Shown here piece by piece: positions 1 to 64,000 of a stretch of DNA of 64,000 nt. The notes under the pieces are model-generated. The model did not search any database. It was given only the letters and a program-made list of their open reading frames with translations, and was not told the DNA's origin. This stretch comes from an uncultured Bartonella sp. (GTDB lineage: Bacteria; Pseudomonadota; Alphaproteobacteria; Rhizobiales; Rhizobiaceae): positions 186,001 through 250,000 of the forward strand of contig CAMLBF010000003.1 of NCBI GenBank assembly GCA_946478235.1. The letters are read 5' to 3'. A program made the position numbers and the translations under genes. Numbering within the stretch: position 1 is the stretch's first letter; every line of letters begins with the position of its first letter.

Positions 1-846
1 ATCAGGATTGTAAATTGTTTCATTGGTCTGACGGCGATCTGTATCCAATTCAACCTGAACACTTGTTTGGAAATGATCCATACCGAGGTAAGGCGCCAAC
101 TGCTTGCGTATATTTTCATCAATACGTGCGGCAACCTGGCGCTCGAGTGTTGCCATCATAACTGGAGCACCATTGGCAGCATCAGCACCTGACGCCAAGA
201 GCTTGCCTGTCGTATCCAATACAGTTACTGAACTTGCTTCAAGTGATGGAATGGCTGCTGCTACCAATTGACGGATTGATTGGGCGGATTCTGTCGCGAA
301 ATTGCTATCAGTACGAATGACAACCGATGCGCTGGGCTTCTGGTTTGCGCGGCGGAATGAGCCTTTATCTGGCAACACAATATGCACGCGTGCCGCTTTG
401 ACCCCCTGCACTGCTTGTATCGTACGGGCAATTTCCCCTTCCAATGCACGTTGGCGGGTAATTTCTTGCATAAAGGACGTCAAACCAAGAGAGCCCATAT
501 TATCAAAAAGCTCATAGCCAGCATTATTGGATGTTGGCAAACCTTTTTCCGCAAGAAACATGCGCGCCTTTTCTGCTTGCCCTATAGGAACTTGCACCGA
601 GGTTCCGTCAGAGGAAACATCAAATGCGATACCCGCTTCGCCCAATGCCATTCCCATACGATTAACGTCATCGCGGCTAAGACCAACATAAAGCGTCTCA
701 TAAGTTGGACGTGTAAGATAAAAGCTTGAAAACAGAATAGTGCCAAATAGCGCAACACCAACCAATGCAAGCGCTATTAAACGTTTTGCCCCTAATTTAC
801 CCAATGCCGTTCCGATTGAAGAAAGCAGAGCCTGTAATCTATTCAT
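1..846 (-). CDS. fliF: Flagellar MS-ring protein FliF (N-terminal 282 codons, cut by window edge)
   Basis: FliF forms the membrane-embedded MS ring on which the rod, C ring and export gate assemble. I translated the minus strand by hand from the ATG at 844-846; the frame is open to base 1, so the gene continues beyond the window. The N-terminus reads MNRLQALLSSIG, followed by a hydrophobic segment at about residues 20-43 and a YscJ/FliF ring-building domain with the typical stretch TYETLYVGLSRDDVNRMG. It lies apart from the rest of the cluster, separated from flagellin by a plus-strand lipoprotein gene. In Sinorhizobium, as I recall, fliF is followed by visN/visR and flhB. Identification is confident; the C-terminal FliG-binding tail is not visible here. 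Confidence 0.93.
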   Translation of the reverse strand, partial: MNRLQALLSSIGTALGKLGAKRLIALALVGVALFGTILFSSFYLTRPTYETLYVGLSRDDVNRMGMALGEAGIAFDVSSDGTSVQVPIGQAEKARMFLAEKGLPTSNNAGYELFDNMGSLGLTSFMQEITRQRALEGEIARTIQAVQGVKAARVHIVLPDKGSFRRANQKPSASVVIRTDSNFATESAQSIRQLVAAAIPSLEASSVTVLDTTGKLLASGADAANGAPVMMATLERQVAARIDENIRKQLAPYLGMDHFQTSVQVELDTDRRQTNETIYNPD

Positions 847-1173
847 GTAACAATACCCTTATCAGGGTGGTGAAACCCTTTATCAGACGTACAAATATGC
901 CTGTCCCTCAACGGGCATACCTCTAACATTGTTACACACAATAAAATGCGAAGCTTGCGCGAAGGTGATCATCTACCCAAGCGTTATAAATGCGGTTTAT
1001 CGGCGGATTTTTAGCCAATCCAATTTGGCTTTTGGGACTTGCGAATTATATTAAACAGTAATTTCCGTTTGTGATTATAGTTTCTGACATTAAGGGGGGA
1101 AAGTTTCACAGTTTAAAAGCCATCACTTCAATAGCTACGCAAAAATCTTCATTAAAAAATAAGGGGTCTATTC
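847..1173. other. Intergenic region with fliF leader
   Basis: This 327-base divergent spacer separates fliF (minus) from a lipoprotein gene (plus). Reading the minus strand, the fliF leader holds a direct repeat of the type CTGATAA(A)GGGT close to the start codon. It also holds a palindrome TAACA-T-TGTTA at 924-934 inside a longer match (CTCTAAC..TGTTACA) to the flagellin start region. I see no ORF, tRNA or clear -35/-10 pair. Confidence 0.5.
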
Positions 1174-1539
1174 ATGTATCGTTTTCTCTTTACATCTATT
1201 TTATGTGTACCACTGCTTGCTTGTGGGGGGCAAAAGAAAAGCTGCGATTCAAAAAATGTACTTGATGCACTTCATGAAAAATTGGTTATGGGTATGAATT
1301 TCAATATTGGGGTCGATCATTATTATGATGGAGAAAAAGCAAAAATAACGCTGGAAAATCCGCGCAGAATTGGCCCCAGTGGTGACTATATGCGTTGTAC
1401 AATTACAATGAAACTAACGCATTATGTTGACCCCAAAACAGGTGTCCGTTACCCTCACCCAGCCGAAAAAAGCGTTCCAATGCCTTATAGCTACAAAAAT
1501 ATCGACGCCATGATTACAGAGGTAAAAGTTGCGCAATAA
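1174..1539 (+). CDS. Small putative lipoprotein of unknown function
   Basis: A 121-residue protein with a short hydrophobic leader ending in a lipobox L14-L15-A16-C17, so it is probably secreted and lipidated at Cys17. Two further cysteines (Cys24 and one in DYMRCTI) could form a disulfide. I recognise no domain. The ATG at 1174 is preceded by AAGGGG at good spacing, and the upstream 64-codon ORF in another frame is a shadow. It stands alone on the plus strand between fliF and flagellin, which suggests an insertion into the flagellar cluster or a cell-envelope gene unrelated to motility. No function is claimed. Confidence 0.75.
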   Translation: MYRFLFTSILCVPLLACGGQKKSCDSKNVLDALHEKLVMGMNFNIGVDHYYDGEKAKITLENPRRIGPSGDYMRCTITMKLTHYVDPKTGVRYPHPAEKSVPMPYSYKNIDAMITEVKVAQ

Positions 1540-1635
1540 AAAGGCTCAATTTTTTATGCTTTGTTTATTCTAAAATATCTTATTCTTTTCTGAATATATA
1601 AGATTTTCAATCAATTATCAAAGTAAACTATAATA

Positions 1636-1664
1636 TAAGAAAAGGCCGCGCAAAACACGGCCTC
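1636..1664 (-). terminator. Rho-independent terminator after flagellin
   Basis: On the minus strand the stem AGGCCG/CGGCCT (arms 1658-1663 and 1643-1648, 9-base loop) is followed by TTTTCTT. It lies about 26 bases past the flagellin stop, as expected for an abundant monocistronic mRNA. Confidence 0.8.
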
Positions 1665-1689
1665 ATCATTTTCTTTATAATCAAGAATA

Positions 1690-2772
1690 TTATTGACGGA
1701 ACAATGACAAGATGTTCTGGCTATTCTGATTAGCAATAGACAAAGCCTGAATACCGAGCTGCTGTTGAACTTGCAAAGAAGCAAGACGTGCAGATTCTGC
1801 ATTCATATCAGCGTCAACCAATGAACCAACACCTTTGTCGACAGCGTCCATCAACTTGCTAACATAGTCGATCTGTCCAGTAACCTGAGCTTTAGCAGCA
1901 CCCAAAGTAGCACCAGCTGTAACAACGTTTGTTGTGGCTGTCGTTACTTTGCCTTGAACGTTTTTCAAGATTTCTTCCATGGTAGAAGAAGAAACATCTG
2001 TGAAGTCGGTATTAACAAAATCACTAACAGTCATTTTTTCTGCTGCGTCTGAAATTGCTTTTTTGGCGTCTTCAACATCTTGTTTGGCTTGAGCGATACC
2101 AGCATCACCTTCAGGCAATGCAGCAAGTGCTTTTTCTTTGTCAGTAAGTGTCTGGCTCAATTGCTTGAAGTCAGGTGCTGGACTGCCCTCAGTACCACTA
2201 CCAAAAACATCCTTCAAAACGCCCTTTGTAAGGTCAAAAGAACCGTCGGCTTTTTTGCTAGCAAAGTTAAGGTCTGCACCACCAACGTCGATCATATCTA
2301 CATATACGTTAGAACCTTCACGACGATAGGAACCAGCGATACGAACAGATTGTCCATCATTGCCCAAAATGTTCTTTTCAGCCAATGAAGCTGAATAAAC
2401 AGCTGATTGGATATCGTTCATATTGCCTTTGATGTCAGCCTGAATTTTCTTGATATCACCAGCACCTTTTTCATAGGCTGTTGTCAAAGATTTTTGAATG
2501 TTATCAAGATATGTCTTGGATTTATCGATTGTTGCATCAGCAACATCGATCTGACTTTTACCCAAGGCCATCGCATCAGAAACTGAACTCAATGCATTGC
2601 GGTCCGAACGCATCATAGAAGAAATTGACCAATAAGCTGTGTTATCGGATGCTTCATTGATACGCAAACCAGTGGAAACACGGCGTTGCGTTTGATCCAT
2701 GTTGTCACCGATAGAACGCAATGTTTGCAAGGCATTCATAGCTGATTGATTAGTAAGTAGGCTTGTACCCAT
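1690..2772 (-). CDS. fliC: Flagellin (filament protein)
   Basis: A 360-residue flagellin that polymerises into the filament after export. The conserved N-terminal D0/D1 region (MGTSLLTNQSAMNALQTL, then STGLRINEASDNTAYWSIS) and the C-terminal D0 helix (ALSIANQNSQNILSLFRQ) are intact. The middle (about residues 165-270) is variable and rich in D, A and K. The sequence is of the alphaproteobacterial type (NTAYWSI in place of the enterobacterial DAAGQAI). The ATG at 2770-2772 has an AAAGGGA Shine-Dalgarno at 8 bases, which can be paired off by an upstream complement. Own promoter and terminator indicate a monocistronic unit. Rhizobia often carry several flagellins; only one is seen here. Confidence 0.95.
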   Translation of the reverse strand: MGTSLLTNQSAMNALQTLRSIGDNMDQTQRRVSTGLRINEASDNTAYWSISSMMRSDRNALSSVSDAMALGKSQIDVADATIDKSKTYLDNIQKSLTTAYEKGAGDIKKIQADIKGNMNDIQSAVYSASLAEKNILGNDGQSVRIAGSYRREGSNVYVDMIDVGGADLNFASKKADGSFDLTKGVLKDVFGSGTEGSPAPDFKQLSQTLTDKEKALAALPEGDAGIAQAKQDVEDAKKAISDAAEKMTVSDFVNTDFTDVSSSTMEEILKNVQGKVTTATTNVVTAGATLGAAKAQVTGQIDYVSKLMDAVDKGVGSLVDADMNAESARLASLQVQQQLGIQALSIANQNSQNILSLFRQ

Positions 2773-2778
2773 AATATT

Positions 2779-2808
2779 TGTCCCTTTATGAGAAAGTTAA
2801 TAGGGACA
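2779..2808 (-). promoter_or_regulatory. Hairpin covering the flagellin ribosome binding site
   Basis: In the flagellin mRNA a perfect 7-base arm UGUCCCU (from 2808-2802) is complementary to AGGGACA (from 2785-2779), which contains the Shine-Dalgarno sequence. The loop is 16 bases. A second small stem GCTGG/CCAGC (2810-2824) lies directly upstream. The arrangement suggests translational control of flagellin. FlbT is the known leader-binding regulator in alphaproteobacteria; its involvement here is inference. Confidence 0.55.
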
Positions 2809-2900
2809 TGCTGGCTAAACCAGCTGGCAACAGCGCGACATCATGTCTATTAGATTTATATGATAGCTATATGTAACTATCTCTAACCTGTTACAACACT

Positions 2901-2929
2901 TATATAGGATCTATTTTTCATTTTGTAAA
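2901..2929 (-). promoter_or_regulatory. Flagellin promoter (sigma-70-like)
   Basis: Reading the minus strand, TTTACA (2929-2924) and TATATA (2906-2901) are separated by 17 bases. That places the start near 2893 and gives a leader of about 120 bases. The match to a housekeeping-type promoter is good; no start has been measured. Confidence 0.6.
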
Positions 2930-2979
2930 GACTTTGTCATTATTTTTTTTATTATTTTATACTAAAGCAATATTTATTT

Positions 2980-3738
2980 TCAGGTAAATGACCTAATCAG
3001 ACTGCCTACCAGCAGGTTCCAACCGTCGATCAAAACAAAAAATAATATTTTGAATGGCAATGATATGACTGTTGGAGGCAACATCATCATACCCATAGAC
3101 ATAGTCAGTGTCGCCACGACAAGATCAATAACCAGAAATGGCAAAACAATTAAAAATCCTATTTCAAAACCACGGCGCAGTTCCGAAATCATGAAAGCCG
3201 GAACGAGAACACGAAAATCCACCTGTTCGCCATTGCCCACTTTAAAAGATGGGTCTGCAAGATCAACGAACAGGTCGAGGTCTTTTTCTCGCACTTGGCC
3301 AAGCATAAATTCCCTAAACGGTTGGCCAATTTTATCCGCCGCCTGCTGCTCGGTGATCTCATTATTGATTAATGGTTGCACACCATCCGTCCAAGCCTGA
3401 TTGAAGGTTGGTGCCATAACATAAAAAGTCATGAATAGTGCCAATGATATCATCACAAGATTGGATGGCGCTGTTTGCAGTCCCAAACCTGATCTCAACA
3501 ATGAAAAAGCAATAGCAAAGCGGGTAAAGCTGGTTACCATAATCAACAAACCGGGTGCGACAGACAATACTGTCAACAACCCGAGAAGTTGGACAATTCG
3601 CCCACTCATGGTAGCACCACCTTGAGGAATGAGGTTTGCCAGATTTTCAGCAGCCGAAGGCGCGCCTGCCTGTTGTGACCAAGCAACACCTATTCCACAT
3701 AGAAAAATAGCAAATGTCAGGAATAAAAAGCGCTTCAT
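2980..3738 (-). CDS. fliP: Flagellar export gate protein FliP
   Basis: FliP (252 residues) is a core membrane subunit of the flagellar type III export gate, working with FliQ, FliR, FlhA and FlhB. It has an N-terminal signal peptide (about residues 1-21, ending near VAWSQQAG). Membrane segments include GLLTVLSVAPGLLIMVTSF and the C-terminal MGMMMLPPTVISLPFKIL, both characteristic of FliP. Its start overlaps the fliL stop by four bases (ATGA), so it is the last gene of the long minus-strand operon. FliR and FlhA are encoded 18 kb away in this window; FliQ is not seen. Confidence 0.95.
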   Translation of the reverse strand: MKRFLFLTFAIFLCGIGVAWSQQAGAPSAAENLANLIPQGGATMSGRIVQLLGLLTVLSVAPGLLIMVTSFTRFAIAFSLLRSGLGLQTAPSNLVMISLALFMTFYVMAPTFNQAWTDGVQPLINNEITEQQAADKIGQPFREFMLGQVREKDLDLFVDLADPSFKVGNGEQVDFRVLVPAFMISELRRGFEIGFLIVLPFLVIDLVVATLTMSMGMMMLPPTVISLPFKILFFVLIDGWNLLVGSLIRSFT

Positions 3739-4232
3739 TGCTCAACCACCAGACTTGAGATGAGAACACTTGTTACTTTGCCATCTGAGCGCGTGCGGGC
3801 TCGTTCCAACAGATCTTCACGCAAATTCATTAAACCGGATGCACCCTTTATTTGCGCAATTGTGCTATCTCTGAGAAACGCCAAAAAATCATTTGAAATT
3901 TCACTTGCTAACGCTGGTGAAATGATTTCACCAGGCTGTGCAACGAGGGCAGATTCCATTCTGACCCAAGCATTTGTTGGTGCTGCCATATTTGTCAAAA
4001 TTGGCGATAAAACCGTAACACTATTATTAGATGATATTGTGTCAGGCGTTTTTTCAATCTGATTTTTTTTCGTTTGCGTTGGTGGTGGAGCAAGCTGTTT
4101 GCCGATTTGCGACCCTAAAAACCACCCACCGCCAGCGGCAACCAACGTTAAAACAGCGCCAGCGATAAGAAGCGTTTTCAGATCGCCGTCTTTTTTACCC
4201 TTTATGCCATTTTTGTCAGGCAACTGTGCCAT
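3735..4232 (-). CDS. fliL: Flagellar basal-body protein FliL
   Basis: FliL (165 residues) is a single-pass inner-membrane protein that surrounds the stator and supports torque. Visible are a short basic cytoplasmic tail, one membrane helix at about residues 21-43 (LLIAGAVLTLVAAGGGWFLG) and a periplasmic FliL domain ending in SDGKVTSVLISSLVVEQ. The stop overlaps fliP by four bases. Unusually for this packed operon, 146 bases separate it from flgH upstream, and that gap carries two inverted repeats. Confidence 0.9.
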   Translation of the reverse strand: MAQLPDKNGIKGKKDGDLKTLLIAGAVLTLVAAGGGWFLGSQIGKQLAPPPTQTKKNQIEKTPDTISSNNSVTVLSPILTNMAAPTNAWVRMESALVAQPGEIISPALASEISNDFLAFLRDSTIAQIKGASGLMNLREDLLERARTRSDGKVTSVLISSLVVEQ

Positions 4233-4283
4233 AAAAACCTCTTGCCCCCATCAGGCGCACGATTGGTACCAAATCTGTTTTTC

Positions 4284-4367
4284 TTCATCATTTAGATGAA
4301 TAATCGGGCTTTACCCTTTTCATAGTTTTGTAATTGCTGCAGTTCACGCACGTTAAAAACAGCAATT
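4284..4367. repeat. Two inverted repeats in the flgH-fliL gap
   Basis: TTCATC/GATGAA (4284-4300, 5-base loop) and AATTGCTG/CAGCAATT (arms 4332-4339 and 4360-4367) are perfect inverted repeats between flgH and fliL. Neither is followed by a T run. They might mark an mRNA processing or attenuation site inside the operon. Confidence 0.35.
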
Positions 4368-4378
4368 TCATCAATGCA

Positions 4379-5116
4379 TCAAAATGGTGCAATTTGATTC
4401 AGTATCTGTTGACCATATGGTGGCTGCTGGATCTCACTCATGCGACCGCGTCCACCATATGAAATTCTGGCTTCGGCTATTTTGTTATAATCGATCGTAT
4501 TATTGCCGCTGATATCACGTGGACGGACAACACCAGCAACGTTTAAAACGCGCAATTCATAATTCACGCGCACTTCCTGAGAGCCGTTGATGACCAAATT
4601 GCCGTTCGGTAAAACATCTGTCACCACCGCGGCAACAGACAATCTTATATCTTCCTTACGTTCGACTTTGGCATCTCCCTTGGAATGAGCTGTTGAATCG
4701 CCATTAACACTACCGCTATTCTTACCAATTAATGGATAAGTGGCTCCAACAGTGTATTTACCATTTGCATCGCGCTTCAAATCACTCTTATTGTTTAAAT
4801 TGGCACGGTCATTAATGGAAATCTGCACAGTCAGCACGTCACCCGGTTTCATTGCACGCGGGTCACGATAAAAGCTATTGGAAGATGACCGATAAAGCGA
4901 ATATTTGCTTTCTCTAGGTTTTGTTGGATAAATATCGGGGTTCATTGATGGTGCATATCCCAAATCCGCACGCACTGGCGAAAAATCAGGAACCGAATTA
5001 AAATCCTTGGTATTGTATGAGCAACTGGAAAGAATAGCCGCTGACACGCACAAACCTAATAGTGCGGTGGTACGATATGGGCTGACCAAAGTTGTTTTCA
5101 TCTGCTTTACTCTCAT
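4379..5116 (-). CDS. flgH: Flagellar L-ring lipoprotein FlgH
   Basis: FlgH (245 residues) builds the outer-membrane L ring around the rod. A lipobox ending in LSSC places the lipidated cysteine at residue 32, consistent with an outer-membrane lipoprotein. The core has the family pattern SNSFYRDPRAMKPGDVLTVQI and the C-terminal GRGRMSEIQQPPYGQQI. The start at 5116 overlaps the motE stop by one base (TAATG). An in-frame ATG five codons later is a less likely alternative, since it would break the coupling. It works with FlgI and FlgA, encoded upstream. Confidence 0.95.
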   Translation of the reverse strand: MRVKQMKTTLVSPYRTTALLGLCVSAAILSSCSYNTKDFNSVPDFSPVRADLGYAPSMNPDIYPTKPRESKYSLYRSSSNSFYRDPRAMKPGDVLTVQISINDRANLNNKSDLKRDANGKYTVGATYPLIGKNSGSVNGDSTAHSKGDAKVERKEDIRLSVAAVVTDVLPNGNLVINGSQEVRVNYELRVLNVAGVVRPRDISGNNTIDYNKIAEARISYGGRGRMSEIQQPPYGQQILNQIAPF

Positions 5117-5748
5117 TATTGGCCTACCTTTGCAGCATTGGGTGCAGGTTTATTTTCCGGCGCCACTTTTTGCGCACTCACTAAAACCTTCGTCAAATTT
5201 GCCGACTTTTCTGGCGGCAATTCATTCATAATCGCGCTGGAAACACGTGGACTAAGCTTCAATATTATAGATGCGGCAGCAAAGTCATCGACCAATGCCA
5301 ATTGTGCAGCAGCTGCATCTGGACGCATTTTGGAAATGATATTGACCAGCGAATCCTGAGCCTTTGCTAAAAATTCGTTCCGCTTGTTCAACCAATTTTC
5401 ATAATCTTGCCGCTTTTCCTCTAGCACCTTTATGCGCTCATCAATCTGTGCGCGTAACTGTTGTAATTGCTGGCTTTGCAATTCAAATCGTGCATCAGCG
5501 GCCTGACTGTCTATATTGCCACAAAATCTTGAAATTTCGTCTTGCGACGCATTGCTTGATGGCAATCCATTATTGCTACTGGATGGTGATGGTGCCTGAT
5601 TATTCGATGGTGTATTTTGCCCCGACTGTGTCTGTGCGGGCAAGGTATTGTTCGGCGTTGTTGGAGTTTGCGCCTGCATATCCAATATGCCTGCAACGAA
5701 ACTGGTTGCCACGATGCCAACAAAAAACTTACGACGACCGATCATCAT
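5116..5748 (-). CDS. motE: MotE-family periplasmic chaperone
   Basis: A 210-residue secreted protein. In Sinorhizobium, MotE is a periplasmic chaperone needed for the stator-associated protein MotC, and its gene sits between flgI and flgH exactly as here. Visible are a signal peptide (about residues 1-26), a low-complexity linker rich in N, S, P and Q (about 27-70), a coiled-coil (about 85-130, QSQQLQQLRAQIDERIKVLE) and a C-terminal MgtE-like helical part (ISKMRPDAAAAQLALVDD). The start shares an ATGA overlap with flgI. MotC is not encoded in this window. Confidence 0.82.
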   Translation of the reverse strand: MMIGRRKFFVGIVATSFVAGILDMQAQTPTTPNNTLPAQTQSGQNTPSNNQAPSPSSSNNGLPSSNASQDEISRFCGNIDSQAADARFELQSQQLQQLRAQIDERIKVLEEKRQDYENWLNKRNEFLAKAQDSLVNIISKMRPDAAAAQLALVDDFAAASIILKLSPRVSSAIMNELPPEKSANLTKVLVSAQKVAPENKPAPNAAKVGQ

Positions 5749-6971
5749 TGGACGACAAGCTCCGCATGAAGAGCGCCTGAAGTTTTAATTGCTTGAAGAA
5801 TTGCGATAATACCAGTTGGTTTAACACCAATCTGATTTAAACCTTTGACAAGGTTATCAAGATCAGTACCACCGAGAATACCAATATTTGATGTTTGTTC
5901 ATGCGCGTCAACTGATGTCTGTGGCAACACAGCCGTATCACCAGTTTCACTAAAGGGTTCGGGCTGCGATGCATAAGGTGTTTCTGTAACACGGACTGTC
6001 AAACTGCCATGTGAAATAGCAACTCGTGACACACGAACCTTCTCACCAATGACAACTGTACCCGTCCGCTCGTCAACAACAACACGTGCGACTTCATCCG
6101 TGGGTATCGGCAAACCTTCAATTTCCGCGATAAAGCGTGCAGCTGAAATGTTTTGTGGTTTTTTTAGAACAACGGTTTTCGCATCACGCTCTTTGGCAAC
6201 TACTAAATGATAACGCTGATTAGCAAAAATATTTATGAGATCGGCAACGCGAATAGCCGTCGAAAAATCAGGATTATGTAATTCCAATACAATTTCTGCA
6301 TCCTTATTGAAATTACCTTCTACTTTTCGTTCAACCAACGCACCATTGGGAATACGCCCTGAAGTGGGCACGCCTTGTGTAACGGATTCGGCTTGTCCTT
6401 GTGCAGCAAATCCCGAAATAATAAGGTTACCTTGAGCAACAGCATAAGTTTCGCCATCTGCTCCAAGCAAAGGCGTCATGACCAATGTTCCTCCTTGTAA
6501 GGATTTTGCATCACCTAATGACGAAACGCTTACATCAATGCGTGAACCCGGTGTTGCAAAAGGTGGAATATCAGCGGTTACAATAACCGCTGCGATATTA
6601 TTGGCGCGTGAAGCACCTGCTGGGGGACTGATCCCAAGATTATCCAACATTGCGCGCAAGGATTGTTCCGTAAATGGTGAGTTTCTGAGTGAATCGCCCG
6701 TACCATTGAGACCGATTACCAAACCATAACCAACCAATTGGTTGTCACGCACACCTTGTATCTCGGCAATATCTTTTAATCTGGCAACCACCCCAGGACG
6801 GGCAAGATCGGAATACCGCAATTTTGCCGGATCACCGCCAGATCCAAGCCATGAAGCATCGCTTGCTGCTTCGGAATTGAAACGGCGAACATTCTTACCG
6901 CCCTCGTCGGCGAAAGCTGGCAATATACTAAGCAAAATACTTAGCATGAAGCATAGATAACGGCCTATCAT
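5745..6971 (-). CDS. flgI: Flagellar P-ring protein FlgI
   Basis: FlgI (408 residues) forms the periplasmic P ring in the peptidoglycan layer. A cleavable signal peptide (about residues 1-21, ending SILPAFA) is followed by an unusually long N-terminal region of some 35 residues. The conserved core then begins: RLKDIAEIQGVRDNQLVGYG and the GTGDSLRNSPFTEQSL motif. The C-terminus (GTDLDNLVKGLNQIGVKPTG) is typical. The gene overlaps flgA and motE by four bases on each side, indicating translational coupling. Confidence 0.95.
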   Translation of the reverse strand: MIGRYLCFMLSILLSILPAFADEGGKNVRRFNSEAASDASWLGSGGDPAKLRYSDLARPGVVARLKDIAEIQGVRDNQLVGYGLVIGLNGTGDSLRNSPFTEQSLRAMLDNLGISPPAGASRANNIAAVIVTADIPPFATPGSRIDVSVSSLGDAKSLQGGTLVMTPLLGADGETYAVAQGNLIISGFAAQGQAESVTQGVPTSGRIPNGALVERKVEGNFNKDAEIVLELHNPDFSTAIRVADLINIFANQRYHLVVAKERDAKTVVLKKPQNISAARFIAEIEGLPIPTDEVARVVVDERTGTVVIGEKVRVSRVAISHGSLTVRVTETPYASQPEPFSETGDTAVLPQTSVDAHEQTSNIGILGGTDLDNLVKGLNQIGVKPTGIIAILQAIKTSGALHAELVVQ

Positions 6972-7429
6972 TGTCCACCCACCCTGACGCTGCCATCGGA
7001 CAATACTGTGCCGGTAATAATTCTGCCTGAATCGATATTTCTGACCTTTATAAAATCCCCGGCACTTCCCGGTTGCAGAGAAACACCGGTGGCTGTAATC
7101 ACCAGATCACCAGCGCTAAATACCAGTCGTATGGATTGTCCACGGTCAATCAATACAGGCTCTCCCAAAGCCGATAATGAAATTGGTCGTCCCGCAGTTA
7201 ATGTGCGCTTAGCAACCTTATGCAGTGCCTGACTTATATCGGTTACATAAAGGGGAATGGCATCGGCCTTGATATAAAACATCCTTTCACTTAACCCGAC
7301 TTCGCTGATCGGTTGACCCGCATAAACTGTTCGCGTGGGAACAAGAAAGCCGACTCTATCTGCATAGGCTTGTGTCAATGAAAAGACAGACAATAAAAAA
7401 CCAGCAAATAGCAGTGAAAGTTTATTCAT
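6968..7429 (-). CDS. flgA: Flagellar P-ring assembly chaperone FlgA
   Basis: FlgA (153 residues) is the periplasmic chaperone for P-ring assembly. It carries a signal peptide (about residues 1-23) and a SAF/ChapFlgA domain. The C-terminal pattern PGSAGDFIKVRNIDSGRIITG is diagnostic of the family. Rhizobial FlgA proteins are short, as here, compared with the longer enteric form. It lies 7 bases after flgG and overlaps its client gene flgI by four bases. Confidence 0.92.
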   Translation of the reverse strand: MNKLSLLFAGFLLSVFSLTQAYADRVGFLVPTRTVYAGQPISEVGLSERMFYIKADAIPLYVTDISQALHKVAKRTLTAGRPISLSALGEPVLIDRGQSIRLVFSAGDLVITATGVSLQPGSAGDFIKVRNIDSGRIITGTVLSDGSVRVGGQ

Positions 7430-7436
7430 TTTTCGA

Positions 7437-8240
7437 TTACCTTAGATTTTTCGAAACAACAGCAGACATTTCATCGGCTGCCTGAATAACTTTTGAATTC
7501 ATTTCATAAGCACGTTGTGCCGCTATCAGTTCAGTAATTTCTTTAACCGGATCAACGTTTGATGCTTCGAGATAATTTTGCATAACAGTACCAAAATTCT
7601 CTTCTCCCGGATTACCGGCAATGGGCGCACCAGAAGCCTGCGTTTCACGAAACAGGTTGTCTCCAACCGGTTCCAAACCTGCTTCATTGGTAAAATTAAT
7701 AAGGTTCAAACGTCCTGCTTCAACAGGTGCGGCATCGGCATCTGGCTGGTAAGTAATGGTACCATCGGCACTTACTGAAATAATGCCATTTTTACCAATT
7801 TCATTGGGAACAGTAATAACTGGCTGAACGAGATTACCATCAAGCGTCACAAGCTGGCCATTTTCATTGAGATTGAATGCGCCGGCACGGGTATAGAATG
7901 TATTGCCATTCGGATCTTGAATTTCAAACCAGCCACGCCCTTTGATTGCGATGTCTAGAGAATTGTTTGTCTGGATGAATGAGCCTTGCATATTAAGCTT
8001 GCGAACAGCCGCAGTGCGCACACCCAATCCAACGATTGCCCCTTCAGGGATCGTTGCTTCATTCATCATGTTGGGAACACCAACCGCCCGATCAGTTGTG
8101 TACATCAGATCAGAAAATTCAGCACGAGACCGCTTATAACCTGTTGTATTAATATTAGCGATGTTGTTGGCAATAACATCAAGATTGGTCTGCTGCGCAT
8201 TCATACCTGTTGCAGCAATTGATAAAGATCTCATAACCAT
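7437..8240 (-). CDS. flgG: Flagellar distal rod protein FlgG
   Basis: FlgG (267 residues) forms the distal rod that crosses the periplasm. The N-terminal rod motif ([19 protein letters not shown]) and the C-terminal helix ([19 protein letters not shown]) are complete. The start at 8240 has AAGGAA six bases upstream. A second ATG two codons in gives the shorter family N-terminus [10 protein letters not shown] but is too far from the Shine-Dalgarno. It is followed directly by flgA and preceded by fliE with a 52-base spacer. Confidence 0.95.
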
Positions 8241-8292
8241 GGGTCTGTTCCTTAATTTTTAGGACTTGGCATCAAAAACAACGCGCAAGCTG

Positions 8293-8643
8293 CTAGATCT
8301 GCATTCGGCTTACTTCTAGATAAGCCTGAACAATCTTGTCGCGTATCGCGATTGCCGTATTCAATGAACGTTCGGCATCCATAACTGAATTGACGACTTC
8401 ACGAACGGATACATCGTCACCTGCCATTTTTTGCATCGACAATGTTTCCGCTTTTCCAAGATTGTCACTGACTGATCCAGTTATTTCAGCTAAAACCTGA
8501 TCAAAGCTTGGTGTCTTAACATCGCCATTTTGACCTAGAGTTTGCGTATTCTGTGTAACATTCTGACTTGAATTCGCACCCTGCGTCTGACCCAGCCGTT
8601 CCAGTGCCATACGTGTTGTTGCGGAGGTAAGCGATTGAATCAT
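8293..8643 (-). CDS. fliE: Flagellar hook-basal body protein FliE
   Basis: FliE (116 residues) joins the MS ring and export gate to the proximal rod. The N-terminus is variable and rich in Q, N and T. The conserved C-terminal half reads [38 protein letters not shown] (about 79-116; two adjoining motifs). Its start codon comes two bases after the stop of the 62-codon ORF upstream, implying coupled translation in the operon flgB-flgC-ORF-fliE-flgG. Confidence 0.93.
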
Positions 8644-8645
8644 CC

Positions 8646-8834
8646 TTAAATCCCTGTCCGTTTAAATGTACCGGCTATCAGATGTGCCGAACGTCTTATG
8701 ACCTCCAAATCATCTTTATAAGAATGATCGATTTCGTCATGAATACTGTTGTCGTTGCTATTTTGCCTGTCTTGCTCGAGAGGTCCTTTTACGATTGGAT
8801 CGGTCGAATGCGTTTCCAACAACCCTTTTTGCAT
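8646..8834 (-). CDS. Small unknown protein between flgC and fliE
   Basis: A 62-residue ORF that fills the flgC-fliE gap almost exactly. Its ATG comes four bases after the flgC stop with a good GAGAGG Shine-Dalgarno lying inside the flgC end, and its stop is two bases before the fliE start. The product is polar and charged (many D, N, S, H), with a short amphipathic C-terminal half ([15 protein letters not shown]) and no signal peptide. I know of no named flagellar gene at this place, where flgC and fliE are normally adjacent. The tiling and ribosome site argue that it is translated; an ORF on the opposite strand looks like a shadow. Confidence 0.62.
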
Positions 8835-8838
8835 TTGC

Positions 8839-9255
8839 TTATCCTCTCAATAAATCGATCGTTTGCGACACAAGATCACGTGCTTGACGGACAACTTGCA
8901 AATTTGCTTCATAAGACCGGTTGGCTTCCCGCATATCTGCCATTTCGACGACAGCATTCACATTAGGGTATTTTACATTTCCATTTGCATCTGCCGCGGG
9001 GTGCCCCGGTTCATACTTCACAATGTAAGGTGCTTTATCCCGACCAATTCTTGTAACTTCAACGCCTTGCGCATCTGCGTAAGGGTTAAGCGTGGCTTCA
9101 AAGCTTACAATTTTACGCTGGTAAGGTGCCGCACCTGTTGTAGCACCAGTGGAATTGGCATTAGCCATATTTTCAGCGATAATACGAAGCCGTGTTGATT
9201 GTGCAGATAGCCCTGTTGAGGCTACGCGTCCGGCTGCAACAAGTGGATCAGACAT
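8839..9255 (-). CDS. flgC: Flagellar proximal rod protein FlgC
   Basis: FlgC (138 residues) is one of the proximal rod subunits. The N-terminal rod signature is present as RIIAENMANANSTGATTG, followed by PYQRKIVSFEA. The C-terminal helix NRSYEANLQVVRQARDLVSQ is typical. The start is two bases after the flgB stop. It works with FlgB, FlgF and FliE, all encoded in the same operon. Confidence 0.95.
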   Translation of the reverse strand: MSDPLVAAGRVASTGLSAQSTRLRIIAENMANANSTGATTGAAPYQRKIVSFEATLNPYADAQGVEVTRIGRDKAPYIVKYEPGHPAADANGNVKYPNVNAVVEMADMREANRSYEANLQVVRQARDLVSQTIDLLRG

Positions 9256-9257
9256 AA

Positions 9258-9644
9258 TTACGATCCTCCTTTGACTGTCGCCATCATCATGCGATGAAAA
9301 GCTTTTACAATAACCGTATTGAGTGACATGTCCTGACCAATTTCACCGCCCTTACGCATTTCATCTTCAAGATCGACATTATTGCCTGAATGCGTTGTCT
9401 CGATTGTATCTTGCGGACGCATGGCACGGGCTTCCATCCCGTTATCTGTCACATCCATATGCGCAACGTTGGTTACGGTCATGGCCATAGTGTTATTTTG
9501 AAGAACAGAAGTGAAATCCTGCACGTCACGGGCTTTATATCCCGGCGTATTAACATTCGCGACATTGCTGGCAACAGCCTTCTGGCGGGCTGCCAACCAC
9601 TCAGCTTGCTTGTTCGCTATATCGAAAAGTTTTACTGGACCCAT
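9258..9644 (-). CDS. flgB: Flagellar proximal rod protein FlgB
   Basis: FlgB (128 residues) is the rod subunit nearest the MS ring/FliE adaptor. The rod motif ASNVANVNTPGYKARDV lies at about residues 25-41, and the C-terminal helix contains DMSLNTVIVKAFHRMM. It starts a tight sub-operon flgB-flgC-ORF-fliE-flgG. A 191-base spacer separates it from the hypothetical gene upstream, so it may have its own promoter, though I could not pick out clear boxes. Confidence 0.93.
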   Translation of the reverse strand: MGPVKLFDIANKQAEWLAARQKAVASNVANVNTPGYKARDVQDFTSVLQNNTMAMTVTNVAHMDVTDNGMEARAMRPQDTIETTHSGNNVDLEDEMRKGGEIGQDMSLNTVIVKAFHRMMMATVKGGS

Positions 9645-9835
9645 TTGTTTTCTGCTCTCTTAATCTCACAAGAGAGTAGATCAGCAAACTTGCGCGAGAC
9701 TTGCGGTTTGTGAAAATCTTGAAAAATATATTTTACCGGAAGCAATAATCTAGTTTTTTATGTTTGAAGAAAAGTTCAGTATTTCCAAGTAAAACTATAT
9801 TCAGAACCTATTTTTTAACTACAACCGTTGGTAAA

Positions 9836-10756
9836 TTATCCAGCAACAGGCACAGAGCCACGCGTTGTTTTTAATTCAAGCTTTCCGCTTTGTTTATCTC
9901 TAATGGCGCGCATGTAACGGCTACCATCGGGCAAAGTGCTGCCTGGGGCTGCAAACCAATACCCATGCTCATATTCTATCATTGCCATACCATTAACCAC
10001 TTGTTTGACAACAAAAGACTTTGTTTTTGATGCAACAGGTTTTGATGTCTTGGTATATTGTGCTGGTATTTTAGCCTTTGGTAGACCTTTACCATTCGAC
10101 ATAATGGCTTCTGTTGAGTCATAATCATACTTTGCATTAGGATTGACGCGATCAATCGGCTCAAATTTAACCTTTTTATATTGTTTTGAATGTGTTTGGT
10201 TGTCTGTACCATCACTTGAAGCCAATACTTGGTCAGAAGCCCCTTCTGCGCCCCTTCCTTGAAAATGATAGGCAATAAACGGCAAACTACCGCACCCGAT
10301 AGCCAAGGCTATTGTACCTGCACGAATAACTGCATCAGCTGAATGAAAAACACCAAGTATCATGCTGCCCTTAATATTGCCGAATATGCCGGCAAGCCCA
10401 ACAGTCTCCAAACCAATGGCTCCAGCAGAGAAAAGAGAAAATTTTTTGTTCTTTTTCTGTTTTACATCATCATTCTCGATAGTCTCGCCCAATGCGTTGA
10501 TTGCGTCGTCCGCATTATTTACCCGTGACCGCCGCCATATTTTAAACCACGCCCTTGTTGAACGATTGTTTTTTTCAGTTTTCATAAAAGCAACACGTTC
10601 TGTTTCCAGAGCTTCAAGATTATGGATGATATCAGCCAATTGATCTTCTGTTTCACGCCGATGCTCTTTACCACTCTCTTGGTCAGAGCTTTGCGAGAAA
10701 TCAAATTTTCTCTCATCATGCTCAAATCGCGGTTCTGACTTGATAAAATCCGGCAT
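9836..10756 (-). CDS. Conserved-position flagellar-cluster protein, unknown function
   Basis: A 306-residue protein encoded between fliI and flgB, a slot that also holds an uncharacterised gene in rhizobial flagellar clusters. The N-terminal 110 residues are highly charged (coiled-coil-like DQLADIIHNLEALETERVAF). A hydrophobic stretch, probably a membrane helix, follows at about 115-165, then a linker of low complexity. The C-terminal 55 residues (VNGMAMIEYEHGYWFAAPG, then LPDGSRYMRAIRDKQSGKLEL) look like a small beta-rich domain seen in other rhizobial envelope proteins. The role is probably structural or export-related at the inner membrane. It lies 12 bases after fliI, in the same operon. 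Confidence 0.7.
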   Translation of the reverse strand: MPDFIKSEPRFEHDERKFDFSQSSDQESGKEHRRETEDQLADIIHNLEALETERVAFMKTEKNNRSTRAWFKIWRRSRVNNADDAINALGETIENDDVKQKKNKKFSLFSAGAIGLETVGLAGIFGNIKGSMILGVFHSADAVIRAGTIALAIGCGSLPFIAYHFQGRGAEGASDQVLASSDGTDNQTHSKQYKKVKFEPIDRVNPNAKYDYDSTEAIMSNGKGLPKAKIPAQYTKTSKPVASKTKSFVVKQVVNGMAMIEYEHGYWFAAPGSTLPDGSRYMRAIRDKQSGKLELKTTRGSVPVAG

Positions 10757-10768
10757 AATTTCTACTCT

Positions 10769-12157
10769 TTACGCCTTGTCTGCCAATTGTGGCTTTAAGG
10801 CTCTTGCCAAATCATCATATGGATCCTTAGACACTGGTGTATCGGGTCCTTGGTTCATTGCCGCATAAATGCGTGGCACCATGACAATTGCCTGATCTAA
10901 TATGGCATCAGAGCCTGCGCGATAAGCGCCCATTGCACGAAGATCACGTGTTTCTTCATAGCGTGAAATCATTTCCTTCAAACTTTGTACCAATTTTTTC
11001 TGGTCAGGTGTCCAGCTATGCGGTGCCAAGCGTGATATTGAGGTCGGAATGTCAATTGCGGGATAACGTCCTTGAGCGGCAATGGAACGGTCAAGAACAA
11101 TATGGCCATCAAGAATACCTCTGATAGAATCCGCTATAGGATCATTATGGTCATCACCATCAACAAGCACTGCGTATATGCCGGTAATTGACCCCTTGCC
11201 TTCTGGCCCTGGACCCGCGCGCTCAAGCAAGCGTGGTAATTGGCTGAATACACTTGGCGGAAAACCACGTGATACTGGGGGTTCTCCAGCCGCTATTGCC
11301 ACTTCACGCGCAGCCAAGGCATAGCGTGTCACAGAATCGACCATCAGCAACACATTGTCCCCCAAGGAACAAAAATATTCCGCTATTGTCGTCGCTGTAG
11401 CAGGGGCAAGACGGCGCATCATGGGGCTTTCATCACCAGTTGCAACGACAGTAACAACTTTCGAAAGTTTTCCTTTCATCGTGTCGTCAAGCATATCGCG
11501 AACTTCGCGTCCGCGCTCGCCTGTCAATGCCAGTACAACAGTGTCGAATGCATCCGTTTGCGTCATCATTGCCAGAAGCGTGGATTTACCGACACCAGAA
11601 CCCGCAAAAATACCAATACGTTGGCCAAAACATAAAGGTGTGAAAATATCTATCACTTTTACACCTGTTTTCAGGCCATTTCCGACACGTGCACGCTTTA
11701 AAGCCGGTGGTGCATGGGTTTCAACTGCCATTTGGGTTGAACCAGATATGATCGGCCCTTTATCATCAATTGCTTCTCCCAAAGCATTAACCACTCTGCC
11801 GCGCCATGTTTCATCAGGCGCGACAAATAAAGGGCCATTTGGAAAAACAGATGCACATAATGATGGGATAACAGTTTCATCATATGGCTTTATTAATACG
11901 TGGTCTTCATTGACGCGGATAATCTCGCCACGCCCTGTTCTGTCGCCACAATCTATCAAGACACTGTCGCCAAGAGAAACAAGGTCGGATAATCCACGAG
12001 CCGCAACAACCGTACGTGAAACATCGTTGACTATGCCGCCATTGCATACCAATAAAGATGGATGCTTTTCTTGGCATTGTGCAAAAGCCGAGAGAAGCGA
12101 CAAAGCGTTTGTCGCCTTCCTAGTCGGACAGTCTTTGTTCGCATTGGTATCTTGCAT
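10769..12157 (-). CDS. fliI: Flagellar export ATPase FliI
   Basis: FliI (462 residues) is the hexameric ATPase energising flagellar type III export. The Walker A motif GSGVGKST is at 186-193, Walker B falls in VLLMVDSVTR, and the catalytic-site region GEPPVSRGFPPSVFSQLPRL is intact. The enzyme resembles F1-beta/FliI/YscN ATPases throughout. Its stalk and chaperone partners would include the FliJ-like protein at 21.5 kb; no FliH was recognised. A 50-base spacer separates it from flgF. Confidence 0.95.
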   Translation of the reverse strand: MQDTNANKDCPTRKATNALSLLSAFAQCQEKHPSLLVCNGGIVNDVSRTVVAARGLSDLVSLGDSVLIDCGDRTGRGEIIRVNEDHVLIKPYDETVIPSLCASVFPNGPLFVAPDETWRGRVVNALGEAIDDKGPIISGSTQMAVETHAPPALKRARVGNGLKTGVKVIDIFTPLCFGQRIGIFAGSGVGKSTLLAMMTQTDAFDTVVLALTGERGREVRDMLDDTMKGKLSKVVTVVATGDESPMMRRLAPATATTIAEYFCSLGDNVLLMVDSVTRYALAAREVAIAAGEPPVSRGFPPSVFSQLPRLLERAGPGPEGKGSITGIYAVLVDGDDHNDPIADSIRGILDGHIVLDRSIAAQGRYPAIDIPTSISRLAPHSWTPDQKKLVQSLKEMISRYEETRDLRAMGAYRAGSDAILDQAIVMVPRIYAAMNQGPDTPVSKDPYDDLARALKPQLADKA

Positions 12158-12207
12158 AGAATAAGACCTGATTACGTCTTCGCCATCAAAATTGTTTTTT
12201 CAAACGT

Positions 12208-12945
12208 TTAAGACGTTTTGCCGCCAAGTGTACGAATTGCTTGGCTACCCATTTCTTCCTGTTGGCGCAGCAGTGACTCGACACGTTCAAAAGCTCTTGT
12301 AACCTCAATAAGGCGGGTCATTTCGATGACACCGTTGACATTGGAGTTTTCAATAAAACCTTGCACCACGCCATTGGCAGCATCGCCTTGTATTGGCACA
12401 GGTTGCTTATCTGGAATGACAGATGCATTAGGTCCATAGCGCAATGTACTGTTAGGCTGAAACTGATAAAGACCTATAGCGCCAACTTGAATATTATTCT
12501 GGTAAATGCCCCCATCGGCAGAAATGCGTGGGGCGCCATTGGCTGGGTTGATTTGGAGTGGCGCGCCACCATTATCAAGAAAAGGATACCCCATTACCGA
12601 GACAAGTCCACCATCTGGCGTCATAACCATACGCCCATCACGTGTATATACTTGGCCTGCCGGTGTTTGTAACGAAAAGTAGGAATCTCCATTAACGGCA
12701 ACGTCCAAAGCATTACCCGTTTGGGTAACAGGACCACGATCTGTCGCTATATAGCTTTTTCCTGCACTACTAAAATTGATAGTTTCACTATTATCGCGGG
12801 CAACTGGTGAAACAAGCGTGTCAAACTTCATTGCCTCCGCTCTAAAACCTGGCGTGTTTATATTCGCCATGTTTTGCGCAATCGTCTCCATGCGCCGTGT
12901 GAGACTAATTTGACCCGAAACACCAACATATATCGGATTTTGCAT
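12208..12945 (-). CDS. flgF: Flagellar proximal rod protein FlgF
   Basis: FlgF (245 residues from the chosen start) is a proximal rod protein. The rod motif AQNMANINTPGFRAEAMKF sits near residue 25, and the C-terminal IENSNVNGVIEMTRLIEVT is standard. I chose the ATG at 12945 (MQNPIYVGVSGQ) because AAAGGA lies ten bases before it and the family begins there. An in-frame ATG 14 codons upstream would encode an atypical extension. A 6-bp hairpin lies just upstream of the ribosome site. Confidence 0.93.
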   Translation of the reverse strand: MQNPIYVGVSGQISLTRRMETIAQNMANINTPGFRAEAMKFDTLVSPVARDNSETINFSSAGKSYIATDRGPVTQTGNALDVAVNGDSYFSLQTPAGQVYTRDGRMVMTPDGGLVSVMGYPFLDNGGAPLQINPANGAPRISADGGIYQNNIQVGAIGLYQFQPNSTLRYGPNASVIPDKQPVPIQGDAANGVVQGFIENSNVNGVIEMTRLIEVTRAFERVESLLRQQEEMGSQAIRTLGGKTS

Positions 12946-12966
12946 TAATCTTTGTCCTTTCCTCAT

Positions 12967-12983
12967 CAGATGCGAAACATCTG
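12967..12983 (-). repeat. Short perfect hairpin upstream of flgF
   Basis: CAGATG/CATCTG with a five-base loop lies between the DUF1217-type gene and flgF, close to the flgF ribosome site. It is not followed by a T run, so it is unlikely to be a terminator; it could be an mRNA stability or processing element. Confidence 0.4.
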
Positions 12984-13026
12984 TCAAGATTAGGCGGACA
13001 AAAGATCTGCGTTTAACGCGTTAAAA

Positions 13027-13827
13027 TCAATTTCCGCCAGGTTTAAGTGATTGCATTGCAATCATGGATGCATTGGAAAACCCAAATGTATTTCCCGTTC
13101 CTGTACTCTGCAAAAGTGTAAGCGCTGGGCTAACCTGTGGTTGATTTTTTGCGTCATACATTGCAGAAAACCGCCCAATCAGGGTTTCAAGCTTTCCAGC
13201 ATCTGCCAAATCATCAAAGGTAAGACGCGATTCCAACAGACGTTTTTGCCCTTCAACATCTGAAGCACGCACACTGTCTGGAACACCTAATGCTGTATAA
13301 ACAACATAGGAAAGCGCTTTATCCGACAGGATTTGATAAGCCCAATCATCTTGTGAGAGGGTACCGTTTTGCGACATTCCACCAATTGTGCGGGTGAAGT
13401 AAAGTGCAAGTCGGGTGCCTTCATTTTGCTCACCAACCTGTGTTTCCAAAGTTTGCTGCATATATTTATTTACGGCTACTTTGGTGGCACTGTCTTTTTC
13501 GGTGGCTTTATCGCCATATTTGGTAAAATTGAATGCAGCTGCAAATTGCTGATAACGTTTATCTGTAAGATTTGCCGCATAATCGGCATCTGTTAAAACC
13601 TTGCGCATCATGCCCTTGGCATAGCTCATATCCTCAAGACCATAAGCTTTCATGGCATAATTAAACAAACGCGTATCGTTTAGAAAGTCATCAACGGATC
13701 TGACACTTTTTATATTCTGGGTATAATAATCTGTCTCACGTTTAACATCAGGTTGGTTCATAACCGTGTTAAGCGTTTTCGACATATTATCTATCGTACT
13801 TCTATAGCTGACATAAGTGCCAATCAT
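13027..13827 (-). CDS. DUF1217-type flagellar-cluster protein
   Basis: A 266-residue protein of the kind annotated as DUF1217 in rhizobial flagellar clusters, where it lies upstream of flgF. It contains paired helical stretches: VDDFLNDTRLFNYAMKAYGL, then DDWAYQILSDKALSYVVYT. It has no signal peptide or membrane helix. Its biochemical role is unknown to me. I chose the ATG at 13827 (MIGTYVSY) because AGGAAGGGG is well placed before it; the upstream in-frame ATG lies in front of that site. It is the first gene of the minus-strand operon, divergent from motA. Confidence 0.75.
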   Translation of the reverse strand: MIGTYVSYRSTIDNMSKTLNTVMNQPDVKRETDYYTQNIKSVRSVDDFLNDTRLFNYAMKAYGLEDMSYAKGMMRKVLTDADYAANLTDKRYQQFAAAFNFTKYGDKATEKDSATKVAVNKYMQQTLETQVGEQNEGTRLALYFTRTIGGMSQNGTLSQDDWAYQILSDKALSYVVYTALGVPDSVRASDVEGQKRLLESRLTFDDLADAGKLETLIGRFSAMYDAKNQPQVSPALTLLQSTGTGNTFGFSNASMIAMQSLKPGGN

Positions 13828-14062
13828 AGGATACCCCTTCCTCATTACGTTTGTTTTAGCCCATGAAACTTGCCTGAAGCTGAACTAAAAACCCAAACAG
13901 AAATTTGCTCTTTAATATATATAGTTCAAAATTAGAAAATGTTAGCCAGCTCCCTATATTGCAGCATAAATCATGCGTGATGAGCAGAAATTCTGCACAC
14001 AAGCTTCACGCAAGGCCATTGAAATATAGTTTTATTGAAAGACAAATATAGGAGCATTTGCG

Positions 14063-14938
14063 TTGGGTGTTATTCTCGGTTTAGCGATTGCGCTAGGGTG
14101 CATACTCGGAAGTTTCATGGCAATGGGTGGCCATGTTTCCGTGCTTATGCAGCCGTGGGAATTTGTTATTATTCTTGGCGCTGCTTTGGGCACATTTGTC
14201 ATTGCTAATCCATTTTCAATTATCAAAGACACTTTAAAAGCCACGTTAGAGGCTATGAAGGAATCCGTACCGAAACAAAAAGACTATCTTTCTCTTTTAG
14301 GTCTACTGTATGTTTTGATGCGGGAAATGCGTTCTAAGTCGCGTTCTGAAATTGAAGGGCATTTTGATAATCCTAAAGAGTCGGCCATTTTTCAGCAATA
14401 TCCTGGTGTTTTGAAAGATGACTCTATTACAAATTTCATTTGTGATTATTGCCGGTTAATTCTTGTAGGAAATGCACGTCCGTTTGAAATTGAAGCTCTT
14501 ATGGATGAGGAAATCCATACACTCTCCCAAGATGCGCTCAAGTCTTACCAAGCTATGCAAACCGTGGCTGATGCCTTACCTGCCTTGGGTATTGTTGCAG
14601 CTGTTCTGGGGGTTGTCAAAGCGATGGGACACCTTAATGAATCTCCTGAAGTTTTAGGCCATTACATTGGTGCGGCACTTGTCGGTACATTCGGCGGTAT
14701 TTTCTTTGCCTATGGTGTTTTTGCCCCAATAGCGGCAAAAATCAAACTTGTTAGAGGCAAAAAAGCAAGAATTTATAACGTTATCAAGCAAACCTTATTG
14801 GCCTATATGAATGGTGCCATGCCCCAGATAGCCCTTGAATATGGCCGCAAGACAATATCGGCAAGCGAACGTCCAACAATCGACGTTGTCGAACAGGAAG
14901 CTATCGCTGGTCAACCAGCGGAAAAAGAGGCGGCCTAA
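14063..14938 (+). CDS. motA: Flagellar stator protein MotA
   Basis: MotA (291 residues) is the proton-channel stator subunit that presses on FliG. Four membrane helices are visible: residues 1-22, about 32-52, about 172-192 and about 202-225, with the cytoplasmic loop between helices 2 and 3. The C-terminal extension of about 45 residues is typical of rhizobial MotA. The start is TTG at 14063; AGGAG lies eight bases upstream and no in-frame ATG fits the first helix. It begins the plus-strand operon. Its partner MotB is not in the window. Confidence 0.93.
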
Positions 14939-14941
14939 ACC

Positions 14942-15997
14942 ATGTCTGATGCAAGCAAAGATAACAAAGATGGGCTTAAGGCTACTGATAAAAAAGCCTC
15001 CGCCACAAAGTCGAAAGTCAACGAAACAGATAAAACCAATGGAACACATTCATCGCAGAGCGATGATGCAGCGACCGAAAAGAAAAAAGATGTTTTAGCA
15101 GAACATATTTTGCAGGCAGCTGGTCTTTCCAGCGATGATTTAATGTCATTCCAGCATGTTTTCGGTGATGCTTCCAGCAATCTTTGTACGCGCTTAGCAC
15201 AATATACGTCTGCAACATTTGTCTCAGAAGTAAAATCGCTCGACACATTAAAAGCCGATGCACTTTCTAAAGTAATTGGCAGCGAAACCCTTATTGTTAG
15301 GTTTGAAGCCGACCGGTGGGGTGGCGATGTCCTGTTTGTGCTGGATGCCAATCTGGTAAGTCTTGTAACAGATGCTTTTTTTGGTGCGTCTGAACCAATG
15401 GCTATCAATAGAAATGGTCGCCCCTTTAGTGCGGTAGAAAATAAAACCGGTGAAACACTGGCTAAATTATTATCCTATGCCATGGATGATGTTTTTGGCA
15501 GTGGCGACGGGTCGTTATTCATTTTCAAAGAAATCATTCAAGCGCAGCAATTTGATATCAATAATTTTCAGCATTTACGTATGTTTTCCTGTGTCCTTTC
15601 CATCAAAATAGGTGAAGTTGACACAAATCTGAATTTATTGATGCCAAGAAGTTGCCATAGACCAATTCAGGAAGCTGTCACACGGGTTTTGCGCGCACCA
15701 TCTACCCGAACAGACCCCTTATGGGCAAAACGACTGCGCCAAGAAGTTAGCCGTGCCCATGTTGGTATTGAAGCTTACATTTTGCAAGGGACAATGACAC
15801 TCAATGATTTAATGCATCTGAAAATTGGACAAGTTCTGCCACTGCCAATTCATGCAGTCAAACAAATCAGATTACGGAGTGGTGATAAGCCACTCTACAA
15901 GTGTTCTTTAGGTAAAGTAGGATCAAATTTTTCGGTAAAAGTCTCGGACCTTATCGATGAAGAAGAGGAAATGTATGATGAGCTGGTTCATAGTTAA
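14942..15997 (+). CDS. fliM: Flagellar switch protein FliM
   Basis: FliM (351 residues) is the middle C-ring protein. The CheC-like middle domain (about 55-260) and the C-terminal SpoA domain (about 270-345, VGIEAYILQGTMTLNDLMHLK, split here into known family blocks) are present. The first 50 residues are lysine-, serine- and threonine-rich, and I cannot find the LSQxEID-type CheY-binding motif common in other bacteria. The gene starts three bases after motA. Its 3' end overlaps the following DUF6468-type gene. Confidence 0.85.
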   Translation: MSDASKDNKDGLKATDKKASATKSKVNETDKTNGTHSSQSDDAATEKKKDVLAEHILQAAGLSSDDLMSFQHVFGDASSNLCTRLAQYTSATFVSEVKSLDTLKADALSKVIGSETLIVRFEADRWGGDVLFVLDANLVSLVTDAFFGASEPMAINRNGRPFSAVENKTGETLAKLLSYAMDDVFGSGDGSLFIFKEIIQAQQFDINNFQHLRMFSCVLSIKIGEVDTNLNLLMPRSCHRPIQEAVTRVLRAPSTRTDPLWAKRLRQEVSRAHVGIEAYILQGTMTLNDLMHLKIGQVLPLPIHAVKQIRLRSGDKPLYKCSLGKVGSNFSVKVSDLIDEEEEMYDELVHS

Positions 15998-16445
15998 TAT
16001 TGTGGGTGCTATTCTGGCAATGATTTCTCTCGGGGTTTTCATTATCACATCCCGTAAACTTGCCAGCACAATACGGTTGGGGCGTGAGCTTGCACAGCAA
16101 GTGCATGCCGCTACGTCAAGTCTTGACCATGCCATTCAAGCATTGCGTGAAGAACACCAAGATTTTCGTGATGAAAATCGTAAACTGGATGCACGTATTA
16201 CGGAATCTGCTCGCATTCGCAGAGAAGTGGACCGCTCGGTTGCCCATATGGAAACTGTGCGCAATCAATTGCAGAACGATTTTAACCGTTTGCGCGGCAT
16301 ACTCACAGCTCAAGCCCACGGTCCATCTTCAGGGTCTTCACCTGCCCATTCAGCCTCTGAGCAAACATTACAACAAAAAGGTCTTCCGGTTTTTGTCCAG
16401 CGCAGAGTTCATAGAGCCGACTTAAAAAATACAGTTCAATTATAA
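15975..16445 (+). CDS. DUF6468-type membrane protein in the C-ring operon
   Basis: About 156 residues. An N-terminal membrane helix (WFIVNIVGAILAMISLGVF) is followed by a long coiled-coil (about 25-115, with LGRELAQQVHAATSSLDHAI and RREVDRSVAHMETVRNQL) and a polar tail. I recall this architecture as DUF6468, found near fliM/fliN in alphaproteobacteria; its function is not known to me. The gene overlaps the fliM end in another frame. The ATG pair at 15975/15978 is preceded by AGAGGA, whereas a possible ATG at 15957 has no ribosome site. Confidence 0.68.
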   Translation: MMSWFIVNIVGAILAMISLGVFIITSRKLASTIRLGRELAQQVHAATSSLDHAIQALREEHQDFRDENRKLDARITESARIRREVDRSVAHMETVRNQLQNDFNRLRGILTAQAHGPSSGSSPAHSASEQTLQQKGLPVFVQRRVHRADLKNTVQL

Positions 16446-16483
16446 CTGACTATTGGAACACACTAGAATAAGCGGTGAATAAT

Positions 16484-17032
16484 ATGACCGATCAACCGAC
16501 CCAAACTGATAAATCTGCAAGTTCACAAGCTGGTTCGTCTGCCAACACAACAGATGAACAATTGCATAGCGACGCACAACGCAACCAATCCGATATTCAT
16601 GGATCTGATGCAGCTGCGGCTAAAACATCGCAAACGGCCTCGTCACATTCTGATGCTTCTTCCAAGGCAACGAATAGTGATTTTGCTGCGGGTGCCCATA
16701 AAGCTGCCGGTGCAACTTTTTCATCGAATACTTCTAACCATGGCAATTCACAGGCACAACCAAACCAAATGAATTCTGCAGATCACCCAGGTAATGCCGA
16801 TCTTATCATGAGTATTCCTGTGGAAGTGCAGGTTGTTTTAGGCGGCACCACTATGCCGGTTGCCACCTTGATGAATTTGGGTCGTGGTGCTGTCATCACG
16901 CTTGATAAGCAGATAGGAGATCCGGTTGATATTGTGGTGAATGGCCGCGTAATCGCGCGTGGAGAAGTCATTGTGATGGAAGATGATTCATCACGTTTTG
17001 GAGTAAGTTTGACCGAAATTATCGGTAAATAA
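16484..17032 (+). CDS. fliN: Flagellar switch protein FliN
   Basis: FliN (182 residues from the chosen ATG) forms the bottom of the C ring. The C-terminal SpoA domain (about 105-182, [20 protein letters not shown], ending [12 protein letters not shown]) is standard. About 100 N-terminal residues are low complexity, rich in S, A, N, Q and H, and much longer than the enteric protein. A GTG three codons upstream forms part of the GCGGTG ribosome site, so I took the ATG at 16484. Confidence 0.92.
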
Positions 17033-17059
17033 ATATAATAAGGCGTTTGAAAGACGGTT

Positions 17060-18199
17060 ATGGCGCAATCCGAACAAGACAGCGATGTAAAAAATGAAGA
17101 TCCGGTGGTTGATGAAACTACATCGGAAAAGCCAAAAACATCGTCTGTTATTGATAACCTTACAGGACAACAAAAAGTAGCGGCATTACTTGTTGCAATG
17201 GGTAAACCTGCAGCGGCAAAAGTGCTTAAACATTTTTCGCCAGAAGATTTGCGTCGGTTAAGTGGCCAAGCACATACACTTCCTAATATCACGCCTGATG
17301 ATTTTGATATATTGGTCAGACAGTTTGAAGACGCTTTTGCTGAAGGCGCATCTTTTTCCCAAGCTGGCGAACGATTTGATACGCTTGTTCAGGAAACACT
17401 GCCTGAAGATGAAGCCGCAAAGGTACTCGATCCCAATGCGACACCTGCCCTGCCCTTGGAAAGTCTTTGGGATATTATGGGTAAGATGTCTGCCGAAGAG
17501 TTACAAAACTATCTTTCGCAAGAACATCCACAAGTTCTCGCTTATATTATTTCACGCCTGCCATCTGATCTTGCAGCAAAATTGTTACTTGCGCAAACAA
17601 TGGCCATACGGGGCGATGTCATTCGCCGGACATTGCATTTACGTGCGGTATTACCAGTTGTTGACGAGATATTAGATCAAGCGTTACGGCCGCTATTCTC
17701 ACAAAAAGGCGACGCGGCGGAACAATCGCATTATGGCGAAGTGGCAACGATTTTAAATCAGCTCGACAAGAGTGATGTTGACGAGATGTTGGCAAGTCTC
17801 GATGGTCTTGATCCAGACGATCTGGAAAAGATAAAATCCAAATTATTTGTATTTGATGACATTCCGCGCCTCACTGCACGCGCACGCTTACTGCTGTTTG
17901 ATGATATACCAACAGATGTCATTATAACTGCTCTACGAGGTGCCGATAAAAATATCGTTGATGTTATTTTAAGCTCATTGTCCCAACGCAGCCGTCGTAT
18001 GGTTGAAGCGGAATTAAAATCGCCGAACGATGTGTTGACGCAAGTTGATATTACAAATGCACGACGCACGATTGCGCAAGACGCTATCAAATTGGCCAAT
18101 GAAGGAAAAATAACACTGACAAGCGATGCCGATGCTGCACAAGATAGCAACGGGGCTCCAAACACGGAAGGTGACGAAGGGAAGGCTTCCTCAAAATGA
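17060..18199 (+). CDS. fliG: Flagellar switch protein FliG
   Basis: FliG (379 residues) is the rotor protein that contacts MotA and binds FliF. The N-terminal domain (about 35-130), the middle domain with the conserved EHPQ motif (SQEHPQVLAYIISRLP) and the C-terminal charged helix region (VDVILSSLSQRSRRMVEAEL) are all recognisable. Both ends carry extra acidic, low-complexity tails of about 30 residues. It is encoded between fliN and flhB, six bases from flhB. Confidence 0.94.
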   Translation: MAQSEQDSDVKNEDPVVDETTSEKPKTSSVIDNLTGQQKVAALLVAMGKPAAAKVLKHFSPEDLRRLSGQAHTLPNITPDDFDILVRQFEDAFAEGASFSQAGERFDTLVQETLPEDEAAKVLDPNATPALPLESLWDIMGKMSAEELQNYLSQEHPQVLAYIISRLPSDLAAKLLLAQTMAIRGDVIRRTLHLRAVLPVVDEILDQALRPLFSQKGDAAEQSHYGEVATILNQLDKSDVDEMLASLDGLDPDDLEKIKSKLFVFDDIPRLTARARLLLFDDIPTDVIITALRGADKNIVDVILSSLSQRSRRMVEAELKSPNDVLTQVDITNARRTIAQDAIKLANEGKITLTSDADAAQDSNGAPNTEGDEGKASSK

Positions 18200-18205
18200 T
18201 AAATT

Positions 18206-19276
18206 ATGGCTGAGGAAAAACCCGATAAAGACAGTCAAACAGAGGAACCGACCGAGCACAAGATAAGCAAAGCCGAAGAGAAGGGAAACTTGCCTTTTTC
18301 ACGCGAATTGCCGACTTTTGCATCTCTTGTTGGTTACAGTATAATTGCCATTTTTGTGGCATTACCATCAATGTCCAAACTGTCTACTTTTCTTGTCCAA
18401 TGGATAGAACGTCCTGAAAGTTGGCGTCTAAATGGTGCAGAAGACGTCAAGCATCTTATGTTTCTAGTGGGGGGATCTGTCGGTTTGGCTTTAGCGCCCA
18501 TACTTGTTATTATTCCTGTTATAGGTATTGCGTCCTCCATGATACAAAATGCTCCACGATTTGTTGGAGAAAGAATTAGACCGCAGTTTTCACGCATCTC
18601 ACCATTAAACGGCTTAAACCGTATCTTTGGTAAAGCGGGCTTTGTCGAGTTTTTAAAGTCTCTGGCAAAGCTAATTGGTGTTAGCCTGATTGTTTATTTT
18701 TCTTTTTTCAAAGGAAATACGGTTTTTATTGATGCCTTAGCGACCGATTCATCGGCAATACCTGAATATATCCGGTCTGAAATTGCTCACCTTCTTATCT
18801 CTTTTGCTGTCTCTGTCGTCGCCATCGCCGGGTTCGACATTGCTTGGTCACGATTTAATTGGAGAAGAAATTTACGCATGAGCAAGCAGGAACTTCGTGA
18901 TGAGCAAAAGGAAATCGAAGGTAACCCTATGGTGAAAGCACGTATGCGGTCATTAGCACGTGACCGTATACGCCGCCAAATGATGGCGAATGTTCCCAAA
19001 GCCACCATGGTTATCGCAAACCCAACACACTTTTCTGTCGCCTTACGATATCAACCACCTGCCGACTATGCCCCTGTTGTTATTGCCAAAGGACAGGACA
19101 TTTTGGCAATCAAAATCCGAGAAATAGCCACTGAACATGATATACCTGTGATTGAAAACGTGCCATTGGCACGTGCACTCTATAAACAAGTTGAAGTTGA
19201 TCAAGTTATACCGCAAGAATTCTATCAAGCTGTTGCTGAGTTGATTCGTTTTGTTAACAGTCAAAAGCTACAGTGA
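18206..19276 (+). CDS. flhB: Flagellar export switch protein FlhB
   Basis: FlhB (356 residues) is the export-gate subunit that switches substrate specificity from rod/hook to filament. Four membrane helices lie within residues 35-215. The autocleavage motif NPTH is at 272-275, inside MVIANPTHFSVALRY, so self-processing is expected. The N-terminal charged segment EEPTEHKISKAEEKGNLPFS is typical. It is the last core gene in the plus-strand operon. Confidence 0.95.
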   Translation: MAEEKPDKDSQTEEPTEHKISKAEEKGNLPFSRELPTFASLVGYSIIAIFVALPSMSKLSTFLVQWIERPESWRLNGAEDVKHLMFLVGGSVGLALAPILVIIPVIGIASSMIQNAPRFVGERIRPQFSRISPLNGLNRIFGKAGFVEFLKSLAKLIGVSLIVYFSFFKGNTVFIDALATDSSAIPEYIRSEIAHLLISFAVSVVAIAGFDIAWSRFNWRRNLRMSKQELRDEQKEIEGNPMVKARMRSLARDRIRRQMMANVPKATMVIANPTHFSVALRYQPPADYAPVVIAKGQDILAIKIREIATEHDIPVIENVPLARALYKQVEVDQVIPQEFYQAVAELIRFVNSQKLQ

Positions 19277-19326
19277 CAGAATAAATATCGTTCTAGTTCA
19301 ATTTAAACTGTGTCGTGAAAAATAAA

Positions 19327-19752
19327 ATGAGCGAAGATACTTTGAATGAAATGCGTGAAAAGATGATTGCCAAACAAGTGGCTCGGATCATACCAGAAAT
19401 CAAACTGGTCGACGCGGCTGATTTCATCGCGTATATCCACGACGAGCATTTTGCCAATATTACCGACATTATTGATGCCGCCACTGAACTACACTTCTAT
19501 CCCCATACAATGCGTTTTGGGCATAATGGAAGTTATCTATTGGATTGGGATACACCACCGACGATCACGCTTGATATGGAATTTTCCAATGAAGGCGTTA
19601 CAGCATATTTCCAGATTATTATGTCGCCTGAAGGATTTGCTATTCAACTGGAAAACATCGTTTTTGAAAATCCTAGTGATGACGATACGAATACCCGTAT
19701 TTTGATGCAAGCCCTTGATGATGCCCGCATTCAAAACATACAAGCCCACTAA
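19327..19752 (+). CDS. Unknown protein at the end of the motA-flhB operon
   Basis: A 141-residue acidic soluble protein without signal peptide or membrane segment; I do not recognise a family. It has helical N-terminal (EMREKMIAKQVARIIPEI) and beta-rich C-terminal parts (TPPTITLDMEFSNEGVTAYF). It follows flhB by 50 bases on the same strand, so it is probably cotranscribed. The start could be the GTG at 19315 or the ATG at 19327; neither has a strong ribosome site. A stem-like sequence, not a clear terminator, follows. Confidence 0.6.
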   Translation: MSEDTLNEMREKMIAKQVARIIPEIKLVDAADFIAYIHDEHFANITDIIDAATELHFYPHTMRFGHNGSYLLDWDTPPTITLDMEFSNEGVTAYFQIIMSPEGFAIQLENIVFENPSDDDTNTRILMQALDDARIQNIQAH

Positions 19753-19836
19753 AAACATTGTAACGTGTTAAAAGAAAAGGCGCATAACGCGCCCTATTTC
19801 CAAACAATCCAATAAAACCAATAACTGCTTTTGCTG

Positions 19837-20301
19837 TTATTTTACTTTATTCATATCCCTCACTTGGTCTGCCGGTATATAATTAAACTGCTCAACCATA
19901 AGATCTTTAATAACAGGCTCGGGAAAGCGCTGATTAACCCCGTCAATAATTTGTTTTTTCACATCATCAAACTTTACTCGTTCGATTTTTTTCGTGTCGG
20001 AATATGAGCCGAAAAATATTCTGAAAACCTCATCGTTTACAAAAATCCCCAGAGGCACATTCAACTTATGTTTTACATCTGAATCGACCGTGTAAATGAG
20101 CTGAGAAATAATATAGCCGTTCACTTTTCCATCGGCCAAAATTGGTACGCTCATGACATCAGTCCGATCATAATCAATCGTCGGGCCTACATTTTCTGTT
20201 GCATCTGCAGATTTTGGTTCAGAGTTTATCTTGATGCCCAGCATCAGGGTTCCTAAAGCAACCACGCATACCCACAAACCAATGGCAACAATTTTTATCA
20301 T
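19837..20301 (-). CDS. Single-pass membrane protein in the flhA operon, possibly FliL-like
   Basis: A 154-residue protein with one N-terminal membrane helix (about 5-25, VAIGLWVCVVALGTLMLGI) and a periplasmic domain of about 125 residues ending MVEQFNYIPADQVRDM. The topology and the C-terminal pattern recall FliL-type proteins, but I cannot assign it firmly. It is the last gene of the minus-strand operon flhA-fliR-fliJ-flgJ-flgN and overlaps the FlgN-like gene by four bases. Confidence 0.65.
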   Translation of the reverse strand: MIKIVAIGLWVCVVALGTLMLGIKINSEPKSADATENVGPTIDYDRTDVMSVPILADGKVNGYIISQLIYTVDSDVKHKLNVPLGIFVNDEVFRIFFGSYSDTKKIERVKFDDVKKQIIDGVNQRFPEPVIKDLMVEQFNYIPADQVRDMNKVK

Positions 20302-20741
20302 TTATAGCGCCCATTATTGACTGAAAATGGGTCATAAGTTCCATCGGTTTCCTGCTGTCTTGCAGCATCTTGTATCATTTGAGAAAGTTCGCTGACGGCC
20401 TCAAGATGCACTTTCAACAATTCACTGTTCCGCTCAAGCTTGGTTGCCAAGCCACTCAATAATGTTTCAAGCTCGGTTTTAACCATATCATTCATATATT
20501 TGGCGACTTCTTCCATAGATTGGTTCAAATCGCGCAAACCGCGTGTCTTACGCGCATTAATATCATTGAAGTTGGGATTTTGATTTTTTTCCAAAGCCTC
20601 TGTCTCGTAGTCGACAACTTCTTCAAGGCTGCTCACAGCGGCTGTAAATCTGGACATTGCTATCACACGTGCAATAGGATCATCTTTATTCTTTTTTGTA
20701 ATAGATGATATTAATCCTTTTCCCTGCTCCGTTAACGGCAT
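20298..20741 (-). CDS. FlgN-like flagellar chaperone
   Basis: A 147-residue, almost entirely helical protein with a heptad-like pattern (LSGLATKLERNSELLKVHLE). FlgN-type chaperones escort hook-filament junction proteins FlgK and FlgL to the export gate. The position in the export-gate operon and the size fit. Sequence identity to enteric FlgN is not obvious, so this is a family-level inference. It begins 47 bases after the FlgJ-like gene. Confidence 0.6.
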   Translation of the reverse strand: MPLTEQGKGLISSITKKNKDDPIARVIAMSRFTAAVSSLEEVVDYETEALEKNQNPNFNDINARKTRGLRDLNQSMEEVAKYMNDMVKTELETLLSGLATKLERNSELLKVHLEAVSELSQMIQDAARQQETDGTYDPFSVNNGRYK

Positions 20742-20788
20742 AAGAAATTCCCTTTCATTTTATGATAACCATTGCCGCGCTCGCATCA

Positions 20789-21388
20789 TCAGGTATTTTT
20801 TGTCATATGTTGGCGGACAAGATTAATCTCATTGCTGTGAACGATATTATCGATTGTGGCTTGTGGATTTTTGCTTGCTCTGGCAAGTTTTCCCAAATCA
20901 TGGGTAGAGTTTAGCTCATTCGTCAATTCCACATTGGCTTGTCTCATCTGCTGGTTATTTTCCAACATTTTAGCAACGCCAATGCCACCATGATCGGCCA
21001 TTTCTTTTGCCATCGATTCAGCCATCATGGATTTCCAGAATTCGCCAGCCTGCCCCTTGCCGAAAACAGAGGGCGTGTCAGTGGTAAACATATTTTGGAT
21101 AAATGTTTGCAACATGAAAGCTTCAAACTTCTTATAAGCTTCCACATTATCTCCGCTTTCTGGCTTCAATTTGTATTTTACCTGATTAATTGATTGATTT
21201 GACGAAGTTTCCGATGTTGTTCCATCAGCGTTCGTCAATTGGGCAAATGAATTTTCATTGGCTACTTGATTAACAGCACGAACAGCGCTTTGTGCATTGC
21301 GCAATTTTTCCACCGATGCCCGATATTCGAGTGGATCTGCAGCACGAGAAACATCCAACACCAAATCAGAAGGCGGTTTTATAGCCAT
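20789..21388 (-). CDS. FlgJ-like rod-binding protein
   Basis: A 199-residue protein with the rod-binding domain found at the N-terminus of enteric FlgJ: KKFEAFMLQTFIQNMF, then FWKSMMAESMAKEMADHGGI at about residues 85-145. The muramidase domain of enteric FlgJ is absent, as is usual in alphaproteobacteria. It probably caps the growing rod; the peptidoglycan-cutting enzyme must be encoded elsewhere. It lies between the FliJ-like and FlgN-like genes. Confidence 0.8.
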   Translation of the reverse strand: MAIKPPSDLVLDVSRAADPLEYRASVEKLRNAQSAVRAVNQVANENSFAQLTNADGTTSETSSNQSINQVKYKLKPESGDNVEAYKKFEAFMLQTFIQNMFTTDTPSVFGKGQAGEFWKSMMAESMAKEMADHGGIGVAKMLENNQQMRQANVELTNELNSTHDLGKLARASKNPQATIDNIVHSNEINLVRQHMTKNT

Positions 21389-21503
21389 TTCTACCTCTTC
21401 AAGCTTATGTCCGTATCAAACCGGATTATGCTTAGAATAGGAATATCTGTGCAATTTTATATATTTACGATATTCCTAAGGTTATAAATATAGGCTGCGA
21501 AGC

Positions 21504-21899
21504 TTATGCCAAGCTGGTGTCTTTAATGATTTTAGCGGCAACATATTCTTCCAACATTGCGGCCATGTCTTTTCGTTGCTCGATATCTTTGGCTTGTTGC
21601 AATTTTTCATTAATGACATCGCAACGGCGTGAAGATTGTAATAACGTTTGTGTCTGATTTGCAATTTCATGATCGAGCACAGCTTCATGACGTGCATTGC
21701 GTTCAAGGCGGCGTGATAGCAATGTGGGGTCAAAAAAATCTGCTTGTGAGCCATGTTCCATCAAGGACATTAAAAAGTGGTCTTCTTCGTCTAATGATTG
21801 ACGCAAGCTCCGCGAATTTTCCAAATTGGCTTCGTCGCGCATTTTGACCAATTTTTGCGCTTTCAGAAGCTTGCCAAATCTTTGAATATCGTTTGTCAT
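21504..21899 (-). CDS. FliJ-like export protein
   Basis: A 131-residue helical protein starting MTNDIQRFGKLLKAQKLVKM, with alternating hydrophobic and charged residues over its length, consistent with the two-helix coiled-coil of FliJ. FliJ sits in the FliI hexamer and links ATPase to FlhA. Its start overlaps the fliR stop by one base (TAATG). Divergent small helical proteins are hard to place by sequence alone, so the call rests on length, pattern and position. Confidence 0.65.
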   Translation of the reverse strand: MTNDIQRFGKLLKAQKLVKMRDEANLENSRSLRQSLDEEDHFLMSLMEHGSQADFFDPTLLSRRLERNARHEAVLDHEIANQTQTLLQSSRRCDVINEKLQQAKDIEQRKDMAAMLEEYVAAKIIKDTSLA

Positions 21900-22666
21900 T
21901 ATGGCCCCCTATTCAACCAGGTTGATAGTTCCGACGTTAAAAAGGTAAGAATTTCTGGCATCAAATAATATAACAATAACAAGCCCCCCAGCATGACAAA
22001 GGGCATCGAGATGAAATAGACAGGAATACTAGGGGTTAATTTGTTAATCAAACCAACTGATATATTGACCAGAATTGCATAGATAATAAATGGGCTTGCT
22101 ATCCGCAGTGTTGTTAAAAAACTTTGTGAAAGTGCATCTCTATAATCAATAAGCGCGGATTGCGGCTTTGGTATTAAAGACACAGGTATAATCTGGTAAG
22201 ATGTCAGCAAGCCTTTTATGACAACCATATGAAGATCACTTGCAAAAAACAGCATTAACATGCCTAAAGTTATAAAATTGGCAACTTGAGATTCTGGCAT
22301 TGATTCAATGACGCTATTGCCGGGTTGACCAGAATATCCAGCAGACATACCGATAATATTTGCCATAAATTGAACCGCCCACATATAAGCATGCGCGATT
22401 ACGCCAAATGTTGCTCCAACAAGCGATTCCGCAGCAATTCCGGCAAGCAAAGTCGCCAGTGTCGGATTTTGAGTAATGTTGTGAAAATTGTCACCGGCCA
22501 ATGGCACGATAATGAGCGAAAAAGCAATGGCCAAAAATAATCTCAGTTTCATCGGAATGCGTGAACTTGAAAAGCCCGGAACCAGCATCAAACAAGCCCC
22601 CACCCTCGCAAAAATCAACATGGTGACAACAACCAGTTGATCAAGGGGAAGCGAGGTGAACGACAT
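21899..22666 (-). CDS. fliR: Flagellar export gate protein FliR
   Basis: FliR (255 residues) is a membrane subunit of the export gate that assembles with FliP and FliQ. Six or more hydrophobic segments are visible. The N-terminal VTMLIFARVGACLMLVPGFS and the GMSAGYSGQPGNSVIESM loop are family hallmarks. It follows flhA by 12 bases and is coupled to the FliJ-like gene. Confidence 0.93.
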   Translation of the reverse strand: MSFTSLPLDQLVVVTMLIFARVGACLMLVPGFSSSRIPMKLRLFLAIAFSLIIVPLAGDNFHNITQNPTLATLLAGIAAESLVGATFGVIAHAYMWAVQFMANIIGMSAGYSGQPGNSVIESMPESQVANFITLGMLMLFFASDLHMVVIKGLLTSYQIIPVSLIPKPQSALIDYRDALSQSFLTTLRIASPFIIYAILVNISVGLINKLTPSIPVYFISMPFVMLGGLLLLYYLMPEILTFLTSELSTWLNRGP

Positions 22667-22678
22667 GACCTAATCCAA

Positions 22679-24772
22679 TCAATCAGCTATGGTTCCCAAG
22701 GTTTTCACTTCAACGCCCCGTGCAATTTCGGCATGGGATAAAACTGGCAAGGTAGTAAATAAACGTTCGATAATCATTCTGACATAAGGGCGAGCTTCCG
22801 GCGAGGTAATCAAAACAAAGCGTTCGCCTTTTTCCATATGTTTGCGAATGGAATTTGTTGCAGCAGTACCGAATTTTTCTAGTTCACGTGGATCAATATC
22901 AAACTCGATAATTTCACCTTTGGCATCCCGTTTTAATGCCTGATGGAAAACAAGATCCCAATGGCTACCTAAGCGCAACACGTTTAAAACGCCGTTATCT
23001 GATAAATCGCCACATATTTGCTGCGACATACGCATACGAACGTGTTCGACAATAAGTTCTGCACGCCGGACATGGGGCGCAATTTCCGCGATAGCTTCAA
23101 GAATAAGATCAAGATTGCGAATAGAAACACGTTCTGCAAGCAACAATTTCAATACCGATTGCAAACCAGAATAGGATAAATGTGCCGGACAGATTTCCTC
23201 CAAAAGTTTGCGATATTCTGGCCCCAAGCGTTCCAAAAGTATGCGCATATCCTTGTAGGAAAGCAATTGCGCCAAATTATTGCGCAAAACTTCACTCAAA
23301 TGCGTCAGCAAGACTGACAGATTATCCACCGCAAGATACCCATCACGCATAAGCTCTGGACGAAAGGTTTCGGATGTTGCAAAAGCACGCATGCCAAAGG
23401 CTGGTTCACGCACTTCTTCCCCAGGCAAATTGGGAACAGGTTTGTCGCCCAACATAACCAATACGTCACCAATGCGCATTTCATATGATGCAACGGTTGT
23501 GCCATGCAATTTTATCCGATAACTTTTGGCTGGTGTATCATAATCATCAGAAACCTGAATTTCAGGGATAACAAAGCCATATTCCTGCGCAAACTTGCGG
23601 CGCATTTTGGCAACACGATTTGCCAATTCGGCCTGATGCGGAAGTAGACGCGTTGATAATTGTTTGCCTAAACTCAATTCAATCTGTGGTGTTTCCAGTG
23701 ATGCTTTAACAGATTGGCTTTCTTCCCTTCTTGCGATTTGATCGGCTTGCGCCTGCAATGCCTGCTGTTCGGCGGCTTCCCTTTGCAAGCGACGCGGTAT
23801 TGAAAAACCGATACCAGCCAACATTGCCGCCAATGTTAAAAATGGAAAAGCGGGTAAACCAGGCATGAGCCCCAAAATTGCCAATAAAATAGCAGCCACA
23901 AATAACGCTTTCGGATAGCCTCCCAACTGTCCAAAAACTGCTTTTTCGGTTGAACCGCGTGTTCCACCTTTAGAAACGAGCAATCCGGCAGCCAGCGACA
24001 CAATAAGAGCAGGAATTTGGGTGACCAGACCATCACCAACCGACAGTTTGGTGAAAACATCGGCTGCTTGCGAAATATCCATGCCGTGGCGTGTAACGCC
24101 AATGACAATACCGCCAAAAATATTGACAGCAGTAATAATAAGACCAGCAATAGCGTCGCCACGAACAAACTTGGATGCACCATCCATGGAACCGAAAAAA
24201 GAGCTTTCCTCTTCAAGCTCACGACGACGATTTTGCGCCTGTTTTTCATCAATCAAACCGGAAGACAAATCGGCATCAATAGCCATTTGCTTACCCGGGA
24301 TAGCGTCGAGGGTAAATCGAGCCCCTACTTCTGCAATACGTGTTGCGCCCTTTGTAATAACCAGAAAGTTGACGATAATGAGAATGGCGAAAACAACAAG
24401 ACCAATGACAAAATCCCCGCCCATCACAAATTGTGAAAACCCGTGAATAACATGCCCTGCAGCCGTATATCCCTCATCCCCATGGGTCAGGATAACGCGC
24501 GTTGTTGCAATGTTAAGAGACAGCCGAAGCATGGTTGCAATAAGTAAGACCGTAGGAAAAGCAGAAAAATCCAGCGGCCGCTGGATCCATAATGCAACCA
24601 TGAGAATGAGAACGGAAAAAGCAATCGAAAATGATAAGCCCAAATCCAAGATAAATGATGGAACAGGCAGAAATAACACTGTTAAAATGACAACAATACC
24701 AGCAGCAAATCCCACATCGCTGCCAGAAAACTTGTTACTTTTATCAGTAGAATTCACCGCGCTTTGCTGCAC
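22679..24772 (-). CDS. flhA: Flagellar export gate protein FlhA
   Basis: FlhA (697 residues) is the large proton-using export-gate protein. Eight membrane helices lie in residues 20-320, with the FHIPEP-family signature region [20 protein letters not shown] in the cytoplasmic loop. The C-terminal cytoplasmic domain (about 350-697) that docks export chaperones is complete. It heads the minus-strand operon. In rhizobia fliQ usually sits directly upstream of flhA, but here no fliQ is found and a 347-base spacer with a palindrome precedes the gene. Confidence 0.95.
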
Positions 24773-25119
24773 GTGTTTTTCCCTCTATCTGTCAAATAGC
24801 GTAATGGCTTCTCCATCACACAACTGATTTTATTTTCATGAAAATAAAAAATGAACCTTGTGCGAACATGGCGCGTTAAAGACAGTGTGAAAGGTAAAAT
24901 TTATAAAAAAATAACCAAAATGGCATAAACAAGGTGATGTTTTATCTAACAATTATTTTGTTTGACCAAAAAAATCTGGCAAAAACGTTAGAAAATAGGC
25001 AGTTTTCCCTAATAATAAAAAAAATGTCACGGAACTTTTCACAATTGCCAGAATTGTAACACATTGTTATATTACGTGATGTAACATAGTGTGATAGACA
25101 AAACATTCGAGGTGATGAA
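24773..25119. other. Divergent spacer between flhA and the 30-codon gene
   Basis: AT-rich spacer of 347 bases holding the promoters of flhA (minus) and of the small membrane-peptide gene (plus). It contains a perfect 22-bp palindrome at 24828-24849 and the inverted repeat TAACA-CAT-TGTTA at 25057-25069. No fliQ remnant or other ORF is seen. Confidence 0.5.
24828..24849. promoter_or_regulatory. Perfect 22-bp palindrome upstream of flhA
   Basis: The sequence reads TTTTATTTT-CATG-AAAATAAAA, perfectly self-complementary, ending 56 bases before the flhA start. Long palindromes in a promoter region suit a dimeric regulator, or a cruciform/hairpin in the mRNA leader. AT-richness raises the chance of coincidence. 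Confidence 0.45.
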
Positions 25120-25212
25120 ATGACTGATATGATGAAAACCGCCGTATTTTACTCGATGATGATTGTTAGCATGAATGTTGCAATCGCATTTGCTGTTGTA
25201 GGAATGAACTAA
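25120..25212 (+). CDS. 30-residue hydrophobic membrane peptide
   Basis: A short ORF that begins MTDMMKTAVFYSMM and continues with one hydrophobic segment (IVSMNVAIAFAVVGMN), enough for a single membrane helix. ATG at 25120 is preceded by GAGGTG at good spacing, and a 9-bp hairpin follows the stop at 25232. It lies divergently from flhA. Six of 30 residues are Met, unusual for chance DNA. The function is unknown; possibilities are a small inner-membrane modulator or a leader peptide. Confidence 0.6.
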   Translation: MTDMMKTAVFYSMMIVSMNVAIAFAVVGMN

Positions 25213-25231
25213 GACAAATCGTTTTTGGCCG

Positions 25232-25253
25232 GATAAGGCTAGAAAGCCTTATC
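25232..25253. terminator. Strong hairpin between the small gene and fdhD
   Basis: GATAAGGCT/AGCCTTATC, nine perfect base pairs with loop AGAA. It lies between two convergent genes and probably stops transcription from both. There is no long T run on either side, so it may instead be an RNA 3'-end stabiliser. Confidence 0.55.
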
Positions 25254-25291
25254 ATGCGGGTGAATTGCGTTTATCGTAAATGCATGAGCTT

Positions 25292-26164
25292 TTATGCTGT
25301 GGCGTTAAGTATTCGTTGTGCGCCACAATAGATTTCAAAATCCTGATCACGCACCCGACCAATCAATGTCATATTTGATTGTTCGCCAATTCTGATGGCT
25401 TCTGCGGTTGCCGCGGAAACAGCAGCCAAACTGGAAACACCCAACATTGCTGCTTTTTGAACCATTTCCATAGACAATCTGCTTGTTACAACAATCAAAC
25501 CATCTGTGACATTGATATGATTGCGAAATAGGTGCCCGCATAATTTATCAAGTGCGTTATGTCTACCAACATCTTCCCTAATAAACTGAACGCCAGCTTC
25601 CTTGGTATAAAATGCTGCTGCATGAGCAGAACGGGTTAAATTGTTTAACGTCTGCATCTGACAAATGACACGTGCAGCTTCACAGACATCTGCATTGCTA
25701 AAAGTCACATCAGATTGCACACGTGGAATGTCTCGCATAGCCGCATCAATGGATTCTATTCCACATAAGCCACAGCCAACAGGTCCTGCCATATTTCGTC
25801 TGCGTTTGCGAAATGCGTCCCGTCGATCAACGTTAAGCGAGATTTGAATATCTATACCGCGTGGCACATTGACGATACCAATCCGCTCGATTTCCTTTGA
25901 GCTATTGATAAGACCTTCTGTCAGACTAAAACCAAAAGCAAAATCTTCCAAATTATCAGGCGAAGCCATTAACACCGCTTGTGTCGTGCCATCATAGGAA
26001 AGCGCAATCGGCACTTCTTCGGCTACCAATTTAGTTTTTTCGCTTAAGTTTCCTTTGGTCAATGATAGAATTGGAAAGTTTGTCAAACTTGGCTTGAAAT
26101 CAATTTCATCATCGCTTTTTTCAATGGAATATTCCCCGTTATCCATTTTCGCTTTTTTATTCAT
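25292..26164 (-). CDS. fdhD: Formate dehydrogenase accessory sulfurtransferase FdhD
   Basis: FdhD (290 residues) passes sulfur from IscS to the molybdenum cofactor of formate dehydrogenase, in the cytoplasm. The catalytic CxxC is present as CGLC at 131-134 within GPVGCGLCGIESID. The C-terminal nucleotide/cofactor region DVGRHNALDKLCG, then VVTSRLSMEMVQKAA, is well conserved. The first 25 residues are a variable, charged extension; an ATG at codon 7 is a possible alternative start. No formate dehydrogenase gene is adjacent, so its target must be encoded elsewhere. Confidence 0.93.
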   Translation of the reverse strand: MNKKAKMDNGEYSIEKSDDEIDFKPSLTNFPILSLTKGNLSEKTKLVAEEVPIALSYDGTTQAVLMASPDNLEDFAFGFSLTEGLINSSKEIERIGIVNVPRGIDIQISLNVDRRDAFRKRRRNMAGPVGCGLCGIESIDAAMRDIPRVQSDVTFSNADVCEAARVICQMQTLNNLTRSAHAAAFYTKEAGVQFIREDVGRHNALDKLCGHLFRNHINVTDGLIVVTSRLSMEMVQKAAMLGVSSLAAVSAATAEAIRIGEQSNMTLIGRVRDQDFEIYCGAQRILNATA

Positions 26165-26338
26165 ATCAGACCAAATATCCCGTCGAATCTATTCGACTGT
26201 TCTTATAAATCGGATTTATTAATCGGCAAACGCATTGTTTCACAGCAATAGAAACAAATATTTGTGTGCTTGCCACCTCTCTTGCAATCAGATACTTTTA
26301 TACTTAGCAAAAGAATGAATAGGGTGGAATGGATTTCT

Positions 26339-26671
26339 ATGAATTTACGTGAAATTGATGACCAGGTTTTTGTCTGTGGACAGATCACGGAAGACTTGGT
26401 TGAAGAGCTAGCCCATCAAGGTTTTAAAACCATTATCTGCAATAGGCCGGATGATGAGGAGTTCAACCAGCCACTTTTTGCCTCTATTGCACAAAAAGCG
26501 AAAAGTCTTGGGATGAAAACGTTTTTTATTCCCGTCACGCCACCCAATGTTGAGAATGAAAGTATCGATGCCATGAAAGAGGCATTAGACCACTGCGAAT
26601 TTCCAGTTCTTGCCTATTGCAAATCAGGTGGCAGAGCCGCCACCCTATATGGTCTTGCAAAAAACAAATAA
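26339..26671 (+). CDS. Small rhodanese/phosphatase-like protein (TIGR01244 type)
   Basis: A 110-residue cytoplasmic protein of the TIGR01244/DUF442 family, whose fold is related to dual-specificity phosphatases and rhodaneses. The active-site loop is CKSGGR at 94-99 (nucleophile Cys94). The N-terminus MNLREIDDQVFVCGQI matches the family start, so I took the ATG at 26339 instead of the in-frame one 25 codons upstream. In some bacteria the domain is fused to a beta-lactamase-like sulfur dioxygenase; here it stands alone. Substrate unknown. Confidence 0.82.
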   Translation: MNLREIDDQVFVCGQITEDLVEELAHQGFKTIICNRPDDEEFNQPLFASIAQKAKSLGMKTFFIPVTPPNVENESIDAMKEALDHCEFPVLAYCKSGGRAATLYGLAKNK

Positions 26672-26687
26672 CACTTTGCTATTCGTA

Positions 26688-26722
26688 AATGGTGTTCATC
26701 ATTCTCATTGATGTTCACCATT
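26688..26722. repeat. Long imperfect hairpin between convergent genes
   Basis: AATGGTGTTCATCA and TGATGTTCACCATT form a 14-base stem with one internal two-base mismatch and a seven-base loop. It lies between the convergent sulfurtransferase-like and membrane-protein genes and may act as a transcription barrier, though no T run follows. Confidence 0.4.
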
Positions 26723-26779
26723 CACAACGATATATGACGCTTAAGATGAACAAAGCTTAGGGGGAATGACTCTCGATTG

Positions 26780-27121
26780 TTATGCGTGGCGATGGTGATT
26801 GTTAGGATTACGATACAAGCTCATATAATGTATGACATTAATAGCCGCGCCACCCAAAGTCATAAGAATACCGACCGTCATAGTTGCCCATGACAAATTG
26901 ACGAGAAACTCATTTGTTATCACACGGCTAATCGTAATCGCCAAAGAAAGAGCGCCGACACCGGTAATAAGAGATGAAACGTGCCAATACGGTGTCCACA
27001 ATGAATGCGATAGTGCTTTCCATAAAGAAAAGCCCAAAGACATGTTAACAACTACAACGACCAGCCCAGCGATAAGAAGTTGAGACGGTTGCCAAGTTAC
27101 TAAACTGTCCATATTCTCCAT
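26780..27121 (-). CDS. Small integral membrane protein, unknown function
   Basis: A 113-residue protein with three probable membrane helices (about 13-34, 50-66 and 75-95; for example LLIAGLVVVVVNMSLGFSLW) and a His-rich C-terminal tail (NNHHRHA), which might bind a metal. I do not recognise a family. The start was set at the ATG at 27121 because GGAGAG precedes it by seven bases; the GTG at 27136 has no ribosome site. It is monocistronic. Confidence 0.65.
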   Translation of the reverse strand: MENMDSLVTWQPSQLLIAGLVVVVVNMSLGFSLWKALSHSLWTPYWHVSSLITGVGALSLAITISRVITNEFLVNLSWATMTVGILMTLGGAAINVIHYMSLYRNPNNHHRHA

Positions 27122-27282
27122 TTCAATACTCTCCACTATTTACGATACTCGCCATTATTTATAATTTTAATATGGAGAAAAAATGCAGCGATATGAAGAT
27201 CCATTTCTTAATAAATCATTCACTTTTTTTAACAAAATGTATTAAAAACATATCCTTATAAAAAATCAGATAGCTTTGATGG

Positions 27283-27322
27283 CATAAAATAAAGGCTCTG
27301 AAACGCTATGTCCCAGAGCCTT
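27283..27322 (-). terminator. Terminator after the FMN reductase gene
   Basis: On the minus strand AAGGCTCTG (27322-27314) pairs with CAGAGCCTT (27300-27292), and TTATTTTATG follows. The nine-pair stem with a 13-base loop ends the reductase transcript. Confidence 0.75.
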
Positions 27323-27346
27323 ATAGCAATGATTTATAAGTCAAAT

Positions 27347-27907
27347 TTATTTAACAAGTTGACGAACCCACTTATCAAAAGACTGCATAATGGACGTAAA
27401 GAATGCTTTGGCATTATCATTCGTTGGTTGGCCGTCATCTGTTAATAAATTCTGGATCTGCCCGATATAAGCCTCTGGTTGTTGCATGGTTGGGACATCA
27501 TTAAATACCAATGCCTGACGCAGCTGATGATTTGCACCAAAGCCACCGATGGCACCTTGTGAAATTGAAACAACAGCACCCGGTTTTCCATTCCATACAC
27601 CTTGTCCATAAGGACGCGAGCCAACATCAATTGCATTTTTCAAAACCGCAGGAATTGAGCGATTATATTCAGGGGTTATAAAAATAACAGCATCAACTTT
27701 CTTGAGCTCTTCACGAAAACGCGTCCACGCAGCAGGAGGATTGGATGTCTCAAGATCCTCGTTATAAAGTGGAAGATCGCCAATCTCGACGAAATCAAGT
27801 TTGAAATCGCTTGGAGCCAAGCTGGCAAATGCCTTGCCAAGTTTGCGGCTATAAGATTCCTTGCGTAAACTGCCGATTAAAATAGCTACATTAAACGTTC
27901 TGCTCAT
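27347..27907 (-). CDS. NAD(P)H-dependent FMN reductase family protein
   Basis: A 186-residue flavodoxin-fold reductase. The FMN phosphate loop is GSLRKESYSRKLG near residue 12, and the family motif PEYNRSIPAVLKNAIDVGSRP (about 79-99) is intact. Relatives include chromate/quinone reductases (ChrR/YieF) and azoreductases, which reduce quinones, nitro compounds or metals and protect against oxidative stress. The exact substrate cannot be read from sequence. It is monocistronic with its own terminator. Confidence 0.88.
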   Translation of the reverse strand: MSRTFNVAILIGSLRKESYSRKLGKAFASLAPSDFKLDFVEIGDLPLYNEDLETSNPPAAWTRFREELKKVDAVIFITPEYNRSIPAVLKNAIDVGSRPYGQGVWNGKPGAVVSISQGAIGGFGANHQLRQALVFNDVPTMQQPEAYIGQIQNLLTDDGQPTNDNAKAFFTSIMQSFDKWVRQLVK

Positions 27908-28139
27908 TTTTATTCCCTTTAAGTGAATACTTGGATGTATAGTTTAATTAATGTATTTCCGCCGTTTTTCAAAACATTGAAAATATGACGAACTGTTCGT
28001 TATTTTTTGACAATAAAATTAGTACTTTTTTCACTATAAATCTTAAAGCGCCTGAAACAATCATGCCTTAAGCATTTGCCGCAGCCATATCAAAGTCCAA
28101 ATGGCTGGAATTTTGTAATAGATTTCGAGGTAATTATAA

Positions 28140-28346
28140 ATGCTAAAGCGTGGTTCAGATGCTCTTGAATTATCACCCCATACACGCCGATCGCATTTTG
28201 TTTACAGTGTTTTAGAATATATGCTGGTTATCGCCATTACCTTGTTCGCCATCATTGCCACTTCAACAATATTTATCGATGAATTTTCTAAGATCGTTAA
28301 TAAAGCAGAGACAATGTCGGATATCAGCGCGTCGCTAATCGACTAA
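28140..28346 (+). CDS. Small single-pass protein with a weak type IVb pilin resemblance
   Basis: A 68-residue protein with a hydrophobic helix at about 25-48 (YMLVIAITLFAIIATSTIF), preceded by LEY and followed by a polar helix EFSKIVNKAETM. Flp-type pilins share the pattern EYxLI-hydrophobic helix, but the glycine at the usual prepilin cleavage site is absent, so this is at most a degenerate relative. GAGGTAATT precedes the ATG. No cpa/tad genes lie nearby. Confidence 0.55.
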   Translation: MLKRGSDALELSPHTRRSHFVYSVLEYMLVIAITLFAIIATSTIFIDEFSKIVNKAETMSDISASLID

Positions 28347-28410
28347 ATATTAATCACATTTTCAAACAAACAAATTCTCATAAAGCTGATTTAGTATTTT
28401 CCTGTTCGTG

Positions 28411-29319
28411 TTACCGAATGGAAAAGTCAAAGCGATATGTTGCCGAAACACCAACTGTAAACTGGTTCTTATCACCGCGTTGATCAACAAGCGAAGAGTC
28501 ACCTGCAACATCAACTAGGCGCTTATACTCACCAAACAGGCTTGTTGTAACCTTCGATGTGGTCTTCCATGTAACAGCACCGCCTAGCCCTACAGATCCC
28601 CAGCCATCATCGGCATGGTATTCTCTTAAACCTGAGCGAAGCGATTCTTTCGCATTGACCCCATAATAATTTTTGAAATAATCCTTGGTTGCATAAAATG
28701 CACGAGGGCCGCCAGATAACCGCACTGTATCGGTTAAATTGGTGTATGCATCAACGGCTAAATCTGCCGTCACACCATCATGGCTACGAAAACCTTGCCG
28801 TAATTCACCTCTAAGACGCAACCAATCTGTTGGATAAAGTTCGGCAAAACCACCCGCTTCACCTCCCCACTTAACCCTTTTCAATCCTTTCAGATCACCA
28901 GACGTATCACTATCACGACCAGTCAGTATTTTACCGACCAATCCCATACGAATTAACTGGCGATCCAGCAGCGAGAAAGAAATATTGTCATTGCGTGATG
29001 TAAAACGCTCTGACCGCCCTGCCTTACCGATTGATATCATCGGATCAACATTAATGTCGTAATTCTTATCACCCTCATATTTCGGCGCGGTATAAACCGA
29101 CGCACCAAGGGTTAATGACCAGTTGCCACTATAAAAATGTTTTTTCGTTGGTGTGGTGGATTGATAATTTTTATCATCGTAATAGCTCTGCTGTGCTGAA
29201 GCACTTGCAGCTTGGCCTGTTTGATAATCATAAGGTTCTTGGGCATTTGATTGATTGACAAAAAAATATGCGCTACCTGCCAAACTCAAAGCTATGATTT
29301 TTTTAAAGTAATGAGACAC
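28411..29319 (-). CDS. MipA/OmpV-family outer-membrane protein
   Basis: About 302 residues. A signal peptide (FKKIIALSLAGSAYFFV, cleavage near SNAQ) is followed by a low-complexity linker rich in Y, Q, S and T. A beta-barrel of the MipA/OmpV family comes next (GNWSLTLGASVYTAPKYEG, then WLRLRGELRQGFRSHDG), ending in an aromatic strand FTVGVSATYRFDFSIR. The start is uncertain. I chose the GTG at 29319 for its spacing to GGGAG; a TTG 15 bases upstream is also open. It sits in the outer membrane, role unknown (MltA-interacting or porin-like). Confidence 0.82.
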   Translation of the reverse strand: MSHYFKKIIALSLAGSAYFFVNQSNAQEPYDYQTGQAASASAQQSYYDDKNYQSTTPTKKHFYSGNWSLTLGASVYTAPKYEGDKNYDINVDPMISIGKAGRSERFTSRNDNISFSLLDRQLIRMGLVGKILTGRDSDTSGDLKGLKRVKWGGEAGGFAELYPTDWLRLRGELRQGFRSHDGVTADLAVDAYTNLTDTVRLSGGPRAFYATKDYFKNYYGVNAKESLRSGLREYHADDGWGSVGLGGAVTWKTTSKVTTSLFGEYKRLVDVAGDSSLVDQRGDKNQFTVGVSATYRFDFSIR

Positions 29320-29466
29320 CAACAATACTCCCAAACTTGCTTCTATATTTTCAGCGCAACAGAAGCTTTAACCTTATTCTTTCGCTTATTGGATGTTGTG
29401 AATACAAACCAATGTTTCCAGCCACCCGAATAAAGCCTAAAAGATCAAACCTAAATCTGTTTACTC

Positions 29467-30456
29467 TCACTTTTTGAACGTAAAATATTCATCAAGTGTA
29501 GACAGAGGATGAACTGTTTCCAGAGTTTGCTTTGCCTTTTCTCTATCGCGGTTCATCTGGCCAATCAATGATTCAAGCCCATCAAATTTTATTTCTTCAC
29601 GCAAATAAGAATAAAATGAGACGGCTGCAATCTCTTCATATAAATTATCGTTAAAAGAGAATAAATATGTCTCTAAAAGTGGTACGCCATTTCCTTCAAC
29701 AGTTGGGCGCCTGCCAAAACTTGCAACCCCATTATAAAGCTCGCCATTTTCTCGCCTAAAGCGTACGGCATATATACCGAAAGCCAATTTGGTTGTTGCA
29801 GGTAAAGCCATATTTGCCGTTGGAAAACCAAGGGTGCGACCAAGTTCGGCACCATGAATTACTTCTGATGTCACGGTATAGCGATAGCCTAGCAATTTGG
29901 CAGCTTCTTCAACATTGCCAACAGACAAGAACTCACGTATCCGACTTGATGAAATTATTATGCCGTTTTCGTCACAAAATGGCGCAACTTGGATAACGTC
30001 AAAACCAGATTTTTCTCCTGATTTTTTTAGATACTCCGGATTACCACTGCGTTTTTTACCAAAATGAAAATCGCTGCCAGTAACAATTGCCGTTGCAGAA
30101 AAACCCTTTTGAATGATTGTGTGAATGAAATCATCGGCACTTAAGTTAGCAAACTCAGCATCAAACTCTTGTTCGACGACAGCATCAAACCCCATTAATT
30201 TAAAAATTTCTGCTTTTTCAGCAGCCGGTGTCAATCTATCTACGGGTTGTTGCGGATTAAAAAAACTTCTTGGATGCGGCTCAAATGTATAAACTAGCGC
30301 CGGTTTTCCTTTATCTTTAGCAAAGTTTAGTGCTTCTTGCAGCACAGTTTGATGTCCACGATGGACACCATCAAAATTACCAATAGCAATAACCCCGCCA
30401 TGATAATCTACTGGCAATTCCATAAGATTTGATAAGCGCAAAAATTTATGTGTCAT
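29467..30456 (-). CDS. ribF: Bifunctional riboflavin kinase/FAD synthetase RibF
   Basis: RibF (329 residues) phosphorylates riboflavin to FMN and adenylates it to FAD. The N-terminal adenylyltransferase domain has IGNFDGVHRGHQTVL near residue 26. The C-terminal kinase domain has GRTLGFPTANM. I placed the start at 30456 because this ATG overlaps the HAD-phosphatase stop (ATGA) and the family N-terminus begins there; an upstream alternative adds 11 atypical residues. Coupling to the HAD gene is common in this order. Confidence 0.95.
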   Translation of the reverse strand: MTHKFLRLSNLMELPVDYHGGVIAIGNFDGVHRGHQTVLQEALNFAKDKGKPALVYTFEPHPRSFFNPQQPVDRLTPAAEKAEIFKLMGFDAVVEQEFDAEFANLSADDFIHTIIQKGFSATAIVTGSDFHFGKKRSGNPEYLKKSGEKSGFDVIQVAPFCDENGIIISSSRIREFLSVGNVEEAAKLLGYRYTVTSEVIHGAELGRTLGFPTANMALPATTKLAFGIYAVRFRRENGELYNGVASFGRRPTVEGNGVPLLETYLFSFNDNLYEEIAAVSFYSYLREEIKFDGLESLIGQMNRDREKAKQTLETVHPLSTLDEYFTFKK

Positions 30457-31298
30457 TTGAGAGCCCACATGACTGCAAATGGGTGACAAGCAGATTTTTT
30501 AAGAAAGTCTTCCAGCAAATTATTATCGACTTTATTGTCCGTGCTATATTCTCTATTGTGAATTCCACCAGAAATATAGAGGACATCGAACCCGTAATCC
30601 TCGCCACCTTTTACATCCGTCAATATACCATCACCAATCGCCAAAATTCTGCTCTTGGGCGTATCATTGTGTAAGGAGTTGAGCTTTTTCATCGCAAGGT
30701 CATAAATGGGGCGATGCGGCTTACCTGCTATAAAAGTTCTACCACCCAATAGCGCATATGCACGCGCCAAAGAACCAGCACACCAAAGTGTTTTTTCTCC
30801 CCGATGCACAATCAAATCGGGATTAGCACAAATAAACGGTAAATTTCTTGACCGTAATCGCTGCAAAAGATCCGCGTAGTCTTCAGGCGTTTCATGTTCG
30901 TCATCAAACAATCCCGTACAGACAATACCCGCCGCCTCATATTCCTCGACCAATTGCACATCCAAACCATCAAATAATGCAAGGTCACGCTCTGGCCCGA
31001 TATGGAATAGTTTATTTGGTGCTTCTTCAATGAGATTTCTTGTTGCATCACCTGATGTTACAACAAAATCATACACATCATCATAAATACCAAAACCTGC
31101 AAGCTGTGCCTTAACCCCATCATGCGGGCGGGGTGAATTGGTAATCAATATAACTGTTTTGCCTTGCTTTCTAACATTTCTTAACGCATCAACAGCCGGC
31201 AAAAACGCTGTTATACCGTTATGAAGAACCCCCCAAACGTCACAAAAAACGGCATCATATCGGCTAACGATTTCTTCTAAATTATCTAGCTGCTTCAT
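30453..31298 (-). CDS. TIGR01459-type HAD-family phosphatase
   Basis: A 281-residue HAD hydrolase of the NagD-like class IIA. Motif I is DAVFCDVWGVLHNG (nucleophile Asp near residue 20), motif II is ILITNSPRP, and the C-terminal metal site is AIGDGILTDVKGGEDYG. NagD-like proteins dephosphorylate sugar phosphates and nucleotides; the substrate here is not known. It precedes ribF with a four-base overlap, suggesting a possible link to flavin-nucleotide metabolism. Confidence 0.87.
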   Translation of the reverse strand: MKQLDNLEEIVSRYDAVFCDVWGVLHNGITAFLPAVDALRNVRKQGKTVILITNSPRPHDGVKAQLAGFGIYDDVYDFVVTSGDATRNLIEEAPNKLFHIGPERDLALFDGLDVQLVEEYEAAGIVCTGLFDDEHETPEDYADLLQRLRSRNLPFICANPDLIVHRGEKTLWCAGSLARAYALLGGRTFIAGKPHRPIYDLAMKKLNSLHNDTPKSRILAIGDGILTDVKGGEDYGFDVLYISGGIHNREYSTDNKVDNNLLEDFLKKSACHPFAVMWALK

Positions 31299-31480
31299 TT
31301 GGGTTCCAATTTCAACTCATTCTTAACTGGTAATTCAGACACCTAAACCATGATGAAAGAGATGTCATCACCTTTGTCAGGCGTAACATCTCCAGCTATA
31401 GTCAAATTAATGAAAGCGAAATATAGTTGGAAATAATCTGTCATTATCAAAACAACTTCAAATTGATTGGCCAAAACAAT

Positions 31481-34264
31481 ATGAGCACTTCATCAAAAAG
31501 TCTTACTCTCATTGACGCAAATACTTTGCGCAGCCAACTAGACGCGCTCATTGAGAATCAAAATAGTAAAGATATTGCCGTAGCTGTTCGTCCTGCTATC
31601 GTTAGTCTGTTAAAAAAAACGATTCAAGAAGGCCAAAGCAATGCAGAAGCGCTGCTTGAAAAAAACGGCAAAGGTAAACAATGCGCAAAACGTCTATCTC
31701 TGCTCATTGATACCGTTATTGAAACGCTCTATCAATTTGTTGTTGAACGCATTTATCCATTACCCAACCCAACAAGTGGTGAACGCATCGCCCTTATCGC
31801 CGTTGGCGGCTATGGGCGTGGCACTTTAGCCCCAAAATCAGACATAGATATACACTTTCTTCTTCCGTGGAAACAAACACCATGGGGCGAACAAGTCATG
31901 GAATATATCCTCTATATGCTTTGGGACGTTGGGCTCAAGGTTGGACATGCCACGAGGAATATCAATGATTCCATCAAAATGGCTCAAGAAGACATAACAG
32001 TGCGCACGGCATTGTTGGAAGCACGTTTTCTCATTGGAAACCGCCCATTGTTTGATGAACTCATGCAACGTTTTGAAGATGACGTTGTTAAAGGTACGTC
32101 GCCTGCTTTTATACGTGCAAAGCTAGCCGAGCGTGATACACGCCATCAAAAATCTGGTGAGACACGTTATCTCGTTGAGCCTAATGTCAAGGAAAGCAAG
32201 GGAGGACAACGCGACCTTCAAACATTGCTATGGATTGCAAAATATCACTATCGTATTACCAAAACAGACCAGCTTGTAACTTTAGGTGTTTTATCAAAAG
32301 CCGAATTGCAGATTTTTAAAAAAGCTGATGATTTTTTATGGGCTGTCCGCTGCCATATGCATTTTTTAACGGGTAAAGCGCAAGAGCGGCTGTCATTCGA
32401 CATACAAAGAGAAATAGCCCATAGGCTTGGCTATACAGCTCACCCCGGCATGGAAGATGTCGAACGGTTTATGAAACACTATTTCCTTGTTGCCAAACAG
32501 GTTGGCGATCTGACACGTATCGTTTCCGCGGCATTGGAAGAAGAATATGCTAAACCCGTACCTGGCTTAAATCGTGTATTTTTAACATTTTCGCGCCGCA
32601 AGAAAAAGATCCATGGCACGACTGATTTTGTCATTGATACACAACGTATCAACATTGTTGATGATCAAGTTTTCAACCGTGACCCGATCAATCTTATCCG
32701 CCTATTTCACCTATCTGATTTGCATGGCCTTGAATGCCACCCATTTGCTGTCCAAGAAGCTTCACGCTCGTTAAAACTTATCACGGCCGACGTTCGTGAG
32801 AACAAGGAAGCCAATAAATTATTTCTGGAAATATTGACTTCACCCCGTAATCCTTCGTTGATTTTACGCCGTATGAATGAATCTGGTGTTTTGGGGAAAT
32901 TTATACCTGACTTTGGAAAAATTGTCGCAATGATGCAATTCAACATGTATCATCATTATACGGTTGATGAGCATCTTTTGAGATGTATTAGCTGTTTAAG
33001 CCAAATTGATCATGGTGATGTCTATCACGATCACCCCTTGGCTTCTGCCATTATGCCAACTTTCAAAAAAGAACGCACCGTTCTTTATGTCGCATTATTT
33101 CTTCATGATATTGCCAAAGGAAGACCAGAAGATCATTCGATTGCCGGTGCAAAAATAGCGCGCAAACTCTGTCCACGGTTTGGCCTATCAAGAGCAGATA
33201 CAGAAATTATTGCATGGCTTATCAGTGAGCATCTCACCATGAGCATGACCGCACAATCGCGCGATTTGAATGACCGTAAAACAATCGAGGATTTTGCTGA
33301 TACTGTGCAAACAATGGATCGGCTAAAACTTCTTTTTATTCTTACCATTTGCGACATTAAAGGGGTCGGTCCCGGTGTTTGGAATGGTTGGAAAGGTCAG
33401 TTATTAAGAACATTATACCATGAGACAGAATTGGTATTGACGGGTGGGTTCTCTCAAGTTTCAAGAACAGACCGTATTAATGCTTCCAAACAAAGATTGT
33501 CAGATGCTCTTGAAGGGTGGAGTGAGGCTGAAAAACAGCATTATATTGGTCTGCATTACCCCAATTATTGGCTTACCGTTTCATTGGAAGACCAAATTCG
33601 TCATGCCAATTTTATCAGGGACGCCGACCAGCAAGAAACAGCGCTTGCAACCATGGCGGAAACACATAATTTCGAAGGTGTCACGCAAATAACGATACTT
33701 GCCCCCGATCACCCACGTGTTTTATCCATTGTGACTGGTGCGTGTGCCGCTGGTGGCGGAAATATTGTTGACGCGCAAATTTTTACAACAACAGATGGGC
33801 GCGCCTTGGATATTATATTAATTAGTCGAGAATTTGCGCTAGATCATGATGAAAAACGCCGTGCATCACGGGTTGAAAAAATGATTGAAGATACACTAAA
33901 AGGAACCATTCGTCTTCCTGAAGTGATAGCAAAACGTGTCAAACCCAAACATGCGGCAAAGGCTTTTGATGTGACACCGCGTGTTGAAATTAACAATGCT
34001 TTATCGGATAAGTTCAGTGTCATAGAGATAGAGGGCAGAGATAGATCTTGCTTGCTCTATGATGTAACAAGGACATTATCGGATTTATCTCTCGACATTG
34101 CGTCTGCACATATTACAACGTTTGGAGAAAAGGTTATTGACACTTTTTATGTTAGGGATCTTGTTGGCCAAAAGCTTTCGAGCCCACAAAAACAAGCAAA
34201 TATACGGCGCAAATTATTGCCCCTGATAGAAAGTAATACAATAGAAAATACCGTTAAATCATGA
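31481..34264 (+). CDS. glnD: Bifunctional PII uridylyltransferase GlnD
   Basis: GlnD (927 residues) adds and removes UMP on PII proteins according to glutamine level, controlling nitrogen assimilation. The nucleotidyltransferase motif GGYGRG (109-114) with DIDIHF (121-126) is intact. An HD hydrolase domain ([13 protein letters not shown], near residue 541) and two ACT domains at the C-terminus ([16 protein letters not shown] and [16 protein letters not shown]) follow. I chose the ATG at 31481 over a TTG 18 codons upstream. The stop overlaps murJ by four bases. Confidence 0.94.
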
Positions 34265-35820
34265 GCCTTATCAAAAAATTCGCAACGGTTGCTTCCGGTA
34301 CATTGATGAGCCGTGTCTTCGGCTTTGTGCGAGAGATGTTGATGGCGGCTGCCGTCGGTACGGGGCCGGTTGCCGATGCATTCAATGCCGCCTTTCGTTT
34401 TCCCAATACGTTTCGACGGTTATTTGCCGAGGGTGCATTTAATTCGGCGTTCGTGCCATTATTTGCAAAACAAATTGACGAAGATGGCTTGGAAAGCGCA
34501 CGCAAGTTTTCTGAAGAGGTGTTTGGCGTTCTATTTTCTGTCCTTCTTATTTTAACCATCGCCATGGAACTATCCATGCCATTTCTGGTTCGGTACGTTA
34601 TTGCGCCGGGCTTTGCCAATGATGCGTCAAAATTTGAAGCGACTATCCGCTTTGCCGTTATCATGTTCCCCTATCTTGCTTGTATGTCACTTGCTGCCAT
34701 GATGGGTGGAATGCTTAATTCACTGCATAGATATTTTGCCGCAGCAATTGCGCCAGTCTTTCTGAATATCATACTCATTGGTGTACTGGCTTATGCATGG
34801 TATAAAAATTTGGATCCATGGCATGTTGGTATCGCATTGTCATGGGGTGTCATGGCATCAGGTATTGTGCAACTTTTGATAGTTTGGGTTGCCGTTGCTA
34901 ATGCGGGTATGAAAATAGGTTTTCGTTTTCCGCATTTTACCAATAATGTTCGTCGCCTTTTGTGGCTTGCCTTACCGGCTGCTATTACCGGTGGCATTAC
35001 CCAAATCAACCTTTTGATTAATACCAATATAGCATCCAGTGAAGGGGGCGCTGTTTCATCGCTGGTTTATGCCGATAGGCTTTACCAATTGCCACTAGGT
35101 GTTGTTGGCATTGCGGTGGCTACTGTTCTCTTGCCTGAATTATCACGCGCTTTACGCGGCGGTGATTTAAAGGAAGCCACCCATTTGCAAAACCGTTCGG
35201 TAGAATTTACCTTGCTTTTAACGCTTCCTGCCGCCGCGGCATTTTTAGTCATGTCTGAACCTATTGTGCGTTTACTCTTTGAACGCGGCCATTTTTCAGC
35301 GCAATCGACACATATTGTTTCTGGTATTTTAGGAATTTATGGTTTGGGACTACCAGCTTTTGTGCTGATTAAAGCTTTTATTCCGGGCTTTTTTGCGCGT
35401 GAAGACACAAAAACCCCGATGATTTTTGCAGCCATATCGGTGGTTATCAACGTTACCCTTGCACTTACGCTTTTTCCGCATCTTTCGGCTCAAGGCATTG
35501 CAATTGCGGAAATATCTGCTGGGTGGGTTAATGCAATTTTATTGCTGGTTACCCTTATCAAGCGTGGTCATTGGCAGACAGACAAAGTCTTGTTAACCCG
35601 TATACCACGTCTTTTATTAGCATCAATTATCATGGCATTGGTGTTACACTATGCTATTGGCTTTATGGCTTTTCCGCTATCAACCGCGGCACCTCTAGCA
35701 TATCGGGCCGCTGGCGTGACAGCATTGGTCGTTTGTGCCATTATTGTCTATTTTGGTTTGGCCTTCTTACTTGGTGCAACCAACTTATCGACGTTAACAA
35801 GGGGATTGAGACGAAAATAA
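34261..35820 (+). CDS. murJ: Lipid II flippase MurJ (MviN)
   Basis: MurJ (519 residues) flips lipid II across the inner membrane for peptidoglycan synthesis. It has about 14 hydrophobic segments. The N-terminus [20 protein letters not shown] and the segment [20 protein letters not shown], both family hallmarks, are present. It is translationally coupled to glnD through an ATGA overlap, an order conserved in many alphaproteobacteria, and is followed 74 bases later by trpS. Confidence 0.95.
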
Positions 35821-35894
35821 ACTTGTTTTTTCTTGCTTTCAGACACCAGCTTTGACACAACCAATAAAAATAACAATCGATAGGAAACCCGATT

Positions 35895-36962
35895 ATGACC
35901 TCTTTCAAGCCACGTGTATTTTCCGGCGTTCAAGCCACAGGAAATCTTCATCTGGGTAATTATCTCGGGGCTATTAAACGTTGGGTAGAGTTACAGAAAA
36001 GCTATGAGTGCATCTATTGTGTTGTTGATATGCACGCTTTGACCGTTAATCCTAACCCACATGACCTGATACGTTCCACCCGTGAAGTTACGGCAGCTTT
36101 TTTGGCTTCGGGTATCGATCCTAAGCAGCATGTTGTCTTCAATCAATCTCGTGTCTATCAACACGCCGAATTGGCTTGGATTTTTAATTGTGTCGCCCGT
36201 ATCGGCTGGATGAGCCGAATGACCCAATTTAAAGATAAAGCAGGCAAGGATCGTGAAAATGCATCACTTGGTTTATTTGCCTATCCAAGTTTGATGGCAG
36301 CAGACATTCTGGTTTACCGTGCAACACATGTGCCTGTCGGCGAAGACCAGAAACAACATATCGAATTAACACGCGACATTGCGCAAAAATTCAATAATGA
36401 CTACTCCGATCGTATTGCGGAACTAGGCGTTGGCACAGAAATGAAAGTCGGAGATGAAACAGTCAATGGCTTCTTCCCAATGGCGGAAGCACTTATTGGC
36501 GATACGGCAATGCGCATCATGTCACTTCGTGATGGCACGAAAAAAATGTCAAAATCTGATCCTTCTGATCTCTCGCGTATCAATCTTATCGATACAGCTG
36601 ATGATATATCCAAAAAAATCCGTAAAGCGAAAACAGATCCAGAACCTCTACCGGAAACATTAGATGGTTTAAAAGAGCGTCCCGAAGCCGATAATCTCGT
36701 TGGCATTTATGCGGCCCTTGCAGGAACCAACAAACAGGCTGTTATCGACGAGTTTGCTGGTAAACAGTTTTCTGATTTTAAACCTGCACTTGCTGATCTT
36801 GCTGTAAGCGTATTGGCGCCAGTAACAGAAGAATTACGCAGACTTAACGCTTCACCGGACTATATTGACAGTGTTTTGCGTGAAGGGGCAGAACGCGCAA
36901 GTGTTATTGCTGAAGGGACAATGAAGCACGTTCGCGATATTGTTGGCTTCCTACAAAACTAA
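35895..36962 (+). CDS. trpS: Tryptophanyl-tRNA synthetase TrpS
   Basis: TrpS (355 residues) charges tRNA-Trp. Class I signatures are visible: the HIGH-like [13 protein letters not shown] at about residues 16-28 and KMSKS within [13 protein letters not shown] near 220. AGGAAACC precedes the ATG. It probably belongs to the glnD-murJ-trpS transcription unit, ending at the terminator that follows. Confidence 0.96.
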
Positions 36963-36994
36963 TTTTTGTAGTTCAGTAAAAATATTCATTTTTG

Positions 36995-37026
36995 AGGCAT
37001 TCCGCTTAAACACGGAATGCCTTTTA
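36995..37026 (+). terminator. Terminator after trpS
   Basis: AGGCATTCCG (36995-37004) pairs with CGGAATGCCT (37013-37022), with an eight-base loop, followed by TTTTACATTT. It ends the glnD-murJ-trpS unit. Confidence 0.85.
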
Positions 37027-37235
37027 CATTTAAAAATAGTTTTTAGCCGGTTATCATAATATACATTCGCAACACGCCCAAAAATAACAAGTTGTAAAAA
37101 TATTACCTCTTCCTGTATCTCAACAAGTCTTGAACTTAGCTATTGGCAAATATTATTACTTAATAAGTAAGCGGTATCTTAGTTGAAATTAATAGTGTAA
37201 CCTCAGTCACTATAAGATGATGAAGAGTATGACTA

Positions 37236-37727
37236 ATGGTATCTAAACGCCTCAGCCACCAAACTGGTCACCGAAGAAAATTTCTGGCTATCATTGATGA
37301 AACTCCAGAGTGTCGGCGAGCTGTCGAATATGCATCAAGGCGCGCTAAAAATACAAACGGTGCACTTGTTTTATTATACATTATAGATAGCTCTGAATTT
37401 CAAAATTTTCTTGGTGTTGGAGATATTATGCGTGCTGAAGCGCAGGAACGGGCGCATGCAACTCTTGCTCAAATAAAAACTGAAGTTTGCGATATTGTCG
37501 GTATAGAGCCTGAAACAATTATCTGCGAAGGGCAAAAAGCTGATCAAATTGCACGTGTCATCAATGATGACCAGGATATTGCCGTGTTGATCCTTGCCGC
37601 AGGAGCAAGCATTGATGGACCGGGACCTTTGGTGCAGTCTATCGCCTCTAAGGGAAGTGCTTTTTCCATACCTGTTACAATCATTCCTGATGGGCTTAGT
37701 GACGAAGACATCGATTCTGTCACTTAA
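37236..37727 (+). CDS. Universal stress protein (UspA family)
   Basis: A 163-residue cytoplasmic UspA-domain protein. It shows the family pattern from FLAIIDETPECRRAVEYASRR to the C-terminal ATP-binding-like loop LAAGASIDGPGPLVQSIASKG. Such proteins are induced under stress and dimerise; the specific task is unknown. It stands alone between trpS and the NfuA-like gene. The ATG at 37236 follows GAAGAG. Confidence 0.85.
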   Translation: MVSKRLSHQTGHRRKFLAIIDETPECRRAVEYASRRAKNTNGALVLLYIIDSSEFQNFLGVGDIMRAEAQERAHATLAQIKTEVCDIVGIEPETIICEGQKADQIARVINDDQDIAVLILAAGASIDGPGPLVQSIASKGSAFSIPVTIIPDGLSDEDIDSVT

Positions 37728-37901
37728 ACGGCATAATTGTGATTTGGTTGGTTAAATATCAGACCATTTGACAAAGAAATAAGATGCATGGAAATAAAAT
37801 GATTGTTGATTTCCTCTTGAAAAGAGGACTATTTAAATCGCATATTTGAAATAATCGCCAAACGGCACCTTTCATATCCTTGACCATGAAAAGGATTTAA
37901 T

Positions 37902-38474
37902 ATGTTTATCCAAACAGAAAATACCCCAAATCCGGCAACACTTAAGTTTCTGCCAGGGCGAGTCGTTCTTGAAAACGGCGTTGTTGAATTTCGCGATAAA
38001 GAAAGTGCTGTTGATCGCTCACAATTGGCCGCAAAATTATTTGCGATTCCTGGAGTGACTAGTGTCTTCTTTGGATATGATTTTATTACCGTTACCAAGA
38101 ATGACAGTGAGTGGCGCCATCTGAAACCGGCTATATTGGGTACGATTATGGAGCATTTCATGTCAAATGCACCAGTTATGGACCATCATACCGATGCACC
38201 GGATAGCAAAGCGGGAGAAGAGTTTTTCGCTGAAGAAGATAAAGATATTGTCGATACAATAAAGGAACTGATCGAAACCCGTGTAAGACCAGCAGTCGCA
38301 AATGATGGCGGTGACATAACTTTTCGTGGTTTTGAAAACGGCGTTGTTTACTTGAATATGCGCGGCGCCTGCTCTGGGTGTCCTTCTTCGACTGCAACCT
38401 TGAAACACGGTATTGAAAATCTTCTACGCCATTTTGTTCCTGAAGTTTTAGGCGTCGAGGCAATGCCGCTTTAA
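37902..38474 (+). CDS. NfuA-like Fe-S cluster scaffold (NifU family)
   Basis: A 190-residue protein with two parts. The N-terminal Nfu domain spans about 1-90 and starts MFIQTENTPNPATLKFLPG. The C-terminal NifU-like domain has the cluster-binding CxxC in GACSGCPSSTATLKHGIENL (about 155-174). It acts as a carrier of [4Fe-4S] clusters to client enzymes. AAAAGGA precedes the ATG. The mitochondrial homologue NFU1 has the same two-domain plan, in line with an alphaproteobacterium. Confidence 0.92.
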   Translation: MFIQTENTPNPATLKFLPGRVVLENGVVEFRDKESAVDRSQLAAKLFAIPGVTSVFFGYDFITVTKNDSEWRHLKPAILGTIMEHFMSNAPVMDHHTDAPDSKAGEEFFAEEDKDIVDTIKELIETRVRPAVANDGGDITFRGFENGVVYLNMRGACSGCPSSTATLKHGIENLLRHFVPEVLGVEAMPL

Positions 38475-38812
38475 TAGAAAAATGCTTTAACAGGCAAATG
38501 AATACTCAAGTTATAAAGCTTAGCTTAATTGCTTGACTTTGTCCGTTATTGTTTTGTTTGTTTTCGATGAGTATCAGATTGTAGCAAACCTGTGAGAACG
38601 GGGGCTGTCCGTTGATCGGATTTATCTATTTGGCTTGGTATATTTAGTCCCCAGATTTTCTCAAGTCTTCAAAACACTCAAGCAACATTCTGCAATTATT
38701 AAAAACCCCAACCAATCAATGATTTTGTTGGCAAACTTTTAAAAAAATTGCATGAGAAAATAATATTTTTTCTGCACCAATAAATAAATTATAAAAAAAA
38801 TCTGTCGCCTCC

Positions 38813-38841
38813 TTGACATCTAAAGGGTCAATTTTTATCTC
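38813..38841 (+). promoter_or_regulatory. groESL promoter
   Basis: TTGACA at 38813-38818 and TATCTC at 38836-38841 are 17 bases apart. Transcription would start just ahead of or within the CIRCE box, the usual arrangement for HrcA repression. Confidence 0.75.
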
Positions 38842-38851
38842 TTGTGGTGAG

Positions 38852-38878
38852 TTAGCACTCTCGGTGTTAGAGTGCTAA
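38852..38878 (+). promoter_or_regulatory. CIRCE operator (HrcA binding site)
   Basis: TTAGCACTC, nine bases, GAGTGCTAA: a perfect match to the CIRCE consensus. It implies that groESL is repressed by HrcA and released on heat shock. The hrcA gene is not in the window. Confidence 0.97.
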
Positions 38879-38940
38879 TAGGGGTTAACCCCCTTAATAT
38901 TGAGCTTAATTCGTATTGTAATAGTTTAAGGGTTCATAAC

Positions 38941-39237
38941 ATGGCTAAGACCAAATTCCGCCCACTTCACGATCGCGTAGTCGTTCGTCGGGTTGAATCA
39001 GAAGAAAAAACCGCTGGTGGCATCATTATTCCTGACACAGCAAAAGAGAAGCCGCAAGAAGGCGAAGTTCTCGCTGTTGGCCCAGGTGCTCGCGATGAAA
39101 GCGGCAAGCTTGTTGCTCTTGATGTAAAAGCAGGCGACCGCGTGTTGTTTGGTAAATGGTCAGGTACAGAAGTCAAGCTAGACGGCGAAGATGTACTGAT
39201 TATGAAAGAATCCGATATTATGGGTATTCTCGGCTAA
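38941..39237 (+). CDS. groES: Co-chaperonin GroES
   Basis: GroES (98 residues) caps the GroEL ring. The N-terminus [19 protein letters not shown], the mobile loop around [16 protein letters not shown] and the C-terminus [14 protein letters not shown]-like end are complete (here [14 protein letters not shown]). The ATG at 38941 is the family start; an in-frame ATG 23 codons upstream falls within the CIRCE box and is not credible. It is cotranscribed with groEL, 60 bases downstream. Confidence 0.98.
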
Positions 39238-39297
39238 TCGCCTTTTTCCCATAAATCCTACCAATCTATTCCGGGATATATCCCAAGGAGAAATTAA

Positions 39298-40932
<1,635 letters not shown>

Positions 40933-40957
40933 TCAAGTCCTATACAATAATAAATTT

Positions 40958-40984
40958 AAACGGGCCTTCGGGCCCGTTTTTTTA
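40958..40984 (+). terminator. Terminator after groEL
   Basis: AAACGGGCC-TTCG-GGCCCGTTT, a nine-pair stem with a stable UUCG tetraloop, followed by a T run. A textbook intrinsic terminator for the groESL operon. Confidence 0.95.
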
Positions 40985-41278
40985 TAACCAGTTTTTGAAA
41001 TAATACTGTCGTCACTGACCCATAATTAATGCTAACGAGTTGTTTTGATCTTCCAGCATCGCAAATGTTATTTTCAGCATCTTGAATGCCTTCTACAACA
41101 TCGTTGCGTCTAACAATTAATATATTTTCTGTAATTGAATTTAATGAAAAAAATAAATCACCCAGCAACCTAATTTATTTTGTGCGGGTTATTAAAAGTT
41201 ATCAATCGGATTCACATCATTAAAGGTTCATCACGATAAAATTATGCCTTAGGCACTTTCATTGATGATAAATAAAGT

Positions 41279-41310
41279 GATCCGGTCGAAGGGATGTTTT
41301 CGACCGGATC
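41279..41310. repeat. Hairpin of repeat unit 1
   Basis: GATCCGGTCGAA and TTCGACCGGATC, a perfect 12-bp stem with an eight-base loop. Compared with the equivalent hairpins of units 2 and 3 the C-G pair at position 5 is replaced there by A-T, with both sides changed together. Confidence 0.85.
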
Positions 41311-41615
41311 TTATAGGCTGTTGTGTTCAAAGTTGCGGGGCCAAAAACTCAACGAGCCTAATCTTTTTATGACCTATTTTTAAAACAACGTCTTTTCCAG
41401 TTTCTCGCTTCATTAAATAGGTAGATGTCACCAAATTCATTATTTGAGATGACCTCTCGATAGAGAATTTAGAATTAGGTTCATCAACCAATAAACGCTC
41501 ACTTTTATCTTCATGAGGTCATTTTGATTGAGGATCTCCTTTATACTTCATGTGAGAAGTATAAGAACTTCCGTGTATCAAACCCTTGTCTCTACCTATT
41601 CAACTTCAGCTTTCC

Positions 41616-42141
41616 CCTGTCTATTTTCCCCAAAATACCGCATATGACCTGCACGCTAAGCAAAAGCGCTAATGTATATGCGGCAATCCATTGTTTCATT
41701 TAGAACATCTCATTCCCATGACTAAATCTTGAAAATAGAATGCCCTAATCTTTGTTCTGGATCAGGTCGAAAGATTTAATCTTTCGACCTGACCACTAGG
41801 CAACCAAGTTTAGGGTTGCGGGGCCCTAACTCAATTGTCCTATTTGATAAAACAGTTGCACTTGGATGAAGAGCGTCCGTGAATTTTGTTACTAACTTGA
41901 ACTTTGTCACTAATAGGATAAACACAACTCCATAATGTCACCTATTTATGTAACCAAATATAAAAATGGTTTGCAAAGTTTCGAGCACGATAACCCTCAA
42001 CGGAAATTCAATTTCCGCTAAATTGCCATATCAATCGTGGAAATGCCTAAAAGTTGTCTTATTCTGACTACTTCAGACGAACTTCCAATTCATTTTATGA
42101 CCAGTTACGATTTCTGAACACCCAATCAGTCCAAAATTCCC
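41616..42141. repeat. Repeat unit 2
   Basis: About 526 bases. It starts CCTGTCTATTTTCCCC and contains the inverted repeat CCGCATAT/ATATGCGG (41638-41645, 41676-41683) and the long hairpin at 41762-41792. The GGTTGCGGGGCCCTAAC block and the GAAGAGCGTCCGTGAA block follow. It is the closest relative of unit 3, which follows directly. Confidence 0.82.
41762..41792. repeat. Hairpin of repeat unit 2
   Basis: TCAGGTCGAAAGAT and ATCTTTCGACCTGA form 14 perfect pairs around a three-base loop. It has no T run on either strand, so it does not look like an ordinary terminator. Confidence 0.85.
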
Positions 42142-42162
42142 CCTGTCTATTTCCCCAAAATA

Positions 42163-42209
42163 CCGCATATGACCTTTACATTAGACACATTCGCTAATGT
42201 AATATGCGG
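42163..42209. repeat. Composite inverted repeat in unit 3
   Basis: CCGCATAT + TACATTAG on the left pair with CTAATGTA + ATATGCGG on the right, 16 pairs in all, interrupted by a six-base bulge on the left arm and closed by a nine-base loop. Unit 2 keeps the outer CCGCATAT/ATATGCGG part. Confidence 0.8.
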
Positions 42210-42285
42210 CAATCCATTGTCTCATTTAGAACATCCCATTCCTATGAATAAGTCTTGAAAATAGAATGTCCTAATCTGTGTTCTG

Positions 42286-42320
42286 GATCAGGTCGAAAGA
42301 AAAAATCTTTCGACCTGATC
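42286..42320. repeat. Hairpin of repeat unit 3
   Basis: GATCAGGTCGAAAGA and TCTTTCGACCTGATC form 15 perfect pairs with an AAAAA loop. It corresponds to the hairpins at 41279 and 41762; the fourth unit has only a decayed version at 42775-42806. Confidence 0.85.
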
Positions 42321-43944
42321 ACTAGGCAATCAAGTTTAAGGTTGCGGGGCCCTAACCCAATTGTCCTATTAGATAAACCAGTTTTACGTAGATGAAGAGC
42401 GTCCGTGAACTTTCCCATAACAGAATGAACACAACTCCTTAGTGCCACCTATTTATCGAACCAAATATAAAAATGGTTTACAAAGTTCTGAGCATGAAAG
42501 CTCAAGCGGAAAGTTCAATTCCATTAAACAGCCATACCAATCGCGGAAATATGTAAAAACCGTCTTGTAAAAACTATTTACAGCAAATTTCCATTCAACT
42601 TTATGACTAGTTACGATTTTTGAACGCCCAATCAGTCCAAAATCTCCCTATTCAATATCTCCAAGTGACGGCGAGTGACTATAAATCAAAAAATAACTTG
42701 ACTTAAATGCCCTCTGAAAGCCCGTTTTAACGAGTCAATTCATCCTCAGCTTACTCAAAAACTTTGCACCTCAAGATCCGACTGGAAAAATACTTCCAAC
42801 CTGATCGATAGACTAAGAGGTTTAGAGTTGCGGAGTTCTAACCCAACCGTTCTATTTAACAAACATTAATCTTATATGATGGAAGTTCTTTGCAATTTAA
42901 CATAATGACAAAGCATTTTGAACATCTTTGCGGGATAAACCCCAATGTTAAATACCTGCAAAACAAGAATCAAGGTTCATTATATCACCTTTAAAATCTT
43001 GCCAATCACATACAAGCAATAGAAACTGCGTTAACATATCACGTCAAATTAACGCATCTTGTTCCTAAATTAGCTTATAATTTAATATGACTTCCGAACA
43101 CCCAATCTGTTCGACTCCCCTATTCTAACAAACATTTCGCATCACCATACAAAATGCAAAATTGATATTATATTCCGTTATTTCCACTTTCGTGGCCATA
43201 TAACGTAACTTGCCGGTTCATACCAATTTATATCTCTCACCATAACTCACAAATTTAACCGATGAATCCCCTTTTTGATAAATCGATTAAACCAAAAAGA
43301 TAATATGTCTCTCGCCATTTTATCCCTTATTCTCTTTTATATCATTAGCCGTATAATATGTCAGCTTTTTTTTCTAAGATATAAACATATTTTTTTACCG
43401 CATTATGCTCCATGTAGACACAGCAAATAACGTATGACTAAAACAGAATACGCACATCTTATCTACAAGCAAACAATTAAAAATACCAATCAAATAAAAA
43501 CAAAATATCTTATTTCTATAGATGTTTCTTTTATAACAACATAAAAATAAAAATACAAATAAAAAATTAATCGGATAAGAAATTTATATTATATTTTTTA
43601 TACAAATTTTACTCGATTAATTCTTTTACTCAAAAAAACACTCTTTTAAATATTGTAAGCAAACACAATTATTTATGAAGCCCCACTTATTACAAACTAG
43701 ACAAAATCACCATTATTTTTGCCTCTATATGCTGTTCATTCATCACCAAACTTCCATAAGGTGCATTTCATATTATGTCACCATCTTTGACGGCTTGTTT
43801 TGAATACAATTTGCAGGGTATGATTACCGATAAATACGATTCCACACCCTCGCAATTTGGATGAAAAGCAATATGGCAAATTAATACTGAAACTATCATT
43901 CGCTCTTTGCGCCATACCGTAAAGTCATAATAAATACAGCAACA

Positions 43945-44088
43945 TTGGACACATTAAGGCTATGCTAGTCTAGAATCACACGCAACGACACACCGTTCGC
44001 GCTTAAAAGTCAGAATAGTGTAACAGTTCTAATGTTGTTTTAGCATTGCACTCTCCTAAATTACCGGATGCTTAAGCTTCCGTTTTTT
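43945..44088 (+). ncRNA. Possible small RNA or leader RNA ending at an intrinsic terminator
   Basis: There is no ORF upstream of the strong terminator at 44065-44088, so a short untranslated transcript must be ending there. TTGGAC at 43945 with TATGCT/TAGTCT/TAGAAT around 43961-43976 may be its promoter, but spacing is not ideal and the 5' end is a guess. In Bartonella henselae, Brt RNAs of about 200 bases lie directly upstream of helix-turn-helix Trp genes; the layout here is the same. Sequence homology to Brt was not tested. Confidence 0.42.
44065..44088 (+). terminator. First terminator upstream of the XRE gene
   Basis: CGGATGC-TTAA-GCTTCCG (one T-T mismatch in the stem) followed by six T. 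It lies 101 bases before the XRE start codon with no gene in front of it. Confidence 0.8.
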
Positions 44089-44106
44089 GAGTGTTTTATT
44101 CAACAT

Positions 44107-44125
44107 CTGTCGGTTTTTCTGACAG
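44107..44125 (+). repeat. Hairpin between the two leader terminators
   Basis: CTGTC/GACAG stem with a nine-base loop that contains a T run. It could be part of an alternative fold of the XRE leader. Confidence 0.4.
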
Positions 44126-44149
44126 TCGAAGTACAGTTAAACCAATACT

Positions 44150-44172
44150 CCTATTTTGTAAATAGGTTTTTT
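44150..44172 (+). terminator. Second terminator, directly before the XRE ribosome site
   Basis: CCTATTT-TGT-AAATAGG, seven perfect pairs, followed by six T; the T run ends 17 bases before the start codon and 7 bases before the GAGG Shine-Dalgarno. Most transcripts would stop before the gene unless the stem is prevented from forming, which is the layout of an attenuator. Confidence 0.78.
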
Positions 44173-44189
44173 GTGTTTTGAGGTTTTTT

Positions 44190-44630
44190 ATGGCTAGACC
44201 GGAAAACGAGGCGAAAACTGCGCTTGGAAATAGACTTAGATCTGTCAGAAAAGCTGTTGGTGATCCAGACCGATCGACATTTGCGAAAAGCATTGGAATT
44301 TCAAAAAATTCTTTAGCAGCATATGAACGTGGAGAAAATGAACCTACCGCATCTACTTTGGCTGCCTATGCGTCTAATTATGGTGTTTGTTTGCAATGGC
44401 TTATCACTGGTGAAAGTGAAATGTTTTCGTCTGCACAATTTTGTTTACAGGGTGCATGTATTTTAGACAAAGATGTTATGAAAATTGCCATTGAGGCCGT
44501 CGAAGAAGGTGTTGGTGAACGTCGTTTTCCGGCGGATAAAAAAGCAAAACTTATTTTATTGGGGTACGATCTTATTTTAAAAGATAAATCAAATCGCACA
44601 AATGTTATAGAGTTAGCTCGTTCCGTTTAA
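44190..44630 (+). CDS. XRE-family helix-turn-helix regulator
   Basis: A 146-residue DNA-binding protein. The lambda-repressor-like helix-turn-helix domain spans about residues 12-72 (GNRLRSVRKAVG, then FAKSIGISKNSLAAYERGEN). The C-terminal half (about 80-146) is a helical domain without a LexA-type peptidase. GAGG lies six bases before the ATG; a TTG four codons upstream is less likely. Two intrinsic terminators precede it, so expression is probably low or conditional. It resembles the Trp regulators that follow Brt RNAs in Bartonella; it could also be a prophage relic, but no phage genes are near. Confidence 0.87.
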   Translation: MARPENEAKTALGNRLRSVRKAVGDPDRSTFAKSIGISKNSLAAYERGENEPTASTLAAYASNYGVCLQWLITGESEMFSSAQFCLQGACILDKDVMKIAIEAVEEGVGERRFPADKKAKLILLGYDLILKDKSNRTNVIELARSV

Positions 44631-45261
44631 CCCAAGTCATATTCCTTAAAGCCTTTTAGGGCCCCGTACTTGAGGGAATATATGTATATGAACAATTTTA
44701 AATGCCAATGAATGTTTACAATTCTGTTCATATGTTTGCCGGAAAATATCAGACTTATTTTGTATGATATTTATCAAACTTAACTTCCATTCAAACCACT
44801 TCGTTTATGTCATAGTGATATGAGTTTGTTTCCTAAAAGCTACAATATGACAACGTTCCGAATGGCTTAGCTTCAAATATGATATGATGAGAAACATGTA
44901 TGTTGGCCACTGTTGCATAGGAAGCTAATCAGCAAACTTATTGCAATTTTACAGCTTTATATTTTTGTAGCTTATTACCAAACTATTTAAAACATATCAT
45001 CATTTATCACTGCATGTTTCATATGGATAATTTGAAATTCAGTTAGACGATTTTAGCTTGGTTACATGTCTTTTCTAGTCTTAACAAAAGCCTTCAAGAG
45101 AACCTATCGTTTCAATATCGTCGAGCGGCACACTTTTTTCGCATAACTGCATAATTCGCATAACTGTAAAAAAGGTGATCAAATAATTCACTTTCTTGCT
45201 ATAGGCCTTTTCACTCTACGATTGTTGTTCTATCGTTGCTGCATAGAAGAGGAGTTATAGC
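44631..45261. other. Spacer between the XRE gene and fumC
   Basis: A 631-base AT-rich spacer with no supported gene. A partial direct repeat CGCATAACTG occurs twice near 45140-45165, ahead of fumC. I see no tRNA, no terminator with a clear stem after the XRE gene, and no clear promoter boxes for fumC. Confidence 0.45.
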
Positions 45262-46650
45262 ATGGCAAATACGCGTACTGAAACAGATACATTTGGTGCA
45301 ATCGACGTCCCGTCCGATCATTATTGGGGAGCCCAGACAGAACGTTCTTTGCGTAATTTTAAAATTGGTGGTGAAAAACAACCAATTCCATTAATACATG
45401 CTTTAGGTATTATTAAAAAAGCTGCAGCTATGGCCAATATGAAAGCTGGTAAACTATCACCAGACCTCGGCAAAGCAATTATCGCAGCAGCCGATGAAGT
45501 CATTGATGGTAAGCTTGATGATAACTTTCCTCTGGTTGTTTGGCAGACCGGATCCGGCACGCAAACCAATATGAATGTGAATGAAGTTATCTCTAATCGG
45601 GCAATTGAAATGCTTGGTGGAGAAATGGGATCGAAAAAGCCAATTCACCCTAACGACCACGTCAATATGAGCCAGTCTTCCAATGATTCATTTCCGACGG
45701 CCATTCACATCGCTGCAGCAATGCAAACAGTAACAAAACTATTTCCGGCAATTGACCACCTAACTGCAGCTTTAAAAGACAAAGAAAAGCAATTTGAAAA
45801 AATTATAAAAATTGGTCGTACCCATACACAAGATGCAACGCCAGTTACTCTCGGGCAGGAATTTTCTGGATATCGTGCTGCTTTGGAACATAATCGCGTG
45901 CGCATTGAAATGGCGCTACAAGATGTGACCAAGCTAGCACAAGGTGGCACCGCTGTAGGAACCGGCCTTAATGCCCCAATCGGTTTTGATCAAACCTTTG
46001 TTGAAGCTGTGACTGACATAACAGGTGTTGCGTTTAAAACTGCTGAAAATAAATTTGAAGCATTGGCTAGCCATGGTGCAATTACAAATTTCCACGGCAG
46101 CTTAAATGCGCTTGCGACAGATTTGTTTAAAATAGCAAATGATATTCGCTTTTTAGGCTCAGGCCCAAGATGCGGTCTTGGTGAATTGAGTCTTCCGGAA
46201 AATGAACCTGGCTCATCAATCATGCCAGGCAAGGTAAACCCAACGCAATGTGAAGCGATGACGATGGTTGCCTGTCAGGTTTTTGGCAATGAAACAACAG
46301 TCACCGTTGCGGCTAGCCAAGGCCATTTCGAGTTAAACGTATATAAGCCGGTGATTGCATATAACGTTCTGCAATCAATCAAGATATTATCTGATTGCAT
46401 GGTTTCTTTTGCTGACCACTGCGTTGAAGGCATCAAAGCCAATGAAGAGCGTATTCACGATCTTCTAGAAAAATCATTAATGCTTGTTACTGCACTTGCG
46501 CCAGCCATTGGTTATGACAAAGCAGCAAAAATTGCCAAAACAGCACATAAAAATGGCACAACATTGCGAGAAGAAGCTTTGAACGCTGGTGTTTCTGAAG
46601 AAGATTATAACCGTCTTGTCAGACCGGAAGATATGATCCACCCAAAATAA
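45262..46650 (+). CDS. fumC: Class II fumarate hydratase FumC
   Basis: FumC (462 residues) interconverts fumarate and malate in the citric acid cycle without an iron-sulfur cluster. The superfamily signature [16 protein letters not shown] and the substrate-binding stretches [17 protein letters not shown] and [18 protein letters not shown] are intact. GAGGAG precedes the ATG. The gene is monocistronic and ends at a strong bidirectional terminator. Confidence 0.97.
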
Positions 46651-46696
46651 TCTAATTTGTTAGCTTATTCAAAAACTACGCATTGATATAAATGGA

Positions 46697-46733
46697 AAAG
46701 GCTCTGATAGTATTTGCTATCAGAGCCTTTTTA
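46697..46733. terminator. Bidirectional terminator between fumC and pgm
   Basis: AAAGGCTCTGATAG/CTATCAGAGCCTTT, 14 perfect pairs with a six-base loop and T-rich flanks on both strands. It separates the convergent genes fumC and pgm. Confidence 0.9.
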
Positions 46734-46767
46734 TGAAGCCGAATAGTATCAAGCTATCATCTTAATA

Positions 46768-48432
<1,665 letters not shown>

Positions 48433-48586
48433 TTAAAGCGATTAGTCGCAAATATCGAGTGCTAATTTCACAATCTTCTGTGTGTTGACTTGCAACTATG
48501 CGAGCAATCCCTTACGTTGGAGAAGTGAATTCCGGCTCACATCACTGTTGATAAAATAGATATAAGATAAATACAGGAGCAAATAA

Positions 48587-49111
48587 ATGATCGGAAAAAA
48601 AGTCCCAGATGTTACATTCCATACGCGCGTTCGTGATGAATCGATTGGCGGTTCAAACCCTTATCGTTGGCAAGAAGTAACAACTGATGAATATTTTAAG
48701 GGAAAACGCGTTGTGCTATTTTCCTTGCCAGGTGCTTTCACACCGACTTGCTCGACATTTCAATTGCCGGATTTCGAAAAGCTTTACCCTGAATTCAAAG
48801 AACTGGGTATTGACGAAATTTACTGCCTTGCAGTCAATGATGCTTTCGTTATGAATGCATGGGGCAGACATAACAACCTTCAGCACGTAAAGCTCATTCC
48901 AGATGGTAATGGTGAATTTACCCGTAAAATGGGCATGCTCGTTGCCAAATATAACCTTGGCTTTGGAATGCGTTCATGGCGTTATGCTGCTGTGGTTAAC
49001 GACGGTGTTATTGAAAAATGGTTTGAGGAAAAAGGTTTCTCTGATAATTGCGAAACCGATCCATATGGCGAATCTTCACCACAAAACATTTTGAAAGTTT
49101 TAAAAGCCTAA
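48587..49111 (+). CDS. Peroxiredoxin of the Prx5 type
   Basis: A 174-residue thiol peroxidase. The peroxidatic cysteine is Cys55 in PGAFTPTCS. Further cysteines near residue 81 (EIYCLAVND) and in DNCETDPYG could resolve the sulfenic acid. No glutaredoxin domain is fused, unlike some Prx5 proteins. It reduces hydrogen and organic peroxides using glutathione or thioredoxin systems. AGGAGC precedes the ATG. It has its own terminator and divergent control from pgm. Confidence 0.93.
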   Translation: MIGKKVPDVTFHTRVRDESIGGSNPYRWQEVTTDEYFKGKRVVLFSLPGAFTPTCSTFQLPDFEKLYPEFKELGIDEIYCLAVNDAFVMNAWGRHNNLQHVKLIPDGNGEFTRKMGMLVAKYNLGFGMRSWRYAAVVNDGVIEKWFEEKGFSDNCETDPYGESSPQNILKVLKA

Positions 49112-49123
49112 GAGTATAGGTTT

Positions 49124-49147
49124 AGCTCCCTCAATCATGAGGGAGCT
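49124..49147 (+). terminator. Hairpin terminator after the peroxiredoxin gene
   Basis: AGCTCCCTCA/TGAGGGAGCT, ten perfect pairs with loop ATCA, then ATCGTTATTG, a weak T tail. Some read-through into the following small genes is possible. Confidence 0.7.
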
Positions 49148-49165
49148 ATCGTTATTGTGGGGTCT

Positions 49166-49366
49166 ATGATGGAAATTACATTGAATGTTGATGCGGCACT
49201 ATTGGAAGCTTTGAAAAAGTTTTTACATGACAATCCAACTCTTCATAATGAACAAGAGGCGGCACGTTATCTCATTCATAAATCTTTGCAAAATTTAGGA
49301 TATATCGCACACCAACCAGGGGTGGGAACCAGTCCAGATAAGTTAAACTCCAGTAATGACGATTAA
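49166..49366 (+). CDS. Small unknown protein, possibly helix-rich
   Basis: About 66 residues. The first part (MEITLNVDAALLEALKKFL) has the strand-then-helix pattern of small ribbon-helix-helix proteins, followed by a second helix (EQEAARYLIHKSLQNLG) and a disordered tail ending in NSSNDD. This resemblance is only structural; no family was recognised. ATGs at 49166 and 49169 are both possible after TGGGG. It is followed after five bases by another small ORF. Confidence 0.55.
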   Translation: MMEITLNVDAALLEALKKFLHDNPTLHNEQEAARYLIHKSLQNLGYIAHQPGVGTSPDKLNSSNDD

Positions 49367-49371
49367 TATTT

Positions 49372-49533
49372 ATGCCCGAACAATCTGATCCTGTTACAGC
49401 CGCTAGACATAGCGTCCGTAAGCGTTTTTTTATTCTTCTCGCACTCGCAATTATATTGGTTGGCCTGCTTATTTGGATGACCTTAGCTTTTTTTGATGTA
49501 ACAGGAATTGACGCGCTCAACGAAATTGTTTGA
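49372..49533 (+). CDS. 53-residue single-pass membrane protein
   Basis: A hand-translated ORF starting MPEQSDPVTAARHSVRK, with one membrane helix (about 20-41, ILLALAIILVGLLIWMTLAF) and a short tail ending DALNEIV. The positively charged stretch before the helix predicts a cytoplasmic N-terminus. It follows the preceding small gene by five bases and is probably cotranscribed. The ribosome site is weak, so translation may be coupled. Function unknown. Confidence 0.55.
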   Translation: MPEQSDPVTAARHSVRKRFFILLALAIILVGLLIWMTLAFFDVTGIDALNEIV

Positions 49534-49581
49534 AATACTATTCAAACAATTTTCCTGAAATATTAAGCTTGCACTTATCTG

Positions 49582-50280
49582 TTATTTTCCTGATACCGCT
49601 TTATTCAATTGCTGGATAATGGTCCCAACTTCAGGATTTTCGCGGCTTTTCTTTGCTGAAACAAGACATGCCTGAGACTTCAGAATGAGCCCATCCTGTA
49701 GTATTTTCAGTTTATTGGCTTTTAGCGTAGCACCTGTTGATGTGATATCAACAATCATATCGGCTGAGCCAGCAGCGGGAGCACCTTCTGTGGCTCCAAG
49801 ACTTTCAACAATTCTATAAACCTGTATACCATGTTTTTGTGAAAAAAATTGCTGGGTTAGCCGCCAGAATTTGGTTGCTATTCGCAATCTTCTACCATGG
49901 CGTTGGCGAAATTCAGCCGCGACATCATCAAGATCAGCCATTGTGACAACATCATGCCAAACTTCTGGAACGGCGACAATAACATCTGCATGTCCGAAAC
50001 CAAGCGGAATTTCCACTGTTACCCTTTCATCAGGATGAGCTAATGTCTCATGGATCAAATCTTGTCCTGTTATTCCAAGATCAATATTGCCATAGCCTAA
50101 TTCTCTGGCAATTTCAGAGGCAGATAGAAAAAGAATATCAATATTCGGGGCATTATCGACTTTAGCACGATAATGGCGTTCATCATCAGGAAGCACAACT
50201 TTGTAACCAGCATTTGCCAGTACATTTAATGTCTTTTCTTTTAATCGTCCTTTTGATGGAAGAGCTAAAGTTACTGTCAT
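49582..50280 (-). CDS. hisG: ATP phosphoribosyltransferase HisG (short form)
   Basis: HisG (232 residues) catalyses the first step of histidine synthesis, joining ATP and PRPP. The length and absence of the C-terminal regulatory domain mark the short form, which needs HisZ for activity and feedback control. The PRPP-binding region is visible as [19 protein letters not shown]. Its start overlaps hisZ by four bases, fitting a fixed subunit ratio. It ends the hisS-hisZ-hisG operon. Confidence 0.95.
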
Positions 50281-51404
50281 TTCAATGCTTCTCCCCGACC
50301 GGCAGCGATATCGTCTGTTAATCGATCAAGCCAGATAGAAAATCCAACAGCTGGTATGGATTTTTTAGCCCCCAACATTGTCATAAGTCTGTCATAACGG
50401 CCACCACCGACAATAAATCGATTATCACGACGTACTTCATAAACAAGACCGGTATAATAATCCAATGGACGACCGAAAGCAGCATCATACCGAATATCTG
50501 AAAGCTTCACCCCTCGTTCGACAAGTGCGCTATTACGCGCTTCAAACAATGTGAGAAAATGATCGATTGGCAAATGATGTTTACGTCCAAAATCGGCCAG
50601 TTGTTGTTCTGCTTTATCAAGCGTTATTTGAATGGATAAAAACTCTTCCAATGCTTGCAAGACAGAAGGAATAAGTCGCGCAGATGATAGTTGCTGCTTT
50701 TCTAATAAACGTTTGGCAATTTCAGCAGGCGTCCGTCCTGATGAAGGTGACATATCGCCACTCAACATTTCTTCTTCCAGATAATTAATAAGCGCTTGCT
50801 CATCTTGAGCCTGCACAAGTATTTTCAATTCATCTGGTAAAAACTGCTCTTTTTTAGGGGCAGACAAGGCTTGCAACAAATTGCGCAACTGCTCCTGATT
50901 GCCAAATGCCCTCAAAAGCTTTTTTTGCCAACCGTGGGCAATGCCAAGTTCGGCTAAAATTGCAGCAAAAACAGCTTGATCGCCCAATACTATTGTATCG
51001 CCGTCACTTGGTGCTATACGAGCAATCAATTCAAGTGCATCGTAAAGAGTGCGCGCATCAGCCTCTGCTTCATTGCTGTCACCCAAATCCTCAATGCCAG
51101 CTTGGAAAAAGCTGTTTCCACCTTCACGCCGTTGACGAAAAACCTCTCCGATATAGGCATAACGATGCGGTGTATGTGTGCCATTTGCAATATGCTGCAT
51201 GCAAACAGGAATTGTGAATTCCGGTCGCAAACAAAGACTATCTCCATTTTCATTTTCAGTCATGAAAATGTTACGTCTCAAATCCTCACCTGCCATATCC
51301 AAAAACGGATCAGCCGGTTGCAATATAGGTACAGCAACCGTTGTAAGTCCCTTTTCAGAGAAAAATCTTTCCGTTTCTGTCGTCATTAGGTCAAGTTTTG
51401 TCAT
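50277..51404 (-). CDS. hisZ: ATP phosphoribosyltransferase regulatory subunit HisZ
   Basis: HisZ (375 residues) is a catalytically inactive paralogue of histidyl-tRNA synthetase that activates short HisG and senses histidine. Class II synthetase-like blocks remain, for example [13 protein letters not shown] and [20 protein letters not shown], with the C-terminal [12 protein letters not shown], but no anticodon-binding domain follows. It lies between hisS, its paralogue, and hisG, its partner. Confidence 0.93.
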
Positions 51405-51422
51405 ATTGTTCGGCTCTATGTT

Positions 51423-52913
51423 TTACTTAGCCTGCTGAGCAGCAATGATTTCTCGTACAGCATTTACCAATTGGCTCTCATCTACGGTAACCTGTGCAGG
51501 ACGGCTCTCACGCCATGTCTTATTATCTTCAATCTTTTCTGAAAGCCGAGCACCCTCTACCAGATCTTTAATCTGCACTTTACCTTCAGCTCTTTCTTGA
51601 GATCCTTGTATGACAACACATGGAGCATGCCGACGGTCGGCATATTTCATTTGTGCTTTCATACCTGAACCACCGACATAAAGTTCAGCGCGTATCCCGT
51701 TATTGCGTAGTTCAGTGACCATGTGCTGATACCGCTGCAATGACTCGCTATCTTTATCCATGACAAGCACAACAACAGGCCCTATCCCGACACTAAGATC
51801 CAGCTTTCCAAGATTCTTCAATGCTGTCATCAATCTCGAAACACCGATGGAAAATCCTGTTGCCGGAACCGGCTCATCTCTGAACCGAGAAACAAGACCA
51901 TCATAACGTCCACCACCACCAACAGAACCAAAGACAACTTTCTGCCCGTCCTCATTGACAACATCGAACAGCAATTCAACTTCAAAAACTGGTCCGGTAT
52001 AATATTCCAAACCGCGAACAACAGACGGATCGATTTTGACACGTTCTGCATAACCGGCTGCATTAAACAGTGCGAGCATCTCTTGTAGTTCATTGACACC
52101 TTCGGTGCCTCTTTCACTACCGTTGACCACACGCGAAAGATTATCAAGCGTGACTGAACTATTTTCTCCGCCGGCGGAAATAAACGCGATAACCTTTTCA
52201 ACAGCGTCATCTGAAAGCTCGGCACCTTTGGTAAAGTCACCACTTTCGTCCAGACGACCTTTGCCAAGCAAGAGTTTTACACCCTCAACGCCAAACTTAT
52301 CCAATTTGTCGATTGCGCGCAAAACAGTTAGACGTTTGTCCGTGTATTTATCACCAATAAGGCCGATAAGTTCCAATACACCATCAAGAATTTTTCTATT
52401 ATTGACGCGTACAACATAATCGCCCCGATCAATGCCAAGCTGTTCCATTGTATCAGCCGCCATCATACAGATTTCAGCATCAGCGGCGACTGTCGGACTG
52501 CCTACCGTATCAGCATCAAATTGCATGAATTGACGAAAACGTCCTGGACCCGGTTTTTCATTTCTGAAAACCCAACCAGCGCGATAACTGCGATATGGTT
52601 TTGGCAAGGTTTCAAAGTTTTCTGAAAAATACCGCGCTAATGGTGCCGTCAGGTCATACCGTAGAGACATCCACTGTTCATCGTCGTCCTGAATTGAAAA
52701 TACGCCGGCATTTGGCCTGTCTTGATCCGGCAAGAATTTGCCCAATGCATCAGTATATTCAAAAATAGGTGTTTCGACCGCTTCAAAGCCATAAAGCTCA
52801 TAGACACCGCGAATAACTGACGTCATTTTTTCAGCAGCATGCAATTCTGCACTTGTACGATCTACAAAACCGCGAGGAACACGTGCTTTTGTTTTTTCTG
52901 GCTTGTCAGACAT
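51423..52913 (-). CDS. hisS: Histidyl-tRNA synthetase HisS
   Basis: HisS (496 residues) charges tRNA-His. Class II motif 2 is seen in [20 protein letters not shown], the histidine-binding loop in [17 protein letters not shown], and motif 3 in [13 protein letters not shown]-terminal anticodon-binding domain starts near residue 385. The form with [15 protein letters not shown] is that of alphaproteobacteria, some of which also have an unusual tRNA-His. It heads the operon hisS-hisZ-hisG. Confidence 0.96.
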
Positions 52914-53129
52914 TTCTTCCTACCGCTAACTTTACGCAATAAATTGAATTGCTGCTTTGTAACCTATTGCCACCGAGGCGGCAAGACTTGGTAAAAGGTT
53001 CAATTCCCATAATAATTTATGAATATATTCAAATTTAATAAGAAATTTGAAGTGCAACCATATATTTCAAAACAACTTATACTTTTTAAAGCATGAATTC
53101 TGGTAACAAAACTAGATTACATCAATAAA

Positions 53130-53726
53130 TTATCGACAAAAGCAGCCTTCTATATGCTCATTGACGATTCCAACAGACTGCATAAAAGCATGACAGGTTG
53201 TTGGCCCAACAAAGCTCCATCCCCGCTTTTTCAAATCTTTGGATAGTCTTGTCGATGCGGCAGATATCGGGTTTGCTATCAGTGTCGCATAATCATAGCA
53301 TTGGAATAATTCTGACGCTGGTGGTTTAAAAGACCAGAAATAATCAGATAAACTTCCTTCACTGTTTACCAATTCAATGGCTCTCAGAGCATTGTTTACC
53401 ACCGAACAAATTTTGCCTTTATGGCGGACAATCCCTGCATCTGCCACAAGGTCAGCAATTTTTGCTTCATCATAGCGAGCAATTTTTTTGTAATCAAAAT
53501 TGTCAAAAGCCGCACGAAAGTTTTCTCTTTTGCGCAAAATTGTTATCCACGACAGCCCCGATTGGAAGCCCTCAAGACAGATTTTTTCAAATAATTTATT
53601 ATCATCATAAATTGGCTTTCCCCATTCATTATCATGATAATTGCAATAGAGAGGATCACTTCCTGGCCAATAACACCTAACCTTGCTATCTTCCCCTAAA
53701 ATAAGTCCATCCGCTAATTTGCTCAA
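53130..53726 (-). CDS. tag: DNA-3-methyladenine glycosylase I (Tag)
   Basis: Tag (198 residues) removes 3-methyladenine from alkylated DNA. The N-terminal zinc and active-site region ([20 protein letters not shown]) and the segment [19 protein letters not shown] are typical. The C-terminal zinc ligands lie in [18 protein letters not shown]. Its start overlaps xseA by four bases, so it is cotranscribed with another DNA-repair enzyme. A short basic extension precedes the conserved domain. Confidence 0.94.
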
Positions 53727-55294
53727 AATAAATCCCCCTGCTGTCCTGTATCTGGTGTCTGTCTTTTGTTTTTCTTGGTTTGTCTGGTTCCTTGGTGAGA
53801 TGTTGTTGCATCAACAATATCATCAGCAAATTTTATTTTTATCTGCCCATTCTCCGGTAACTGGTTCGCCCGTTTCACGGGAGTTTTATTGTCATCTAAT
53901 ACTAGCGCAAACCCTCGTTCCAATATTTTTGTATAAGACACCGAGTTCAACAGCCGTTTTGACGTCATGAGGCGTTGTTCGTTTTTTTCCACCAGCTGCA
54001 AAAAAGCATTCCTTAAACGCGCATGATAAAACTTGTTTGCTTCTTTATGCTGATCTATCGCATTTATAATCAGACGAGGGCTAAGATTTTTTTGCAACAC
54101 TTCCAAATATTGGCGCCGTTTATCGGTTACAGCGGTGAAAGCTTGAACAAATCGCTGTGTGATATGCAGTTTTCTTTGCGCATAGCGTTCAGTTAAATTA
54201 ACAATCAGATGCGGCGACAAACTTCTGGTCAAGACATTGAACATTTGCCGTTTTCGGTCATTATTGACAATTAATGCCCGTTCTAAGCGGCTAGCAACAT
54301 CATCAAAATGCCGACGCGGCAATGCAAGCAACTGATCAATAGTCGGCAATACACGGCTGATGCCCAGCAATTTTTGCCGCCTGAAATCAAACTGCCGTGA
54401 AAGACTACTACGCAATCGTGCGTGCAAAGATGCAAGTTCTGCTTGCAAATCTGCTTTTACCGGCACAGACATTTCTGCTGCACCCGTTGGCGTTGGCGCC
54501 CTAACATCTGCTGCATAGTCAACAAGTGTCCAATCTGTTTCATGGCCAACAGCAGAGATAACAGGTATATAGGAATGCGCTACTGCCCTTACGACTTCCT
54601 CGTCGTTAAAGCCCCACAAATCCTCCAAGCTTCCGCCACCACGTGCCACAATGATTAAATCAGGTTTCGGAATATCGTCTGTGTCACTTACCGAGTTAAA
54701 GCCTCTAACTGCCGCTGCCACCTCTTCCCCACATGTTTCGCCCTGCACGCGCACCGGCCAAACAATAATATGAAGCGGAAAACGATCGGAAATACGATGG
54801 ATAATATCGCGAATAACGGCACCTGTCGGCGATGTTACAACGCCTATTACACGCGGCATAAAAGGTATAAGTTGTTTATTAGCTTCGTCAAATAAACCTT
54901 CAGCCGATAATTTTTGCTTACGTGCTTCCAACAAAGCCATCAAAGCACCAGCGCCTGCTGGTTCAATATTTTCAATGACAATCTGATATTTGGACGTTCC
55001 GGGATAGGTTGTCAGTTTTCCGGTTGCGATAACTTCCATGCCTTCTTCAGGAGGAAATTTTAACTTTGCCATTGTGCCACGCCAGATAACAGCTTCCAGT
55101 CTGGCCTTGTCATCTTTCAATGCAAAATATGCGTGCCCCGAAGCATGTGGCCCACGATATCCCGATATTTCTCCTCTTACACGCACGTGCCCGAAAGCGT
55201 CTTCAACTGTTCTTTTCAACGCTCCCGATATTTCCGATACAGTAAATTCTACCGCATTGGTCGCATTCGTCGTTTCAGTGAAAAAATCCGTCAT
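53723..55294 (-). CDS. xseA: Exodeoxyribonuclease VII large subunit XseA
   Basis: XseA (523 residues) is the catalytic subunit of exonuclease VII, which degrades single-stranded DNA. The N-terminal OB fold ([19 protein letters not shown]), the catalytic core with [14 protein letters not shown] and [18 protein letters not shown], and a long helical coiled-coil region (about 280-450) are all present. The C-terminal lysine-rich tail is longer than usual. The small subunit gene xseB is not in the window. Confidence 0.95.
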
Positions 55295-55473
55295 AGCAAA
55301 TTATTCTGTCCTTTATTGCGGCTTAAGTTCCGTCTTTTATTACGACAGACACCTTGATGTTGCAGCCTTACCTATGCGCGTTTTTCCTGAACATAGCAAA
55401 ACTTTTTACTCGATATTTTATGGAACTATCTAGCGAATACAATGTTTTGTTTCAATAAATGAAGGAGAATAAA

Positions 55474-55605
55474 ATGGATAAGATGCCGGTTAACCACGAG
55501 CGTGTTTCTGCTACAGCCAAGAAAGTTACCCCTGTTTTAAAAGGGGGAAAATTGCAAGAGGAAGTTGAGAAACAGAAAAAAGGTACCAAATCACATAAAA
55601 AATAA
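55474..55605 (+). CDS. 43-residue basic protein of unknown function
   Basis: A short hand-translated ORF starting MDKMPVNHERVSATAKK and ending in KKGTKSHKK. About a third of the residues are lysine, arginine or histidine, and there is no hydrophobic segment, so it is cytoplasmic and may bind nucleic acid. GAAGGAG is placed seven bases before the ATG, a stronger ribosome site than most in the window. An ORF in another frame starting inside it has no ribosome site. Confidence 0.6.
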   Translation: MDKMPVNHERVSATAKKVTPVLKGGKLQEEVEKQKKGTKSHKK

Positions 55606-55810
55606 TCTGAAACGCCTCATAACTGGTTTTATCTTATGGGGAATGTTTCTTTTTAAGATAAATTGGGGAGAAAATTGTTTTTTTAAAAAATTTACGTTAC
55701 CCGTCTCTGAAGCATTTATACCGTCTATCGGCCGCCAAACTTTGTTCCCATTGAATAAATAATGTCTTTATCTTACTTTGAAGCATCCTTTTGAAGTTTA
55801 GGAAACAAAT

Positions 55811-56077
55811 ATGTCAAAACCGGTTAATTCGTTGTTGGGTGATACGCCTAGTCGTGTGATCATTAAGCTTGTTGTTTTTTCACTTCTCGTTGGTGTGTTT
55901 ATGACCTTGTTAGGGTGGACACCGATGGACGTGGTGTGGAAAATATATAATTTTTTCACCTCTCTATGGTCGATGGGCTTTTCTGCATTTTCAAAACTAT
56001 TTGATGTGATATTGGTTGGTGCTGCAGTTGTTGTTCCTGTATTTATCATCATGCGTATTCTAAGCTGGATCCGCTAA
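55811..56077 (+). CDS. DUF6460-type small membrane protein
   Basis: An 88-residue integral membrane protein with two helices (about 17-36, IIKLVVFSLLVGVFMTLLGW; about 63-84, DVILVGAAVVVPVFIIMRIL). The pattern LLGDTPSRVIIKL, then GWTPMDVVWKIYNFF, matches a small rhizobial family that I recall as DUF6460. The function is not known. AGGAAAC precedes the ATG. It stands alone. Confidence 0.75.
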   Translation: MSKPVNSLLGDTPSRVIIKLVVFSLLVGVFMTLLGWTPMDVVWKIYNFFTSLWSMGFSAFSKLFDVILVGAAVVVPVFIIMRILSWIR

Positions 56078-56315
56078 AAATAGCTTTTATGGTAGCGTTA
56101 ACCGCATATCTGAAAGCCAAGATCCAATAAGCTACAAGCAATGCAATCCTATCGAGGTTCCAGTTAATATGTCTGGGGAGACAGACTTTGGGATATCAAC
56201 ATCGCAATTTCCAGTGCATTGTTTAGAGCTTATCTAATTGGCATATTGTATTACAATGCAAGCAAAACTAGAATTTTAAAACTGGCAAAATTCTTTATTT
56301 TTATCAGGTGATATC

Positions 56316-56768
56316 GTGCTCACACGTAGAAATTTTTTCATTGCATCTGGCGCCTTATTGATAAGTGCTGCTGATATAAATCTGTCTTGGGCTGCTGATG
56401 AAGCAACAACATTGCTCAATGCTCTGCGTGCTGAAAATGGGCGTGGTCCTCTTGAGCCTGATAGTCAATTGGAAAAAATGGCGCAAGATCAAGCAAATCG
56501 CATGGCGGAGGCTGGAAAAGTTGCCCATACGGTAAGTTTCGGCAATGATTTTGTGACCCGTTTACGGCGGTTTGGTATCCGTGGGGTTGCCGGTGAAAAT
56601 CTTTGTGCCGGACGTTCCGATATTGCTGCAGCCTATAAAGTATGGATGAATTCTCCCGGACACCGTGAAAATATGCTTTATCCCAATTTTCATCGGTTTG
56701 GTTTAGCAAAAGCTACTTCAGCAAAACGGCCGAATTATATCTATTGGGCTATCGAATTCCAACGTTAA
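56316..56768 (+). CDS. CAP/SCP-domain secreted protein
   Basis: A 150-residue protein with an N-terminal twin-arginine-containing leader (LTRRNFFIASGALLISAA, residues 2-19, cleavage after about 27) and a CAP domain. Family motifs are LNALRAENGRGPLEPD, then GENLCAG and SPGHRENMLYPNFHRFG. CAP proteins are exported and often bind lipids or peptidoglycan; the bacterial role is unclear. The start is GTG at 56316, preceded by AGGTG. The two adjacent arginines could make it a Tat substrate. Confidence 0.85.
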   Translation: MLTRRNFFIASGALLISAADINLSWAADEATTLLNALRAENGRGPLEPDSQLEKMAQDQANRMAEAGKVAHTVSFGNDFVTRLRRFGIRGVAGENLCAGRSDIAAAYKVWMNSPGHRENMLYPNFHRFGLAKATSAKRPNYIYWAIEFQR

Positions 56769-56871
56769 ACTAATTTTACGCCTATAAAGAATTTCGATTT
56801 CAGATCACATAGGCGCGGTCGTTTTATGGGCCTACGATAATGCTTGCAGCTTTCTATCGATACAAATGCAA

Positions 56872-57657
56872 CTATTTTTTATATCTGATGCGCTTCCACT
56901 TTCCACGTGTAAAGAGGTTGATGTAACCACCCCATATACCGATTTTTGCCCGTGAACCGATTCGCTTGATTTCTCGATAATATGTTTGAAAAAATGTGCG
57001 TTTTTGTTTCTTATTGCTCTTTAATTTAAACCGCTCATCTTCCAAAGTACTCGCAAGATTGGCTTGTCTCACAATAGCTGGATCAATTTGCCATATGCTA
57101 AATTTTTCAAAAATACGAAATTTTGGGCTAAATATAAAATGGTCAAACGGCACTGTGGCCTGTTCCATAAGCTCTACCAATTTTTTAGCTGCCGGTTTTG
57201 AAATAATATAGGCGGCAGCCATAATATGCCGGCTTTTTAGCGGGGCGACCGAATAGTCATCTTGCAAAGTCACTGGTTTTCCTAGCCAAACCTTTTTGCC
57301 ATGTGTTTCAATTTTTACAATCTCGGCTGAATGTGGAATCCAGCTATCATCTGACAAAAATTTCTTTGCGTCTGTTGAAAGCTCAACATCATCTTCAAAT
57401 ATAGCGGCATAATTGTCATCGCCTGATGCGATATATTGCAAAGCTAACTTATGGCTTAAAAAACACGCAATTTCACCACGTGTAAGTGGTTCATACCAAA
57501 GCCTTTGTTTGGTGAGATTAGCAATGCAGGCGTCATCCAGTGTTCTTCCATCAACGGCTGGAATTCGGGTAAACTGCAAATTAAAAGATGAAAAAATTCC
57601 GTCCAAGCGTTGCAATCGCTCTGGCGAACGATCAAGGTTGATCACATATAATTTCAT
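56872..57657 (-). CDS. Glycosyltransferase family 25 (LPS biosynthesis type)
   Basis: A 261-residue glycosyltransferase. The N-terminal VINLDRSPERLQRL and the metal-binding acidic cluster IFEDDVEL (acidic residues at 88-90) are characteristic of GT25 enzymes, such as LpsA/LgtB/Lex1. These add sugars to the lipo-oligosaccharide core. The C-terminal 60 residues are very basic. I took the ATG at 57657; a GTG four codons upstream is also open. The acceptor sugar cannot be inferred. Confidence 0.87.
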   Translation of the reverse strand: MKLYVINLDRSPERLQRLDGIFSSFNLQFTRIPAVDGRTLDDACIANLTKQRLWYEPLTRGEIACFLSHKLALQYIASGDDNYAAIFEDDVELSTDAKKFLSDDSWIPHSAEIVKIETHGKKVWLGKPVTLQDDYSVAPLKSRHIMAAAYIISKPAAKKLVELMEQATVPFDHFIFSPKFRIFEKFSIWQIDPAIVRQANLASTLEDERFKLKSNKKQKRTFFQTYYREIKRIGSRAKIGIWGGYINLFTRGKWKRIRYKK

Positions 57658-57725
57658 AACTGTTCTCACCGCTCACTTGGCGAATTATATTAGCTTCATT
57701 AGATAGGTTTTATAGCGAGCGATCA

Positions 57726-60215
57726 ATGTCTTTTACAACAAAAACCGATACTACCTTTTTACCAGACCAATTCAAAAACTGGTTTTCTAAAAAAGGCTGG
57801 CATTTACGGCCCCATCAATTGGCATTGTTAGAACGCACGCAAGCACAACAATCAACACTCCTTATAGCCCCAACAGGTGCGGGTAAAACACTTGCCGGTT
57901 TTTTACCATCATTAATTGACATTCATGACAAAAAAACGGCGCATAACCTTCATACTCTTTATATTTCTCCGTTAAAAGCATTAGCAGAAGACATTCATCG
58001 TAATCTCGCAACACCTGTAGAAGAGATGGGGTTAAACATAAAAATTGAAACGCGTACCGGCGATACTCCGCAATATAAAAGACAACGGCAAAAAACTAAT
58101 CCTCCCGATATTTTGTTAACAACGCCTGAGCAACTTTCGCTTATTCTCGCATCTCATGAGGCAGAAACCGTCTTTCAGATGCTTGATACCGTTATTTTTG
58201 ATGAATTACATGCTTTGGTAACCTCTAAACGAGGACAACTTCTTAGCCTTGCTATGAGCAGGCTCAGAACATTACGACCAGATCTCAAAACAATAGGTCT
58301 ATCTGCCACAGTTTCCGATCCAGACTCGTTGCGGCGTTGGCTTGTAAGCCAAAACAAACAACGCCCGATGGCGGGCTTGATAACAGTGGAAGGTGGCGCA
58401 AAACCAGAAATTACAATTCTGCATAGCTCGGATAATATTCCTTGGGCAGGACATTCTGCCCGCTATGCCATTAAAGACATATTGGCTCTAATCCAAAAAG
58501 CTAAAACTGCATTAATCTTCGTGAATACGCGGTCTCAAGCAGAAATGCTTTTTCAAGAATTATGGCACTTGAATGAAGAGAATCTTCCTATTGCATTGCA
58601 TCATGGTTCATTAGATGTAGGCCAACGCCGCCGCGTGGAAGAAGCAATGGCAAGTAATAAATTGCGTGCTGTTGTCGCAACGTCCACACTTGATTTAGGT
58701 ATTGACTGGGGCGATATCGATTTGGTCATACATGTGGGTGCACCAAAAGGGGCAAGTCGTTTGGCGCAACGAATTGGGCGCGCCAATCACCGCATGGATG
58801 AGCCTAGTCAGGCAGTGCTGGTTCCTGCAAACTGTTTTGAAGTGCTAGAATGCCAAGCGGCACTTAATGCCAATTATATCGGAGCGCAGGATAGCCAACC
58901 GTTACAGGACGGAGCCATTGACGTTCTTGCCCAGCATATTTTGGGTATGGCGTGTGCTGCACCATTTGATGCTGACATACTTTATCAAGAAATCTTGAGT
59001 GCTGAACCATATTCTACTCTTTCACGCGAAATTTTTGATAGAACACTGGAATTTGTTGCAACCGGTGGTTATGCGCTCAGAGCCTATGACCAATATGCCA
59101 AAATCCGTCGTACCAAAGATGGTCTTTGGCGTATCAGCCATCCACGCATTGCCCAGCAATACCGCCTCAATATGGGAACGATTATTGAAGCGGCAGAATT
59201 GAATGTTCGGCTTATAAAATCTGGCCGCGCGAAAAGTGCAATTGGCGGGAAAATGCTTGGACGTATTGAGGAAAATTTCTTGGAAAGTCTCACACAAGGC
59301 GATACATTCATTTTTGGTGGGCATATCTTATGTTTTGAAGGTATTCGAGAAAACGAATGCTATGTCAGTCTTTCCAATAAAACCGAAGCACGTGTACCCA
59401 GTTATATGGGCGGCAGATTTCCTCTATCGACATATCTTGCTTCACAAGTTCGCCAAATTCTGGCGGATCCCAAGCAATGGCATGTATTACCGCAACAGGT
59501 TAGAAAATGGCTTGAACAACAAAAACGGTTTTCGCGCTTACCCAAAACCAATGAATTGTTGATCGAAACATTCAATGAAAAAAACCGTTCCTTTTTGGTT
59601 GCTTATCCATTTGAAGGAAGGCTTGCGCACCAAACACTTGGAATGTTGTTAACGCGCAGACTTGAGCGCGCCAATATGCACCCTATTGGGTTTGTTGCGA
59701 CCGATTATTCCATCGGGCTTTGGGCTTTAAACGATATGGGAGAGGCTATTCATAAGGGTCATTTACCTTTACGACAATTATTTGATGAAGATATGCTGGG
59801 GGATGATCTCGAAGCATGGTTGGACGAAAGTTATCTTCTTAAACGATCATTCCGAAATTGTGCGATGATTGCCGGGCTGATAGAACGCCGTCATCCAGGA
59901 AAAGAAAAAACCGGACGGCAAGTAACTGTATCGACAGACCTTATATTTGATGTTTTGCGCACCCATGAACCTGACCACATTTTATTACAAGCAACACGAC
60001 AAGACGCAGCCCGCGGATTATTGGATATAAAAAGACTGGGAGATATGTTGGCACGGATAAAAAACCATATTATCCATCAAGCTGTTGATAAAATGTCGCC
60101 TCTTGCGCTACCAGTTATGTTAGAGATAGGGAAGGAAATGATTCCCGGCAGTGCAGCTGATCAGGTTTTGTCGGAAGCTGCAGAAGAACTTATTCACACC
60201 ATGTTGGAAAATTAG
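57726..60215 (+). CDS. Ligase-associated DEXH-box helicase (Lhr-like)
   Basis: An 829-residue superfamily 2 helicase. Walker A is PTGAGKT (49-55), Walker B DELH (159-162), motif III SATVSDP. The helicase C domain with RIGRANHRMDEPSQ follows, then the large C-terminal Lhr-type extension. TIGR04121-type helicases are part of a repair group with an ATP-dependent DNA ligase, a beta-lactamase-fold exonuclease and PdeM. Here only pdeM follows, five bases later. It is divergent from the GT25 gene. Confidence 0.92.
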   Translation: MSFTTKTDTTFLPDQFKNWFSKKGWHLRPHQLALLERTQAQQSTLLIAPTGAGKTLAGFLPSLIDIHDKKTAHNLHTLYISPLKALAEDIHRNLATPVEEMGLNIKIETRTGDTPQYKRQRQKTNPPDILLTTPEQLSLILASHEAETVFQMLDTVIFDELHALVTSKRGQLLSLAMSRLRTLRPDLKTIGLSATVSDPDSLRRWLVSQNKQRPMAGLITVEGGAKPEITILHSSDNIPWAGHSARYAIKDILALIQKAKTALIFVNTRSQAEMLFQELWHLNEENLPIALHHGSLDVGQRRRVEEAMASNKLRAVVATSTLDLGIDWGDIDLVIHVGAPKGASRLAQRIGRANHRMDEPSQAVLVPANCFEVLECQAALNANYIGAQDSQPLQDGAIDVLAQHILGMACAAPFDADILYQEILSAEPYSTLSREIFDRTLEFVATGGYALRAYDQYAKIRRTKDGLWRISHPRIAQQYRLNMGTIIEAAELNVRLIKSGRAKSAIGGKMLGRIEENFLESLTQGDTFIFGGHILCFEGIRENECYVSLSNKTEARVPSYMGGRFPLSTYLASQVRQILADPKQWHVLPQQVRKWLEQQKRFSRLPKTNELLIETFNEKNRSFLVAYPFEGRLAHQTLGMLLTRRLERANMHPIGFVATDYSIGLWALNDMGEAIHKGHLPLRQLFDEDMLGDDLEAWLDESYLLKRSFRNCAMIAGLIERRHPGKEKTGRQVTVSTDLIFDVLRTHEPDHILLQATRQDAARGLLDIKRLGDMLARIKNHIIHQAVDKMSPLALPVMLEIGKEMIPGSAADQVLSEAAEELIHTMLEN

Positions 60216-60220
60216 GTCAC

Positions 60221-60922
60221 GTGGCACATTTGCATAAAGGAAAAACTGTTGCGCAGTTCCATATTGCTGTTAATGGAGCTGAACTTGTTTGCGACCATAG
60301 TGGTGCATTGTATTGGCCTGATGAGCGTCTACTTGTTGTTTCAGATCTACACCTTGAAAAATCGTCATCTTTTGCCCGGCGGGGACAATTACTCCCCCCC
60401 TATGACAGTGTCCGCACCTTAAGTCGCCTTTATAATGTTGTAAAAAAATATGAGCCACAAACGATCCTTTCTTTAGGTGACAGTTTTCATGACAACAATG
60501 CCGCGTTACGTCTTTCGCATGAAAACAGAGCTTTAATCGATGATATTATCCGCAACCGCCAAATGATTTGGATAGCGGGCAATCATGATGACCAACAAAC
60601 ACATCTCACTGGTTCTTGGCTTGAAGAATGCCAGATAGGATCATTGGTATTTCGTCATGAGCCGCGCATAGATAATGCAAATGGTGAAATCGCTGGCCAT
60701 TTGCACCCTGCTGCACGAATTGTCAGACGTGGAATGTCTATCCGTCGGTTTTGTTTTGCAACAGATCGAAAAAGAATGATTTTACCAGCCTTTGGGGCTT
60801 ATGCTGGTGGACTTGAACTCTCGCACAAAGCCTTTAAAAGTCTTTTTGATCCAACAGCGCTTGTTGCGTGTCTTTTAGGTAATGAATGTATTTATCCTAT
60901 TAATAAAGGGGCTTTTTTTTAA
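60221..60922 (+). CDS. pdeM: Ligase-associated phosphoesterase PdeM
   Basis: A 233-residue calcineurin-like metallophosphoesterase of the ligase-associated DNA damage group. Metal-site motifs are SDLHLEK (41-47), LGDSFHD (85-91), GNHDD (120-124) and GHLH (159-162). The start is GTG at 60221; no ATG lies before the first motif. It follows the helicase by five bases and is probably translated from the same mRNA. No ligase or exonuclease partner is adjacent. Confidence 0.9.
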   Translation: MAHLHKGKTVAQFHIAVNGAELVCDHSGALYWPDERLLVVSDLHLEKSSSFARRGQLLPPYDSVRTLSRLYNVVKKYEPQTILSLGDSFHDNNAALRLSHENRALIDDIIRNRQMIWIAGNHDDQQTHLTGSWLEECQIGSLVFRHEPRIDNANGEIAGHLHPAARIVRRGMSIRRFCFATDRKRMILPAFGAYAGGLELSHKAFKSLFDPTALVACLLGNECIYPINKGAFF

Positions 60923-61007
60923 CGATAATTCGATCGTCTCATTGCACCATATATTCGCTGTGCTATTGTTCCCCTCTCTTGTTATCACTATCGCAAAGGT
61001 CTGAATA

Positions 61008-62126
61008 TTGACAATTATTGCAACTCTTCTACTCGGACTTGTGGGATTATGCCTAGTTCTCCATCTTTTTAGCTTTTTAATTGTGTTGCTACGTAGCTAT
61101 TGGAAACCTAAAGGATCATTTGGCGATGGGCGCGATCAGAAGGTAACAATTTTACGTCCTGTTTCGAAACTGGAATATGGCCTTGAACGCACATTGGCTT
61201 CTACTTTCGAACTTGACCATCCAGTTTATGAAATAATTTTTTGTGTTGCTGATCGTGATGATCCTGCAATACCACTCATCAATGAGCTTATTGCGCGTTA
61301 TCCGCATATAGAAGCGACGCTGCTTGTCGGTGATGACCCGATTAGCGATAATCCAAAGCTTAACAATCTGGTCAAAGGTTGGAAGAAAGCAAAATATCCT
61401 TGGGTTGTTATGACAGATAGCAATGTGTTTATGCCCAAAACATATCTTGCCCGTATATTTGCACGCTGGACAAAAAATACTGGCCTTGTTGCGTCACCAC
61501 CATTAGGAACCGATCCTGAAAATTTTTATGCGCATTTGGAAGCTGCATTTCTTAATTCCTATCAGGCACGTTGGCAATTAACGTCCGATTCAATTGGAAA
61601 TGGTTTTGCTCAAGGAAAAACACTTTTCTGGTATCAGGATATTTTAAACAGAGCTGGCGGAATTGAAGCATTAACATGCGAACTTGCAGAAGATGCCGCG
61701 GCAACAAAAGTCATTCGCCAACAAGGATTAAAAGTCCATTTGACCGCTATGCCATTTGCCCAACCCTTGGGGAAAAAGACATGGAAAGCGGTTTGGAGCC
61801 GGCAAGCACGGTGGGCAAAATTAAGAAGAGATTCTTTTCCGGCATTTTTCTATTTAGAAATTTTATCAGGTGCCGTTTTTCCAGCAATATGTTTGGCACT
61901 TGCTTGTTATATTGACGCGATACCATATTCCTTGATGCTATTTTATTTCATCATTTGGTATCTAACCGAATTTTTGGTGACATCTGTTGTTGGTTGGCCA
62001 TTTTCTTTCAAACAGGCTGTTGCACAAATAGCCCGTGACCTGTTGCTACCAATCTTGTGGTTTTCAGCCTTTTCAAGAACTGGCTATCAATGGCAAGGGC
62101 ATAAAGTCAATATTAAGAAAAAATAA
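61008..62126 (+). CDS. Ceramide glucosyltransferase-like enzyme (GT21)
   Basis: A 372-residue processive-type glycosyltransferase anchored in the inner membrane. There is one N-terminal helix (about 3-30) and two or three C-terminal helices (about 278-345). The GT2/GT21 acidic residues lie in VMTDSNVFM (137-139) and LAEDAAATK (228-229), and the (Q/R)xxRW motif is RQARW (265-269). Relatives glucosylate ceramide or diacylglycerol, or act in hopanoid synthesis (HpnI); the acceptor is uncertain. The start is TTG at 61008 after AAAGGT. Confidence 0.85.
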   Translation: MTIIATLLLGLVGLCLVLHLFSFLIVLLRSYWKPKGSFGDGRDQKVTILRPVSKLEYGLERTLASTFELDHPVYEIIFCVADRDDPAIPLINELIARYPHIEATLLVGDDPISDNPKLNNLVKGWKKAKYPWVVMTDSNVFMPKTYLARIFARWTKNTGLVASPPLGTDPENFYAHLEAAFLNSYQARWQLTSDSIGNGFAQGKTLFWYQDILNRAGGIEALTCELAEDAAATKVIRQQGLKVHLTAMPFAQPLGKKTWKAVWSRQARWAKLRRDSFPAFFYLEILSGAVFPAICLALACYIDAIPYSLMLFYFIIWYLTEFLVTSVVGWPFSFKQAVAQIARDLLLPILWFSAFSRTGYQWQGHKVNIKKK

Positions 62127-62149
62127 CGTGTGTGATTGGAAACACCGCG

Positions 62150-62941
62150 TTAATCACGGCGGAAAATAAACCTGCCTAAAAAACCGGTTCCGATTGCCAC
62201 CAACACAGCAATAACACCATACCAGAAGCTATGAATATGCGCTTCGGTATAAATAGTGTGTGCGATATGTGCTTTTGCTATTTCCAGTTGGGTTGAAACA
62301 GTTTCTATAAATTCGCCATCCCGAAAGAGATACGCATGGACGGTATGATGCCCAACTGGCACATTGGTTGGCAATTGAAACTTTGCGGTAAAAAGAGAAG
62401 CAGACCCAAATGTTACTGCCCCAATATTCTCGCTATAAAGGTGTTGCGCTGTCTTTAGTTCAATAAGTTGTTTACGGAACTCGTCAACCTGTGCCGCATC
62501 AGTTGAATCTGAACGTAATGGCAGATCATTCAAACCCAACCCCAACCGTTTATAAGTCAAAGGATTGGTGATGTCGCGTGTTTGGCGTGTTGTTGCCATT
62601 GCATAAAATAAGGGAACATTCGAAAATGTCATGCCTTCGGCGTTTACCCAGACACCTGCTTTCCGTTTTTTCTCACGCATAATCATTGGCTTGATAGGGC
62701 CTTCCATCACAACAATAATGTCGTAACGTCCCTGACGCCGTAAATATGGATCGGCGTTTTCTAAAACACCGGCAATATAAAGATCCCGACCAGCAAAATT
62801 GGTGTCCACAGTTATCGAGCTGGAGGTAACGATTATCTGGATATTCTCATGCGGTGTCCCATTATCCAGAGTTTCAGCAGATGACGCCGCCAGTGCGAAA
62901 AAATACAGGAAAAAAGATATTAAAAACCCTGTTTTCTTCAT
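62150..62941 (-). CDS. TIGR02186-type envelope protein
   Basis: A 263-residue protein with a signal peptide (about 1-22), a beta-rich periplasmic domain and one C-terminal membrane helix (about 238-258) ending FLGRFIFRRD. The family, as I recall TIGR02186, is found next to TauE/SafE transporter genes in alphaproteobacteria, exactly as here (2-base spacing). It may be an accessory subunit for the transporter. Function not established. Confidence 0.82.
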   Translation of the reverse strand: MKKTGFLISFFLYFFALAASSAETLDNGTPHENIQIIVTSSSITVDTNFAGRDLYIAGVLENADPYLRRQGRYDIIVVMEGPIKPMIMREKKRKAGVWVNAEGMTFSNVPLFYAMATTRQTRDITNPLTYKRLGLGLNDLPLRSDSTDAAQVDEFRKQLIELKTAQHLYSENIGAVTFGSASLFTAKFQLPTNVPVGHHTVHAYLFRDGEFIETVSTQLEIAKAHIAHTIYTEAHIHSFWYGVIAVLVAIGTGFLGRFIFRRD

Positions 62942-62943
62942 TG

Positions 62944-63864
62944 TCAGCTACCAATAACGGTTAAGGAGAACACATCATCTGGGCGAATGAATAATTCGAA
63001 TGCCAAACGCGCACAAACAAGCAATACCAGTATTGCCAAAAGCATACGTAACTGTTCAGCCTTTAACTTTCTGCCAGCTTTAGTGCCATATTGCGCGCCG
63101 ATAACACCACCAACCATGAGAAGAAAAGCCAAGACGATATCCACTGATTGGTTGGTTATTGCCTGCAAAACCGTGGTAAATGCAGTTACAAAAGTGATCT
63201 GAAAGAGCGACGTTCCTACTACAACATTTGTTGGTACCCGTAAAAGGTAAATGAGCGCGGGTACCATAATAAACCCACCACCAACGCCCATAACCGACGA
63301 AAGCAAGCCAATAACAAGACCGATGACAAGCACCGGTATCACACTGACATAAATCATAGAGGCGCGAAAGCGCATTTTCAGTGGGAGACGATGAATCCAA
63401 TTATGTTGACCAGTGCGCCGCACAAGTGCCGGTTTACCTGCATGGGTGCGCCCTATAGCACGCCAACTTTCTATCGCCATAAGGCTCCCAACGCCACCCA
63501 ATAAAATAACGTATAATAGAGAAATGATTAGATCGAGCTGCCCCATTTTTCTTAAAAAAGAAAACAGCTCTATCCCCAAACACGAACCTATTAGGCCACC
63601 AATGACCAAGAAAATACCAAGTTTGATATCCAATGTGCGCCGTTTTAGGTGGGATAATGCGCCCGTCACTGATGATGCGATAACTTGATTTGCACCGGTA
63701 CCTACAGCGATTGCAGGTGGAACATTATAAAATATTAAAAGTGGGGTAATTAAAAACCCGCCACCAACACCAAACATACCGGATAGGAAACCAACAGCCG
63801 CGCCCATACCAATTAAAATCAGTATGTTCAGTGACATTTCGGCAATTGGCAGATAAATACTCAC
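62944..63864 (-). CDS. TauE/SafE-family membrane transporter
   Basis: About 306 residues with eight or so membrane helices in two related halves. Both halves carry the family glycine motif: GFLSGMFGVGGGFLITPLL, then GLLSSVMGVGGGFIMVPAL. Such proteins export sulfite, sulfoacetate or related anions. The start is uncertain. I chose the GTG at 63864 (VSIYLPIAEM), four bases after AGGTGA; a TTG at 63882 and an ATG at 63837 are also open. It heads a two-gene operon with the TIGR02186-type gene. Confidence 0.88.
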   Translation of the reverse strand: MSIYLPIAEMSLNILILIGMGAAVGFLSGMFGVGGGFLITPLLIFYNVPPAIAVGTGANQVIASSVTGALSHLKRRTLDIKLGIFLVIGGLIGSCLGIELFSFLRKMGQLDLIISLLYVILLGGVGSLMAIESWRAIGRTHAGKPALVRRTGQHNWIHRLPLKMRFRASMIYVSVIPVLVIGLVIGLLSSVMGVGGGFIMVPALIYLLRVPTNVVVGTSLFQITFVTAFTTVLQAITNQSVDIVLAFLLMVGGVIGAQYGTKAGRKLKAEQLRMLLAILVLLVCARLAFELFIRPDDVFSLTVIGS

Positions 63865-64000
63865 ATTTTCACCTAGTGGCAAACAATCAACTGATGCAAT
63901 TATGGCTGAATTTTTGATCGACCTTTATATGCATTATGATACGATTATAAAATTCAGCAATATTTAAAATTACAACCTATTATTTTTCTATTCTGATCTT

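Follow-up and report, generated by a model that had tools for sequence, protein, structure and literature searches.

An XRE regulator gene and the leader in front of it, found in a stretch of 64,000 nucleotides from an uncultured Bartonella genome (the window), are likely to be the repressor half of a Mu-like c/ner switch, kept after the loss of ner and of the transposase and probably autoregulated. We consider this the best explanation because leader and repressor both have homologs in the corresponding phage region, the leader has the family anatomy (hairpin T1, hairpin H2, palindrome H3), neither ner nor MuA is detectable in the genome, and the repressor gene is under purifying selection. 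The element is apparently a ner-less, domesticated form of a known phage switch. The short arms of H3, a poor −10 box, a T1 weaker than that of its kin and the composition bias of the profile HMM match all count against this explanation. The features are listed here in window coordinates:

43775–43864, plus strand: candidate small open reading frame of 29 amino acids, 5′ of the leader, open in three genomes
44026–44189, plus strand: conserved leader of 164 nt, supported by identity in kin and by the covariance model match at 44053–44193 (47.8 bits)
44065–44088, plus strand: T1, terminator-like hairpin followed by six T, corresponding to CGGATG..CATCCG, the hairpin that the family has between ner and c
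44107–44125, plus strand: H2, second hairpin, CTGTCGG..CTGACAG, counterpart of the family CTGCCC..GGGCGG, with compensatory changes
44126–44182, plus strand: alternative long hairpin reaching into the Shine-Dalgarno sequence (−11.1 kcal/mol)
44134–44162, minus strand: possible remnant of a leftward early promoter, −35 TTTACA at 44162–44157, 17-nt spacer, −10 TAACTG at 44139–44134
44150–44166, no strand assigned: H3, palindrome CCTATTTTGTAAATAGG, probable XRE operator by its position and centre and its association with the HTH; it was first described as hairpin T2
44167–44172, plus strand: run of six T after H3, the tail of T2
44190–44630, plus strand: XRE gene, 146 amino acids, placed by N-terminal homology among the c-type repressors of Mu-like phages, stop codon ending at 44630

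The first-pass annotation described two hairpins with six-T tails upstream of the XRE gene, and both are present. T1 has its stem at 44065–44082 and TTTTTT at 44083–44088 of the plus strand, while T2 has its arms at 44150–44156 and 44160–44166, followed by TTTTTT at 44167–44172. The spacings given for T2 are also correct: its end lies 17 bases before the start codon (ATG, 44190) and 7 before the Shine-Dalgarno sequence (GAGG, 44180–44183). Judged as terminators, both hairpins are weak. T1 folds with 4+2 pairs flanking a U-U mismatch at −7.1 kcal/mol, a stability equaled in 6 of 200 shuffles, and T2 forms seven pairs, two of them G-C, at −4.4 kcal/mol (8 of 200 shuffles). A consensus terminator scanner called neither of them and made one call elsewhere in the region, where 2.1 were expected. 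Seven of the 73 plus-strand T6 runs in the window are preceded by a hairpin of −4.4 kcal/mol or better; T1 (−6.1 by the scan script) is among the seven, and T2 (−3.7) is not. The energy of T1 compares with −9.2 kcal/mol in the two kin described below and with a family median of −8.7. The T1 hairpins of six phages are strong, at −18 to −25 kcal/mol.

The leader was rated above chance on account of its conservation in kin and not of its fold energies. Its kin are locus L034 of genome G006 and locus L035 of genome G238, both uncultured Bartonella MAGs; the window genome, G000, has 2.46 Mb. Positions 44026–44189 are 97.6% and 97.0% identical to the two kin, so that the element noticed upstream of an XRE regulator in this Bartonella proved to be real and conserved. 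Identity is 92.2% to both in the XRE coding sequence, about 80–84% in the 265 nt immediately 5′ of the leader (43761–44025), 68.5% and 67.0% in the outer upstream stretch (43300–43760), and 69.5% and 73.0% in the flank downstream of the gene. When 71 genomes of the genus were searched at the DNA level, a long match spanning leader and gene was found only in G000, G006 and G238; matches in the others were short and mostly confined to the HTH coding region. The few changes in the leader of the trio do not significantly avoid the stems (1 of 6 falls in a stem, P 0.55). The first 68 nt of the gene (44190–44257) have a single variable column among the three genomes, and therefore the constraint on the leader may extend into the coding region. 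The upstream region had been called gene-free. The hairpins do precede the XRE gene as described, but the region may hold the 29-codon frame at 43775–43864, in which the differences by codon position are 3/2/8, 2/3/6 and 1/1/4, mostly at third positions and few in all. A Pfam search with this frame (43775–43864) had no match.

Many Bartonella genomes carry XRE paralogs whose upstream regions align end to end with the window leader. Forty-nine upstream regions were listed, and 11 were skipped as too short upstream or lacking the motif, including those of L007 and L013, core single-copy orthologs whose upstream sequence is of another kind. Alignment A1 has 39 rows (the window, its two kin and 36 others), and alignment A2 drops the trio as well as a locus that contains unread bases, leaving 35; this locus was kept in A1 and in the set of 98 leaders used below. 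The covariance model R1 was made from 35 other Bartonella leaders, leaving out the window and its two kin. It matched the window over its full length at 44053–44193 with 47.8 bits, and across the whole of G000 it found a single site, which was the window leader (E 2.2e-4). Of the 71 genomes of the genus, 42 contain at least one R1 site. A profile HMM, built from 36 leaders and again without the trio, also ranked the window leader at the top (E 5.6e-4, next 1.1), with a composition bias of 17.1 bits in this match and an E of 0.025 for the T1-H2 part by itself.

R1 also reached into phages. Within the 19 kb searched, it matched Ochrobactrum phage POA1180 (E 2.7e-9) and, weakly, Rhodobacter phages RcWaterboi (0.024) and RcapMu (0.036), Sinorhizobium phage StopSmel (0.041) and Rhizobium phage RR1-B (0.29). 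There was no match to Sinorhizobium phage Aussie in the same 19 kb, yet its sequence shows a hairpin resembling T1 and a palindrome resembling H3. A small regulator gene lies opposite the repressor in each of these six phages; it is named Ner in two of them and assigned to the NLP family in one. In a Mu-like Bartonella prophage (G035) the unit opens a Mu-type early region, with the order c, divergent ner (HTH_35), ParB-like gene, MuA and MuB. The phages and the Mu-like prophages of Bartonella resemble the window in having a repressor whose N-terminus is homologous to that of the window XRE, an R1-type leader, and the element order T1, H2, palindromic H3. They differ from it in that ner and MuA were not found in the window genome and in that the window has short H3 arms, a T tract after H3 and an HTH class of its own. 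The sequence comparisons identify the leader as a homolog of the c-ner control region found in Mu-like phages. Rfam had no match among 4227 families, either for the whole window at gathering score or for 43850–44250 at E up to 5; blastn of the leader against plasmids and phages gave no match, and the search of viral contigs by protein gave 0 of 34 candidates. A search of titles and abstract openings on Bartonella and on Mu-like repressors, with little coverage of subscription journals, gave no description of the leader, which is weak evidence of absence. Short leader matches in seven other genera (E 0.025–0.094) were set aside as chance. Locus L037 of G000 (80% over 40 nt), with no adjoining XRE gene noticed, was also set aside.

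The protein points in the same direction as the leader. The XRE domain matches HTH_19/HTH_3, and relatives are encoded in 15 phage records, of which the nine best all belong to alphaproteobacterial phages; there the gene carries the annotation immunity repressor, c repressor or regulator. The window XRE is 43–58% identical to immunity or c repressors of alphaproteobacterial phages, and its residues 1–80 are 59% identical to the c repressor of phage Aussie. Tandem c-type repressor genes about 610 bp apart were seen at L098, L100 and L107, where in each pair only one gene has upstream sequence of the T1-H2-H3 type.

To describe the family, 60 further R1 sites (not all of those found) were added to the leaders, giving 99, or 98 distinct ones after removal of an exact duplicate. 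The order toward the repressor is T1, H2 and then H3, which lies just 5′ of the Shine-Dalgarno sequence. When T1 and H2 were aligned, 91.7% of cells were paired, compared with at most 54.4% in slid controls, and 37 cells were doubly changed, compared with 8.1 (sd 4.6) in shuffles. On the repressor strand, at least five T are present in the eight bases after T1 in 96 of the 98 leaders; the count on the opposite strand is 0–4. Wobble pairs favor the plus strand in H2 (59 vs 24) and show no strand preference in T1 (31 vs 42); therefore, T1 could be a DNA palindrome and not an RNA terminator.

H3 behaves differently. In 85 units (13 of the 98 leaders, those without an ORF of 110 amino acids, were left out), H3 correlated with the repressor HTH with r 0.83 and partial 0.83, a value reached in 0 of 2000 permutations, in a comparison not corrected for relatedness. 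The T1-H2 part and the C-terminal part of the repressor served as controls for this test: r was 0.15 for T1-H2 and the HTH, 0.07 for H3 and T1-H2, and 0.19 for H3 and the C-terminal part. Where two units have a T1-H2 identity of 95% or more, the HTH class differs in 128 of 165 pairs. L113 and L114, both of one genome (G019), have T1-H2 100% identical and H3 53% identical; the values are 100% and 49% for RcWaterboi and RcapMu, and 98.8% and 60% for Aussie and StopSmel. This looks like an operator moving together with the reading head of its repressor. Among the 85 units the HTH class of the window XRE is shared only with its two kin.

T2 of the window has the same centre as the other H3 palindromes, but its arms (seven pairs) do not reach the length seen in several relatives. 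Only 9 of the 98 leaders have five or more T among the eight bases that follow the H3 arm. On the basis of the shared position and centre, the association with the HTH and the rarity of a T tract after H3, T2 is best read as the probable operator of XRE. The first-pass annotation took both hairpins for intrinsic terminators, and this holds in part: T1 fits a terminator-like family, but T2 stands at the operator position, and both are weak. T2 may still have a terminator role in G000, G006 and G238.

The leaders of the family also contain the trace of an early promoter. On the strand opposite to the repressor, the mean −35 score peaks at H3 with 4.61 of 6, against no more than 2.33 at other shifts, and the −10 score peaks 17 nt further toward ner with 3.52, against no more than 2.76 at other spacings. 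The window has kept the −35 TTTACA, and its −10 scores poorly (2 of 6 by count). A search for a promoter of XRE itself found none. The exact operator is present once per genome in G000, G006 and G238, each time at its own leader. Searches for the 17-mer with up to three mismatches gave, against a reversed control, 12 vs 12 in G000, 14 vs 18 in G006 and 12 vs 12 in G238. A single exact copy and no excess of near matches are easier to reconcile with an autoregulator, or with an immunity gene, than with a global regulator. One two-mismatch copy, CCTATTTTGTATATGGG, lies at 1501–1517 of locus L230 (G000:C14:9727-9743) and is shared by G000, G006 and G238. In G000 it stands at the 5′ end of what we take, from its motif, to be a HAD-like gene; as a regulon site, CCTATTTTGTATATGGG is unproven.

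The partners of the phage repressor were searched for in the three genomes. HTH_35, the ner domain, had no match in G000, G006 or G238, and the ner profile gave a best E of 0.25 within 40900–45300, with a positive control at 4e-30. MuA likewise had no match in the three genomes; it was found in G035, G026 and G241, and gave none in G219, which keeps ner-like matches. Six early phage proteins compared with 40900–45300 by tblastn gave a best E of 0.6. G219 also has, at L094 (G219:C1:193845-197009), two adjoining c/ner-type units with diverged ner genes in a genome without MuA, and these are possibly other relics.

Such losses, together with an operator that is not enriched in the genome, would also be seen if the unit were a decaying phage relic with no present function, but we regard this as decidedly unlikely. 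The reading frame of XRE is intact in all three genomes, and the leader is far better conserved than its flanks. In comparisons among the three genomes dN is 0.027–0.038 and dS 0.19–0.30, with dN/dS of about 0.11–0.15. The low dN relative to dS therefore indicates that the repressor is being kept by purifying selection. The first-pass annotation compared the region to a Brt/Trp unit. On such an account the leader would yield a Brt-like RNA that ends at a terminator and silences a Trp regulator. The likeness is one of form: a terminator-like hairpin stands 17 nt 5′ of the start codon of an XRE gene in a Bartonella. A Brt probe taken from G219 found nine copies there and 34 in G241, the positive controls, which we take to be B. 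henselae Houston-1 and B. tribocorum CIP 105476. The same probe had no match in G000, G006 or G238. Table 1 of PMC5387305 prints 9 and 34 copies for these two strains, and the paper describes RNAs of 194–203 nt directly 5′ of XRE-type genes. Brt/Trp units share with the window the genus and a hairpin closely upstream of an XRE gene; they differ in that the window genome has no Brt sequence and the window XRE cannot be aligned with a Trp. A Brt profile made from nine loci matched loci of G241 with E down to 2e-70, but, with E allowed up to 10, had no hit around the 44-kb position (its best window hit, 4.3, lies elsewhere), so that the comparison of the leader with Brt sequences revealed no similarity. 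BLASTP of the window XRE against one Trp produced no alignment at E up to 100. With probe, profile and BLASTP all negative, Brt/Trp homology is refuted, and since the leader has its homologs in a different family, the Mu-like c-ner region, a unit of this kind is hardly credible here.

Control of the gene by its RNA deserves separate consideration. The leader could be a stand-alone attenuator or riboswitch in which T1, T2 or both terminate transcription unless a ligand or an RNA refolds it. Its conservation, the nearly universal T tract after T1, the plus-strand wobble preference of H2 and the fact that T2 and the overlapping hairpin at 44126–44182 are mutually exclusive are all compatible with this. 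Nonetheless, the leader matches no Rfam family, the T tract after T2 is rare in the family, T1 wobble pairs have no strand preference, and a ligand sensor would not explain why H3 tracks the repressor HTH; we therefore hold this form of control to be unlikely. The long hairpin could instead act on translation by masking part of the Shine-Dalgarno sequence. It folds at −11.1 kcal/mol, and its pairing reaches the GA of GAGG, but 17 of 200 shuffles fold equally well and the sequence is nearly invariant in the trio, so that no covariation is visible; translational control of this type appears very improbable. The attenuator idea survives only in phage form, and for the T1 step the chances for and against look about equal.

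Under the Mu-like c/ner explanation, the repressor would bind the H3 palindrome just 5′ of its own start codon. Bound there, it would shut what remains of a leftward early promoter that has its −35 inside H3. Because this site follows T1 and precedes the start codon of the repressor, binding would also cap the expression of the repressor itself. T1 is on the repressor strand, and transcripts starting 5′ of it would have to cross it. Pseudomonas phage Fc02 offers a possible model. According to PMC9936078, the repressor gene of this phage lies opposite ner, and in the lysogen its transcription apparently starts at a distal promoter, pC1, far upstream and beyond ner, giving a transcript of about 1,700 nt with small upstream ORFs. 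Unlike the window, Fc02 has ner and a promoter region mapped by RNA-seq. Since transcripts begun upstream, as from such a distal start, must pass T1, T1 may insulate or attenuate the repressor, which we consider roughly an even chance. With an Fc02-like start, the 29-codon frame at 43775–43864 would sit on the XRE transcript and could be a counterpart of the small ORFs of Fc02. Neither a ligand nor a Brt RNA would be required. We put forward, tentatively and as a speculative extension, that alphaproteobacterial Mu-like phages share an attenuated repressor leader between ner and c (a terminator, T1, and a structured element, H2), downstream of which HTH and H3 are swapped as a cassette so that immunity changes, and that the leader was domesticated here and sets the level of a host regulator, perhaps with the small ORF.

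The virulence-regulation account of this region (Brt/Trp) is replaced by one of phage domestication. The comparison also provides a testable c-ner control map for the large Mu-like family of Bartonella, consisting of a shared hairpin module and an HTH-linked operator. If it is true, the pairing of HTH and operator would predict which repressor acts on which phage, and the family would supply natural HTH-operator pairs for studying changes of binding specificity.

A non-coding direct repeat of about 510–527 bp was observed at 41611–42664, in the gene-free stretch between groEL and XRE. It was absent from the other 68 of the 71 genus genomes. Two full copies are present in G000 and in G006 and three in G238, and each copy seen in G000 has a palindrome around GGTCGAAAGA.
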